Below, one piece after another: positions 1-49,787 of a stretch of 49,787 bases of DNA. Every line of letters begins with the position of its first letter. Positions within the stretch are counted from its first letter, which is position 1. The notes beneath the pieces are model-generated. The model saw only the letters and a list, made by a program, of their open reading frames with translations, searched no databases and was not told the DNA's origin. A program made the position numbers and the translations under genes. This DNA is from Gammaproteobacteria bacterium (GTDB lineage Bacteria > Pseudomonadota > Gammaproteobacteria > Pseudomonadales > Halieaceae), in contig JAUIEP010000016.1 in the NCBI GenBank assembly GCA_030428835.1, positions 1-49,787 on the forward strand, read 5' to 3'.

Positions 1-33
1 CAGAGCCAAAGCTAATCCTTAAGGACGATAGAA

Positions 34-173
34 GGCCCCGACCCGGGATATCTCTTCGCGTAGCCGTCAGGGAGGCGCCGAGGGAGTGGAGGGAGACCGC
101 AGGGCTCCCGACCGACTGAGGGAACCCCGGAGGGGCGCCGACAGCGAGCGAAGAGATATCGCGGGTCGGGGCC
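34..173. repeat. Large inverted repeat with 26-base arms
   Basis: The arms at 34-59 and 148-173 are reverse complements over 26 bases with one mismatch; each carries the core GATATCTCTTCGC or its complement. Just outside the arms, AATCCTT (15-21) and AAGGATT (about 185-191) extend the symmetry. The 88 bases between the arms are GC-rich and contain further partly complementary blocks. It could be a structured transcript or a palindromic mobile repeat; no gene is associated with it. Confidence 0.65.
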
Positions 174-248
174 TGGGTAGGGCTAAAGGATTGGCAGCCA
201 GCTCTGTACCTAAAGACACTGGGCCCCGAGACGTCGGACCGCCGCCTT

Positions 249-290
249 CGCGGGGGCGACGATGGTTGGGTGCTGCGCGGGGGCGACGAT
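249..290. repeat. Direct repeat of a 15-base unit
   Basis: The unit CGCGGGGGCGACGAT occurs at 249-263 and again at 276-290. The first copy is preceded by GCCTT, which resembles the dispersed GC-rich REP-like repeats of many proteobacteria. Significance unknown. Confidence 0.5.
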
Positions 291-310
291 AGTGAGGCTC
301 TGCGTTCAAT

Positions 311-383
311 CACACTGAATATCGGGGTGCCCTGCCACACTGAATATCGGGATGCCCTGCACACTGAATATGGGGTGCCCTGC
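311..383. repeat. Three tandem copies of a 25-base unit
   Basis: The units at 311-335, 336-360 and 361-383 all follow CACACTGAATATCGG plus GTGCCCTGC. The second differs by one base and the third lacks two. There are no spacers between units, so this is a minisatellite-like array and not a CRISPR. Confidence 0.8.
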
Positions 384-439
384 CACTGCCTGCGCCGGGG
401 CGGTGTTTTCATTGGGTCCATTCGACAGGGGCCAACAAC

Positions 440-467
440 AAAAAAGCCCGCTCATTGGCGGGCTTTT
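440..467 (-). terminator. Intrinsic terminator of pckA
   Basis: Read on the minus strand, the stem AAAAGCCCGC/GCGGGCTTTT closes a short loop and is followed by a run of T. It lies about 20 bases past the pckA stop codon and fits factor-independent termination of that gene. Confidence 0.85.
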
Positions 468-485
468 CCGTGGCGTTGTATGCGG

Positions 486-2045
486 TCAGCCGGCTTTCGG
501 GCCCGCAGCGACGATCGCGTCAGGCACGTCGAAGTTGGTGATGTTGTCGGCGAACAGCGCGGCCAGTTTGCTCGCCTGTTCGTTGTACGCCGCCTCGTCA
601 CCCCAGCCCGCGATCGGGTCGACGTACCTGGCGTCGACGCCCGGGATCTCGGTGGGGAAGTCCAGGTTGAGGATGTCGAGGTGCTGCGTCGCCGCATCCA
701 GCAGAGCGCCGCTCTGGCAGGCGTTCACCACGGCGCGGGTAACGGGAATCGGGAAGCGTGCGCCCGTGCCGCCGGGAGCGCCCGAGCCGCCCGTCCAGCC
801 CGTGTTGACGAGATAGACCTGGCTGTCGAAGTCCTCGATGCGCTTCATCAGCAGCTCGGCGTAGTCGCCCGCGGGGCGCGGCATGAAGGGCGCGCCGAAA
901 CAGGTGGAGAAGGTGGGGTTGATGCCGGCCTCCGCGCCGAGTTCGGTGGAGCCGACGCGCGCGGTGTAACCCGAGAGGAAGTGGTAGGCCGCGGCCTCCT
1001 TGGACAGGATCGCCACCGGCGGCAGCACGCCGGACACGTCGCATGTCAGGAAGATCACGCACTTGGGTTCGCCGCCGTTGTTGGTCGCGGTGCGCTTCTC
1101 CACGTGCTCCAGCGGGTAACAGCAGCGTCCGTTCTCTGTGAGGCTGGTGTCGCAGTAGTCGGCGTGGCGGTTGTCGTCCAGCACGACGTTTTCGATGATG
1201 GCGCCGAAACGGATGGCGTCCCAGATGACCGGCTCATTCTTGCGCGAGAGGTCGATCGTCTTGGCGTAGCAGCCGCCCTCGAGGTTGAACACTGAGCCCT
1301 TGGCCCAGCCGTGCTCGTCGTCACCGATCAGGTAGCGCTCGGGGTCGGCGGACAGCGTGGTCTTGCCGGTGCCGGACAGGCCGAAGAACAGCGTGGTGTC
1401 GCCTTCCTCGCCGACGTTGGCGGAGCAGTGCATGGGCATCACGTCCTTCTCGGGGAGCAGGAAGTTCTGCACCGAGAACATGGACTTCTTCATCTCACCG
1501 GCGTAGCGCATGCCCGCCAGCAGTACCTTGCGCTGGGCGAAGTTGATGATGACGACGCCGTCGGAGTTGGTGCCGTCGCGCTCCGGGTCACACTCGAAGC
1601 TGGCGACGTTGAGAATATTCCACTCGGGCTTGCGGCCCGCGTTGTAGGTGTCCGGGCGGATGAACATGTTGCGGCCGAACAGGGACTGCCAGGCGGTCTC
1701 GGTGGTGACCTTCACCGGCAGGTAGTGGTCGGAGTGCTCGCCCACGTGCAGGTACGACACGAAACGGTCTTTATTGGAGAGATAGGCCTCGACGCGGTCC
1801 CAGAGGGCGTCGAACTTGTCGGGGTCGAACGGGCGGTTGACAGCACCCCAGTCGATGTTGTCCTCGGTGCTCGGCTCCTTCACCACGAAACGATCGGCGG
1901 GGGAGCGGCCGGTGCGCTTGCCGGTGGTGACCAACAGGGCCCCGGTATCGGACAGAATCCCCTCGTTGCGGGTGAGGGACATCTCCACCAGTTTGGCCGG
2001 GGCCAGGTCCGTGAATTCCTGAGCAGACTGGATATCTACGGTCAT
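486..2045 (-). CDS. pckA: Phosphoenolpyruvate carboxykinase (ATP)
   Basis: Cytosolic gluconeogenic enzyme that converts oxaloacetate and ATP to phosphoenolpyruvate, ADP and CO2. At 519 residues it has the length usual for the ATP-type family. The kinase P-loop GLSGTGKT lies near residues 222-229, followed by the acidic metal-binding stretch IGDDEHGW, and the PEPCK signature region around [15 protein letters not shown] is intact. I chose the ATG at 2045 because AGGAAA lies about 8 bases upstream; an in-frame ATG at 2060 has no ribosome-binding site. The gene follows hslO on the same strand, an order also known in Pseudomonas, but it has its own promoter-like sequence at 2118-2146. A terminator follows. 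Use: growth on organic acids and amino acids. Confidence 0.97.
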
Positions 2046-2117
2046 TGGTTTTCCTGTCATTATCAGGCACTTGCGGGCTGTATTCCGCTTGCCGTTTATG
2101 GGTCAGTAGGGGGCGCA

Positions 2118-2146
2118 ATTATGTCAGAATCGCCAACCTTTGCGAA
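2118..2146 (-). promoter_or_regulatory. Candidate sigma70 promoter of pckA
   Basis: On the minus strand TTCGCA (2146-2141) and CATAAT (2123-2118) are separated by exactly 17 bases. Transcription would start near 2111, giving a leader of about 65 bases before pckA. Prediction from sequence only. Confidence 0.5.
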
Positions 2147-2188
2147 ATATATTGCCCATAAATCAGGCGAATTCTGCGCCGAGTGGGA

Positions 2189-3067
2189 TCAGTGTAACGT
2201 TTTGGACTGATCGATCCCCGGCAGCTCGGCAAGGTCCTCGCGGCCGAAGACATAGCGCGCCTGGCAGAATTCGCAGTCCATGGTGACGGCTCCCATCTCC
2301 CCCAGGATATCCTCGATTTCCGCGGGGTTGAGGGTGGCTAGCGCGCCGAGCGTCCGCTCTCGCGAGCAGGTACAGGCGAAGCGCACTGGCGAGGGCTCGA
2401 ACAGGCGCAGGGGGTCCTCGTGGTAGAGCCTGCCCAGCAGGTCCCGGGTGTCGAGCGCCAGCAGTTCGTCTTCCGCCACGGTTGCCGCCAGCGTGCAGGC
2501 GTGCTGCCATTGTTGCGCCCTCGAACCCGCCGTTTTTTCGACCTGGGCGGGCAACTGTTGCAGCAAGAGGCCGCCGGCTCGGTCCCCGTCCGCCGCGAGC
2601 CAGAGCCGGGTCCCGAGCTGTTCTGATTGCTCGAAATAGGCGTCGATGCTGGCGGCCAGCGAGGCGCCCTCCAGGGGAACGATGCCCTGGTAGCGCTGCC
2701 CTTGTTCGGGGTCGATGGTGATGGCGAGCTGGCCGTCCGCGAGTAACTGGATGTTGTCATCGGCGGTGGCCTCCTGGGCACCGCGGGCGATACCGCGCAC
2801 CCCGAGCGTGTGGTCGCACTCGGCCATCAACAGCGGCACCTGGCCGGCGGAGCGTGCCTGCAGGATCAGGCGGCCCTCGAACTTGAGGTTATTGGCCAGC
2901 AGGACGCTTGCAGCCAGGAATTCACCCAGCAGGCGGCTGACGCCGGGCGCGTACTGGTGCAGGGCGAGAATTTCGCGGTACGCGGCGCCCAGTCGAACGC
3001 TCTCACCGCGGATGTCCGCCTCCTCGAACAGGAAGCGCTGCGACTCGTCTGCCTGTGATCTGCTCAT
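2189..3067 (-). CDS. hslO: Redox-regulated chaperone Hsp33
   Basis: Cytosolic holdase chaperone switched on by oxidation together with unfolding. At 292 residues it is of normal length. The four zinc-binding cysteines of the redox switch are present near the C-terminus: CTC at residues 232-234 and CEFC at 265-268, which is the CxC...CxxC pattern of the family. The N-terminal substrate-binding domain is recognisable from FEEADIRGESVRL onward. The gene lies upstream of pckA on the same strand and diverges from the LLM oxidoreductase gene at 3273 across about 205 bases. That gap holds a GC hairpin (about 3131-3149) and a TATACT element on the minus strand at 3121-3126. Confidence 0.96.
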   Translation of the reverse strand: MSRSQADESQRFLFEEADIRGESVRLGAAYREILALHQYAPGVSRLLGEFLAASVLLANNLKFEGRLILQARSAGQVPLLMAECDHTLGVRGIARGAQEATADDNIQLLADGQLAITIDPEQGQRYQGIVPLEGASLAASIDAYFEQSEQLGTRLWLAADGDRAGGLLLQQLPAQVEKTAGSRAQQWQHACTLAATVAEDELLALDTRDLLGRLYHEDPLRLFEPSPVRFACTCSRERTLGALATLNPAEIEDILGEMGAVTMDCEFCQARYVFGREDLAELPGIDQSKTLH

Positions 3068-3272
3068 AGTCCTGTGTCTTTCCGGGAACGCGGCCCCGGG
3101 GCTTGCCGCGGCGGCCGCGCAGTATACGCAGCCCGCCGTCGCGGCGGGTTCATTATTTGAAGCCAGCCGTCGAAAATTTTATCGCCCCGGCCAGCGCGGA
3201 CCAAATTGCGGCTACAGTATGCGCCCCGGCCGCCGCCTTGGCGCGGCGGTCCAGCGCAGGAGAAACACCCCG

Positions 3273-4139
3273 ATGAAATTCAGTTTACAGGTCAGCATGT
3301 GCGACCCCAGCCACTACTTCCCGATGGCCCGGGCCGCCGAGGAGGCGGGTTTCCACAGCGTTTCTGTCCCGGACAGCATCTGTTACCCCGAACAGGCGAG
3401 TTCCAAGTATCCCTACAACAAGGACGGCAGTCGCGAGTTCCTTGAGGCCGTGCCCTTCGTCGAGTCACTTATTGTGGTGGCCGCCATGGCCGCGGTAACG
3501 GAGCGTATTCGCTTCAATACCTTTGTTTACAAGGTCGGCGTGCGCCAGGCGCCGGTGGTTGCCAAGCAGGTCCAGGGTATCCAGGTGCTGTCCAACAACC
3601 GCTTCGACTTTGGCATCGGCATCAGCCCGTGGGAGGAGGACTTCGCCGTTTGCGGCACGCCCTGGGAGAAGCGCGGCAAGCGCTTCGACGAGCAGATCGA
3701 GATCCTGCGCGGTCTCGAGACGGGTGAATACTTCGGCTTCAAGGGCGAGTGCCACGACATGCCTGCCAACAAGATGAACCCCATTCCCACCACGCCGACG
3801 CGTTTGTTGATCGGCGGTCACTCCGAGCCGGCCCTGAAGCGTGCAGCGCGTGTCGGCGACGGCTGGATGTGTGCAGGTGCGGACATGGCTGAACTCAAGG
3901 CCTACATCAACCGCCTCAACCAGTTGCGCGACGAGTACGGCACTGCCGACAAACCCTTCCTCATTTACACGACGGGGCAGAACGCCTTTACCCGGGAGGG
4001 TATCGAGGAACTCGAGAGCATCGGCGTGGACGAGGTGGTGATCGGCTTCCGCAACGTCTACGAACTGGAGCCCGACAAACCCCTCGACGAAAAAATCGCC
4101 ATGCTCAACTGGTACGCCGGCGAGTTCATCAATGGCTGA
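3273..4139 (+). CDS. LLM-class flavin-dependent oxidoreductase
   Basis: A 288-residue protein of the luciferase-like monooxygenase superfamily. These are TIM-barrel enzymes that use FMN or F420. Family features include the start MKFSLQVSMCDPSHY, the conserved VGVRQAPVVAKQVQ region (the usual 'hPv..Ak..atLd..S.GR' position), FGIGISPWEEDF and LLIGGHSEPALKRAARVGDGW. Subfamily members are often annotated as F420-dependent, but the cofactor cannot be told from this sequence. I chose the ATG at 3273 because CAGGAGAAA lies 9 bases upstream; the longer open frame upstream is noncoding. It overlaps the thiolase-like gene by 8 bases, so the two are probably translated together, perhaps in fatty-acid, terpene or sterol side-chain breakdown. 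The substrate is unknown. Confidence 0.85.
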   Translation: MKFSLQVSMCDPSHYFPMARAAEEAGFHSVSVPDSICYPEQASSKYPYNKDGSREFLEAVPFVESLIVVAAMAAVTERIRFNTFVYKVGVRQAPVVAKQVQGIQVLSNNRFDFGIGISPWEEDFAVCGTPWEKRGKRFDEQIEILRGLETGEYFGFKGECHDMPANKMNPIPTTPTRLLIGGHSEPALKRAARVGDGWMCAGADMAELKAYINRLNQLRDEYGTADKPFLIYTTGQNAFTREGIEELESIGVDEVVIGFRNVYELEPDKPLDEKIAMLNWYAGEFING

Positions 4140-5601
4140 CTGCCCGGACAATGCGCCGGTGCTTGTCGGCGTGGCGGCGGTCATGCAGAAACTGGACGAC
4201 CACCGCGCCGCGAAGGAGCCGATCGCGCTCATGGAGCAGGCGCTGCGGGAGGCGGCGGCCGACGCGGGCAGCGAGGAATTGCTCACACGCGCGGAACAGG
4301 TCCTGGTCCCCGCGAGCCTGTACGGATACAGCGATCCGGGGCGCCTACTGGCCACAGCCGTCGGCGCGGTCAATGCGCAGACCCTGCTTGCCGAGCTCGG
4401 CGTTTCGCAGCAGCACATCATCGACATCGCCTGCCAGCGTATCCGCGACGGTGAGATCGGGGTGGCGCTGGTCGTCGGCGGCGAGGCGCGCTACCGCGGT
4501 GTCGTCGCGAGCAAGGCGGGAGAGGAGGCCTCCCTCACGGCACAGGTCGGGGTAGAGCCCGATGTCACGCTGCGCCCCGAGGCCGAACTCTGGTCCGAGG
4601 TCGAATCCGCCACGGGGCTGGGTATGCCGGTGGGCTACTACGCCATCATGGACAGCGCCCTGCGCCATAGCCAGGGCCTCACGGTGGATGAGCACCGCGA
4701 CCAGATGGCGGCGATGTACGCGTCGCTGAGCGAAATAGCGGCGGCCAACGAAGACGCCTGGTCCGGTGAGGCCGTGGAGGCCGGGTTTATCCGCGAGCAC
4801 TCGGCGCGGAACCGCATGCTGGCCTTTCCCTACACCAAGCTGCACAACAGCCAGTGGAATGTCGACCAGGCGGGCGCGCTGATCCTGTGCAGCGCGGGTG
4901 TCGCGCGCGAACTCGGGGTGCCCCGAGAGAAGTGGGTTTTCCCGCGCGCCTCGGCGCAGTCGAATTTCATGTCCGTGGTCGCCAGTCGCAAGGCGCTCGG
5001 CGGTTGCGCCGGCTTTCGCCTCGCCGGGCAGGCCGTGCAGGAACTCGCCGGCGTCAGCTTCAGCGACCTGCACCTGTGCGAACTGTATTCCTGTTTTCCC
5101 TTCGCCGTGCGCGCGCAGATCGAGGAGATGGGCATCGCAGGGGATGCCGCCATCAGTGTCACCGGCGGCATGACTTTCGGTGGCGGACCCCTCAATAACT
5201 TCGTCTTCCAGGCCACGGTCAAGATGGCGCAACTGCTGCGCGAGCAACCGGCCGAGGTCGGCCTGGTGACCACGGTGAGCGGCATGCTCACCAAGCAGGC
5301 CTGCGCGCTGTGGTCAGCGCAGTACGGCGTCGGCGGCTGGGCGCTGGCCGATGTCACCGAGGCCGTGCGCGAGGCGACGGAACTGTGTGAGCTGGTGGCC
5401 GACGCCGAGGGCGAGGGCACAGTCGCGGGCTACACCGTGCTGTACCAGGGCGATTCGCCCTGGCGCGCCATCGCCGTGTTCGACCTGCCCGACGGCCGGC
5501 GCACCGCAGCCTACAGCGAGCGCAGCGCGGTGATCGAGGCGATGCAGGGCAGCGAGTGCTGCGGCAAAACCTACACGCTCGGCGCGGGTCAGTTCTGGTA
5601 G
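4132..5601 (+). CDS. Thiolase-superfamily protein (acetyl-CoA acetyltransferase-like)
   Basis: A 489-residue thiolase-fold protein resembling the long acetyl-CoA acetyltransferase/SCP-x-like group. The C-terminal half shows CELYSCFPFAV, a VTGGMTFGGGPLNN block and the segment GLVTTVSGMLTKQA, all typical of that group. The N-terminal half has ACQRIRDGEIGVALVVGGEA. At the place where ordinary thiolases carry the acylated cysteine (CxSG) it reads ELGVSQQHI, so the classic nucleophile seems absent. As I recall, related long-form members share this. It may bind CoA esters without classic thiolysis, or use another residue. It overlaps the LLM gene by 8 bases, and a PHA-system gene follows 36 bases later. 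Exact reaction unknown. Confidence 0.8.
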   Translation: MADCPDNAPVLVGVAAVMQKLDDHRAAKEPIALMEQALREAAADAGSEELLTRAEQVLVPASLYGYSDPGRLLATAVGAVNAQTLLAELGVSQQHIIDIACQRIRDGEIGVALVVGGEARYRGVVASKAGEEASLTAQVGVEPDVTLRPEAELWSEVESATGLGMPVGYYAIMDSALRHSQGLTVDEHRDQMAAMYASLSEIAAANEDAWSGEAVEAGFIREHSARNRMLAFPYTKLHNSQWNVDQAGALILCSAGVARELGVPREKWVFPRASAQSNFMSVVASRKALGGCAGFRLAGQAVQELAGVSFSDLHLCELYSCFPFAVRAQIEEMGIAGDAAISVTGGMTFGGGPLNNFVFQATVKMAQLLREQPAEVGLVTTVSGMLTKQACALWSAQYGVGGWALADVTEAVREATELCELVADAEGEGTVAGYTVLYQGDSPWRAIAVFDLPDGRRTAAYSERSAVIEAMQGSECCGKTYTLGAGQFW

Positions 5602-5637
5602 CCTATACTTGCACTACAGCGTTGTGCCGGAGTCTCC

Positions 5638-5913
5638 ATGGGCCGCTTCACCATTTCCAAACCCTACACGATGCCGCGCGCCGAGGTGCGCGCCGCCGCG
5701 CAGGAACTCGCCGAGCAGGTCAGCCGGAAACACGACCTGCGGCCGCGCTGGGAGGGAGACAGCGTCAGCATTAAGGGCAAGGGTGTCGAAGGCAGCGTAA
5801 ACTTCGAGGGTGACACCATCGACGTGTCGGTGAAACTCGGCATGCTGGCCTCGGCGTTCGAGGGTGTGTTCAAACGGGAAGTACAGAAGTACCTCGACGA
5901 AAATATCACCTGA
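5638..5913 (+). CDS. Polyhydroxyalkanoic acid system family protein
   Basis: A 91-residue cytosolic protein matching the small PHA_gran_rgn family, found next to polyester-storage and fatty-acid genes. It has the expected layout: an N-terminal MGRFTISKPYTM strand, an AQELAEQVSRKHDL helix, then alternating strands ending in the amphipathic helix FEGVFKREVQKYLDENIT. GGAG lies 5 bases before the ATG. No catalytic motif is present; a granule-associated or ligand-binding role is guessed for the family. Its stop codon directly abuts the stop of the convergent patatin gene (TGATCA at 5911-5916). Confidence 0.75.
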   Translation: MGRFTISKPYTMPRAEVRAAAQELAEQVSRKHDLRPRWEGDSVSIKGKGVEGSVNFEGDTIDVSVKLGMLASAFEGVFKREVQKYLDENIT

Positions 5914-6978
5914 TCAGCCGAAAACCGTTGCCCCGGCCAGCGGGTCGCTTCCCTGGGTCAGCGCCACGAAATCCTCCGCGACCTCGCGACTGCGCGCCAC
6001 GCATTCCTCCCAGTACCTGATGCGCTCGTCCTCCGCCATCTTCGTGAAGTCGGAGCGGTCGGGAATTTTGCCGTACGGCAGCGACGCGATGAACTCGTTC
6101 GATGGGCACAGCAGTACCAGTTTGTCGGTTGTGTCGAAGCGCGACTTGCGCCAGGGCAGGAACTTGTCGAACCACCCCGTGATGACCGTGGCGCTGAAAT
6201 GCGGGTACAGCAGCAGGCCGTCCCCGGTGTAGCGGCTGAGATCGAAGTGGTAGTCGATGATGCCGCCGTCCCAGTAGTGACCCGCCGGCGCATTCGGGAT
6301 GTCACGCTCGCCCGCCAGGACGAAGGGGATTGCGCCGCTGGCGGCCAGCGCGCGCTTCACGCCGTCGCCGGTAACGCCGGCGTGGCAGGTGTCGAAGTCG
6401 TCGAAGAGGAACGGCGTGGCGGGTTCGGCGCCACTGTGGAAAACGACGCGCTGGAAGGCACTCTGGAGGCGCTCGCGCCCCACGATGTTGCCCAGCGCCG
6501 CCGCCCCCATGCCCACCGCGAGGCCGGCCCCCGATGCGCGCCCCGTCAGCCCCTTGCCGCGGGCGGTGACGATATGGCTGTGAATGCGCGGGTGGCTCGC
6601 CAGCAGCGCCCCGCCGTCCTCGCCCAGCACGCTCTCGATGATGGCCTTGCTAACGTCGCTGACCTCCGCGACCGTGGGCTTCGCGGCGTAACGCTGGTAG
6701 AGGTAGCCGCGCTCCAGGCGCGCCACCGCGGCGGCCGGATCGGCCATGGCGAGGCACGCGTGGCGCCAGGTACCGATGGAGGAACCCAGGGTGACCAGTG
6801 GGCGCGCGCTGCGCTGCAGGAAGTCGCCGAACAGCACCTCGTCGAGATAGCGCAGCACGAACCACTTGGGTCCTCCCGATGCGCCAAGCAGGGTGCCGAA
6901 GAGCTCCGGTGCCCAGCCGTGTTCCCGGATTTCCCGTGCCGCCGTGCTGCCGAGATACACCGACAGCGCTTTAGCCAC
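5914..6978 (-). CDS. Patatin-like phospholipase
   Basis: A 354-residue acyl hydrolase of the patatin family, which uses a Ser-Asp dyad on lipid esters. The nucleophile elbow GSSIG puts the serine near residue 67, the glycine-rich oxyanion loop GASGGPKW lies about 35 residues before it, and the DGG motif puts the aspartate near residue 237. I chose the GTG at 6978, which overlaps the end of the AraC gene by 8 bases and has GGGAAG a few bases upstream. A longer open frame reaches into the regulator, but its added N-terminus is low-complexity Arg/Ser. No signal peptide is evident. Coupling to the AraC-type gene suggests co-transcription. Substrate unknown. Confidence 0.85.
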   Translation of the reverse strand: MAKALSVYLGSTAAREIREHGWAPELFGTLLGASGGPKWFVLRYLDEVLFGDFLQRSARPLVTLGSSIGTWRHACLAMADPAAAVARLERGYLYQRYAAKPTVAEVSDVSKAIIESVLGEDGGALLASHPRIHSHIVTARGKGLTGRASGAGLAVGMGAAALGNIVGRERLQSAFQRVVFHSGAEPATPFLFDDFDTCHAGVTGDGVKRALAASGAIPFVLAGERDIPNAPAGHYWDGGIIDYHFDLSRYTGDGLLLYPHFSATVITGWFDKFLPWRKSRFDTTDKLVLLCPSNEFIASLPYGKIPDRSDFTKMAEDERIRYWEECVARSREVAEDFVALTQGSDPLAGATVFG

Positions 6979-7966
6979 GCCGCACTTCCCGCGGCGAGCG
7001 CCCCGTCCACTTGATGTAGGCGCGGCGGAAGTTCGAGGCATCGCTGAAGCCGACGAGGTAGGCGATGGTCGACAGCGGCAGCCGCGTGTTCTGCAGGTAG
7101 CGCGTGGCGTGTTCCGAGCGCACCTGGTCGAGCAGTCGCTGGAAGGACAGTCCCTCCTCATCGAGGCGGCGACGGTAGGTGCGCGAGCTCAGGTTGAGCA
7201 TCTGGGCGATCTGCGGCATCTGCGGGTACTGGCCCTCCAGCTTGCGCAGCAGGCGGAGGGTCTGCTCGGCAACCGAGTCCTCGCCCTCCAGGTCGGCGAG
7301 CAGGCGCGCGCACTCCGACTCGTACAACTCGCGCAGTACCGGGTTGGAGGAGGGCAGCGGCGTGCCCAGCAGTTCGCGCGGGAAGACCACGCGCGCCTGC
7401 ACGGTATCGAAGTGCACATCTTCGCCCAGCACGTCGTAGTAGAGCTGCGCGTGGGCTGGCGCGCTGTAGGGCAGTTCCATGCGCATGCACAGGTCGGGCA
7501 GGTCCAGCATGCCGCGCAGGGTGTTGATCAGTGCGCCGTAGATGAGTTCGTAGCCGAACTCCTCCGGCGCGTCGGCGGGCGTGGTGAAGATGCGTACGAT
7601 GAAATCCTCATCGACGGTCTCGAACTCCAGGTGCAGTCCCGACGCCAGCAGGTGGTAGTACTTCATGAACAGGTCCATGACCTGCTCGAGGTCGGGACAG
7701 GTCATGAACGCCTGGCCGAGCACGGCGTGGGCGCTCAGGTTGAGGTTGAGGCCGAGGCGCAGCCCGAGGGCGGGGTCGCCGGTCAGTTCGAGCGCGTTGG
7801 TCACGAGCTGGCGGAAGTCGGTGTCGCTGACGCGGGCGCCCATGCTCGCCACGCCCGAGTGAGCGAAGCTCGTACCCCGGAGGAGATCCGCGCGGGCGCA
7901 GCCCTCCCGCTCGACCATGTCGATGAGGATGAGCGCGTAGGGCGCGGGGGTGGAGGGCGACGCCAT
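6971..7966 (-). CDS. AraC-family transcriptional regulator
   Basis: A 331-residue regulator. The C-terminal 100 residues carry the two helix-turn-helix units of the family: IAQMLNLSSRTYRRRLDEEG, then the second helix pair ending LVGFSDASNFRRAYIKWTGRSP. The N-terminal 200 residues resemble the effector-binding domain of the OruR/ArgR-like AraC group, with LGLRLGLNLNLSAHAVLGQA. I preferred the ATG at 7966 over one at 8059, because the upstream start would leave only 14 bases to the divergent gene at 8074. The ribosome-binding site is weak in either case. It probably regulates the overlapping patatin gene, the divergent ferritin-like gene, or both. The effector is unknown. Confidence 0.85.
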   Translation of the reverse strand: MASPSTPAPYALILIDMVEREGCARADLLRGTSFAHSGVASMGARVSDTDFRQLVTNALELTGDPALGLRLGLNLNLSAHAVLGQAFMTCPDLEQVMDLFMKYYHLLASGLHLEFETVDEDFIVRIFTTPADAPEEFGYELIYGALINTLRGMLDLPDLCMRMELPYSAPAHAQLYYDVLGEDVHFDTVQARVVFPRELLGTPLPSSNPVLRELYESECARLLADLEGEDSVAEQTLRLLRKLEGQYPQMPQIAQMLNLSSRTYRRRLDEEGLSFQRLLDQVRSEHATRYLQNTRLPLSTIAYLVGFSDASNFRRAYIKWTGRSPREVRRG

Positions 7967-8073
7967 CCCGCCATTTGGCCATAAATGACCGTAATTTGAC
8001 AAGACCTCACCTGTTGCGGGCAGCCGCACTGCCGCATAGTGCAATCTGGCCAAACCCATGGAGCAGTAGCGTT

Positions 8074-9264
8074 ATGAAAGTGGAATGGAAAGACGACACC
8101 CCGCGCAAGATCCAGTCCTTCGCAGGCGCGGACTACCCCCGCGAAAACCCGGACCTCGAGGACCTCCTGACCGGCCCGGATGTGGACCACATCGCGGAGA
8201 TCTTCCAGACCCCGCTGACCGGGTCCTACAACTGGGATTACAAGGTGCAGGACGATCGCATCAAGAAGCTGTATGACCTCGGCAAGCAGCTCAACTGGGA
8301 CCCGGAAATCGATATCGACTGGGACCGCCCCTGGCCGGAGGAAACGCGTTCTCCCGAGATGATGAACCTGCACGACTACGAGCCCTACCTCGCGATGGAC
8401 GAGAAGACCCGCGACGAGTTCTGGCTGCACATGAACGCCTGGAGCCTGTCGCAGTTCCTGCACGGTGAGCAGGGTGCGCTGTTGGTCGCCTCCCAGTTGT
8501 GTTCCTGCGCCCCGACACTGAACGCAAAACTCTACGCCGGTTCGCAGACCTTCGACGAGGCGCGCCACGTGGAGGTGTTCAACAAGTACCTGCAGAAGCG
8601 CATCGGCATGATGTACCCGATCAACACGCACCTGAAGGCGATCATCGACAAGATCCTCACTGACCCGCGCTGGGACATGAAGTTCATCGGCATGCAGATC
8701 GTGATCGAAGGCCTGGCGCTGTCTGCTTTCGCTACCACGCGCGAGACCACCCCGGACCCGATCCTCAAGGACGTGGTCTACCTGGTGACCCGCGACGAAG
8801 CGCGCCACGTGACGTTTGGCGTCAATTACCTCGAGGAGTTTGTGCAGACGCTGTCGGAAGAGGAGCGCGAGGAACGCGCGCTGTTCGCGTACGAGGCGTG
8901 CGCCATCAGCCGCGAGCGCCTGGTGGCAACCGATGTCTTCCGCCACTTCGGCTGGGACGTGGAAGAGGCGCGGCACAAGGTGCTGGACGGCTTCGTGATG
9001 TCGACCTTCCGCAACCTGCTGTTCCAGCGGGTCATCCCGAACCTCAACCGCATCGGCCTGCTCACCGACAACGTGCGACCCAAGTTCGAGGAACTCGGTA
9101 TCCTGGAGTACGAGAACCTGGCCACCGACGGCGACATCGACTGGTCTTCCCTGGAGCGGCCGCTCGACACGGGCGAGGCGCAGGCCTACGAGCAGGAAAT
9201 GCTGGCGGAGTTCGCCAAGAAACACGAGGAGCACACGCAGCAGCAGGCCAGCAGCGCCGCCTGA
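8074..9264 (+). CDS. Ferritin-like diiron-carboxylate protein
   Basis: A 396-residue soluble protein with a complete diiron ligand set arranged as in the R2/ferritin-like four-helix bundle. The ligands are Glu132 (HGEQGALL), Glu162 and His165 (DEARH), Glu212 (VIEGLAL), then Glu242 and His245 (a second DEARH). The two DEARH boxes are 80 residues apart. There is no signal peptide; the tail is Gln/Ala-rich. This layout suggests an oxidase or oxygenase (R2-like or AurF-like) and not iron storage, but the substrate cannot be read from the sequence. The ATG at 8074 is the only sensible start, although its ribosome-binding site is poor. The gene diverges from the AraC regulator and ends at a strong bidirectional terminator. 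Confidence 0.8.
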   Translation: MKVEWKDDTPRKIQSFAGADYPRENPDLEDLLTGPDVDHIAEIFQTPLTGSYNWDYKVQDDRIKKLYDLGKQLNWDPEIDIDWDRPWPEETRSPEMMNLHDYEPYLAMDEKTRDEFWLHMNAWSLSQFLHGEQGALLVASQLCSCAPTLNAKLYAGSQTFDEARHVEVFNKYLQKRIGMMYPINTHLKAIIDKILTDPRWDMKFIGMQIVIEGLALSAFATTRETTPDPILKDVVYLVTRDEARHVTFGVNYLEEFVQTLSEEEREERALFAYEACAISRERLVATDVFRHFGWDVEEARHKVLDGFVMSTFRNLLFQRVIPNLNRIGLLTDNVRPKFEELGILEYENLATDGDIDWSSLERPLDTGEAQAYEQEMLAEFAKKHEEHTQQQASSAA

Positions 9265-9281
9265 GCAAAACACGCGCGCAC

Positions 9282-9310
9282 AAAAAAGCCGGCTTCGAGC
9301 CGGCTTTTTT
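9282..9310. terminator. Bidirectional intrinsic terminator
   Basis: A perfect stem AGCCGGCT/AGCCGGCT with a three-base loop, flanked by six A on one side and six T on the other. It can therefore stop both the plus-strand ferritin-like gene and the minus-strand rpsT. Confidence 0.92.
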
Positions 9311-9336
9311 ACGTCTTGGGGTGTGCTGCGAGGCGC

Positions 9337-9603
9337 TTACGCGCTCAGGGCCTTCACCTGGGCGTTCAGGCGGCTCTTGTGGCGAGCGGCCTTGTTCTTG
9401 TGGATGATGCCCTTGTCGGCCATGCGGTCGATGACCGGGACGGCGCTGGCGTAGGCGGCCTGCGCTGCCTCGGCGTCACCGCCCGCGACGGCGGCGTTGA
9501 CCTTCTTGATCTCGGTGCGCACCAGGGAGCGCAGGCTGGCGTTGTGGGCGCGGCGCTTGACGATCTGGCGTGCGCGCTTGCGGGCTTGTGCTGAATTTGC
9601 CAC
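9337..9603 (-). CDS. rpsT: 30S ribosomal protein S20
   Basis: An 88-residue basic protein that binds 16S rRNA in the body of the small subunit. The family start [13 protein letters not shown] and the segments [13 protein letters not shown] and [17 protein letters not shown] are clear, and the length is typical. It has its own strong promoter (9641-9669) and ends at the shared terminator at 9282-9310, so it is probably monocistronic, as in other gammaproteobacteria. Confidence 0.98.
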
Positions 9604-9640
9604 GTGGATTGCCTCGGGGGTGTGGTTTTAAAGAGGCGCG

Positions 9641-9669
9641 ATTATTCACATTGGCCCCAACCTTGTCAA
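9641..9669 (-). promoter_or_regulatory. Sigma70 promoter of rpsT
   Basis: On the minus strand a perfect TTGACA (9669-9664) and AATAAT (9646-9641) are separated by 17 bases. Transcription would start near 9634, about 30 bases before the rpsT ATG. A strong promoter suits a ribosomal protein gene. Confidence 0.75.
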
Positions 9670-9709
9670 CCGGACCCCCGCTGGTGGCAGCCGCGCCCGG
9701 CTGGGGTAT

Positions 9710-9725
9710 ACTAATGGCTATTAGT
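9710..9725. promoter_or_regulatory. Candidate TetR operator at the regulator's start
   Basis: The perfect dyad ACTAAT-GGCT-ATTAGT overlaps the first possible start codon of the TetR gene and abuts a TATACT -10-like element (9707-9712). This placement is typical of autorepression. No good -35 element is seen. Confidence 0.4.
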
Positions 9726-10370
9726 CAATCCGTTCCCGTTCCCATGGAATCCTCCGCCGCCAGCGCAGAAGACAACCGCAGCACCGCCGATCGCATCCTC
9801 GACGCGGCTGAAGACCTGTTTGCCGAGAAGGGCTACAGCGCGACGTCGCTGGGGGACGTGGCGGATCGGGTGGGTATCCGCTCGCCCAGCCTGTACAACC
9901 ACTTCAAGAACAAGGAAGCCCTGTACGAGGCGGTACTGGAGCGCCTGCTGCGGGACTTCTCCGCGCCCCTGCTGGAACTCGAGGGCGGCCCGGTGACGCA
10001 GGAGCGGGTGTTCTACTGGCTCGAGGCGATCGTGCGCCAGCACCACTCCAACCCTAACCTCGCCCGCCTGCTACAGCACGCGGCGTTGTCGGGCGGCCCG
10101 CATACCAACGAGCTCATCGATCAGCTCTTCCGCCCCATGTTCCAGCCCGCCGACCGGATGGAGGGCAAGGACCTGTCGGTGATCGAGGACAGCGGTCTGC
10201 AGCCGTGGGCGGTCATGGCGTTCAACAACCTGGTTATGTCCTACGTGACCATGGCGCCGATGTACCGCGACCTGCTCGGCCAGGACCCGTTCAGCGAAGA
10301 AGCCCTCGAAAACCAGCTCAGCCTGATAAAAATCCTGCTCAAAGCTGTATTTGAATACAGGGGCGACTAG
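9714..10370 (+). CDS. TetR-family transcriptional regulator
   Basis: A regulator of 218 residues if started at 9714. The N-terminal HTH is standard: ADRILDAAEDLFAEKGYSATSL, then VADRVGIRSPSLYNHFKNKEAL. The C-terminal helical ligand-binding domain is not assignable. The start is uncertain. The ATG at 9714 has GGGG 8 bases upstream but lies inside a TATACT/dyad element; the ATG at 9744 would follow a transcription start placed there but lacks a ribosome-binding site. The gene is followed 24 bases later by a tyrosine phosphatase gene, which it may control together with itself. The inducer is unknown. Confidence 0.88.
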   Translation: MAISQSVPVPMESSAASAEDNRSTADRILDAAEDLFAEKGYSATSLGDVADRVGIRSPSLYNHFKNKEALYEAVLERLLRDFSAPLLELEGGPVTQERVFYWLEAIVRQHHSNPNLARLLQHAALSGGPHTNELIDQLFRPMFQPADRMEGKDLSVIEDSGLQPWAVMAFNNLVMSYVTMAPMYRDLLGQDPFSEEALENQLSLIKILLKAVFEYRGD

Positions 10371-10394
10371 CGCCCCATCAAGCGGTGCCTGCCC

Positions 10395-11393
10395 ATGTTG
10401 ATCACTGACTCCGTACATATCTGGCGTGAGCCCGACGGCGACTACCACATCGAGTGGGAGGCCAGTCATCCGGGCACCAAGGTGACGGTCGAGCCCATCG
10501 CGGCGGACGGCGGGGTGACCGCGCACTACGACGAGTCGGCCGCCCGCGCCCGCCTTGCCGGCCTGCCCATGGGCCTGCGCCACACCTTCCTGCTGCGCGA
10601 TGAGCACGGCAACGAATACCGGGCCATGGAGCGCCGCCTCGGCATGGCGGGCACGCCCAACTTTCGCGACTTCGGCGGCTACGGCACCAAGGACGGCAGG
10701 CGCGTGAAGTGGGGTTACCTGTTCCGCTCGGGCCAGTTGTCGGCGCTCAGTGAGTCGGACATCGAACTGCTCGACAGCCTGCAGCTGGACCTGATCTGCG
10801 ATTTCCGCCGGGTGGAGGAACAGGAGAGCGAGCCCAGCCTGCTCCCCGCGCTGCGCCGGCCGCGCATCGCCAGCCTGCCCATCGTCCCCGGCAGCAATGC
10901 GCGCTTCTTCGAGGAGGCCGAGGGCCAGATGAACGCGGGCCCCGCGGCGATGTACGAGTTCATGGTGGAGATCAACCGCGACTTCGCCGAGGAGCAGACC
11001 GAGACCTATTCGCGCATGTTCCGCGAGATCCTCGACATCGATAACGCCCGTTTTCTGGTGCACTGCGCGGCGGGCAAGGATCGCACCGGGTTCGCGGCGG
11101 CGCTGGTGCTCCTGGCGCTGGGTGTGCCCGAGGAAGTGGTCATGTCGGACTACCTGCTCACCCGGCGTTATTTCCATCCGCAGGAACAGATCGACCGCCT
11201 GCGCCGGAAGTACGACATGGAGCAGATGGACCCTGCGGCCATCGTGCCCATGCTGGAAGTCCACGAGGCGTACCTCGAGCGGGCGCTGGCGGCGATCGCG
11301 ATGTCCTATCCCTCGCTGGAGGCCTACCTCGACGAGGCGCTCGGCGTGGGCGCGCCCGAAGTCGCAGAGCTGAAGCGCCGTTACCTGGACTAG
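10395..11393 (+). CDS. Tyrosine-protein phosphatase
   Basis: A 332-residue cysteine phosphatase of the bacterial Y_phosphatase3 type. The active-site loop HCAAGKDRTG gives nucleophile Cys224 and Arg230 (CX5R, with the KDR typical of this family). The upstream NFRDFGGYGTKDGRRVKWGYLFRS segment (about residues 95-118) is the second family hallmark. The first 85 residues form an extra N-terminal domain, probably beta-rich. Related enzymes act on phosphotyrosine or phosphoinositides; the substrate here is unknown. It lies 24 bases after the TetR gene, so the two probably form an operon. Confidence 0.9.
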   Translation: MLITDSVHIWREPDGDYHIEWEASHPGTKVTVEPIAADGGVTAHYDESAARARLAGLPMGLRHTFLLRDEHGNEYRAMERRLGMAGTPNFRDFGGYGTKDGRRVKWGYLFRSGQLSALSESDIELLDSLQLDLICDFRRVEEQESEPSLLPALRRPRIASLPIVPGSNARFFEEAEGQMNAGPAAMYEFMVEINRDFAEEQTETYSRMFREILDIDNARFLVHCAAGKDRTGFAAALVLLALGVPEEVVMSDYLLTRRYFHPQEQIDRLRRKYDMEQMDPAAIVPMLEVHEAYLERALAAIAMSYPSLEAYLDEALGVGAPEVAELKRRYLD

Positions 11394-11431
11394 TCCCGCT
11401 CCCGATGTCCGGCATCTCGGCGCGCCTGTAG

Positions 11432-11449
11432 GGTCGAATTCATTCGACC
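11432..11449. repeat. 18-base palindromic repeat, copy 1
   Basis: GGTCGAATTCATTCGACC is nearly a perfect palindrome. A reverse-complement copy lies at 11503-11520 and an identical copy at 43923-43940. With copy 2 it forms a larger inverted pair about 90 bases long, just downstream of the phosphatase gene. Confidence 0.85.
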
Positions 11450-11502
11450 TGGAAACGAACTCTCGCTCCTTGACGGTGCCCGGTATCGAGAACCGCGTGC
11501 CA

Positions 11503-11520
11503 GGTCGAATGAATTCGACC
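11503..11520. repeat. 18-base palindromic repeat, copy 2 (inverted)
   Basis: GGTCGAATGAATTCGACC is the exact reverse complement of copy 1. The flanks CCA and TGG extend the match. The intervening 53 bases show no coding potential. Confidence 0.85.
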
Positions 11521-11551
11521 CCCCAGGGCTGGGCGGCTGCAGTTTTTCAGG

Positions 11552-11589
11552 CATAAAAAAAGGCCAGCGCAATGCTGGCCTCTTTTTAT
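11552..11589. terminator. Bidirectional intrinsic terminator
   Basis: The stem AGGCCAGC/GCTGGCCT (11561-11581) is preceded by seven A and followed by TTTTT. It can end the plus-strand phosphatase transcript and the minus-strand gene at 11605-11877. Confidence 0.88.
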
Positions 11590-11604
11590 GCCTTCGCAGG
11601 CCAC

Positions 11605-11877
11605 TCAGGCGGCTTTACACGCGGCCTTGGCTGCCTTGATCTGGCGCTTCTCGCAGTCCTCGCTGTCGGCCTTGCCCACGCACCACTTGCGGCGGTTGTC
11701 CCAGGCGGTCAGCTCGGCGGTGCGGCCGTTGGAGCACTTCACCGTGAACGAGGAGTACTCGCTGCCGTCGGCGTCTTCCGCGTTGGCGTTGAATACGATA
11801 CTGGTGGGTTTGGCGGCCATGACGCCGGCGGCGAAGGTCATAAGAACGGCAGCAACGGCCGTGACCAGGATTTTCAT
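11605..11877 (-). CDS. Small secreted cysteine-containing protein, function unknown
   Basis: A 90-residue protein with a clear Sec signal peptide: MKI, a hydrophobic core of about 15 residues, then AMA before AKP. The mature part of about 68 residues has four cysteines (in VKCSNG, RKWCVG, SEDCEK and KAACKAA), enough for two disulphides in the periplasm or outside the cell, and a basic Lys/Ala-rich tail. I recognise no family. It stands alone between a terminator and a 267-base gene-free gap, so it is probably a single-gene unit. Confidence 0.7.
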   Translation of the reverse strand: MKILVTAVAAVLMTFAAGVMAAKPTSIVFNANAEDADGSEYSSFTVKCSNGRTAELTAWDNRRKWCVGKADSEDCEKRQIKAAKAACKAA

Positions 11878-12144
11878 AACAAGTCCCTCAAAATATATAT
11901 CGCTATGGAAGTGCCGTGGCTATGGTGCAACGGCGGGAGGATTATACGGGGCGTCGTGTGACCCCGATGAGTGAACTATTCCTCACAAACAGCAGGGGTG
12001 GCCGGGCGACAAGCGGACTATTGCGTAACTTATTGAATAATAATGATATTTTACTTATGAGATCGCCCCGGCGGGGCATTAAGCTTCGTTAATCTTCGCC
12101 CCGGGTTGTGTCATGTGCGGGCTACCCTATGCGGGCCACCCGCC

Positions 12145-12366
12145 TCAGGCGAGGAAGATCAGGACCCAGCCGACAATTGCGACCAGGATGGCCTCGCCGG
12201 CCTTGTCGAGGCGCGCGAGCGCGTAGAGGTAGGACAGTGGCGGCAGGAAGATCGTGCACAGGCCCCAGGTGTAATCCTCTTTCCAGGCCACGATCAATAA
12301 CACCACCCAGCTGACCAGCAGGCAGGCTACGCCGTAGGTCGCGAGAGTTGCGGATGCTGCTTCCAT
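12145..12366 (-). CDS. Small membrane protein, function unknown
   Basis: A 73-residue protein with two or three predicted transmembrane segments: roughly residues 9-27 (YGVACLLVSWVVLLIVAW), a short hydrophobic stretch near LCTIFLPPLSYLYAL, and the C-terminal ILVAIVGWVLIFLA. A charged loop KEDYTW lies between the first two. RBS-like GAGGTGAAAC lies just upstream of the ATG. No family is recognised. Upstream genes face away from it, so it is probably transcribed alone. Confidence 0.6.
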   Translation of the reverse strand: MEAASATLATYGVACLLVSWVVLLIVAWKEDYTWGLCTIFLPPLSYLYALARLDKAGEAILVAIVGWVLIFLA

Positions 12367-12488
12367 GTTTCACCTCTGGACGAGTCGACTGGTTGAACGA
12401 CAAATGCGGTGGCGCAGGTTAGCAGAAAGCCCCTGCCAAGTCAGCGCTGACGTGCTGCTCACGACGCCGCCGCGCCCGCTTTGGGCCA

Positions 12489-13724
12489 GTGACTAAGGGG
12501 GTGAATTTGGGTAAGGTGGTTCGCCGCCCGACCCTTCGCACTGCAACCGGACCTGCCTACTTGACGGACCCTTTTGCCGACATCCGTCCCTACCGTGACG
12601 ATGAAGTAGCCGCCGTGCTCGCGCGCCTGCTCGATGACCGGGAATTCCTCGATGCCATAGCAACATTCCGCCTTGGCGCGCTGGCCGGTGTGCTGCCTGC
12701 ACTGTGGCGGCCGCTGGTGCGCTTCGCGCTCCGCCGCGAGGTGCGGGGAGTCAATGACGTGGCCAGTATGCAGGAGGTCATCGAGTCGTACATGGACCGC
12801 ATGATCGAGCAGTCCACCCGCGGCTTCAGCGTGTCGGGCCTGGAGGGGCTTGAGCCGGGCCGGGCCTACCTGTTCATGAGCAATCACCGCGACATCACCC
12901 TCGACCCGGCCTTCACCAATTACGCCCTGCACACGTCGGGTCGCGACACGGTGCGCATCGCCATCGGCGACAACCTGCTCACCAAGCCGTGGACCTCCGA
13001 CCTGATGCGCCTGAACAAGAGTTTCATTGTCAAACGCTCCGTGTCCGGCCCGCGGGAACTGCTCGCGGCATCCAGGACCCTGTCGCAATACATCCGCCAC
13101 TCCATCGAGCAGGACAACGCCCCGGTCTGGATAGCCCAGCGCGAGGGCCGCGCCAAGGACGGCGTGGACCGCACCGAGCCCGTGATCATCAAGATGCTGT
13201 CCATGAGCCGGGACAAGGGCTCGGAGAGTTTCGAGGAGCACATGCGGGCCCTGCGTATCGTGCCCGTGTCCATCTCCTATGAACTGGATCCCTGCGACGG
13301 CGCCAAGGCGCGCGAACTGCACCACATCGCCACGACGGGCAGCTACCAGAAGGCCGAGCAGGAAGACCTCGCGTCCATCGCGCTCGGCATCTCGGGCGAC
13401 AAGGGGCGCGTGCACGTGACCTTCGGCTCACCGCTGGCGCCGGACCTCGATTCACCGGATGCGGTCGCCGCGGCGATCGATGCCCAGGTAATCGCCGGCT
13501 TCTGCCTGCACCCGACCAACTTGTACGCCTATCGTCGCCTGCATGGCAGGGACGCGGAACTGCCCGGCGATCTCTACGCAGAGGATGGCGACGTCACTGA
13601 GGCGCAGTTCAACGCGCGTATCGACGCGCTGCCCGCGGAACACCGCGACTACGCCCTCGGCATCTACGCCAACGCGGTCGTCAGCAAATTGTCCGTCGGG
13701 GAGGGTGGCTGCAGCCCTTGCTGA
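12489..13724 (+). CDS. Acyltransferase, 1-acylglycerol-3-phosphate acyltransferase-like
   Basis: A 411-residue protein of the PlsC/PlsB-like acyltransferase superfamily, which moves acyl groups to glycerol lipids at the membrane. The catalytic box is SNHRDITLDP (His133). The His-to-Asp139 spacing is one residue longer than the classic HX4D, although Asp135 could serve. Further motifs are NKSFIVKRS and a substrate-binding region APVWIAQREGRAKDG. The start is uncertain: GTG at 12489 opens the frame, while TTG at 12507 has AAGGGGG 5 bases upstream. It overlaps the helicase gene by 7 bases, a pairing with no obvious shared role. Exact acyl acceptor unknown. Confidence 0.82.
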   Translation: MTKGVNLGKVVRRPTLRTATGPAYLTDPFADIRPYRDDEVAAVLARLLDDREFLDAIATFRLGALAGVLPALWRPLVRFALRREVRGVNDVASMQEVIESYMDRMIEQSTRGFSVSGLEGLEPGRAYLFMSNHRDITLDPAFTNYALHTSGRDTVRIAIGDNLLTKPWTSDLMRLNKSFIVKRSVSGPRELLAASRTLSQYIRHSIEQDNAPVWIAQREGRAKDGVDRTEPVIIKMLSMSRDKGSESFEEHMRALRIVPVSISYELDPCDGAKARELHHIATTGSYQKAEQEDLASIALGISGDKGRVHVTFGSPLAPDLDSPDAVAAAIDAQVIAGFCLHPTNLYAYRRLHGRDAELPGDLYAEDGDVTEAQFNARIDALPAEHRDYALGIYANAVVSKLSVGEGGCSPC

Positions 13725-15829
13725 GCGAGGAACTGAAGGACGCGATCCGCGACGCCTACAACGCGATCATCGAGCACAAGTCGCTGACCGCACGCTGGGG
13801 CCAGCGCCAGATGATCGCCGAGATAGCGAACACGCTCGCGCGCATCCCCGAGTCCGGCGAACCGCAGGAACCACCCGTGTGTGTTATCGAGGCGGGCACG
13901 GGCACCGGCAAGACGATCGCCTACGCCGTCGCGGCCATCCCCATGGCCCAGGCGCTGGGCAAGCGCCTCGTGGTCTGCACCGCGACGGTGGCGTTGCAGG
14001 AACAGTTCGTCAACAAGGACCTGCCCGATATCCGCGAGGCGAGCGGTCTGCAGTTCAGCTACGCGCTGGCCAAGGGGCGCCGCCGCTACGTGTGCCTTTC
14101 GAAGCTCGACCGGCTCATTGCGGACGGCGGCGACGAGGCGGGGCTGCTCGACCTCTACGCCCAGGAACAGCCCGAGGGCGACGGCTTCGACGCGCTGCCG
14201 TTGTACAACGACATGCTCGACGCCATGGCCCGCGGGCAGTGGGACGGCGACCGCGACAACTGGCCCGACGCCATCCCCGAAAACGCGTGGTTCAACGCCA
14301 CGTCCGATCACGCGCAGTGCTCGGGCAGGCGCTGTCCCAATATCAGCCAGTGCAGTTTCTTCCGCGCGCGGGATGAGCTGCAGAGCGCGGACATTATCGT
14401 GACCAACCACGATCTCGCACTGTCCGACCTCGCCCTCGGCGGCGGCGCGATCCTCGCGCCGCCCGAGGAGAGCATCTACGTCTTCGACGAGGGCCACCAC
14501 CTGCCGGACAAGGCGCTCGATCACTTTGCGAGCTTCTGTCGCATCCCCGCGACCATCGGCTGGCTGGAAGACGCGCAGAAGTCGCTCGCTTCCGCCGCGG
14601 CCGCGCTGGCCCCGCTGGACAGCGCCCAGCGCCTGCTCGCGAAGCTGCCGGAGGAATTGACGTCCGCCGTGGCCAGCCTGCAGGTCGCGGAGCAGGTCGT
14701 GGCAACGCTGTTCGGCGAGATGGATCCCACCGATGCGCGCGACGACCAGCAACTGCGCTTGCCCCACGGCCATGTGCCGCCCTCGCTGATGCAGGTCGCC
14801 ACGACCCTGAAGGGGCAGTTCGAGAACCTCGCGGCCACTCTAGCGCGGCTCGAGACTGTCCTGGAGGAGTCCCTCGAAGACGACTTCGCGGGCGTCGACA
14901 AGGCGGAAGTGGAAACCTGGCATATCAACATCGGCGGTTTGCTCGGGCGCACGGAGGGTGCCTATGCGCTGTGGCAGGACTATGCCGTTACCGGCGAGGG
15001 CGAGGAGCCGCCGCGCGCCCGCTGGCTTACACTGCGCAGCTTCGGCGGTTTCGACCTGCGCTGCAGTCCGGTACTGGCCGCGGAGATCCTCAACGACTGC
15101 CTCTGGTCCCGCGCCGCCGGCGTTATCGTGACGTCCGCCACCATGACGGCGCTGGGCTCGTTCGAGCGCTTTATGCTGCACTCGGGTGCGCCGCGCGACG
15201 CGCGCTACAAGGTCGTGGCCAGCCCCTTCCAGTACGAGAGCGCGACCTTCACCGTGCCGCCGATGGACTGCGACCCGGGCGATGCCGCCGCGCATACCGC
15301 GGCGCTCGTGGAGCAGTTGCCGCGGATCATCGATCGCGGGGAGGGCACCCTCGTATTGTTCTCGTCGCGGCGCCAGATGCTAGATGTGTACGACGGCGTG
15401 AGTGGAGAGTTCGGCGGCGCGCTGCTCATGCAGGGCGACTACAGCAAGCAGGAAATACTGCGCAGGCACCGCGAGGCGATCGACAACGGCGACGGCAGCA
15501 TCATCTTCGGCCTGGCGAGCTTCGCGGAGGGTGTGGACCTGCCCGGCGACTACTGCCGCCACGTGGTGATCGCCAAGATTCCGTTTGCGGTTCCGGACTC
15601 CCCGTTGGAGGCAGCACTCGCGGAATGGGTGGAGAGCCAGGGCCGCAACGCGTTCATGGAGATCAGCGTGCCCGACGCCGCGCTGCGCCTGGTGCAGGCG
15701 AGCGGGCGGTTGTTGCGTACCGAGACAGACACGGGGCGCGTCACGCTGATGGACCGGCGGATCCTGACCAGGCGCTACGGCAGCGCGATACTGAATTCGC
15801 TGCCGCCGTTCAAGCGGCAACTGGGATAG
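13718..15829 (+). CDS. dinG: ATP-dependent DNA helicase, DinG type
   Basis: A 703-residue superfamily 2 (XPD-like) iron-sulfur helicase that unwinds DNA 5' to 3' and helps remove R-loops and repair forks. It has Walker A EAGTGTGKT (residues 58-66), the Walker B/DEAH-like box DEGHH near 257, motif VTSATM, and motif VI QASGRLLRTETDTG. The four cysteines expected to hold a 4Fe-4S cluster are Cys126, Cys201, Cys206 and Cys212, almost the spacing known from E. coli DinG. The start is TTG at 13718, which overlaps the acyltransferase stop by 7 bases and points to translational coupling. No LexA box is evident nearby. Confidence 0.94.
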   Translation: MLSEELKDAIRDAYNAIIEHKSLTARWGQRQMIAEIANTLARIPESGEPQEPPVCVIEAGTGTGKTIAYAVAAIPMAQALGKRLVVCTATVALQEQFVNKDLPDIREASGLQFSYALAKGRRRYVCLSKLDRLIADGGDEAGLLDLYAQEQPEGDGFDALPLYNDMLDAMARGQWDGDRDNWPDAIPENAWFNATSDHAQCSGRRCPNISQCSFFRARDELQSADIIVTNHDLALSDLALGGGAILAPPEESIYVFDEGHHLPDKALDHFASFCRIPATIGWLEDAQKSLASAAAALAPLDSAQRLLAKLPEELTSAVASLQVAEQVVATLFGEMDPTDARDDQQLRLPHGHVPPSLMQVATTLKGQFENLAATLARLETVLEESLEDDFAGVDKAEVETWHINIGGLLGRTEGAYALWQDYAVTGEGEEPPRARWLTLRSFGGFDLRCSPVLAAEILNDCLWSRAAGVIVTSATMTALGSFERFMLHSGAPRDARYKVVASPFQYESATFTVPPMDCDPGDAAAHTAALVEQLPRIIDRGEGTLVLFSSRRQMLDVYDGVSGEFGGALLMQGDYSKQEILRRHREAIDNGDGSIIFGLASFAEGVDLPGDYCRHVVIAKIPFAVPDSPLEAALAEWVESQGRNAFMEISVPDAALRLVQASGRLLRTETDTGRVTLMDRRILTRRYGSAILNSLPPFKRQLG

Positions 15830-15857
15830 CCGGGCGGTTACGGACAGAGGCGGCGGT

Positions 15858-15931
15858 TGGAGCGGGTGATGGGAATCGAACCCACGTTTGAAGCTTGGGA
15901 AGCTCCAGTTCTACCATTGAACTACACCCGC
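15858..15931 (-). tRNA. tRNA-Gly(CCC)
   Basis: A 74-base gene on the minus strand, 5' end at 15931. The acceptor stem GCGGGTG/CACCCGC is perfect, the D-arm is GTTCAATGGTAGAAC, the anticodon loop is TTCCCAA (anticodon CCC), and the T-arm is GGGTTCGATTCCC. The terminal CCA is encoded. The body closely resembles E. coli glyU. Confidence 0.97.
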
Positions 15932-16042
15932 GCGGGGCACAGAGCATAGCCACATCACCACAGCGGGTCAAAGCCGCCCGGCATACGCATGGCGCGTGTT
16001 AAGGTAGGGTCGCACTGTGGCCCGGGCGCCAGGAGAGTTGGA

Positions 16043-16381
16043 TTGAGTACAGCGACGGATATCGCAGCGGTCCTGATCGATATCGAGGCGCAGTTGCGCC
16101 AGCTCGGGCAGTGGGACAAGCTGCCGCCCACCGACACGGCCCTGGCCTCCAGCCAACCCTTCTGCGTCGACACGCTGACCCTGCCCCAGTGGCTGCAGTT
16201 CGTGTTCCTGCCCACCATGTACCGGCTGATGGAAGACGGCGAGCCGTTGCCCGACCGCTGCGGTATCGCGCCCATGGCGGAGGAATACTTTCGCGGCACC
16301 GGGCTCGCCAGCGCCGACCTCATAGGCGCGCTGGTTCAAGTAGATAAACTGCTTTCCGAGGGGACTCCCGGGGCCCACTGA
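16043..16381 (+). CDS. YqcC family protein
   Basis: A 112-residue protein with the YqcC-family layout: an N-terminal helix (VLIDIEAQLRQLGQWD), then SQPFCVDTLTLPQWLQFVFLPTMYRLMEDG, and a C-terminal helix LIGALVQVDKLL. E. coli yqcC neighbours truC, and its role is poorly defined. I chose the TTG at 16043 because AGGAGAG lies 5 bases upstream; an earlier in-frame ATG at 15989 has no such signal and would add residues lacking family character. It lies between a divergent tRNA and the copper-monooxygenase operon. Confidence 0.85.
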   Translation: MSTATDIAAVLIDIEAQLRQLGQWDKLPPTDTALASSQPFCVDTLTLPQWLQFVFLPTMYRLMEDGEPLPDRCGIAPMAEEYFRGTGLASADLIGALVQVDKLLSEGTPGAH

Positions 16382-16400
16382 GGCTAACGGAGGCGTAATG

Positions 16401-16434
16401 TAGCACCTGCTGACTGCCCAGTCAGAATGTGCTA
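16401..16434. promoter_or_regulatory. Nested perfect dyad before the copper-monooxygenase operon
   Basis: Two concentric inverted repeats share one centre: outer TAGCAC/GTGCTA and inner CTGACT/AGTCAG, separated by three bases on each side, with a four-base loop. All 12 pairs are perfect. It ends 62 bases before the ATG at 16497. No T-run follows, which argues against a terminator. An operator for the operon, or an mRNA leader hairpin, is more likely. Confidence 0.6.
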
Positions 16435-16496
16435 GCTTGCGGCCCAATAAGACCCGGAACGCCTTTCCGGCCGATAAAATTCCCCAGGTGGTTGTC

Positions 16497-18980
16497 ATGA
16501 ACGCTCTTGCGCCCGTCAAACTCGCCGCACTGCCCCTCGTTGCCCTGCTCGCCGCCTGTGGCGGAGGTGGAGGCGGCGGTGGCAACGACGCCAATGTCGA
16601 CAACCAGCAGAACGGCTCCGCTGAAATCACCTGGCACAGCGCCACGCGGACCATCGTGGAGCGTTACTGCACCGGCTGCCACACGGACGGCAGCCCATTG
16701 GCACCGTTCCCCCTGGAGACCTACGAGCAGGTGGCCGCCAAGATGTCCGCCATCAGTTACGTGCTGGAAACCGACACCATGCCGCCGCTCGGCTTCACCG
16801 ACATCACCACGGCGGATCTCAGCCTGCTCACCCGCTGGCTGAACGACGGCGCCCCCCAGGGCGACCCATCGCAGACCCAGTACATCGCGTCCAGCTTTAC
16901 CTACCACGGCGACATCCGCCGCATCATCGAAGAGAAGTGCGTGACCTGTCACGTGGAAGGCGGCGTGGCACCGTTTACCCTCGGCAGCTACGAGGAAGTG
17001 AAGGCCGTGGCGGCGGCCGCGCTGTTCGCGGTGGAGAACGGCACCATGCCGCCCTGGCCGCCGACGCCGGGCTACTCGCGTCTGCGCGACCCGCGCCTCT
17101 TGTCCCCTGAGGACGAGTACGCACTGGTCAACTGGCTGCAGAGTGACCTGCCCGAGGGCAACGAGGCCGACTATGTGCCGCCCAAGCCAGCCGAGCCCCT
17201 CGACATCGACTTCAACCTGCAGGTGAAACTGCCGGAACCCTACACGCCGAACCTGCGTCCCGACGACCACCGCTGCTTTGCGATCGACTGGCCGCTGGAC
17301 GAGTTCGCCTATGTCACCGCGGTGGACGTCATCCCCGACCAGGTCGCCGAGGTGCACCACGTTATCGTCAATATCATCGAGCCCAAGGACGTGCACCACT
17401 ATGTCGGCGCGGGCGGCGAGGACGGCGATCCGGGTTGGTACTGCCTCGGCTCGGGTGGCATCGAAGGCGCTCCGCTGCCGCGCCAGATCGGCGGCTGGGT
17501 GCCGGGCAATGCGCCCGGTACGGTGCCCGAGGGCACCGGCATGGGCATCGACCCGGACTCGATACTCGTGGTGCAGATGCACTACAACACGCTGGTGACC
17601 GAGCCCGTACCCGACCAGTCCACCATCCTGATAGCCACCACCGACGAGGTGGAGCGACCCGCCAGCGGCTTCCTCTACACCAACCCGCAGTTCTTGGGCG
17701 GTGGCGTCATGACGATCCCTGCCGGTGAGGCGAACGTGTGGCACGGCTTTACCGTGCCCGCGGGCGTCCTGGGCCGCCTCTTCGGTGGCCCCGCCGGGCT
17801 GCAGAACGGTGAACCGTTCGCGCTGCACAACGGCTTCATCCACATGCACAACCTCGGCACCACGGCGCGCACGACGCTGATCCGCCCCGACGGCACGGAG
17901 CAGGTGATCGTCGACATCCGCGACTGGGACTTCAACTGGCAGCAGAACTACGGGTTGAGCGAGGAAATCCGGGTCAATCCGAACGACCTGTTCAAACTCG
18001 AATGCACCTGGGACAACACGGCGTCCAACCAGACGATCGTCGACGGCGTGCAGTTACCGCCCCGAGACGTGGACTGGGGTGACGGCACGGGCGACGAGAT
18101 GTGCCTGACCAACCTGTACGTGACGAAGCTCAAGGAAGGCCACGACTACAGTTACCACCCGACGGTGCACATCGAGACGCCCACCTACCGGCAGAAATTC
18201 AAACCGGGTGCCCTGGTGCCCCTGGAATTCCTGTTCAACAACTTCGCATTGCACGAGCCGGGCGCGCACGGTGACGATGCCCACGAGCACGACGATACCC
18301 ATGGCGGCGACCATAGCGGGGTCTACGAGGGCCATTACCATGTCTACCTCGATACCGACGATGATAACGCAGAGCACCTGACGGCCTGGGACGAGAACTA
18401 CTACTTCCAGCTGCCCGAGGATATCCTGCCGGGTATTCACACCCTGCGGGTCAGCCTGCGCGGTACAGACCACCATGCGCTCGGTGTCGAGGAAACCGTG
18501 GAAATCGAGGTTGCCGACGTGGCCGCCACCGCCGCGGATGCACTCATCGACGTGAACGACTGGGCAGAACAATCCGCCGCGGACGACACCACCTTCGCGC
18601 AGTATCGTCCCGCCTCCGTCGAGTGCCCGTCCAATAGCTGGTACAACGAGGACGGTGCGCTCGAAGTCGAAACCGGCTTCTGTAACTACCTTTCCGTTGC
18701 CCAGTCGTCCAAAACCGACATTGCCGAGGGCGACACGGTGCATCTCGTGTTGTGGCACGGCAGCCTGCGGTTCGATGAGCCTGCCACGGGTCACGTGGCG
18801 ATCGCGGTGGACGGCAACATTGTCTGGGAAGAGACCGTCGCCATTCCCGCCGGCGCGGACATATTCGATGTGCGCACTACGGCGAATTTCAGCGCGCCCG
18901 CGGGCAGCAAGGTCGAGTACAAGGTGAGTAACCACGGCTACAACACCTGGACCCTGCTCAAGCTGGAGGTCGAGCGCTGA
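16497..18980 (+). CDS. Di-haem c lipoprotein with PHM/DBM-type copper monooxygenase domain
   Basis: An 827-residue exported lipoprotein (lipobox LLAAC, Cys21, followed by eight Gly). Two haem-c sites, CTGCH (58-62) and CVTCH (148-152), are each followed by an MPP that could give the axial Met. Residues about 240-545 match the copper type II, ascorbate-dependent monooxygenase fold (peptidylglycine hydroxylating / dopamine beta-monooxygenase). All six copper ligands can be placed: His287, His288 and His362 for one site; His449, His451 and Met535 (DEMC) for the other. A His/Asp-rich stretch (about 584-626) and a C-terminal beta-rich domain follow. The haems may feed electrons to copper in place of ascorbate (inference). 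ATG chosen with AGGTGG upstream. First gene of a five-gene unit. Confidence 0.85.
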   Translation: MNALAPVKLAALPLVALLAACGGGGGGGGNDANVDNQQNGSAEITWHSATRTIVERYCTGCHTDGSPLAPFPLETYEQVAAKMSAISYVLETDTMPPLGFTDITTADLSLLTRWLNDGAPQGDPSQTQYIASSFTYHGDIRRIIEEKCVTCHVEGGVAPFTLGSYEEVKAVAAAALFAVENGTMPPWPPTPGYSRLRDPRLLSPEDEYALVNWLQSDLPEGNEADYVPPKPAEPLDIDFNLQVKLPEPYTPNLRPDDHRCFAIDWPLDEFAYVTAVDVIPDQVAEVHHVIVNIIEPKDVHHYVGAGGEDGDPGWYCLGSGGIEGAPLPRQIGGWVPGNAPGTVPEGTGMGIDPDSILVVQMHYNTLVTEPVPDQSTILIATTDEVERPASGFLYTNPQFLGGGVMTIPAGEANVWHGFTVPAGVLGRLFGGPAGLQNGEPFALHNGFIHMHNLGTTARTTLIRPDGTEQVIVDIRDWDFNWQQNYGLSEEIRVNPNDLFKLECTWDNTASNQTIVDGVQLPPRDVDWGDGTGDEMCLTNLYVTKLKEGHDYSYHPTVHIETPTYRQKFKPGALVPLEFLFNNFALHEPGAHGDDAHEHDDTHGGDHSGVYEGHYHVYLDTDDDNAEHLTAWDENYYFQLPEDILPGIHTLRVSLRGTDHHALGVEETVEIEVADVAATAADALIDVNDWAEQSAADDTTFAQYRPASVECPSNSWYNEDGALEVETGFCNYLSVAQSSKTDIAEGDTVHLVLWHGSLRFDEPATGHVAIAVDGNIVWEETVAIPAGADIFDVRTTANFSAPAGSKVEYKVSNHGYNTWTLLKLEVER

Positions 18981-18985
18981 GCACG

Positions 18986-19477
18986 TTGCTGCAACGGCTG
19001 GCCTTCTGCCTGGGCCTCTGCCTGTCACTTGCCGCCAACGCGGGAGTGAAGGTGGGGGACGAGGCGCCCGCCGTGGCCCTGCCCGGTATCGGCGGGACTG
19101 TGGGCATCACCCTGGCCGACCTGCGCGGCAAGGTCGTGTACGTCGATTTCTGGGCTTCCTGGTGCGGCCCGTGCCGCGTCTCCTTCCCCCAGCTCGAGGC
19201 GATTCGCCGCGAACTGGGTCCCCTGGGCTTCGAGGTCCTGGCCATCAATGTCGACGAGGACGAAGACGACGCCAGCGAGTTCCTCTCCGAGGTGCCCGTG
19301 ACCTACCCGATCGTGCGCGACGCGGAAGGTGTGACCCCGCAGGCCTACGGCATCATGGGCATGCCCACGGGCTACCTGGTTGACCGCAGCGGTGTAGTTC
19401 GCGATATTCACCAGGGCTACAAAAAGAGCGATGGCGAGAAGCTGCGCGAAACCATAAAAGAGTTGTTGGGAGAATAA
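18986..19477 (+). CDS. TlpA-like thioredoxin-fold protein, exported
   Basis: A 163-residue periplasmic thiol-disulphide protein. It has a short signal peptide (MLQRLAFCLGLCLSLAANA), the AhpC/TlpA opening VGDEAPAVALPGIGG, and the active site WCGPC at residues 59-63 in VDFWASWCGPCR. The cis-Pro loop is GMPTGYLVDRSG, and the C-terminal helix ends KELLGE. The start is TTG at 18986, only 5 bases after the monooxygenase stop, and the DUF4266 gene begins 2 bases after its end. Likely job: reducing cysteines of the haem c motifs or of the cysteine-rich DUF4266 lipoprotein (inference from context). Confidence 0.9.
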   Translation: MLQRLAFCLGLCLSLAANAGVKVGDEAPAVALPGIGGTVGITLADLRGKVVYVDFWASWCGPCRVSFPQLEAIRRELGPLGFEVLAINVDEDEDDASEFLSEVPVTYPIVRDAEGVTPQAYGIMGMPTGYLVDRSGVVRDIHQGYKKSDGEKLRETIKELLGE

Positions 19478-19479
19478 TA

Positions 19480-19686
19480 GTGAAATACCTGACCGGCCTC
19501 GCCGTGGCCTTGCTGCTGTGCGGGTGTGAAACCGTGCAGCCGTGGGAGCGTGGCACCCTCGCGAAGGAAGAGATGCAATGGCAGTCCGACGTCATGGAAG
19601 GCCGTATGCGCGACCAGATTCACGCCAGTAAGGAGGCCTCATCCGGCGGCACGGGGGCCGCGGGCGGCGGTTGCGGGTGTAACTGA
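19480..19686 (+). CDS. DUF4266 small cysteine-rich lipoprotein
   Basis: A 68-residue lipoprotein: lipobox LCGC with lipidated Cys16, then PWERGTLAKEEMQW, SKEASSGGTG and the invariant-looking tail GGGCGCN. This matches the DUF4266 family as I remember it, including the C-terminal Gly/Cys end. GTG start at 19480. After lipid attachment only about 52 residues remain. The two C-terminal cysteines could bind metal, form a redox pair for the TlpA-like neighbour, or be modified. The segment SGGT resembles the S-G-A-T type motif at which ApbE enzymes attach FMN to Thr, and an apbE gene lies in this operon; this is only a hypothesis. It overlaps the DUF3570 gene by one base. Confidence 0.85.
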   Translation: MKYLTGLAVALLLCGCETVQPWERGTLAKEEMQWQSDVMEGRMRDQIHASKEASSGGTGAAGGGCGCN

Positions 19687-20843
19687 TGAGCGCCCGCGAC
19701 GACAACAACAAGCAGTCCACTCTCGTGGCGCTGACCTCCAGTGCACTCCTGCTGCCCGCCTACCAGGCGGCGGCCGATGCGCCGCCGGAGTACACCGAAC
19801 TCGGCGTGCGTTACAGCAAGTACGAGGAGGACGACATCGAGGGCAAGAAGTCCTTCGGTGGCGGCAGTGAGCGCTACGAGATCGATATCGCGCAGTTCCA
19901 CCTGCTCGCGCCCGTGGGCGACAATCTCTCGTTGGCGCTGGACGTGCAGTGGGAGGACATGAGCGGCGCCTCGCCCTGGTTCGTGGGTGAAAGCAGCAGC
20001 GGGCCCCGGGTCATCATGAGCGGCGCGAGTATCGAGGATACCCGCACCGAGGTCAGCGTGGCCACGCGCTACTACTATGACCGCGGCAATGCCGGCATCA
20101 GCTACACCTATTCCGATGAGGACGACTACGAGTCCGACGCCTTCTCCCTGGACGCCTCGCTCAACAGCGAGGACGGCATGACCACCTACACGGCGGCCAT
20201 CTCCTCCTCCTGGGATGATATCGAGCCCACACAGGGTTCCATACCCACCAACGCGGTGGACGAGGAAAAGGACATTCGCTCGGCCTGGATCGGCGTCACG
20301 CGCATCGTGAGCAGGCAGGCCATGGTGCGTTTCGGCCTCAGCTACACCTACCGGGACGGCTACCTGACCGACCCCTACAAGAGTCGCGACAGCCGTCCGG
20401 ACGAGCGCAAGGAATACACCTTCAGCACGGGCTACCGCCACTTCTTCGATGAGTACGATGCGGCCCTGCACCTCGATTATCGCTACTTCGACGACGACTG
20501 GGACATCGCGTCCCACGCGCTGGACGTCGCCTGGGTGCAGAACCTGCCCGAGGACGTGCAGCTCACGCCGTTCTTTCGCTACTACACACAGGACGAGGCG
20601 CGTTTCTTCAACGTGGTGACCGAGACCACCGACCGTTTCTACGCGGACGACTACCGGCTCTCGGCCTACGGCGCGCTCACCTTCGGCCTGCGCGTGCGCA
20701 AGGACATCGGCAACTGGTCGGTGAACGCCACCGGCGAACGCTACCGTTCCGACCAGAGCTGGAGCCTGTACAACGGCAACGAGGCGCCGGGCCTCGTCGA
20801 CTTCTGGCGCGTCAGCTTCGGGCTGGACTACACCTTCCGCTGA
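19686..20843 (+). CDS. DUF3570 outer-membrane beta-barrel protein
   Basis: A 385-residue protein rich in alternating aromatic/hydrophobic strands (for example FGLSYTYRDGYL and LHLDYRYFDDDWDI) and ending ...FGLDYTFR, a terminal strand typical of outer-membrane barrels. The N-terminus MSARDDNNKQSTLVALTSSALLLPAYQAAA acts as a signal region, although its charged start is long. Family knowledge: DUF3570 proteins occur beside DUF4266, TlpA-like and ApbE genes; function not established. The ATG overlaps the DUF4266 stop by one base. Many Asp/Glu residues lie in the predicted loops, which could bind cations. It may be the channel or surface platform of the system. Confidence 0.85.
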   Translation: MSARDDNNKQSTLVALTSSALLLPAYQAAADAPPEYTELGVRYSKYEEDDIEGKKSFGGGSERYEIDIAQFHLLAPVGDNLSLALDVQWEDMSGASPWFVGESSSGPRVIMSGASIEDTRTEVSVATRYYYDRGNAGISYTYSDEDDYESDAFSLDASLNSEDGMTTYTAAISSSWDDIEPTQGSIPTNAVDEEKDIRSAWIGVTRIVSRQAMVRFGLSYTYRDGYLTDPYKSRDSRPDERKEYTFSTGYRHFFDEYDAALHLDYRYFDDDWDIASHALDVAWVQNLPEDVQLTPFFRYYTQDEARFFNVVTETTDRFYADDYRLSAYGALTFGLRVRKDIGNWSVNATGERYRSDQSWSLYNGNEAPGLVDFWRVSFGLDYTFR

Positions 20844-20857
20844 GTCCGGCAGCGCCC

Positions 20858-21760
20858 GTGCAGGGTCTTGAGCACTGCTTCAAGGCGATGGGCGGCCCCT
20901 GCCGGCTGCGCCTCGAGGTCCCCGCGGACTTCGAGGCGGCGCCCGCCATCGCGGCCGCGGAAGCCGAGGTGCAACGGCTGGAGGCCAAGTACAGCCGCTA
21001 CCTGGACGACTCCCTGACCTCCGCCATCAACCGCGCCGCCGGTGCGGGAGAACCCACGCCGATCGACGCGGAAACCGCCGCGCTGCTCAATTACGCTGAC
21101 ACCGCCTGGCGCGAGAGCGACGGGCTCTTTGACCTCACCTCGGGTGTGCTGCGCAGGGCCTGGGATTTCCGCTCCGGTCGCCCGCCGCGCGCAGGCGCGG
21201 TGGAGGAGGTGCTGCCGCTTGTCGGCTGGCAGCAGGTGCAGTGGGATTCGGGCTCGGTCTACCTGCCGCTCGCGGGCATGGAGCTGGACTTTGGCGGTTG
21301 CGTCAAGGAGTACGCCGCCGACAGCGCCGCGCTGTGCCTGCGTCGTGCCGGCGTCACGGCGGCGCTGGTCGATCTCGCGGGTGACCTGGCGGCGGTGGGT
21401 GTGCCGGGGGGACAGCGGGGCTGGCCCGTCGGCATTCGGCACCCGGAGCAACCCGGCGGCGCGCTGGCGCACCTGTTACTGCCGGAAGGTGGCCTGGCGA
21501 GCAGCGGCGACTACGAACGCTGTATCGAGTTGGACGGCGTGCGCTACGGGCACATCCTGCACCCCGCCACGGGTTGGCCCGTGCGCGGCCTGGTGGCGGT
21601 GAGCGTGCTCGCGCCGCAGTGCCTGGTGGCGGGCAGCTCCGCGACCATCGCGATGCTCAAGCCCGCCGGCGAGGCGCTGCACTGGCTGAACCGGCTGGGC
21701 CTGCCCTGGATGGCGGTCGATGCCGAACTGCGCGTGCATGGCACGGTGGCGCCCGACTAG
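20858..21760 (+). CDS. ApbE-family FAD:protein FMN transferase, divergent
   Basis: A 300-residue homologue of ApbE, which takes FMN from FAD and attaches it to Thr/Ser of exported redox proteins. Family motifs are FDLTSGVLRRAWDF, LDFGGCVKEYAAD and HILHPATG. Two positions usually acidic are changed: the Asp of HILDPxTG is His, and the C-terminal A-D-x-x-A-T reads AGSSAT (258-263), so the usual metal-binding Asp is Gly. No signal peptide is visible from the GTG start at 20858, although many ApbE proteins are exported. Either the start is wrong or this form works inside the cell. The gene follows DUF3570 by 14 bases and overlaps the convergent beta-helix gene by 4. Confidence 0.88.
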   Translation: MQGLEHCFKAMGGPCRLRLEVPADFEAAPAIAAAEAEVQRLEAKYSRYLDDSLTSAINRAAGAGEPTPIDAETAALLNYADTAWRESDGLFDLTSGVLRRAWDFRSGRPPRAGAVEEVLPLVGWQQVQWDSGSVYLPLAGMELDFGGCVKEYAADSAALCLRRAGVTAALVDLAGDLAAVGVPGGQRGWPVGIRHPEQPGGALAHLLLPEGGLASSGDYERCIELDGVRYGHILHPATGWPVRGLVAVSVLAPQCLVAGSSATIAMLKPAGEALHWLNRLGLPWMAVDAELRVHGTVAPD

Positions 21761-22935
21761 GGAGACAGCTCCCGCGCACCCGCGTCGAGGCGCCCCTGCG
21801 CGATGCGCGGCCGTGTTCCGGCCGGCGGCTGGAACTCGCGGTCCGGTAGCAGCGCGGTGCCGTTGTAGGGTGCGAGGTCGCGCGCGCCGTCGATCGCACT
21901 GGCATTGCGCGGCGGCAGCCAACTGCCGGCCCGTCGATGGCCCAGGTTCACGAAGTAGTTGTTGGCCTTGTCGCCCTTGCCGAGCAGGAAACGCCCTCGA
22001 CCGAAGGTGAGGTTGTTGAAAACGCCGACCTCGCCGCCCGCGTGGTTGCGCACCAGTGAGCCGTTCCACGCCTCGTTTACGAACGTGTTGTTCACCACGA
22101 ACAGGCGGCGTTGCATATCGCTCCGGTCGTCGCAGCCCTCCGCACCGTAGCCGATAGCATCCACATTCTGGGTGGAGTCCGCCTGCTGCATGTCGTTGCC
22201 GATGACGAAGCTCAGCCCGCAGTTGGGCAGGTCCACCAGGCGACTGGAGGTGCCGCCGGGAATGTCCTCGATGCGGTTGTAGCGGATATGGTTCTCGTAG
22301 GCGCGCGACTTGATCTGGTGGCCGCGGTCGGTACCCATGATGTGGCTGCCCGTAATGCTGAAGCGCTTCAGCGCGCCGATGTACAGGCCGTGGCTGAAAC
22401 GGCTCTCGCGTTTCTGGTAGAAGAAGCGCGAATCCTCGATGACCAGGCTGGCCTCGGGATCGCGACCGGTGAGGATCGAAAACTCGTTGTGATGAAAGTA
22501 GGTGTTGCGCAGCGTGAGGTTGCCGCGCTCGTGGCGGATGCCCGCACCGTTGGTGTCCTCCACCCTGGCGCCGGAGAATTCCACGTTCTCAATCAAGACA
22601 TTGTTCCCGGCGACGATCCAGATGGCCTTGCCGTTCGGAATATTGCCGGATGACTTGAGGTGGGCCATGCCGCCGATGCCGCGGATCGTGATGTCGTCCT
22701 GCGGCCACGTCGCGTAGTCGTTGTCGTAGACCCCCGCGTCGATCTCGACGGTATCCCCGGAGCGCGCCAGGCGCGCGGCGGCTGCGGGTGTCTTGAGGGC
22801 GCGGTCGGGACCCACCTGCAATGTCTGCGCGGTGGTGGCCGCGGGTAGCGCCGGCAGTGCGGCACTCCAGGCCAGCATTACCAGGGCGAGGAATACGCGC
22901 GGCGCGGAGCTTGTCGTGAGACTCTGGATGTCCAT
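21757..22935 (-). CDS. Exported right-handed beta-helix protein
   Basis: A 392-residue secreted protein. A signal peptide with core VFLALVMLAWSAALPALPAA is followed by a parallel beta-helix with repeated strand-turn units: VLIENVEFSGARVEDTNG, LTLRNTYFHHNEFSI, LVIEDSRFFYQ, FSITGSHIMG and NHIRYNRIED. This is the polysaccharide lyase/carbohydrate-binding fold, but a catalytic set cannot be named. The conserved FVIGNDMQQADSTQN and LFVVNNTFVN blocks are shared with predicted exported right-handed beta-helix proteins. The end overlaps apbE by 4 bases in convergent orientation. Possible polysaccharide binding or cleavage; unproven. Confidence 0.78.
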   Translation of the reverse strand: MDIQSLTTSSAPRVFLALVMLAWSAALPALPAATTAQTLQVGPDRALKTPAAAARLARSGDTVEIDAGVYDNDYATWPQDDITIRGIGGMAHLKSSGNIPNGKAIWIVAGNNVLIENVEFSGARVEDTNGAGIRHERGNLTLRNTYFHHNEFSILTGRDPEASLVIEDSRFFYQKRESRFSHGLYIGALKRFSITGSHIMGTDRGHQIKSRAYENHIRYNRIEDIPGGTSSRLVDLPNCGLSFVIGNDMQQADSTQNVDAIGYGAEGCDDRSDMQRRLFVVNNTFVNEAWNGSLVRNHAGGEVGVFNNLTFGRGRFLLGKGDKANNYFVNLGHRRAGSWLPPRNASAIDGARDLAPYNGTALLPDREFQPPAGTRPRIAQGRLDAGARELSP

Positions 22936-22939
22936 AAGG

Positions 22940-23617
22940 TCAATGCGCCGCGCCTTCCATGTGGCCGGTTAAGCCGAGCAGGCCGGGCAGTTCCGCCAGG
23001 CTGTTAATGCGGTATGTCGCGCTGCTGAAATCCTGCCCCGCAGTAAAGGCATTGTAGACCACGGCGCAGTCGATGCCAGCGGCGACCGCGGCACGCAGGC
23101 CGCGCTGGGAGTCCTCTATGACCAGGCACTCGTCCGGCGTCGCGCCGAACCGCTGCATGGCGAGCAGGTAGGGCTCCGGGTGCGGCTTGGACAATGCGTA
23201 GTCCTCGCGTACCAGGGTGAAGTCCATGTAGTCGACGATGCCGCGCTCTGCGTGAATCACCTCGAAGTCGGCGCGCTTGGAGGTGGTGACAATCGCCATG
23301 CCGAAGTGGCTGGACAGCAGCTCGAGGACGTCGAGTACGCCTGCAATCTCGATGTCCTGCGTCGCCAGGAACTCGCGGTACAGCGCATCGCGCTCCAGGC
23401 GCTTGGCGCGTGCGGCCTGCTCGCTGACACCTGCGGCGATGGCCAGGTCCCAGCTCGACAGGCCGTCCACCATACGCGCGAGGTAATCCTCCAGGGGGAG
23501 TGTAATGCCGAGCTCGGCGATTTTCCTGCGCGTCGCCTCGTAGTACCAGCCCTCGGTATCCACGAGCACGCCGTCGTGGTCCCACAAGAGGTACTTCTTT
23601 CCCGTTGCCAGCGTCAT
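22940..23617 (-). CDS. HAD-superfamily hydrolase (phosphoglycolate phosphatase/CbbY-like)
   Basis: A 225-residue cytosolic phosphatase or phosphomutase with all four HAD motifs: I DHDGVLVDTE (nucleophile Asp13, acid/base Asp15), II VTTSKR, III the Lys of SKPHPEPY, IV VIEDSQRG. The helical cap after motif I places it in subfamily I, near beta-phosphoglucomutase and phosphoglycolate phosphatase. In the usual motif DxDG the middle residue is His here (DHDG), which is tolerated in the family. Sugar phosphate substrate unknown. It lies 9 bases from terC on the same strand and 4 from the beta-helix gene, so the three may be co-transcribed. Confidence 0.88.
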   Translation of the reverse strand: MTLATGKKYLLWDHDGVLVDTEGWYYEATRRKIAELGITLPLEDYLARMVDGLSSWDLAIAAGVSEQAARAKRLERDALYREFLATQDIEIAGVLDVLELLSSHFGMAIVTTSKRADFEVIHAERGIVDYMDFTLVREDYALSKPHPEPYLLAMQRFGATPDECLVIEDSQRGLRAAVAAGIDCAVVYNAFTAGQDFSSATYRINSLAELPGLLGLTGHMEGAAH

Positions 23618-23626
23618 GGGCCCGGC

Positions 23627-24439
23627 TTACGCGTTGCCGGTACCCGCCGCGCCTTCCCGCTCGAGGCGGCGCTGCGTCTCGAGCTTGTTCTGGTAGCCGG
23701 ACTGGATGATATCCACCGCCACGAGCACGGCGATCGAGAAGTAGAACGTGGACTTGGCCATGGGTTCAACGGCGTACCCGAATAGTTTCAGGTGCGCCTC
23801 GTGCCCGCCCTCGCCGAGGAGTACCACCCCGACGATCAGCAGGATGAACAGGCCCAGCACCTCGTACTTGCGGTTCTTCGCGATGAACTCGGACACGGAA
23901 TCGGCCAGCAGCAGCATCGCGACCCCGGAGGTGACGATCGCGATTGCCAGAACCGGGAACACGTCCGTAATGGCCAGTGCCGAGAGGATGGAATCAAAGC
24001 TGAAAATCAGGTTCATGAATACGATGAGTGCGATTACCGCGGCGGCCGACCTGCTCTGGCCGCCGTCGACATCATGGGCAGGGTCATCGAGAGCCAGCAG
24101 GTGCGAGATCTCCTTCACGGCGGTGTACATGATGAAGACACCGCCGAACAGGAAGACGATCGTCGCGAAGTTGAACGAGCCCTCCAGCACGCCCGGTATA
24201 TTCACATGGAAGAAGGGGTCGGTGAGGCTCGCGAGCAACTGGATCATCGTGAACAGCAGCACGATGCGCAGCGCGATGGCGATGAGGATGCCGTTGCGGC
24301 GCACCATGGCCTGCTTGTCCGCGGGGGCGCGTTTCGATTCGATGGAGATGTAGAGCAGGTTGTCGAAGCCGAGCACGGCCTGCAGGAATATCAGGACGCC
24401 GAGATTGGCGAGATTCTCGAGGGTAAACAACTCAGCCAT
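23627..24439 (-). CDS. TerC-family integral membrane protein
   Basis: A 270-residue inner-membrane protein with about seven transmembrane segments. TerC signatures are visible: FLQAVLGFDNLLYISI near the N-terminus and LIFSFDSILSALAIT in the middle, each with the buried Asp in the F-D-N/S context that is thought to bind metal. Relatives are linked to manganese export and tellurite resistance. AAGGAGAG lies 9 bases before the ATG. It is first in a minus-strand group with the HAD gene. A 16-base palindrome lies in the gap shared with the divergent gene at 24555. Confidence 0.9.
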   Translation of the reverse strand: MAELFTLENLANLGVLIFLQAVLGFDNLLYISIESKRAPADKQAMVRRNGILIAIALRIVLLFTMIQLLASLTDPFFHVNIPGVLEGSFNFATIVFLFGGVFIMYTAVKEISHLLALDDPAHDVDGGQSRSAAAVIALIVFMNLIFSFDSILSALAITDVFPVLAIAIVTSGVAMLLLADSVSEFIAKNRKYEVLGLFILLIVGVVLLGEGGHEAHLKLFGYAVEPMAKSTFYFSIAVLVAVDIIQSGYQNKLETQRRLEREGAAGTGNA

Positions 24440-24498
24440 GGGAGTCGCTCTCCTTGTGCAACTGGGGGGAAGTGGAGCGCCTCACTATAATGGATAAG

Positions 24499-24514
24499 GC
24501 GGGACGCGTCCCGC
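24499..24514. promoter_or_regulatory. 16-base perfect palindrome between divergent genes
   Basis: GCGGGACGCGTCCCGC reads the same on both strands. It lies 60 bases upstream of terC and 41 bases upstream of the gene at 24555, next to a TATAAT at 24486-24491. It could be an operator for either gene; chance cannot be excluded in GC-rich DNA. Confidence 0.35.
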
Positions 24515-24554
24515 GGCGGGTGTTACGCTTTGGCTCCTGTAGCAGGAGAGTGCA

Positions 24555-25040
24555 ATGAGCCAGCCCGATATACCCGACTTCGCGCAGTTGCTGGCGCCGT
24601 TCATCGGCGCGGTACCGCAGGAGGCAGTGCCCAACTTCCTCGCCCTGCTGGAGCGGGGCGCGGCACAGCGCTACCGTGAGTGGGCCGCGCAGTTGCCCGA
24701 CTACCGCGAGGGCCTCGGCCGCTGCGCCGCGAGCGAGGACCGGATCGCGGATATCGTGGAGGGCCTGTTCCCCATCGACGACGAGCGCGCCGCGCTCATT
24801 CGCGAACCGCTGCCGGCCGCGCGCGACGCCTACTATGAAGTCTTCGAGCACCTGCCACTGGCCGACCAGCTCCACATCCAGGCCGAGGCGGAGCTGCAGG
24901 GCGCCGCCGCCTGGCGCGGCATGCTGGCCGGCGAGTTGCCGGCGGCGGTGCGGGAGGGTCTGGAGCGTTGTGCCGGGCTGGAGGAGGCGAGTTCCGCTTA
25001 CCTGTATTCGATCCTTGACGCGGTGCGCGCGGCGGGTTGA
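24555..25040 (+). CDS. Conserved-looking protein of unknown function
   Basis: A 161-residue soluble, acidic, mostly helical protein. AGGAGAG lies a few bases before the ATG, a strong translation signal. There is no signal peptide, transmembrane segment or recognised motif. Two cysteines (GRCAAS and ERCAGL) lie far apart. Codon use matches the neighbours. It faces a small minus-strand gene 34 bases downstream. Function unknown. Confidence 0.72.
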   Translation: MSQPDIPDFAQLLAPFIGAVPQEAVPNFLALLERGAAQRYREWAAQLPDYREGLGRCAASEDRIADIVEGLFPIDDERAALIREPLPAARDAYYEVFEHLPLADQLHIQAEAELQGAAAWRGMLAGELPAAVREGLERCAGLEEASSAYLYSILDAVRAAG

Positions 25041-25074
25041 GCCGGACCGCAGAAGTGGCTGCGCGGGTTCTGGA

Positions 25075-25272
25075 TCAGTGCAGGATCCGGTCGGATTGCA
25101 GGTCCGCTTTCGGTTCCTTGGTGGTATCAGAAGTGGCAGCGGCCTCGCGCCGTTCCACGTAGGTGCGCAGGCGACCGACAACGGACGTCATAACGTCAAT
25201 GGTCTGGCTGATCTGGTCCAGCGCCATGAGGATCGTCTCGTTCTCTGAGGGGTTCTTGTCGCCGTCTGCCAT
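25075..25272 (-). CDS. Small coiled-coil-like protein, function unknown
   Basis: A 65-residue hydrophilic protein with one amphipathic helix (ETILMALDQISQTIDVMTSVVGRLRTYVERRE) that has heptad-like hydrophobic spacing, between charged ends. GAGGA lies upstream of the ATG. It follows nrdB on the same strand after about 100 bases and a hairpin. The helix suggests oligomerisation; nothing shows a role in nucleotide reduction. Confidence 0.6.
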   Translation of the reverse strand: MADGDKNPSENETILMALDQISQTIDVMTSVVGRLRTYVERREAAATSDTTKEPKADLQSDRILH

Positions 25273-25313
25273 GTGCGAGTCCTCGGTTGGTACCGCTTCT
25301 CGTTGTTACTGCA

Positions 25314-25340
25314 CCCGGCCACCTGCGGTTGGTGGCCGGG
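25314..25340 (-). terminator. Hairpin after nrdB, weak terminator
   Basis: A perfect 10-base stem CCCGGCCACC/GGTGGCCGGG with a 7-base loop lies 35 bases past the nrdB stop. No T-run follows on the minus strand, so it may be a processing or stability hairpin that lets some transcript continue into the small gene at 25272. Confidence 0.5.
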
Positions 25341-25374
25341 TTGTAGCGGAGGTTCCCGGGGCGGTGCCGCGGGC

Positions 25375-26688
25375 CTAGTCGTTCCAGCTCAGCGCGCCGC
25401 CGGTCTGGTACTCGATCACGCGCGTTTCGAAGAAATTCTTCTCCTTGCGCAGGTCCATGATCTCACTCATCCACGGGAACGGGTTCTGTGCGCCCGGGAA
25501 CTGCTCCGGCAGGCCAAGTTGTGACAGGCGCCGGTTGCAGATGAAGTGCAGGTACTCCTCCATCATGGCGGCATTCATGCCGAGCACGCCGCGCGGCATG
25601 GTGTCGCGCGCGTATTCGATCTCGAGCTGTGTGCCTTCAAGGATCATCTGTACCGCTTCCTGCTGGAACGTCTCGGTCCACAGGTGCGGGTTCTCCAGCT
25701 TGATCTGGTTGATGACGTCGATGCCGAAGTTCAGGTGCATGGACTCGTCGCGCAAGATGTACTGGAACTGTTCCGCGACGCCGGTCATCTTGTTGCGGCG
25801 GCCCATGGACAGGATCTGGGTGAAGCCGCAGTAGAAGAAGATGCCCTCGGTAACGGCGTAGAAACCGATGAGGTTGCGCAGGAGTTCCTGGTCGGCCTCC
25901 TTCGTCCCCGTGCGGAAGGTCGGGTCCGACAGGGAGTGGGTGTGGCTCAGGCTCCACGCGGCCTTCTTCGCGACCGAGGGTATCTCCCGGTACATGTTGA
26001 AAACCTCGCCCTCATCCATGCCCAGTGACTCGATGCAGTACTGGTAGGCGTGGGTGTGGATTGCCTCCTCGAAGGCCTGGCGCAGCAGGTACTGACGGCA
26101 CTCGGGGTTGGTGATGAGGCGGTAGATGGCGAGCACAAGGTTGTTCGCCACCAGCGAGTCGGCGGTGGAGAAATAACCGAGGTTGCGCATCACGATGCGG
26201 CGTTCGTCGTCGGTGAGCCCCTCCGGGTTCTTCCACAGGGCGACGTCGGCGGTCATGTTGATTTCCTGCGGCATCCAGTGATTGGCGCAGCCGTCGATGT
26301 ATTTCTGCCACGCCCAGTCGTACTTGAAGGGCACGAGCTGGTTGAGGTCGGCGCGGCAGTTGATCATGGCCTTCTCGTCCACGGAGACGCGGTCGGCGCC
26401 CATCTCGAGCTCTTCCAGTCCCGGTGCGACGTCCATGTGTTCCAGCGCCTCGGCGGCCCTGGCGACATTGTCCGAGGCGGCGGCCGCCGCCTCGGGGTCA
26501 ATCGTCGGCTCCGGTTCCACCGCGACCGGTGCCGCCCTGGTGTGTTCGCCGCCGTTGCCGGTCCTGGCGGATTTGGTAGGCGCCGCCGGTGCAGGCGCCG
26601 GCTCAGGTTCTACGACCTGTTGCGCGGCGGCTGCGGCGGCGGGCGCGCGTGCCCCTTCTTCAACGTTGTAGTCATCCCAACTTAACAT
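25375..26688 (-). CDS. nrdB: Class Ia ribonucleotide reductase, beta subunit
   Basis: A 437-residue radical-generating subunit that, with NrdA, makes deoxyribonucleotides aerobically. Diiron and radical residues are visible in [12 protein letters not shown] (Glu, His and the radical Tyr in the E-x2-H-x3-Y spacing of E. coli Glu115/His118/Tyr122) and in the second-half [17 protein letters not shown]. The first 100 residues are an Ala/Pro/Glu-rich extension with no catalytic role, similar to but longer than in Pseudomonas. I chose the ATG at 26688 (MLSWDDY) because GGAAGGAAG precedes it; the in-frame start at 26712 lacks such a site. It follows nrdA after 60 bases, probably as an operon. Confidence 0.96.
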
Positions 26689-26748
26689 CGCTACTTCCTT
26701 CCCCTGGCTCAATTCAATGATCTTCAGTGTTTATAATTTTGCGGCCTG

Positions 26749-29643
<2,895 letters not shown>

Positions 29644-29856
29644 GTCGTCTCCGAAAAATGCCGGCCTTACAGCCTTATTGTTCTGTGGTTACCACTTGAG
29701 CGGAGCCCGGGAAGCCTTCACCCCTGCGAAGAGCCGTCCCGGTACGGAATAGCGCCTCTGACCTTCGGACTGGCGCGGTTTTTGGGGTTGTCCTGGCGAC
29801 TGCGTTGGCCAAGCCGTTGTTTTGATCGTTTTTTGGCCGCCGCTACCCGTTACAAA

Positions 29857-29904
29857 GCCCAACATGTAGGGGTATTTGCTCCACTCAGATACAAGATAAT
29901 GCGG
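29857..29904 (-). promoter_or_regulatory. Pair of NrdR-like boxes upstream of nrdA
   Basis: On the minus strand, CATTATCTTG (29901-29892) and CTACATGTTG (29869-29860) each match 8 of 10 core positions of the NrdR box (CWATATATWG). Their centres are 32 bases apart, the three-turn spacing typical of NrdR pairs. NrdR represses nrd operons when dATP is high. Confidence 0.5.
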
Positions 29905-29943
29905 CCCCGACCGCAATGCAAGGGCATTAGGCTGGGTTTATTT

Positions 29944-29952
29944 TGTGGATAA
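29944..29952 (-). promoter_or_regulatory. DnaA box upstream of nrdA
   Basis: TTATCCACA on the minus strand is a perfect consensus DnaA box. In E. coli, DnaA boxes upstream of nrdAB tie its expression to replication. A single nine-base match can occur by chance, but its location supports it. Confidence 0.5.
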
Positions 29953-30193
29953 GTTGTGAACACGGGTGTGGGTCTGCGCCCACTAACCCCGCGGACCGCT
30001 AATTCCCTGCAAACGCTTATACGGCGGGGGCTGCAGGCGAGTCGGCGAAGGGGATAATGATTAATTTTTTATATAACAAGAAAGTTTTATGCCCGCTGGT
30101 TATTAATCGCAGCGGAAGGGCATGCACGGTGGGTTATCGGTTGCCCCCGGGATGCATTGCCACCCCGCGGGCGGGGGCCCGTACAGGGCGATT

Positions 30194-31123
30194 TCAGCCC
30201 GCGGCGGACTGCAGCAGCATCTCGATCAGGGCCTTCTGCGCGTGCAGGCGGTTCTCCGCCTCCTCCCAGATGACGGATTCCGGGGAGTCCATCAGTTCGG
30301 CGCTGATTTCCTCGTCCCGATGCGCCGGCAGACAGTGCATGTACAGCGCGCCGGGGGCGGCGCGGGACATGAGTTCACCGTTGACCTGGTAGCCAGCGAA
30401 AGCCTTCTCGCGCGCCTTCTGCTCGTCCTCCTGGCCCATGGAGGCCCACACGTCGGTGGCCACCAGGTCGGCGCCGGCCACAGCCGCGGCCGGGTCGCGC
30501 ACGATGCGCACGCGGTCAGCATTGGCGTTGAGGAGTTGCGCCATCGGCTCGAACCCCTCCGGGCAGGCGATGCGCAACTCGAAGTCGAACTGGCGCGCCG
30601 CGTTGATGTAGGAGTGGCACATGTTGTTGCCGTCGCCCACCCAGGCCACCGACTTGCCCGCGATGCTGCCGCGGTGCTCGACGAAGGTCTGGATATCCGC
30701 CAGCAGCTGGCAGGGGTGGTAGTCGTCGGTCAGCGCGTTGATGACCGGCACGCTGGAGTGGGCCGCGAACTCCTCGATAATGGCGTGGGCGAAGGTGCGT
30801 ATCATGACGATATCGACCATGGAGGAAATCACCCTGCCGGAGTCGGACACGGGCTCACCACGGCCCAGCTGGCTGTCCCTTGGCGAGAGGAACACGGCGT
30901 GCCCCCCCAGCTGCGCCATGCCCGCTTCAAACGACACCCGCGTGCGCGTGGAGGACTTCTCGAACACCATGGCCATGACCTTCGCCGGGAACCTGCGCTG
31001 GTCTACACCTGCCAGGTGTTCGCGCTTCATCTCGATTGCGCGGTCGATCAGCGCGGCGAGCTCCGCGGGAGTGAAATCCAATAGCGTCAGGAAATGCCGG
31101 GTCTGCGGCTTGGGCTGCGACAT
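30194..31123 (-). CDS. argF: Ornithine carbamoyltransferase
   Basis: A 309-residue cytosolic enzyme that joins carbamoyl phosphate and ornithine to give citrulline in arginine synthesis. Carbamoyl-phosphate sites STRTR (58-62) and HPCQ (136-139) are intact, as is the ornithine-side HCLPAHR (263-269). It lies 25 bases after argD on the same strand, and the two should form an arg operon. The biosynthetic and not the catabolic form is inferred from this partner. Confidence 0.97.
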
Positions 31124-31148
31124 AGCGGTGTTCCGGGAGCGCGGGGGC

Positions 31149-32315
<1,167 letters not shown>

Positions 32316-32338
32316 GATTTGCGCACCTCAATAAACGC

Positions 32339-32361
32339 AAAAAGGCAGCGGGTGCTGCCTC
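32339..32361 (-). promoter_or_regulatory. Terminator-like hairpin in the argD leader
   Basis: On the minus strand GGCAGC/GCTGCC closes a four-base loop and is followed by TTTTT. It lies between the predicted argD promoter and its ATG (32315), only about 5 bases after the expected transcription start. It may be an attenuator or a 5' stabilising hairpin. No other minus-strand gene lies upstream that it could terminate. Confidence 0.5.
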
Positions 32362-32371
32362 GAAGCGGGGT

Positions 32372-32399
32372 ACTATAGCACACGGGAAGTGCATCGCAA
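32372..32399 (-). promoter_or_regulatory. Sigma70 promoter of argD
   Basis: On the minus strand TTGCGA (32399-32394) and TATAGT (32377-32372) are separated by 16 bases, and TGTGC precedes the -10 element. It would give a leader of about 50 bases. Confidence 0.6.
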
Positions 32400-32498
32400 C
32401 GCCGCCCTGGGGTAGAATGTCCGGTCCAGAACAAGCCGGTTCTGACCCGTGGGGTCCGGCGGCAATACAACGAAGTTTCAGGTGAGAAGGACAGCGGT

Positions 32499-32828
32499 AT
32501 GGACATTATCGACACGATCAAGGAGCAAATCGAGAACAACCCGATCCTCCTGTACATGAAGGGTTCCCCCAACCAGCCCCAGTGCGGCTTCTCCGCGCGC
32601 ACGGTGGAGGCCCTGATGCAGTGCGGCGAGCGTTTCGCCTATGTGGACATCCTGTCCAACCCCGACATCCGCGAGCACCTGCCCCGTTACGCCAACTGGC
32701 CGACCTTCCCCCAGCTCTGGGTGGACGGCGAACTCATCGGCGGCTGCGACATCGTCACCGAGATGTTCGAGAAAGGCGAACTGCAGAGCCTCATCAAGGA
32801 GACCGCCGCGGCACAGCCGGCGGAGTAA
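32499..32828 (+). CDS. grxD: Monothiol glutaredoxin (Grx4 type)
   Basis: A 109-residue cytosolic protein that binds a glutathione-linked 2Fe-2S cluster and passes it on in iron-sulfur assembly. The signature CGFS (Cys29) follows KGSPNQPQ. The glutathione-binding residues TFPQLWVDGELIGGCDIV are present. It diverges from argD. A TAGAAT -10-like element lies at 32413-32418, without a convincing -35. A gene-free stretch follows. Confidence 0.96.
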   Translation: MDIIDTIKEQIENNPILLYMKGSPNQPQCGFSARTVEALMQCGERFAYVDILSNPDIREHLPRYANWPTFPQLWVDGELIGGCDIVTEMFEKGELQSLIKETAAAQPAE

Positions 32829-32924
32829 ACCACGCGTTTTCGGCGGGGCACGCCGAACGGTAGTCTCGCGCCCCGGCTTCCGTTTGCCGCCTCCCACCGA
32901 CAGTCATCCCGGCGCTCCCGCCTC

Positions 32925-32953
32925 CCGTCGTCCCCGCGCAAGCGGGGACCCAG
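32925..32953. repeat. REP-like GC hairpin repeat
   Basis: GTCGTCCCCGCGCAAGCGGG followed by GACCCAGTG is a dispersed repeat type common in proteobacterial intergenic DNA. The stem TCCCCGC/GCGGGGA has a GCAA loop. Only this clear copy is seen in the window; a weaker relative is at 241-263. Confidence 0.7.
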
Positions 32954-32999
32954 TGTCTTTGCAGTAGAGTCCCACGTTATTGCCAACCCGGCCCGGGCA

Positions 33000-33095
33000 C
33001 CCGATACCGCCTCGTCGGGACCGCAAAAGCGCCATCCATGGCAGCTCGACTGAGGCCATCCATGGCCTCAGACGCCCCGACGAGGCGGTATCGGG
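33000..33095 (+). repeat. Structured repeat element A
   Basis: Outer arms 33000-33019 and 33076-33095 are perfect 20-base reverse complements. The 54-base core (33021-33074) contains two small hairpins built on GCCATCCATGGC. The same core, 52 of 54 bases identical, recurs inverted in element B, although the outer arms differ entirely. It lies 171 bases downstream of grxD, in grxD's direction. Confidence 0.88.
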
Positions 33096-33220
33096 TCCCC
33101 GGTCCTCTTCTCGGAGAATTCACTCGCGACTGTGCGCCCAGTCAGCCTAGAGTTCACGTTGCTGCGTGGAGAATTACCGGGTACAGGCGGTTGTTAAGAA
33201 ACTCTAGAACTGGAGGAGCA

Positions 33221-33330
33221 TTGGGGGCCAGACATCGCCCGGCTGGAACGTCTGAGGCCATGGATGGCCGAAGTCGAGCTGCCATGGATGGCGCTTTTGC
33301 GGTTCCAGACGGGCGATGTCTGGCGCCCAA
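33221..33330 (-). repeat. Structured repeat element B (inverted copy)
   Basis: Outer arms 33221-33248 and 33303-33330 are reverse complements over 28 bases with two mismatches (core CCAGACATCGCCCG). The inner core 33249-33302 is the reverse complement of the core of element A. It starts about 50 bases past the stop of the minus-strand gene at 33383, so each element sits 3' of a gene in that gene's direction. Confidence 0.88.
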
Positions 33331-33382
33331 GGCGGCCACGTCAGAGCGTTGTGTTGCCCCAAGTGAATAACATACTGAAAGA

Positions 33383-34042
33383 TTACAACTCGGCGTCGAG
33401 CCCCAACAACGACCGCAACCGGTACTCCACCAACGGCAACCGGTCGTTACCAAAGTACATGTCAGTGCCGTTGATGAACATGGTGGGGGAGCCGTAGGCG
33501 CCGCGCTGGATGGCCTCGTCGGTGTTGGCGCGCAGCAGGTCCTTGTACTGTTGGTTGTTGATGGCGCGGAAGAAGCCCTCGAGGTCGACGCCGGCCGTGT
33601 TGCAGATCTGCGCCAGCACATCGTCGTTGGAGATATCCGGATTGTCCGCCGACCAGTAGGTCTCGAACACCGCGCGCGAGTAGGGCACGATCAGCCCCTG
33701 TTCCTCGGCGAAGAAGGCGCCGCGCATGGCCTTCACGCTGCTCACCGGGTGGCTGGCCGGTACGTTGATGGTGACGCCGCAGAATTCCGCCCAGTCCTGG
33801 ATGTCCTTGGCGTAGTAGCGGGAGCGCGGCGCCTCGGGGTCGGCGAAGGCGGCGGCCCTGGCGGTGTAGACCTCCGGGTTGACCTCGTTAAAGATGCCGC
33901 CGACCAGCACCGGGCGCCAGCGGACAGGGACCTTCAGCTCCGCCATGAGGGGCTGGATGCGGACGAACGCGAAGTACGTCCACGGGCTGGAGCAGTCGTA
34001 AAAAAACTCGAATTCGGGGGTTTTGGGCGTGCTGGGGCTCAT
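33383..34042 (-). CDS. DsbA-family protein, 2-hydroxychromene-2-carboxylate isomerase-like
   Basis: A 219-residue cytosolic thioredoxin-fold protein of the HCCA isomerase/kappa-GST group, which uses glutathione. The family start [17 protein letters not shown] is clear: the active Ser sits in the SPW context in place of a CxxC pair. The C-terminal [22 protein letters not shown] is the other hallmark. Known relatives act in naphthalene breakdown, but no aromatic-degradation genes are nearby, so the substrate is open. It diverges from proA across about 110 bases. Confidence 0.85.
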
Positions 34043-34099
34043 GGCGCAGGTCGTGAATTTTGGCGCTGGGAGCTTACCACAGGGCGCGGGGGCTTCGGG

Positions 34100-34105
34100 T
34101 ATAAT
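34100..34105 (+). promoter_or_regulatory. -10 element before proA
   Basis: A perfect TATAAT lies 49 bases before the proA ATG. The nearest -35-like hexamer (TTACCA, 34074-34079) is 20 bases away, so this promoter may depend on an activator or be weak. It would drive the whole proA-to-lipB block. Confidence 0.5.
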
Positions 34106-34153
34106 CGCACAGCGACACGCCAGATTGGCGTGCAGACCAAAGGTAACAGGACG

Positions 34154-35443
34154 ATGGAAGCCCAGAAGCTGGCTGGACTCGACGGCGTGGATGTCGACCA
34201 GTACATGAACGAGCTAGGCGCGGCAGCGCGCGCTGCCGCGCGCATCGTCGCGGCCTCCTCCACGGCAGTGCGCAACAACGCGCTGTTGACGGTGCGCGAC
34301 GCGCTCGACGGTGCCCGCGGCCAACTCATCGACGCCAATCGACAGGACCTGGAAAGGGGCCGCGCGAACAACCTCGACGCGCCGCTGCTCGACCGGCTGG
34401 AGCTGACCCCCGCCCGTATCGACACCATGCTGCAGGGCCTTGCGCAGGTCGCCGCCCTGCCCGACCCGGTCGGCAGCATCTCCGAGATGAACAGCATGCC
34501 GAGCGGCATCCAGGTCGGGCGCATGCGCGTGCCGCTGGGCGTGATCGGCATTATCTACGAGTCGCGGCCCAACGTGACGGTCGAGGCGGCCAGCCTGGGC
34601 CTGAAAGCCGGCAACGCGACCATCCTGCGCGGCGGCTCCGAGTCGCTCGCCTCCAACCAGGCGATCGCCGCGTGCATCAGGCGCGGCCTGCTCGACGCGG
34701 GGCTCCCGGAAGCGGCCGTACAGGTGGTGGCCACGGCGGAACGCGCCGCGGTGGGCCGCCTGATCGCCATGCCGGAGTACGTGGATGTGATCGTGCCGCG
34801 CGGCGGCAAGAGCCTCATCGAGCGCATCAGCAGCGAGGCCCGCGTGCCCGTGATCAAGCACCTGGACGGCGTGTGTCATGTCTACATCGACGACGCCGCG
34901 GACACGGACATGGCCATCGCGGTGGCGGTGAACGCGAAGACCCAGCGCTACGGCACCTGCAATACCATGGAGACGCTGCTGGTGGCGGCGTCTCGCGCGG
35001 CCGAGCTGTTGCCGCTTCTGGCCGACGACTTTCGCGACGCCGGGGTCGAGTTGCGTGGCTGCGCGCGCACCTGCGCCGTGCTCGACGACGCGGTGCCGGC
35101 CACCGAGGACGACTGGTACGAGGAGTACCTCGGGCCGATTCTCGCCGTGCGCGTGGTCGACGGGCTGGACGAGGCGATCGAGCACATCAACACCTACGGC
35201 TCGCAGCACACCGACAGCATCATTACCCGCGATCACGTGCGCGCCATGCGCTTCCTGCGCGAGGTGGACTCGAGCTCGGTCATGATCAATACCTCGACGC
35301 GGTTTGCCGACGGCTTCGAGTACGGCCTCGGCGCCGAGATCGGCATCTCCACCGACAAGCTGCACGCGCGCGGCCCGGTCGGTCTCGAGGGGCTCACGTC
35401 ACAGAAGTACGTGGTGTTCGGCGAGGGGCAGCTCCGCAGTTGA
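34154..35443 (+). CDS. proA: Gamma-glutamyl phosphate reductase
   Basis: A 429-residue NADPH enzyme of proline synthesis that reduces gamma-glutamyl phosphate to glutamate semialdehyde. The aldehyde dehydrogenase-like catalytic cysteine is Cys269 in [11 protein letters not shown], and the nucleotide-binding region [20 protein letters not shown] is intact. The ATG at 34154 has ACAGGA upstream. nadD begins inside its stop codon (TTGA), so the two are coupled. proB is not nearby. The proA-nadD order matches Pseudomonas. Confidence 0.97.
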
Positions 35444-36084
35444 GCCGCCCCGGCCCCCTGGGTGTCTTCGGCGGCACCTTCAACCCCGTGCACTACGGTC
35501 ATCTGCGCTCGGCGCTGGAGCTCGTCGAGCGCCTCGACCTCGAAGAACTGCGCCTGATGCCGAGCGCGCTGCCGCCGCACCGCGAGGCACCCGAGTGCAG
35601 CGCGCAGGACCGGGCGGCGATGGTCGCCCTGGCGGTGGCCGAGGAACCGCGCCTGTCCTGCGACGACCGGGAGCTCCGGCGCGAGGGCCCGTCCTACACC
35701 TTCGACAGCCTCGCACAGCTGCGAGCGGAGATCGGCGCGCAGCGTGCGCTGTGCATGGTACTGGGTTGCGACGCCGTGCTCGATATCGAGTCCTGGTATC
35801 GCTGGAGCGAACTCCTGGACCTCGCCCACATCGTGGTGCTCGCCCGCCCGGGATGGGCACTGCCGGACCAGGGGGTGGTGGCCGACTGGCTGCACGACAA
35901 CGCCCTCGCGGATGAGGCGGCGCTGCACGCGCAACCCCGCGGCGGGATCCTGGTGCAGGAGCTGCGGCCGCTCGACATCTCGTCCACGGAAATCCGCGAG
36001 TTGCTCGCCGCCGGGCGGAGCATTCGTTATCTTATGCCGCAGTCGGTGCTCGATTACATCGACGCGCGGCAACTCTATCGCTGA
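35440..36084 (+). CDS. nadD: Nicotinate-nucleotide adenylyltransferase
   Basis: A 214-residue enzyme that makes nicotinate adenine dinucleotide from nicotinate mononucleotide and ATP in NAD synthesis. The N-terminal [18 protein letters not shown] (8-25) is the nucleotidyl-transferase HxGH region, and the C-terminal ISSTEIR (180-186) is the second ATP motif. The start is TTG at 35440, overlapping the proA stop by 4 bases; no later start keeps the GGTFNP motif. Confidence 0.96.
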
Positions 36085-36103
36085 AGGAGAGCGAATCGCC
36101 TCT

Positions 36104-36439
36104 ATGGAACCCGAACAACTGACGCACCTGGTCGAGGAAGCCCTCGATGACCTGAAAGCCGTCAACCCGGTCACGCTCGATGTGAGCGCGCTGACCGACG
36201 TCATGGACTACCTCGTCATCGCCAGCGGCACCTCCAACCGGCACGTGAAGTCCCTGGCGGACAATGTCACGGTGGAGGCGAAAAAAGAGGGCGTGCGGCC
36301 CCTGGGCGTGGAGGGCGAGGACGCCGGCGAGTGGGTGCTGGTGGATTTCGGCGATGTCGTCGTCCACGTGATGCTGCCCGCCACCCGCGACTTCTACGAC
36401 CTGGAGCGCCTCTGGTCGCAGCCCGCAGCCGCCACCTGA
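36104..36439 (+). CDS. rsfS: Ribosomal silencing factor RsfS
   Basis: A 111-residue protein that binds uL14 on the large subunit and blocks subunit joining under starvation. The family core [23 protein letters not shown] and the C-terminal [15 protein letters not shown] are clear. AAGGAGA lies 14 bases before the ATG, somewhat far. It overlaps rlmH by one base (TGATG). Confidence 0.96.
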
Positions 36440-36909
36440 TGCGGCTCAGTATTCTCGCCGTCGGCGGCAAGATGCCGGCCTGGGTCGAGGCCGGCGTGGA
36501 GGAATACGGCAAGCGCCTGCCGCGGGAACTCTCCCTGACCTGGCGCGACATCCCCCTGGCCAGGCGCGGCAGGGACGCGGACCCGGACAGGCTCCGCGGC
36601 GCCGAGGGGGAACAGCTCCTCAAGGCCATCCCCGCGGGCGACCGCGTCATCGCCCTCGACGTGCAGGGCAGGCGCGTGTCCACGGAGGCGCTCGCCACGC
36701 ACCTGCGCGACTGGCAGATGTCCGGCGACAACTACAGCTTCCTCATCGGCGGGCCGGACGGCCTTTCGCCCGCCTGCCTGGCGCGCGCGGACTGGCGCTG
36801 GTCGCTGTCCGACCTCACGCTGCCGCATCCCCTGGTGCGAATCGTGCTCGCCGAACAGCTTTACCGCGCTTGGACAATTACGGTGAACCACCCGTATCAT
36901 CGTGCCTAG
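36439..36909 (+). CDS. rlmH: 23S rRNA (pseudouridine1915-N3)-methyltransferase
   Basis: A 156-residue SPOUT-fold enzyme that methylates pseudouridine 1915 of 23S rRNA with S-adenosylmethionine. The AdoMet-binding knot is visible as FLIGGPDGL and SLSDLTLPHPLVRIVLAEQLYRAW. It normally works as a homodimer on the 70S ribosome. It starts within the rsfS stop. Confidence 0.97.
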   Translation: MRLSILAVGGKMPAWVEAGVEEYGKRLPRELSLTWRDIPLARRGRDADPDRLRGAEGEQLLKAIPAGDRVIALDVQGRRVSTEALATHLRDWQMSGDNYSFLIGGPDGLSPACLARADWRWSLSDLTLPHPLVRIVLAEQLYRAWTITVNHPYHRA

Positions 36910-36927
36910 TTCACCCGGCGGTAACAC

Positions 36928-38769
36928 ATGCCACAACCCATTACCCTGAAAGATCCGCAGCTGGAAGCCCGCATCATCGGCGCCCGCACGGTGACCGCCG
37001 TTGTGCTGGTGCTGGCGGCGCTGGGCATCATCGCGTCGCGCTACCACACCCTGCAGATCGAGGAGTTCGAGGTTTACCGCACGCAGTCCGAGCGCAACCG
37101 CGTGCACCTGCAGCCGCTGCCGCCCAAGCGCGGCCTGATCTTCGATCGCAACGGCGTGCTGCTGGCGGACAATCGCCCGAGCTTCATCCTGTCGCTGGTG
37201 CCCGAGCGCATCGACAGGCTCGAGGATACCCTCGCGGAGATCGCGGCGTTGATCGAACTCTCCGACGCCGACCTGGAGCGCTTCACCAAGGAGCTGAAAC
37301 GCTCGCGCCCCTACCAGCCCGTGCCGCTGCGCTTCCGCCTTACCGAGGAGGAGCGGGCGCTGCTGGCGGTCAACCAGCACCGCATGCCCGGTCTTGTGGT
37401 GGACGCGCAGCTCCTGCGGCACTACCCGCACGGCGAGCTGTTTTCCCACGCCCTGGGTTACGTGGGCCGCATCAACGAGCAGGAGGAGGCGCTGCTCGAC
37501 GAGACCAATTATCGCGGCACTTTCCACATCGGCAAGGTGGGCGTGGAAAAGTACTACGAGGACATGCTGCACGGCACCGTCGGCTACCAGAACGAGGAGA
37601 ACAACGCGCACGGCCGCGTGTTGCGCGTGCTGGAACGGACACCGCCGACACCCGGTCGCGACCTCACACTGCACCTGGACTACGCGGTGCAGAAGGCGGC
37701 CTTCGACGCGCTGGGTGACAGGCGCGGCGCCGTGGTGGCGATGGACCCGCGCAGCGGCGGCATCCTCGCGATGGTGTCCACGCCGGGTTTCGATACCAAC
37801 CTGTTCGTCAACGGCATCAGTACGCAGGACTACAGCGCGCTGCGCGACTCCATCGATGTACCGCTGTTCAACCGCGCCGTGCAGGGCTCCTACCCGCCCG
37901 GTTCCACCATGAAGCCGTTTATCGGGCTCGCCGGTCTCGAGTCGGGGCTGGTCACGCCCGAGACCACGGTGCCCGACCCCGGTTGGTACCGGTTGCCGGG
38001 CGACTCGCGCAAGTACCGCGACTGGATTTTGCGCATACGCGGCACGGGCCATGCGCCGGAGGTGGACCTGAAGCTGGCCATCGCGGAGTCCTGCGACGTC
38101 TATTTTTACGATCTCGCCCGCCGCCTCACGATCGATCGCCTGCATGACTACCTCGCGCCGTTCGGCTTCGGCGCCCGCACGGATGTGGACACCACCACCG
38201 AGCGCTCCGGCGTGCTGCCCTCCACCCGCTGGAAGCGCGAGACCATGGCGCAGCCCTGGTATCCCGGCGAGACCATCAGCGCGGGCATCGGGCAGGGCTA
38301 CATGCTCGCGACGCCGCTACAGCTCGCCTCGGCGACGGCGACCCTCGCCAGTCGCGGCGAGCACCGCATTCCGCGTTTCCTGAAAGCGGTCGACGGCGCG
38401 CCTGTCGAGGCGCCGCTGTTGGAGCCGGTGACTGCCGCCCCCGAAAACTGGGACGCGATATTCGACGGCATGCGCGAGGTGGTGCACGGCAAGCGCGGCA
38501 CCGCCGAGTACCTCTCCGACGGCATCACCTACGAAATGGCCGGCAAAACCGGCACCGCGCAGGTTATCGGCATCGCCCAGGGCGAGGTGTACGACGAGGA
38601 GCAGGTCGACGAGCGGCATCGCCACCACGGGCTCTTCATAGCCTTCGCGCCGCTCGAGGCGCCCACGATCGCCGTCGCCATCATCGTGGAGAACGGCGGG
38701 GGAAGTTCCGCGGCGACGCCAATCGCGCGGGCGGTGATCGACACTTGGCTGGAGGGCGAGACCGGCTGA
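36928..38769 (+). CDS. mrdA: Penicillin-binding protein 2 (elongasome transpeptidase)
   Basis: A 613-residue inner-membrane class B PBP that cross-links peptidoglycan during side-wall growth with RodA. One N-terminal transmembrane segment (about 22-37) is followed by the pedestal domain (PPKRGLIFDRNGVLLADN) and the transpeptidase domain, with STMK (Ser326, Lys329), SCD (the S-x-D form) and KTGTAQ. Length is normal. It overlaps rodA by one base. Confidence 0.96.
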   Translation: MPQPITLKDPQLEARIIGARTVTAVVLVLAALGIIASRYHTLQIEEFEVYRTQSERNRVHLQPLPPKRGLIFDRNGVLLADNRPSFILSLVPERIDRLEDTLAEIAALIELSDADLERFTKELKRSRPYQPVPLRFRLTEEERALLAVNQHRMPGLVVDAQLLRHYPHGELFSHALGYVGRINEQEEALLDETNYRGTFHIGKVGVEKYYEDMLHGTVGYQNEENNAHGRVLRVLERTPPTPGRDLTLHLDYAVQKAAFDALGDRRGAVVAMDPRSGGILAMVSTPGFDTNLFVNGISTQDYSALRDSIDVPLFNRAVQGSYPPGSTMKPFIGLAGLESGLVTPETTVPDPGWYRLPGDSRKYRDWILRIRGTGHAPEVDLKLAIAESCDVYFYDLARRLTIDRLHDYLAPFGFGARTDVDTTTERSGVLPSTRWKRETMAQPWYPGETISAGIGQGYMLATPLQLASATATLASRGEHRIPRFLKAVDGAPVEAPLLEPVTAAPENWDAIFDGMREVVHGKRGTAEYLSDGITYEMAGKTGTAQVIGIAQGEVYDEEQVDERHRHHGLFIAFAPLEAPTIAVAIIVENGGGSSAATPIARAVIDTWLEGETG

Positions 38770-39911
38770 TGTCGGATTATGTCCGCCAGATGCCCCACCA
38801 CGGCTCGCGGGACATGGCGCAGCGGCCGACCGCCGCGATGCGCTTTCACATCGATGTGCCGCTGCTGCTCCTGTTACTCGCGCTCACCGGCTACGGACTC
38901 TTCGTACTGTACAGCGCCTCGGGCCAGAACATGGGCGCCGTCGTGCGCCAGGGTCGCTTCTTCGTGGTCGCCTATATCGTCATGCTCGTCGCCGCCCAGT
39001 TCAGCCCCGCGCGTTACGCGCGCTGGGCGCCGGCGCTCTACGTACTGGGCCTGGGCCTGCTGGTGGCGGTGCTGTTTGCCGGCGTCGGCGCCAAGGGTGC
39101 GCAGCGCTGGCTGGAAATCGGCGGCTTCCGCTTCCAGCCGGCGGAACTGATGAAGCTCGGCGTGCCGATGGCGGTGGCCTGGTTTCTCGCCGACCGTATT
39201 CTGCCGCCGCAATTCCTCTACGTACTCGGTGCCTTGCTGCTGCTCGGTCTGCCTTCGGCGCTCATCCTGCTGCAGCCCGACCTCGGCACCGCGCTCCTGA
39301 TCGGCAGCAGCGGCATTTTCGTCCTGTTTGTGGCGGGCATCGGCTGGCGCTATATCGTGGGCGCGGGCCTGCTGGCCATCGCCTCGGCGTGGCCCGCGTG
39401 GATATTCGTGCTCAAGGACTACCAGAAGCAGCGTATTCTCACGCTGCTCAACCCGGAAAGCGACAAACTCGGTGCGGGCTGGAACATCATCCAGTCGAAG
39501 ACGGCCATCGGTTCGGGGGGCTGGGACGGCAAGGGCTGGCTGCACGGGACCCAGTCGCAACTGGACTTCCTGCCCGAGAGCCACACGGACTTCATCATCG
39601 CCGTGTTGGCGGAGGAGTTCGGGTTGCGCGGCGTGCTCACGCTCATGGCGATCTACCTCTTGATCCTGCTGCGCGGATTCTGGATCGGCATGCGCGCGCA
39701 GACGAGCTTCGGGCGGATGATGGCGGGCAGTCTGACGCTGACGTTCTTCGTCTACATCTTTGTTAACATGGGCATGGTCGCCGGCCTGCTCCCCGTGGTG
39801 GGCGTGCCGCTGCCCCTGGTGAGTGCCGGCGGCACCTCGGTGGTCACCCTCATGCTCGGCTTCGGCATACTGATGGCGATCAGCACCGAGAAACGAATGG
39901 TGGTCTCGTGA
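38769..39911 (+). CDS. rodA: Peptidoglycan glycosyltransferase RodA
   Basis: A 380-residue SEDS-family inner-membrane protein with about ten transmembrane segments that polymerises lipid II with PBP2. Family blocks seen are LQPDLGTALLI, the large-loop LPESHTDFIIAVLAEEFG, and the C-terminal GLLPVVGVPLPLVSAGGTS. I chose the ATG at 38769, inside the mrdA stop. mltB starts just inside its end, depending on the start used. Confidence 0.96.
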   Translation: MSDYVRQMPHHGSRDMAQRPTAAMRFHIDVPLLLLLLALTGYGLFVLYSASGQNMGAVVRQGRFFVVAYIVMLVAAQFSPARYARWAPALYVLGLGLLVAVLFAGVGAKGAQRWLEIGGFRFQPAELMKLGVPMAVAWFLADRILPPQFLYVLGALLLLGLPSALILLQPDLGTALLIGSSGIFVLFVAGIGWRYIVGAGLLAIASAWPAWIFVLKDYQKQRILTLLNPESDKLGAGWNIIQSKTAIGSGGWDGKGWLHGTQSQLDFLPESHTDFIIAVLAEEFGLRGVLTLMAIYLLILLRGFWIGMRAQTSFGRMMAGSLTLTFFVYIFVNMGMVAGLLPVVGVPLPLVSAGGTSVVTLMLGFGILMAISTEKRMVVS

Positions 39912-39955
39912 GTCTAAAGCCCCGCTTCTTTTTATCCTGCAGTGAGTCTGTTGTT

Positions 39956-40948
39956 ATGTCCCTGTCCGCAAGATTGTGCCTTCTCCTGCTCAGCCTCAGC
40001 GCCGCGGTGTCAGCGGCGGAGAACTACAGCGAGCACCCCGCCGCCCTGGCCGTGATCGACGAACTGGTGACACAGGAGGGGTTCGATCGGGGGGAACTGA
40101 ACGCCGTATTCGCGCAGGCGCAGCGCAAGGACAAGATCCTGGAGGCTATCTCGCGCCCGGCGGAGAAAGTGAAACCCTGGTACGAGTACCGGGCGATTTT
40201 TCTCACCGAGCAGCGTGAGGAAGAGGGTCTGGCATTCTTCGAAAAGCATCGCGAGGCTTTCCTGCGGGCGGAAGCGGAGTTCGGCGTGCCCGCCGAGATC
40301 ATCCTCGCCATCATCGGCGTGGAGACCTACTACGGTCGCATCGCCGGCAGTTACCGCGTGCTCGACGCGCTTGCCACGCTCGCGTTCGACTACCCCCGGC
40401 GTTCACCGTTCTTCACCGGCGAGCTGAAGCACTACCTGATACTCATCCGCGACCAGGGATTCCAGCCCGAACAGATGATGGGCTCCTATGCGGGCGCCAT
40501 GGGCTACGGACAGTTTATGCCGTCCAGCTATCGCAGTTACGCCGTGGATTTCGACGGCGACGACGTGATCGATATCTGGAACAACCCGGTGGACGCTATC
40601 GGCAGCATCGCCAATTACTTCGTGCGCCACGGCTGGCGTACCGGTGAACCGGTCGTTTTCGCGGCCGATGCGGACGCCGCGGTGGCCGAGCAGAACTTCG
40701 TGCAGGGCCGCTCGGACCTCGAGCCCGTGCGCACCGTGGCCGAGTTCGCCGCCCTGGGCGTTACCGCGCGGCGCGAACTGCCGCCGGACGCGTTGGCGAC
40801 GGCCATGAAGTTCGAACTGCCGGAGGGTTACGAATACTGGCTGGGCCTGCACAACTTCTATGTGATCACCCGTTATAACCACAGCGCGATGTATGCCATG
40901 AGCGTATACCAGCTCAGCCAGCGCCTGGCGCAGCGCCTGGCGATATGA
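39956..40948 (+). CDS. mltB: Membrane-bound lytic murein transglycosylase B
   Basis: A 330-residue periplasmic enzyme that cleaves peptidoglycan to 1,6-anhydro ends. The catalytic Glu123 sits in IIGVETYYGR; YAGAMGYGQFMPSSYRSYAVDFDGDD is the family's second block. I chose the ATG at 39956 because it gives a clean signal peptide (MSLSARLCLLLLSLSAAVSA, then AEN). A GTG at 39908, overlapping rodA by 4 bases, would add 16 residues. It overlaps rlpA by 4 bases (ATGA). Confidence 0.94.
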   Translation: MSLSARLCLLLLSLSAAVSAAENYSEHPAALAVIDELVTQEGFDRGELNAVFAQAQRKDKILEAISRPAEKVKPWYEYRAIFLTEQREEEGLAFFEKHREAFLRAEAEFGVPAEIILAIIGVETYYGRIAGSYRVLDALATLAFDYPRRSPFFTGELKHYLILIRDQGFQPEQMMGSYAGAMGYGQFMPSSYRSYAVDFDGDDVIDIWNNPVDAIGSIANYFVRHGWRTGEPVVFAADADAAVAEQNFVQGRSDLEPVRTVAEFAALGVTARRELPPDALATAMKFELPEGYEYWLGLHNFYVITRYNHSAMYAMSVYQLSQRLAQRLAI

Positions 40949-41730
40949 TGCCGGCGCGCGCCGCCTTCCTGGTCGTCGCGCTGGCGCTGGCCGCCTGTAC
41001 GACGCCCGACTCCCGCTACGCGCTGCGTCACGACTCGGCACCGCTGCGGGCGATCAGCGCCGCCGACGTGGCCGACGCGGTGCCGCGCCCGGACCCCATT
41101 CTCGCCGCGGGCAACAGGAGCCCCTACACGGTAAACGGTGCGACGTACGAGATACTCGCCGACGCCAGCGGCTACCGCGAGCGCGGCATCGCGTCGTGGT
41201 ACGGTGCCAAGTTCGACGGGTTCGCGACGTCCAACGGCGAGATTTTTGACGTCTACAAGGCCAGTGCCGCGCACCGCACGCTCCCGATCCCCAGCTATGC
41301 GCGGGTCACCAACCTCCACAATAACCTGAGCGTCGTCGTGCGTATCAACGACCGCGGGCCGTTTCACGCGGATCGCCTGATCGACCTGTCTTACGGCGCG
41401 GCAGTGAAACTCGGTTTTGCAGAGGCGGGCACCGCTCCGGTAGAGGTCGCGGTCATCGATGTCGCCGGCATCGATGACCGGCGCAATGTCCCCCTGGGGG
41501 ACTATCGCTACCTGCAGATCGGTGCCTTCGGCCAGGAGCAGTCGGCGCGCAGGCTGCAGGGCGAGCTGGCCGCACTCACGGGCACGCCGGTGTTCGTGGC
41601 GCCGGTGCAGGCGGGCGGGACACTGCTGTATCGCGTGCGCCTGGGACCGGTCGACGACCCGGCGCACCTGCGTGCGCTGCAGGCACAATTGCACGCCAGC
41701 GGTTATGACCCGGGACAGCCGCTGCCCTGA
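40945..41730 (+). CDS. rlpA: RlpA-like septal lytic transglycosylase, lipoprotein
   Basis: A 261-residue outer-membrane lipoprotein (lipobox LAAC, Cys18) that acts on denuded septal glycan in Pseudomonas. The double-psi beta-barrel domain is seen at ERGIASWYGAKFDGFATSNGE and INDRGPFHADRLIDLS; the Asp of NDRGPF is the conserved catalytic-site residue. The last 75 residues form a SPOR domain (YRYLQIGAFGQEQSARRLQ) that targets division sites. Confidence 0.94.
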   Translation: MMPARAAFLVVALALAACTTPDSRYALRHDSAPLRAISAADVADAVPRPDPILAAGNRSPYTVNGATYEILADASGYRERGIASWYGAKFDGFATSNGEIFDVYKASAAHRTLPIPSYARVTNLHNNLSVVVRINDRGPFHADRLIDLSYGAAVKLGFAEAGTAPVEVAVIDVAGIDDRRNVPLGDYRYLQIGAFGQEQSARRLQGELAALTGTPVFVAPVQAGGTLLYRVRLGPVDDPAHLRALQAQLHASGYDPGQPLP

Positions 41731-41803
41731 GCGTTCTTTCGCTGCCGCATGCCATGCGTTACCATTTCTCGCTCCACACGCTGCACCCACGGTAACCCCG
41801 CCT

Positions 41804-42961
41804 ATGTTTCGACGCCTACTCCTCGCGCTAGCCGCTTCGGCCCTCTGTTTGCAGGCCCAGGCCATCGTGCCGTCGCCCCCCCAGGTCGCCGCCACCGCCT
41901 ACCTGTTGATCGACGCCCACAGCGGCGCGGTACTCGCGGAGAAGAACGCAGACCAGCCCGTGCCTCCGGCCAGTCTCACCAAGATGATGACCAGCTACAT
42001 CCTGGCCGGCGAGATCGCCGAGGGCAGGGTCCGTGAGACCGACATGGTGACTGTCAGCGAAAACGCCTGGTCGCAGAACCCGATCTTCCAGGGCTCCTCA
42101 CTGATGTGGATCGAGCCGGGCAAGGACGTGTCCCTCGCCGACCTGCAGCGCGGGATCATCATTTCTTCTGGCAACGATGCGACCGTGGCGGTCGCGGAAC
42201 ACATCGCCGGCAGCGAGGCGGTGTTCGTCGACATGATGAACACCGTGGCCCAGAAGCTCGGCATGGTCGATACCCACTACGTCAACTCGCACGGCTTGCC
42301 GGACCCCAACCACGTCACCACGGCGCGCGATCTCGCCACCCTGGCCAAGGCCATGATCGTGGACCATCCCGAGCAGTACGCCATCTACAAGGAGCGCGAG
42401 TTCACGTACAACGGCATACGCCAGTACAACCGCAACACGCTGCTGGCCGAGGATGCCACGGTTGACGGCCTGAAAACCGGGCACACGGAAGAGGCGGGAT
42501 ACTGCCTGGTGGCGTCGGCCGAGCGGCGCAACATGCGCCTGATATCCGTGGTGATGGGCACCGCCAGCAAGTCGGCGCGCAAGAGCGCCACCCGCGCGCT
42601 GCTCAATTACGGCTTTCGCTTCTTCGATACCGATACCGTCTTCGATGCGATGACCGAGCTCGACACTCCGCGCGTCTGGAAGGGCAAGCAGGACAACGTG
42701 GCAGTCGGGCTCATCGACGCCACCGTACTGACCCTGCCGCGGGGCAAGCACAAGAACGTGAAGACTGAACTCGAGATCGAGGATGAACTGGTCGCGCCGC
42801 TCGCCGTGGGCGACAAGGTGGGCACCGTAACCCTCACGCTGGACGGCGAGACCGTCTTCCATGCGCCCCTGGTAGCCCTCGTCCCGGTGGAGGAGGGCGG
42901 CCTCTTCTCCCGCCTCTGGGACATGGTGTTGATGTGGATAGCGGGCCTGTTCCGCGCCTAG
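41804..42961 (+). CDS. dacA: D-alanyl-D-alanine carboxypeptidase (PBP5/6 type)
   Basis: A 385-residue periplasmic enzyme that trims the terminal D-Ala of peptidoglycan stems. Signal peptide MFRRLLLALAASALCLQAQA, then the active-site motifs SLTK (57-60), SGN (122-124) and KTG (224-226). The C-terminal domain ends in an amphipathic anchor helix (SRLWDMVLMWIAGLFRA) for the inner membrane. Leader gap of 73 bases after rlpA. Confidence 0.96.
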   Translation: MFRRLLLALAASALCLQAQAIVPSPPQVAATAYLLIDAHSGAVLAEKNADQPVPPASLTKMMTSYILAGEIAEGRVRETDMVTVSENAWSQNPIFQGSSLMWIEPGKDVSLADLQRGIIISSGNDATVAVAEHIAGSEAVFVDMMNTVAQKLGMVDTHYVNSHGLPDPNHVTTARDLATLAKAMIVDHPEQYAIYKEREFTYNGIRQYNRNTLLAEDATVDGLKTGHTEEAGYCLVASAERRNMRLISVVMGTASKSARKSATRALLNYGFRFFDTDTVFDAMTELDTPRVWKGKQDNVAVGLIDATVLTLPRGKHKNVKTELEIEDELVAPLAVGDKVGTVTLTLDGETVFHAPLVALVPVEEGGLFSRLWDMVLMWIAGLFRA

Positions 42962-42968
42962 CCCGCCC

Positions 42969-43238
42969 ATGCAGGAGCAGGATCCCCCCAAGATAGAGTT
43001 CCCCTGCGATTACCCGATCAAGGTGCTCGGGCGTTCGACCGCGGTCTTCCGGACCGTGGTACTGGAAGTCTTCGAGCGGCACGCCCCCGGCTTCGACAGC
43101 GGCGCGGTTGTGGAGAAGGGCTCCAGCAAGGGCACGTTCACGTCCCTCACGGTGACGATCATCGCAACGGGCCCCGACCAGCTCGATGCCCTCCACAAGG
43201 ATCTCTTGGCGACCGGCCAGGTGCAGATGGTCATATGA
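42969..43238 (+). CDS. ybeD: YbeD family protein (DUF493)
   Basis: An 89-residue cytosolic protein with an ACT-like ferredoxin fold. The family start [16 protein letters not shown] and [28 protein letters not shown] match. In many genomes it stands between dacA and lipB, as here; its role is unclear, perhaps regulatory in lipoate metabolism. It overlaps lipB by 4 bases. Confidence 0.95.
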
Positions 43239-43858
43239 CCGGGCCCCCGGTGCTGCGCGAGCTCGGCCTTGCGGAATACGCGCCGACCCTGGACGCCATG
43301 CGCGCATTCACGGACTCGCGTGGGCCGGACACCCCCGACGAGCTCTGGCTGCTGCAACACGCGCGCGTCTTCACCCAGGGCCAGGCGGGTAAGGCCGAAC
43401 ACGTCCTCGCGCCCGGCGATATCCCCGTTGTCCAGGTGGACCGCGGGGGCCAGGTCACCTATCACGGCCCCGGCCAGTGGGTGTTGTACCTGCTCATCGA
43501 CCTGCGGCGGCGGCGCATGGGGGTGCGCGACCTGGTGGACGTTATCGAGCACGGCATTGTCGACCTGCTGGCCGTTCACGGTATCGCGGCCGCCGCGCAA
43601 AAAGGCGCGCCGGGCGTGTATGTCGACGGCGCCAAGATCGCCTCGCTGGGGCTGCGGGTGCGTCGCGGCTGCAGCTACCACGGACTGGCGCTGAATGTGG
43701 ACATGGACCTCGAACCCTTCAGTCGCATCAACCCCTGCGGGTACGAGGGCCTCGCGGTCACCTCCATGGCGCGGCTGCTCGCGGACAACCCGCCCGACAT
43801 GGGTGCCGTCGGAGCCGCCCTGGTCGACGCCATCACCGCGCGGCTTCCCGGCGGCTGA
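43235..43858 (+). CDS. lipB: Lipoyl(octanoyl) transferase
   Basis: A 207-residue enzyme that moves octanoyl from acyl carrier protein to lipoyl domains. The signature [17 protein letters not shown] is clear. Catalytic Lys134 lies in [10 protein letters not shown] and the acyl-accepting Cys168 in INPCGYEG. The expected partner lipA does not follow; the next genes are a two-component pair on the other strand. Confidence 0.96.
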
Positions 43859-43870
43859 TGTGGGTTCGGG

Positions 43871-43922
43871 TCCCCCTGTGGGGATGAGTTTCCCCCTGTG
43901 GGTACGCGTTCTCCCCCTGTGG
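43871..43922. repeat. Three tandem units of TCCCCCTGTGG
   Basis: TCCCCCTGTGGG-like units start at 43871, 43891 and 43912, a period of 20-21 bases. The last runs directly into an 18-base palindrome. Each unit can form a tiny hairpin CCCC-TGT-GGGG. Confidence 0.75.
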
Positions 43923-43940
43923 GGTCGAATTCATTCGACC
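43923..43940. repeat. 18-base palindromic repeat, copy 3
   Basis: GGTCGAATTCATTCGACC, identical to copy 1 at 11432-11449. It lies between the ends of lipB and the minus-strand response regulator. Confidence 0.85.
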
Positions 43941-43962
43941 AGAGTTAACGCCGGCAAGAGAG

Positions 43963-44502
43963 CTACTTCCTGACCGGCCTTTTCTGCAGCTTGCGCTGCA
44001 GCGTACGCCGGTGCATCCCCAGCGCGCGGGCGGTGGCCGAGATATTGTTGTCGTTGTCCTTGAGTACTTTCTGGATATGCTCCCACTCCAGCCGGTCGAC
44101 CGAGATGGGGTCCGGCGGGATGGGTGTGTCGCCGGGCGCGGCTCCGCCGGCGAAGGCCTGCAGGATCTCCTCCACGGTCGCCGGTTTGCACAGGTAGTTG
44201 GTCGCACCGGCCTGCGTGGCGCTCACCGCGGTGGCGATGCTGGAGTAGCCGGTCAACACCACCAGCTTCGCTTCCGGTGCCAGCGCCAGCAGTTGCGGCA
44301 GGATCACCAGCCCGGAGGTGCCCGGCAGGTTCAGGTCGAGCAGTATGTGGGTCGGTGCGAACCGCGCGCACTCGGAGAGTGCCTGCGCGGCGTCCTGCGC
44401 CGCGAGAGTCGCGAAGCCGCGCCGCCCGAACCCCCGGGCCAGCACCTGGGTGAAGACCGGGTCATCGTCGACCAGCAGGATGCGTCCTGCCGCGTCGCTC
44501 AC
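43963..44502 (-). CDS. RegA/PrrA-type response regulator
   Basis: A 179-residue regulator. The receiver domain has acidic pocket VDDDP, phospho-acceptor Asp56 (HILLDLNLPG), Thr in VVLTGYSS and Lys in CKPATVEE. The C-terminus is a Fis-type HTH (NNISATARALGMHRRTLQRKLQKRPVRK), the hallmark of the RegA/PrrA/ActR group that controls redox-linked genes. The start is GTG at 44502, overlapping the kinase stop by 4 bases. Confidence 0.92.
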   Translation of the reverse strand: MSDAAGRILLVDDDPVFTQVLARGFGRRGFATLAAQDAAQALSECARFAPTHILLDLNLPGTSGLVILPQLLALAPEAKLVVLTGYSSIATAVSATQAGATNYLCKPATVEEILQAFAGGAAPGDTPIPPDPISVDRLEWEHIQKVLKDNDNNISATARALGMHRRTLQRKLQKRPVRK

Positions 44503-45779
44503 AGGACTACCCCGGCGCGCGGTAGCGCCAGCGTGGCGACGGCGCCCCCATCGGGGTGATTGCGCAGCCGCACGCTGCCGCCGGCGCGCTCCACCGCCGC
44601 CAGGCTGAGCATCAGCCCGATACCGAGACCGCCCCGGTTCGCGTGGAGGATGGGCTTGCCGAGTTGCTCGATCACCGCCATGGCGATACCGGGACCCCAG
44701 TCGCGCACGCAGAAGCGCACCTCGGACGCGTCCCACTCGACGTGCAGTGCGATCTTGTCCGAGCCGGTGTCCGCCGCGTTGTTGAGCAGGTTCTCCAGCG
44801 CCTGGCCGAGGGTGGGGTCCACCTCGATGTCGGGGCTGCTCGGGGGTGCGTGGAACTCGTACACGGTGCCGGGCCGACGCACGGACCAGTGACCGAGCGT
44901 CTCCTGGGCGAAGCGGGCCGCGTTCTCCCTGCGGGTCTCGCCGACCGAACCGAGCTCCGCCGTGTGCGACAGGCGTGCGAGCGTCGCCTTGCACCCGGCG
45001 AGCTGCGCGGCCAGCAGGTCGCAGTCCCTGCGCAGGTGGTCCGGCAGCGCCTCGTCCGCCTGCAGTTCCTCGACCAGTACGGACATGGTGGACAGCGGCG
45101 TCCCGAGTTCGTGCGCGGTGCCCGCCGCGAGCCCCGCTACCGCCATTATCTGGTCATTGCGCAGCCGGTCTTCCCGCTGCCTGGCGGTGCGCTCCTCCTG
45201 GTGTCGCAGCGCCCTGGCCATGCGCACCACGAAATAGGTGATGAGCCCGGCGCTGAAGAGGAAGTTGAACCACATGCCGAACACATGCACGCTGGCGCCG
45301 TTGCCGTGGTCCATACCCGTGTGCGGGGTAAACAGCGGGAACGGCACGTAGCGGTAGAGCAACAGGCTGTAGGCGAGGACCGAGGCGCCGGCCACCAGCC
45401 AGGTGTGGCGCCAGGGCAGCACCGCCGCGGACACCACCAGCGGCACGAGGTAGTAGGAGACGAACGGGTTATTGGCGCCGCCGGTGAAGTACATGAGCAC
45501 GGTCCAGCCCACCACATCCAACAGCAGTTGCGCGAGGAATTCCCCGTCGGCCACCGGCCAGGGCCGCGTCGTGCGCCACAGGCCCAGGCAGGTGATTGCA
45601 CCCAGCAGGCCGAGCCCGAGCGTGACCTCCTTCAGGCTGGCGTCCCCGGCGCCCGAATACGCCACCCAGCCGAGCACACCGGCCTGTCCGATGAGCGCGA
45701 TACTGCGGATGATCAGGAGGTTGCGCAGGTTGTCCGTGGAGGGGCTGTAACGCCCCGCTGTTGCGGTCGGGTTGCTCAT
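44499..45779 (-). CDS. RegB/PrrB-type redox sensor histidine kinase
   Basis: A 426-residue inner-membrane kinase with about six transmembrane segments (to residue 187). GGANNPF (100-106) is the quinone-binding loop known from RegB. The H-box AGTAHELGTPLSTM gives His223. Cys263 in LAGCKATL matches the redox-active cysteine position of RegB. The ATPase part has LENLLNNAAD, DWGPGI and GGLGIGL. It is translationally coupled to the regulator. It should sense quinone pool and redox state. Confidence 0.92.
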   Translation of the reverse strand: MSNPTATAGRYSPSTDNLRNLLIIRSIALIGQAGVLGWVAYSGAGDASLKEVTLGLGLLGAITCLGLWRTTRPWPVADGEFLAQLLLDVVGWTVLMYFTGGANNPFVSYYLVPLVVSAAVLPWRHTWLVAGASVLAYSLLLYRYVPFPLFTPHTGMDHGNGASVHVFGMWFNFLFSAGLITYFVVRMARALRHQEERTARQREDRLRNDQIMAVAGLAAGTAHELGTPLSTMSVLVEELQADEALPDHLRRDCDLLAAQLAGCKATLARLSHTAELGSVGETRRENAARFAQETLGHWSVRRPGTVYEFHAPPSSPDIEVDPTLGQALENLLNNAADTGSDKIALHVEWDASEVRFCVRDWGPGIAMAVIEQLGKPILHANRGGLGIGLMLSLAAVERAGGSVRLRNHPDGGAVATLALPRAGVVL

Positions 45780-45898
45780 TGCGAGGGCATTATATCCCGC
45801 CGTCGCCGCGGGGTTGGCACGTTCGTCGATCCGTCATAAAGCCCGGCTAGAATGTTGCAAAAAATTGTCGGCGCGATGACGTTTTCGAGGACCTTGAT

Positions 45899-46276
45899 GT
45901 GAAACCGAGTACGACGGGAGTCAACCATATCGTTCATGCCACGCGCTATTCATGGTTGGGATTCAGGGCCGCCTGGCGGCACGAGTCGGCCTTCCGGCAG
46001 GAGCTGGCGCTGTTCCTCATCGGTATTCCGGTAGCCGCGCTGGTAGCGGCCACGCCCGTGGAGTTCCTGCTTTTGACGCTCCCGCTGTGCCTGCTGTTGC
46101 TCACGGAGTTGCTGAACAGCGCCATTGAGACGGTGGTCGACCGCATTTCCCAGAGTCACGACGAACTGTCGGGCCGGGCCAAGGACATGGGTTCCGCGGC
46201 CGTGTTCACGGCGCTGTGCATTCTCGGCCTGGCGTGGCTGACAATCCTCAGTGCGAAGTTATGGCAGTGGTCCTGA
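45899..46276 (+). CDS. dgkA: Diacylglycerol kinase
   Basis: A 125-residue inner-membrane enzyme that phosphorylates diacylglycerol to phosphatidate. It has three transmembrane segments and the conserved active-site stretch ELLNSAIETVVDRI, followed by RAKDMGSAAV. GTG start at 45899. A TAGAAT element at 45848-45853 may be its -10. It diverges from the redox kinase and converges with the PhoX-like gene. Confidence 0.95.
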   Translation: MKPSTTGVNHIVHATRYSWLGFRAAWRHESAFRQELALFLIGIPVAALVAATPVEFLLLTLPLCLLLLTELLNSAIETVVDRISQSHDELSGRAKDMGSAAVFTALCILGLAWLTILSAKLWQWS

Positions 46277-46285
46277 CGTGCACGC

Positions 46286-47461
46286 TCACGCGCGCGGCGG
46301 TGGCCCGGGTTCGGTGAAGACGCTCCATGGCCCCTTGACTTCAAATGTCCGCCCGGGGTTGCGCTGGCTGCTGAAGTACAGGCGCGTGCCGGACGGGTCG
46401 AAGGCCGCGCCGCAGAGTTCAGAGCCCGCGTTGTTCAGGATCTGGACCACCGGGAACGTCGCCCCATCCTCCCTCACCAGCACGATCTGCATGTCCCCGC
46501 CGTCTTCGCACACGTAGATCACACCCTCCGAGGAGGTCTCGACGTTGTCGACCCCGGAGAGAATGCCGTTCAGCGCCGTCGCGGCGTCATAGACGATGTC
46601 GAGCGTGTTGGCGGCGGGGTCGTAGGCCCACACGCGGTTGTCGCCCTTGGTCGTGAAAACGATTCGCCCGTTGGCGATGTCGATGCCTTCACCGCCGTCG
46701 AAATGTTTCGTATCCGGCACCTGGTAACGGGTCCGCACCGGGTCGCCGCCGGGATCGGGCACGTTCACCCAGGTGAAAACGCCGGCCTGCGGCTCGGTAA
46801 GCACCTGTAGCGTACCGCTGCTCAAATCCCCCCATGTGTCCGGGAGGAACTTGTACAGCGCGCCGTCCGCTACATCCTCGGTCAGGTACACGGCGCGCTC
46901 GGGTGTGTAACAGGCCGCCGCCTCGTGGCTGAAGGTGCCCATGGCGGGGCGCCGCACGGCGGGGACGTCACCCGTGGGATGGCACTCCCATACCGACCCG
47001 CCGGGATACTCCTCGCAACTGAGCCAGGTTTTCCAGGGTGTGCTGCCGCCGGCGCAATTGATGAGGGTGCCCGAGAGCACGCGCCCCGCGTCGACGATGG
47101 CACCGTCCGGCGCAAAGCGGATGTAACTCGCGCCGGCGCCACCCTCGTTCGATACGAACCATTCGGAATTGGACACGTAGGACCAGCCGCCTCCGGGCAG
47201 TGCAAAACAGGCGCCGCCGTCCGGCCAGTTGTGCCATGTATAGCCGGTATCCGCGACCTGCTGCCCCGTGGTGGCGACCACGCGCGCGGTGAAAAACGGT
47301 GCGACCAGCAGGTCGGGGTAGCCGCGCGCGGGAAACAGGGTGACCGGGTCACAGCCACTGAGCAAACCGGCGCCACCAAAGACGAGTGCGCCGCTGCCCA
47401 GTGTGCTGACGCGCAGGAAATCGCGGCGATTCAGCCCTGCGAGTGGTTTTGGCTCGGTCAT
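46286..47461 (-). CDS. Tat-exported PhoX-like protein (DUF839)
   Basis: A 391-residue protein with a twin-arginine signal, NRRDFLRVSTLGSGAL (Arg12, Arg13), followed by a possible lipobox LLSGC (Cys37). The body is of the PhoX/DUF839 beta-propeller type: SNSEWFVSNEGGAGASYIRF, WLSCEEYPGG, MGTFSHEAAA, YLTEDVADGALYKF and ICEDGGD-like VYVCEDGGDMQ. PhoX proteins are calcium- and iron-dependent phosphatases, but many relatives are uncharacterised. GGAGG lies 8 bases before the ATG. Substrate unproven. Confidence 0.88.
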   Translation of the reverse strand: MTEPKPLAGLNRRDFLRVSTLGSGALVFGGAGLLSGCDPVTLFPARGYPDLLVAPFFTARVVATTGQQVADTGYTWHNWPDGGACFALPGGGWSYVSNSEWFVSNEGGAGASYIRFAPDGAIVDAGRVLSGTLINCAGGSTPWKTWLSCEEYPGGSVWECHPTGDVPAVRRPAMGTFSHEAAACYTPERAVYLTEDVADGALYKFLPDTWGDLSSGTLQVLTEPQAGVFTWVNVPDPGGDPVRTRYQVPDTKHFDGGEGIDIANGRIVFTTKGDNRVWAYDPAANTLDIVYDAATALNGILSGVDNVETSSEGVIYVCEDGGDMQIVLVREDGATFPVVQILNNAGSELCGAAFDPSGTRLYFSSQRNPGRTFEVKGPWSVFTEPGPPPRA

Positions 47462-47594
47462 GGGATATCCTCCGGCACGGTCAGGTCGTTTGCTCCACCC
47501 CTGAACGTATAGCGTCAAGGCCGGGTGAACGCAAGCCGCGGTACGCGCTGTGCGCGGTAGCGCTCAAAGAGGCTGCTGGCTGTGCCCCCGGCGC

Positions 47595-48749
47595 CTAGTT
47601 GCGTGCTTCGGAGATCGGCGGCAGGTCGTGGGTGTAGACGAGGTAGGTGTCGGTCTTTTCCTTGGCGTGGTACATCGCCTTGTCGGCGTATCGACACAGC
47701 GCATCGTGGTCGTCGGAGTGGTCCGGGTAGATGGCCACACCGCAGCTGCCGCGCACCACGACGTCCAGGTTCTCGATGCGGATGGGTTCGCGGATCGCGT
47801 CCAGTACCTTGGGCAGGATGATCTCGATGTCGGTAGGCACGTTGATTCCGGGGAGTATCAGGGCAAATTCGTCGCCGCCAAGGCGCGCGGTGGTGTCGGA
47901 AAGACGCAGCGCGCGCTGCAGCCGGGTCGCCACCGCGCGCAAAGCCTCGTCCCCGATATGGTGACCCAGCAGGTCGTTCACCGGTTTGAAACCGTCGAGG
48001 TCTATGTACACCACGCCCACCTTGTGTTCGCGCTCGCGCGCCTCGGCGATCGCGGACTGGATACGGCGGAAAAACTCGAAGCGGTTGGGAATTCCGGTCA
48101 GGTCGTCGTGGCTGGCCTTGTGTTCGAAGCGATTGCGCTCCTCGTCGAGCGAACGCGTCAGCACCGTGTTCATGATTTCGTAGATCGTCAGCGCGCCGCC
48201 GACCATGGTGATCAATACGTACTGCAACATGATGCTGAACGGTTCAATCACGCTTGTATTGGGCAGCAGCTGCACGTACCCGACGTTCAGCGTCATGCTC
48301 AGGTACAGCGTGGACCCGAGCAGCATCGTGATCCCGGTCCACACCAGCCCCGCGTTCAGGCCCAGCAACAGGAACGCCGTCACCGGCAGCTGCAGGATGA
48401 GTTGCAGGATAGGGGAGGTTGCGAAACCGCCGGTTATCTGCACCCCGCCGAAGATGACAGTGGCCAGTGTGCCCAGCAGGATGTTGGCGCAGAGCTGGTA
48501 GTTCTCCGTGCGCTTGAGCACCGCGAGCGACACGAGGTAGCCGACCACGCAGGCCGCGTTCAGGGCTATCCCGAGCGGTGTCCTGTCACCCAGTTCGAGA
48601 AGAAAAACGAGGCCCAGCGTGACCAGCGCGCTGATGATGACGTTGGTGAAGATGAGGCCTACCAGGACATAGCCGCGCAGCAGGTCGGTGGAATTGTTGC
48701 GCAGCCCCGGGGGAAGGAAAAATTCAACGAGATAGAAAAATAGTCCCAT
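47595..48749 (-). CDS. Membrane-bound diguanylate cyclase
   Basis: A 384-residue protein with six transmembrane helices (about 25-190, MASE-like, no known ligand) and a C-terminal GGDEF domain that makes cyclic di-GMP. The active loop GGDEF is intact (291-295), and RLSD (282-285) is a product-inhibition I-site at the correct five-residue distance. DDLTGIPNR marks the domain start. No EAL domain is present. It is transcribed away from the lysozyme-like gene. Confidence 0.94.
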   Translation of the reverse strand: MGLFFYLVEFFLPPGLRNNSTDLLRGYVLVGLIFTNVIISALVTLGLVFLLELGDRTPLGIALNAACVVGYLVSLAVLKRTENYQLCANILLGTLATVIFGGVQITGGFATSPILQLILQLPVTAFLLLGLNAGLVWTGITMLLGSTLYLSMTLNVGYVQLLPNTSVIEPFSIMLQYVLITMVGGALTIYEIMNTVLTRSLDEERNRFEHKASHDDLTGIPNRFEFFRRIQSAIAEAREREHKVGVVYIDLDGFKPVNDLLGHHIGDEALRAVATRLQRALRLSDTTARLGGDEFALILPGINVPTDIEIILPKVLDAIREPIRIENLDVVVRGSCGVAIYPDHSDDHDALCRYADKAMYHAKEKTDTYLVYTHDLPPISEARN

Positions 48750-49110
48750 GCTCGGTGGTAGGCGTTGTTATTTTTGCGCTGTGTGCGGTCGCTCTGCCCG
48801 CCGCGCCTACTCTCCCTGCGCAGGGCGGACGGAACAACCTTCTGCCGAAATGGTAACCCATCGCTTCAGGCGGTGGGGCGGTAAAGCTGTGCGGAAATGC
48901 ACGTTTTGGCGTTTTGACCGGGCGTCACGAGTGACCGGGCAATCCGCGGCGGGCGGGAAAAATCCAGGGCTGCGCCCTGCTGCGCTGCGTGTAATCCCCT
49001 GTTATGGACGGGTTCTGTCGCCGACTCTATTGTGTGTTTCCAGTTCGCACGGCACCCGTCGCAGGGTGCCGACCACACAACAAAACACTACAGGCAGACG
49101 GTACACAAAG
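48750..49110. other. Divergent gene-free gap with a long stem-loop
   Basis: About 360 bases between the cyclase and the plus-strand lipoprotein gene. A stem-loop lies at 49030-49080: outer TTGTGTG/CACACAA and inner GGCACCC/GGGTGCC, probably in the leader of the lipoprotein gene. Nothing else is recognised. Confidence 0.6.
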
Positions 49111-49787
49111 GTGAAAACCCAGTTTATCAAGCAGTCCCTGCACAGAATGACGCTCGTTCTCGTCACCACCTCGGCACTGGGCGGTTGCGCCTCACTGGAG
49201 GGGGCGAGGGAGGCCGTGGAATATGCCGCGGACTCGACAGTTGCCTTCAGCAAGAGCGTATTCAATACCACCAGGCCGCATGTCGAGAAGGCTGTCGACA
49301 CGGCTTTCAGCGCGCTGGGTGACCTCTACGCCCAGCGCGGCGCCTACATGTCCGACCTGTTCGGCGACCCGCAGGACAACAAGGCAGCCTACGAGAATCT
49401 CATCGATAATTGCCCGCAGGCCCTGGAACCCATCCGCAACGCGGCGCAAAAGACCAATATCTCCGCCAACTACCTGCTCGCACTGGCGCGCCAGGAGAGC
49501 AGTTGCAACTCGCACGCCAGGGCCAGTACCACGACGGCGGCGGGCATGTTCCAGTTTCTCGAGCAGACCTGGCTGGTCTCAGTGAACAACCACGGGAGGG
49601 ACCATGGATACGGCCACTATTCCGACCAGATCCGCCTGGACCGCGGTGTGGCGCTGGTCTACGACCGGCGCCAGCGGACCACTATCCTCGACAAGCGTTA
49701 CGATGCCGACATGGCGGCGCTGATGGCCGCAGAACTGGCGCGCGACAACTACCGCTACCTGAAGGGCGCCATCGACCGGCCGCTGCA
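49111..49787 (+). CDS. Lipoprotein with lytic transglycosylase-like domain, partial
   Basis: The frame is open from GTG 49111 to the window edge, 225 residues, and continues beyond. A lipobox LGGC (Cys26) follows a hydrophobic signal. Residues about 104-170 resemble an SLT/goose-lysozyme domain: LLALARQESSCNSHARASTT gives catalytic Glu129, and AAGMFQFLEQTW is the next block. ATG 49147 is an alternative start that would still keep the lipobox. It probably acts on peptidoglycan at the inner leaflet of the outer membrane. It is truncated at the 3' end by the window. Confidence 0.82.
   Translation, partial: MKTQFIKQSLHRMTLVLVTTSALGGCASLEGAREAVEYAADSTVAFSKSVFNTTRPHVEKAVDTAFSALGDLYAQRGAYMSDLFGDPQDNKAAYENLIDNCPQALEPIRNAAQKTNISANYLLALARQESSCNSHARASTTTAAGMFQFLEQTWLVSVNNHGRDHGYGHYSDQIRLDRGVALVYDRRQRTTILDKRYDADMAALMAAELARDNYRYLKGAIDRPL

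Follow-up and report, generated by a model that had tools for sequence, protein, structure and literature searches.

The closest described counterpart of the locus analysed here is the DsbD/DUF3570 flavinylation system, published as a set of ApbE, DUF3570, thioredoxin-like and DUF4266 proteins (Meheust et al. 2021, PMC8238504). The DUF3570 proteins of that system have two [S/T]GA[S/T] motifs, and its DUF4266 proteins have a C-terminal CxC. According to the main text of PMC8238504, 316 clusters of this kind are without DsbD. The same text names DUF3570 and DUF4266 without assigning them a role, and does not contain the words "monooxygenase", "copper" or "c-type cytochrome".

The window, the whole 49,787-nucleotide stretch of DNA that was analysed, contains all four families in one cluster, with both flavinylation motifs in DUF3570 and the C-terminal CxC in DUF4266. 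In contrast to the DsbD/DUF3570 system as presented in PMC8238504, the operon is headed by a gene for a di-haem PHM-type monooxygenase and the cluster is without DsbD; the genome's one DsbD match is located on contig C89. Searches of the literature on bacterial PHM proteins with cytochrome c and on outer-membrane flavinylation, including PMC11334425 and PMC12052999, brought up nothing recognised as this combination.

The five open reading frames between positions 16497 and 21760 are all on the plus strand, are separated by 5, 2, -1 and 14 bases, and start with ATG, TTG, GTG, ATG and GTG, respectively. Pfam matches gene 1 to Cu2_monoox_C (2.7e-8) and Cytochrome_CBB3 (3e-7), gene 2 to Redoxin/AhpC-TSA, gene 3 to DUF4266 (8.3e-21), gene 4 to DUF3570 (1.3e-55) and gene 5 to ApbE (2.5e-65). 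The genes, gaps and families given by a first-pass annotation are borne out by these results. Its statement that the set has no settled function is true, although experiments have already shown a DUF3570 protein to be flavinylated by ApbE (PMC8238504). The layout is not a product of chance, because other genomes repeat all five genes in the same order. A crude script tested for signal peptides in the upstream-gene enrichment described below; all other signal peptides, and the lipoboxes, were identified by eye. The features are:

15989..16381, plus strand: DUF446 gene, bordering the PHM insertion point on its left, outside the system (Pfam; loci of relatives)
16497..18980, plus strand: gene 1, di-haem PHM-type copper monooxygenase lipoprotein, 827 aa (Pfam, AlphaFold model, structure matches, copper and haem residues)
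16548..16559, plus strand: lipobox LAAC, residues 18-21, with a poly-Gly stretch after it (by eye)
16668..16682, plus strand: haem 1 motif CTGCH, C58-H62, with M95 as likely axial ligand (alignment)
16938..16952, plus strand: haem 2 motif CVTCH, C148-H152, with M184 as likely axial ligand (alignment)
17208..18137, plus strand: PHM catalytic core, residues 238-547 (structure matches, alignment)
18162..18521, plus strand: Ig/FnIII-like domain, residues 556-675
18528..18977, plus strand: jelly-roll domain, carbohydrate-binding-module-like, residues 678-827
18986..19477, plus strand: gene 2, TlpA-like thioredoxin (Redoxin), probably secreted (Pfam; signal peptide by eye)
19163..19174, plus strand: active site CGPC of the TlpA-like protein (read from sequence)
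19480..19686, plus strand: gene 3, DUF4266 lipoprotein, 68 aa (Pfam)
19672..19683, plus strand: C-terminal CGCN of DUF4266 (sequence; copies in fetched loci)
19686..20843, plus strand: gene 4, DUF3570, predicted 16-strand outer-membrane barrel (Pfam, AlphaFold, structure matches)
19962..19973, plus strand: flavinylation motif 1, SGAS, DUF3570 residues 93-96 (motif as defined in PMC8238504)
20019..20030, plus strand: flavinylation motif 2, SGAS, DUF3570 residues 112-115 (motif as defined in PMC8238504)
20858..21760, plus strand: gene 5, ApbE flavin transferase (Pfam; N-terminus by eye)

The haem-copper protein encoded by gene 1

The protein has the PHM beta fold, with copper ligands H287, H288 and H362 (CuH) and H449, H451 and M535 (CuM) located by alignment and a structure match. 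All six ligands are unchanged in every gap-free row (41/41; 42/42), and the haem-2 motif is identical in the 41 gap-free rows out of 43 in all. Of 16 gap-free rows, 14 show the residues of haem 1, and each of these 14 comes from the window's family; the close copies of genomes G235 and G200, with one haem each, are without them. The core cysteines C260, C316 and C536 are nearly invariant. The fold, the copper ligands and the two CxxCH motifs agree with the PHM-type protein with two haems that the first-pass annotation had recognised. The listed reading frame of gene 1 opens upstream, at an in-frame TTG at 16437; the ATG at 16497 was used.

Compared with peptidylglycine alpha-hydroxylating monooxygenase and dopamine beta-hydroxylase, the protein differs in three ways: it is a lipoprotein, it carries two c-haem domains, and it ends in a carbohydrate-binding-module-like tail. 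The peptide-anchoring residues R240, N316 and Y318 of rat PHM align with F447, L537 and N539, and arginine is absent from the R240 place in all 42 gap-free rows. Because the peptide-anchoring residues are replaced, peptide amidation is, judging from the alignment, an unlikely function of gene 1 and was dropped. As substrate, a peptide C-terminus is improbable; a glycan, or something kept close to one, is a candidate.

Redoxin-haem-PHM proteins of gammaproteobacteria, one of which is encoded in the same genome (L044), likewise combine a thioredoxin-like domain, CxxCH and a PHM core. However, they are single chains with one haem. The 26 loci of thioredoxin-haem-PHM proteins, covering 3.6-13 kb each, contain no match to DUF3570, DUF4266 or ApbE.

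The flavinylation module and a proposed electron chain

The AlphaFold model of DUF3570 (pLDDT 90.6) predicts an antiparallel barrel of 16 strands with alternating short and long loops, as in outer-membrane beta-barrels. Structure matches of the barrel include 6r2q_B, a chain of the Mtr complex, with a TM of 0.43. The two SGAS motifs point to the flavinylated component anticipated by the first-pass annotation. In the fetched loci, CGC plus one final residue ends DUF4266 in 72/73 and 23/23 copies, the exception being L118. No signal peptide was seen by eye at the N-terminus of ApbE.

It is possible, with a probability of about 0.4, that the five genes form one envelope electron chain ending in the copper monooxygenase. 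ApbE would attach FMN to both SGAS motifs of the barrel in the outer membrane. In the periplasm, the TlpA-like thioredoxin, itself probably kept reduced by the DsbD encoded elsewhere, would pass electrons to the dithiol in the C-terminal CGC of DUF4266, a tethered lipoprotein, and the dithiol may in turn reduce the barrel's flavins. These would convert two-electron thiol chemistry into one-electron steps and pass electrons, presumably at the outer face of the membrane, to the c-haems of the gene 1 lipoprotein and on to CuH and CuM, where the PHM core would use O2 to hydroxylate a C-H bond. The PHM protein would be one among several interchangeable haem "heads" served by the same module in other bacteria. 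Counting against this chain are the modules without PHM and the PHM proteins without module described below, the DUF3570 loci with neither haem head nor DsbD, the unequal numbers of haems and flavin sites, and the absence of a visible signal peptide on ApbE.

A PHM core requires two electrons and O2 for each turnover, and thioredoxin-like partners with a DsbD supply are usually electron deliverers. Both points, together with the retention of all six copper ligands, argue against a flow in the opposite direction, in which the haem protein would oxidise a surface substrate or metal and electrons would pass inward via flavins and thiols. Such a flow appears very unlikely, although direction is not readable from sequence and the main text of PMC8238504 allows that it could in principle reverse.

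In outline, the electron chain proposed for the window resembles the MtrCAB porin-cytochrome conduit, since an outer-membrane barrel is proposed to pass electrons. However, the barrel is without a multihaem protein, and electrons would travel on flavins and a dithiol. Membership of MtrCAB was rejected, as no multihaem gene is among the five and gene 1 has two CxxCH motifs. In cellobiose dehydrogenase and lytic polysaccharide monooxygenase (LPMO), the cofactors follow the order flavin, haem, copper, and a carbohydrate-binding domain is present. The proposed chain is similar in both features, whereas its protein families are unrelated and its location is the bacterial envelope. Were the module to supply haem enzymes with electrons, DUF3570 and DUF4266 would gain a role, and there would be a candidate substitute for ascorbate as the electron source of bacterial PHM-type enzymes. 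The five-gene unit also suggests how marine bacteria of this kind could drive oxygen chemistry at the cell surface or close to it.

Linkage and apparent loss of the monooxygenase gene

A close copy of gene 1 is present in 12 of the 100 genomes sampled from the window's family, and the module is next to it in all 12, in two of them across contig breaks. The linkage reaches other genera, and the flanking genes of G158 differ. The unit is shared by 12 genomes and is not restricted to one strain, in keeping with the single envelope unit proposed by the first-pass annotation. That annotation needs correcting, however, in that the PHM gene is optional and two of the close copies have one haem. The module adjoins none of the six testable members of clade II, which comprises more distant di-haem PHMs, and neither DUF3570 nor DUF4266 was found beside PHM in 46 loci from outside the family (L202-L247; 3-17 kb each, some contigs cut), one of which, L241, has an ApbE gene.

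Module genes in other genomes were located by tblastn, anchored gene calls and all-ORF scans. Full-length DUF3570 is encoded by 35 genomes of the family, of which G283, G254 and G233 were left out of the fetched loci. In 21 of the fetched family loci, the full-length DUF3570 has no adjoining PHM gene. The DUF446 gene lies directly before TlpA in six PHM-less relatives, and the module of G246 is beside a PHM stump. PHM-linked rows all belong to one subclade, with PHM-less rows interspersed. The module also exists without the PHM gene, which is an optional head and seems to have been lost repeatedly. Because of this apparent loss and the 21 PHM-less loci, neither the PHM nor the module strictly needs the other.

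The single mixed subclade, the DUF446-TlpA order without PHM, the stump and the unlinked clade II would also suit a PHM gene that is a passenger, having gained its place once and being co-transcribed, while working alone via ordinary periplasmic cytochromes next to a module for thiol or iron chemistry. This explanation is unlikely, since it does not account for linkage kept in every close copy, across genera and beside the different flanks of G158, or for the unrelated haem proteins that fill the upstream position elsewhere. The occurrence of one chromosomal site with and without PHM provides a natural comparison, which together with the exchange of heads makes the electron-chain idea testable.

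Haem heads and flavin sites in other bacteria

DUF3570 was found in 71 of 194 sampled genomes of the window's order. From outside the family, 49 places with a strong match starting near the profile start (L089-L137) were fetched; full-length places with a weaker match, among them G132 C8, G178 C8, G104 C3, G090 C23 and G062 C345, were left out. L093, with no DUF3570 among its gene calls, was dropped (48 left), L104 and L105 were excluded for lengths above 500 aa (46 left), and the first DUF3570 alone was counted in L092 and L100. The tally of haem heads took in no more than five listed same-strand genes upstream of DUF3570, and DsbD was counted wherever it lay in the stretch.

Elsewhere the module often has other haem heads before it: PSCyt, RoxA-like or mono-haem proteins and, with a second type of DUF3570, HzsA-like ones. 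CxxCH is present in 25 of 95 genes upstream of the module, PHM loci included, against 16 of 362 background genes. This count covers two genes upstream with gaps of at most 400 bases, misses L119 and the type B loci, and includes one false positive, the L259 methyltransferase with CxxCH.

TlpA/ResA-like proteins are thiol-redox helpers in the assembly of cytochromes and copper sites. This role, the sharing of the module by different haem heads and the nearly invariant core cysteines of the PHM are consistent with a system that assembles or repairs an exported haem protein, acting on cysteine state, metal loading or export, instead of donating electrons for catalysis. An assembly function is nevertheless improbable. 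It leaves unexplained the two covalent flavins predicted at the conserved face of the barrel and the single chains that join thioredoxin, haem and PHM. Furthermore, the genome encodes CcmE, and in 21 of the 46 DUF3570 loci from the order's other families a haem head and DsbD are both absent from the fetched stretch.

A generalisation of the electron-chain reading is doubtful but consistent with the exchange of heads: DUF3570 could be a general outer-membrane flavin conduit, in which the tethered CGC arm would bring thiol electrons from the periplasm to two covalent FMNs at the outer mouth of the 16-strand barrel, and these would feed interchangeable surface haem enzymes. Such a conduit would correspond to MtrCAB without its haems; with a PHM head, it would form a bacterial flavin-haem-copper chain like that of cellobiose dehydrogenase and LPMO.

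A haem head accompanies two flavin sites as a tendency only, in counts that take loci singly and ignore kinship. Among the 46 loci, two sites are present in 12/12 with a haem head only, 0/10 with DsbD only, 1/3 with both and 9/21 with neither. A strict rule that a haem head implies two flavin sites was rejected, and so was equality of haem and flavin numbers, since in G235 and G200 a two-motif DUF3570 adjoins a PHM with a single haem. The strict rule fails beyond the order, where one of three clear two-site loci has a haem head (L305, but not L300 or L301; L298, with a 912-aa frame, was left out). The DsbD-linked loci beyond the order have one flavin site in 3/3 cases.

The five-gene unit and its occurrence in Halieaceae

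The draft assembly of the source genome (5.23 Mb, 319 contigs) encodes five co-directional genes, and ORF calling agrees exactly with the extent and spacing that had been read from the sequence in the first-pass annotation. The products match the following Pfam families:

16497-21760, plus strand: five-gene unit with gaps of 5, 2, -1 and 14 bases (ORF calls)
Gene 1: Cu2_monoox_C and Cytochrome_CBB3 (the PHM-type copper monooxygenase)
Gene 2: Redoxin/AhpC-TSA (TlpA-like)
Gene 3: DUF4266
Gene 4: DUF3570
Gene 5: ApbE

Metagenome-assembled genomes labelled Halieaceae, Haliea, Halioglobus or Gammaproteobacteria encode the closest named relatives found for gene 1, and these matches point to Halieaceae as the window's family. 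Of 100 Halieaceae genomes, 34 contain a match of some kind to gene 1 and 12 contain a close copy, with at least 58% identity over the main stretch; second pieces on other contigs are 53–66% identical. TlpA, DUF4266, DUF3570 and ApbE genes (the module) directly follow the PHM gene in ten of the 12 (the window and nine other loci), where the PHM gene lies wholly, or with its C-terminal part, on the module-bearing contig. In genomes G218 and G243, the contig breaks within the PHM gene, and a short C-terminal piece precedes the module. All 12 close copies in the family sample are linked to the module, two of them across contig breaks, and the arrangement is not confined to one strain. Full-length DUF3570 is encoded in 35 of the 100 genomes, including all 12 with a close PHM (Fisher p = 7.9e-7 for co-occurrence, kinship ignored).

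Nine close copies have two haems and two have one (G235 and G200); the sequence retrieved from G221 does not reach that end. The one-haem copies, from one other genus, retain only the second haem domain (L178 6276–8561; L323 1612–2295). A second group of di-haem PHMs, with 43–49% identity to gene 1, occurs in seven genomes, and one of these carries a close copy as well. The module adjoins none of its six testable loci, and the seventh ends at a contig edge.

The module and a possible electron route to copper

The four-gene module was recorded previously by Meheust et al. (PMC8238504), and the first-pass annotation gives such clusters no settled function. The AlphaFold model of DUF3570 (mean pLDDT 90.6) matches outer-membrane barrels in structure searches. 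The predicted barrel has 16 strands by our count; its turns are short on one side, and the loops of the opposite side are mostly longer. Two SGAS flavinylation motifs (residues 93–96 and 112–115) flank one hairpin of the model, located in a loop of the long-loop side. Conserved residues among 63 aligned sequences are mostly on this side, and the short turns are variable. Because of the usual topology rule for barrels, the long-loop, SGAS-bearing side is probably extracellular.

Across the retrieved loci, 72 of 73 and 23 of 23 called copies of DUF4266 terminate in CGC followed by a single residue. The catalytic domain of the window ApbE begins directly at the N-terminus, with no signal peptide seen. 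Inspection by eye indicates the same for most loci with full-length DUF3570; signal peptides occur in several loci of type B, a second kind of DUF3570 for which only the C-terminal part gives a match. The gene for the window ApbE (20858–21760), a protein with no visible signal peptide, stands beside that for its probable outer-membrane flavinylation target.

Twenty-six PHM relatives from Pseudomonadales come from loci with a match covering the PHM region, one of them on contig C283 of the window's genome. Each has a single CxxCH at residue 204–343 (0-based), and 24 also match AhpC-TSA. DUF3570, DUF4266 and ApbE were found in none of the 26 stretches of DNA retrieved around them. Since a thioredoxin-like domain, haem and PHM core are often parts of one protein, these sequences support a working link between genes 2 and 1.

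The simplest reading, to which we give a probability of about two in five, is a chain from thiol through flavin and haem to copper. Electrons would pass from the TlpA thiol to the CGC of DUF4266, a putative thiol arm, then to flavin on DUF3570, whose motifs would be at the outer face, and through haem to copper and O2, for hydroxylation of a presumed substrate. The gene unit, the way it is inherited, the motifs and the predicted folds are the observed part of this reading. The flavin would convert two-electron thiol chemistry to one-electron steps for haem and copper. Ascorbate is the reductant of animal PHM-type enzymes, and the chain would take its place. Electron flow through the same components in reverse is very improbable. 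Neither the set of four genes nor the PHM fold is new. In searches of open-licence papers no description of the set with a PHM was recognised, as in the first-pass annotation, nor one of haem-head exchange; the supplements of PMC8238504 may list such clusters.

Proteins of about 860–980 residues from the same family of bacteria (L188 4117–6972, L189, L190 and L191) form a family that has the Ig-like region and CBM-like domain of gene 1 in a different order, and L188–L190 also have its N-terminal haem domain. By eye, HH, HxH and DEM motifs give the middle part of L188 the look of a divergent PHM, and CX4CH is also present. Two further proteins of the window's genome, on contigs C308 (L041 4084–6618) and C176 (L042 3–1601), match gene 1 in its first haem domain and its CBM-like domain but not in the PHM core.

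Other haem proteins upstream of DUF3570 modules

Among 46 full-length DUF3570 loci from other families of the order (strong matches starting near the profile start; L104 and L105, above 500 residues, and L093 excluded), 15 have a haem gene, or head, on the same strand within five listed genes upstream. DsbD is absent from 12 of these stretches and present in three; the remaining loci have DsbD only (10) or neither (21). All 12 haem-only loci have two SGAS motifs, and the ten DsbD-only loci each have one or none. Of three loci outside the order that clearly have two motifs, only one has a haem head. In the window's genome, DsbD (contig C89) and CcmE are encoded outside the five-gene unit. CxxCH occurs in 25 of 95 upstream genes versus 16 of 362 background genes, in a comparison that spans two upstream genes with gaps of at most 400 bases, includes PHM loci and one false positive (L259), and misses L119 and type B. 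Nineteen heads (the 15 above, with three more from the family and one from the phylum-wide sample) have overlapping Pfam matches to PSCyt3 (10), RoxA-like (4) and Cytochrome_CBB3 (13). With heads of such different kinds, the module might instead be an assembly helper for the haem protein, which we consider unlikely.

In eight of nine type B loci from the order and family, an HzsA-like di-haem protein is encoded two to four genes 5' of TlpA; in the ninth, L046 of the window's genome, none was seen up to the contig end. The phylum-wide sample has type B with such a head in eight of 30 loci, and none at its type B locus L313. All 16 type B heads, picked by two CxxCH and more than 700 residues, match HZS_alpha. 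In PHM-less G207 and G209, a mono-haem protein immediately precedes TlpA and the second SGAS is changed to SGPS or SAAS; no head is visible at L264 (G209), whose barrel also has an altered second motif.

The window's genome has three further HZS_alpha (hydrazine synthase alpha-like) matches of the type B head kind (C243, C166 and C202; L320–L322), and L046 (C204) holds its second DUF3570, of type B, with a TlpA-like gene and an ApbE gene nearby. In L305 (4881–7655), a single frame joins a mono-haem, Ig-repeat part bearing a GGGCT-type anchor-like stretch to a TlpA domain, and two-motif DUF3570 and ApbE follow immediately. DUF3570 lies inside open frames of 912–955 residues in L104, L105 and L298.

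Probable gain and loss of the PHM gene

In a DUF3570 tree built by a quick method, with SH-aLRT as sole support measure, all 12 PHM-linked rows and 11 PHM-less rows are within one supported subclade, and the PHM label requires four changes versus 10.6 in shuffles. The window, G271 and G257 share the gene order helicase, DUF446, PHM, TlpA. In G273, which has no PHM gene, DUF446 adjoins TlpA and the helicase is about 4 kb upstream; the helicase in all four genomes is DinG-like. DUF446 is immediately 5' of TlpA in five more genomes, and G246 carries a PHM stump, about 53 residues long and matching the C-terminal end, 5' of TlpA. The tree, the PHM-less DUF446–TlpA sites and the stump are most simply explained by one gain of the PHM gene in the subclade and more than one loss, with the module retained. 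This apparent history would fit another, doubtful alternative, that the PHM is a passenger gene. Several relatives (L257, L258, L261 and L262) have a gene of 731–753 residues ahead of DUF446 and the module; the two that were read, L258 and L262, resemble molybdopterin oxidoreductases by eye.
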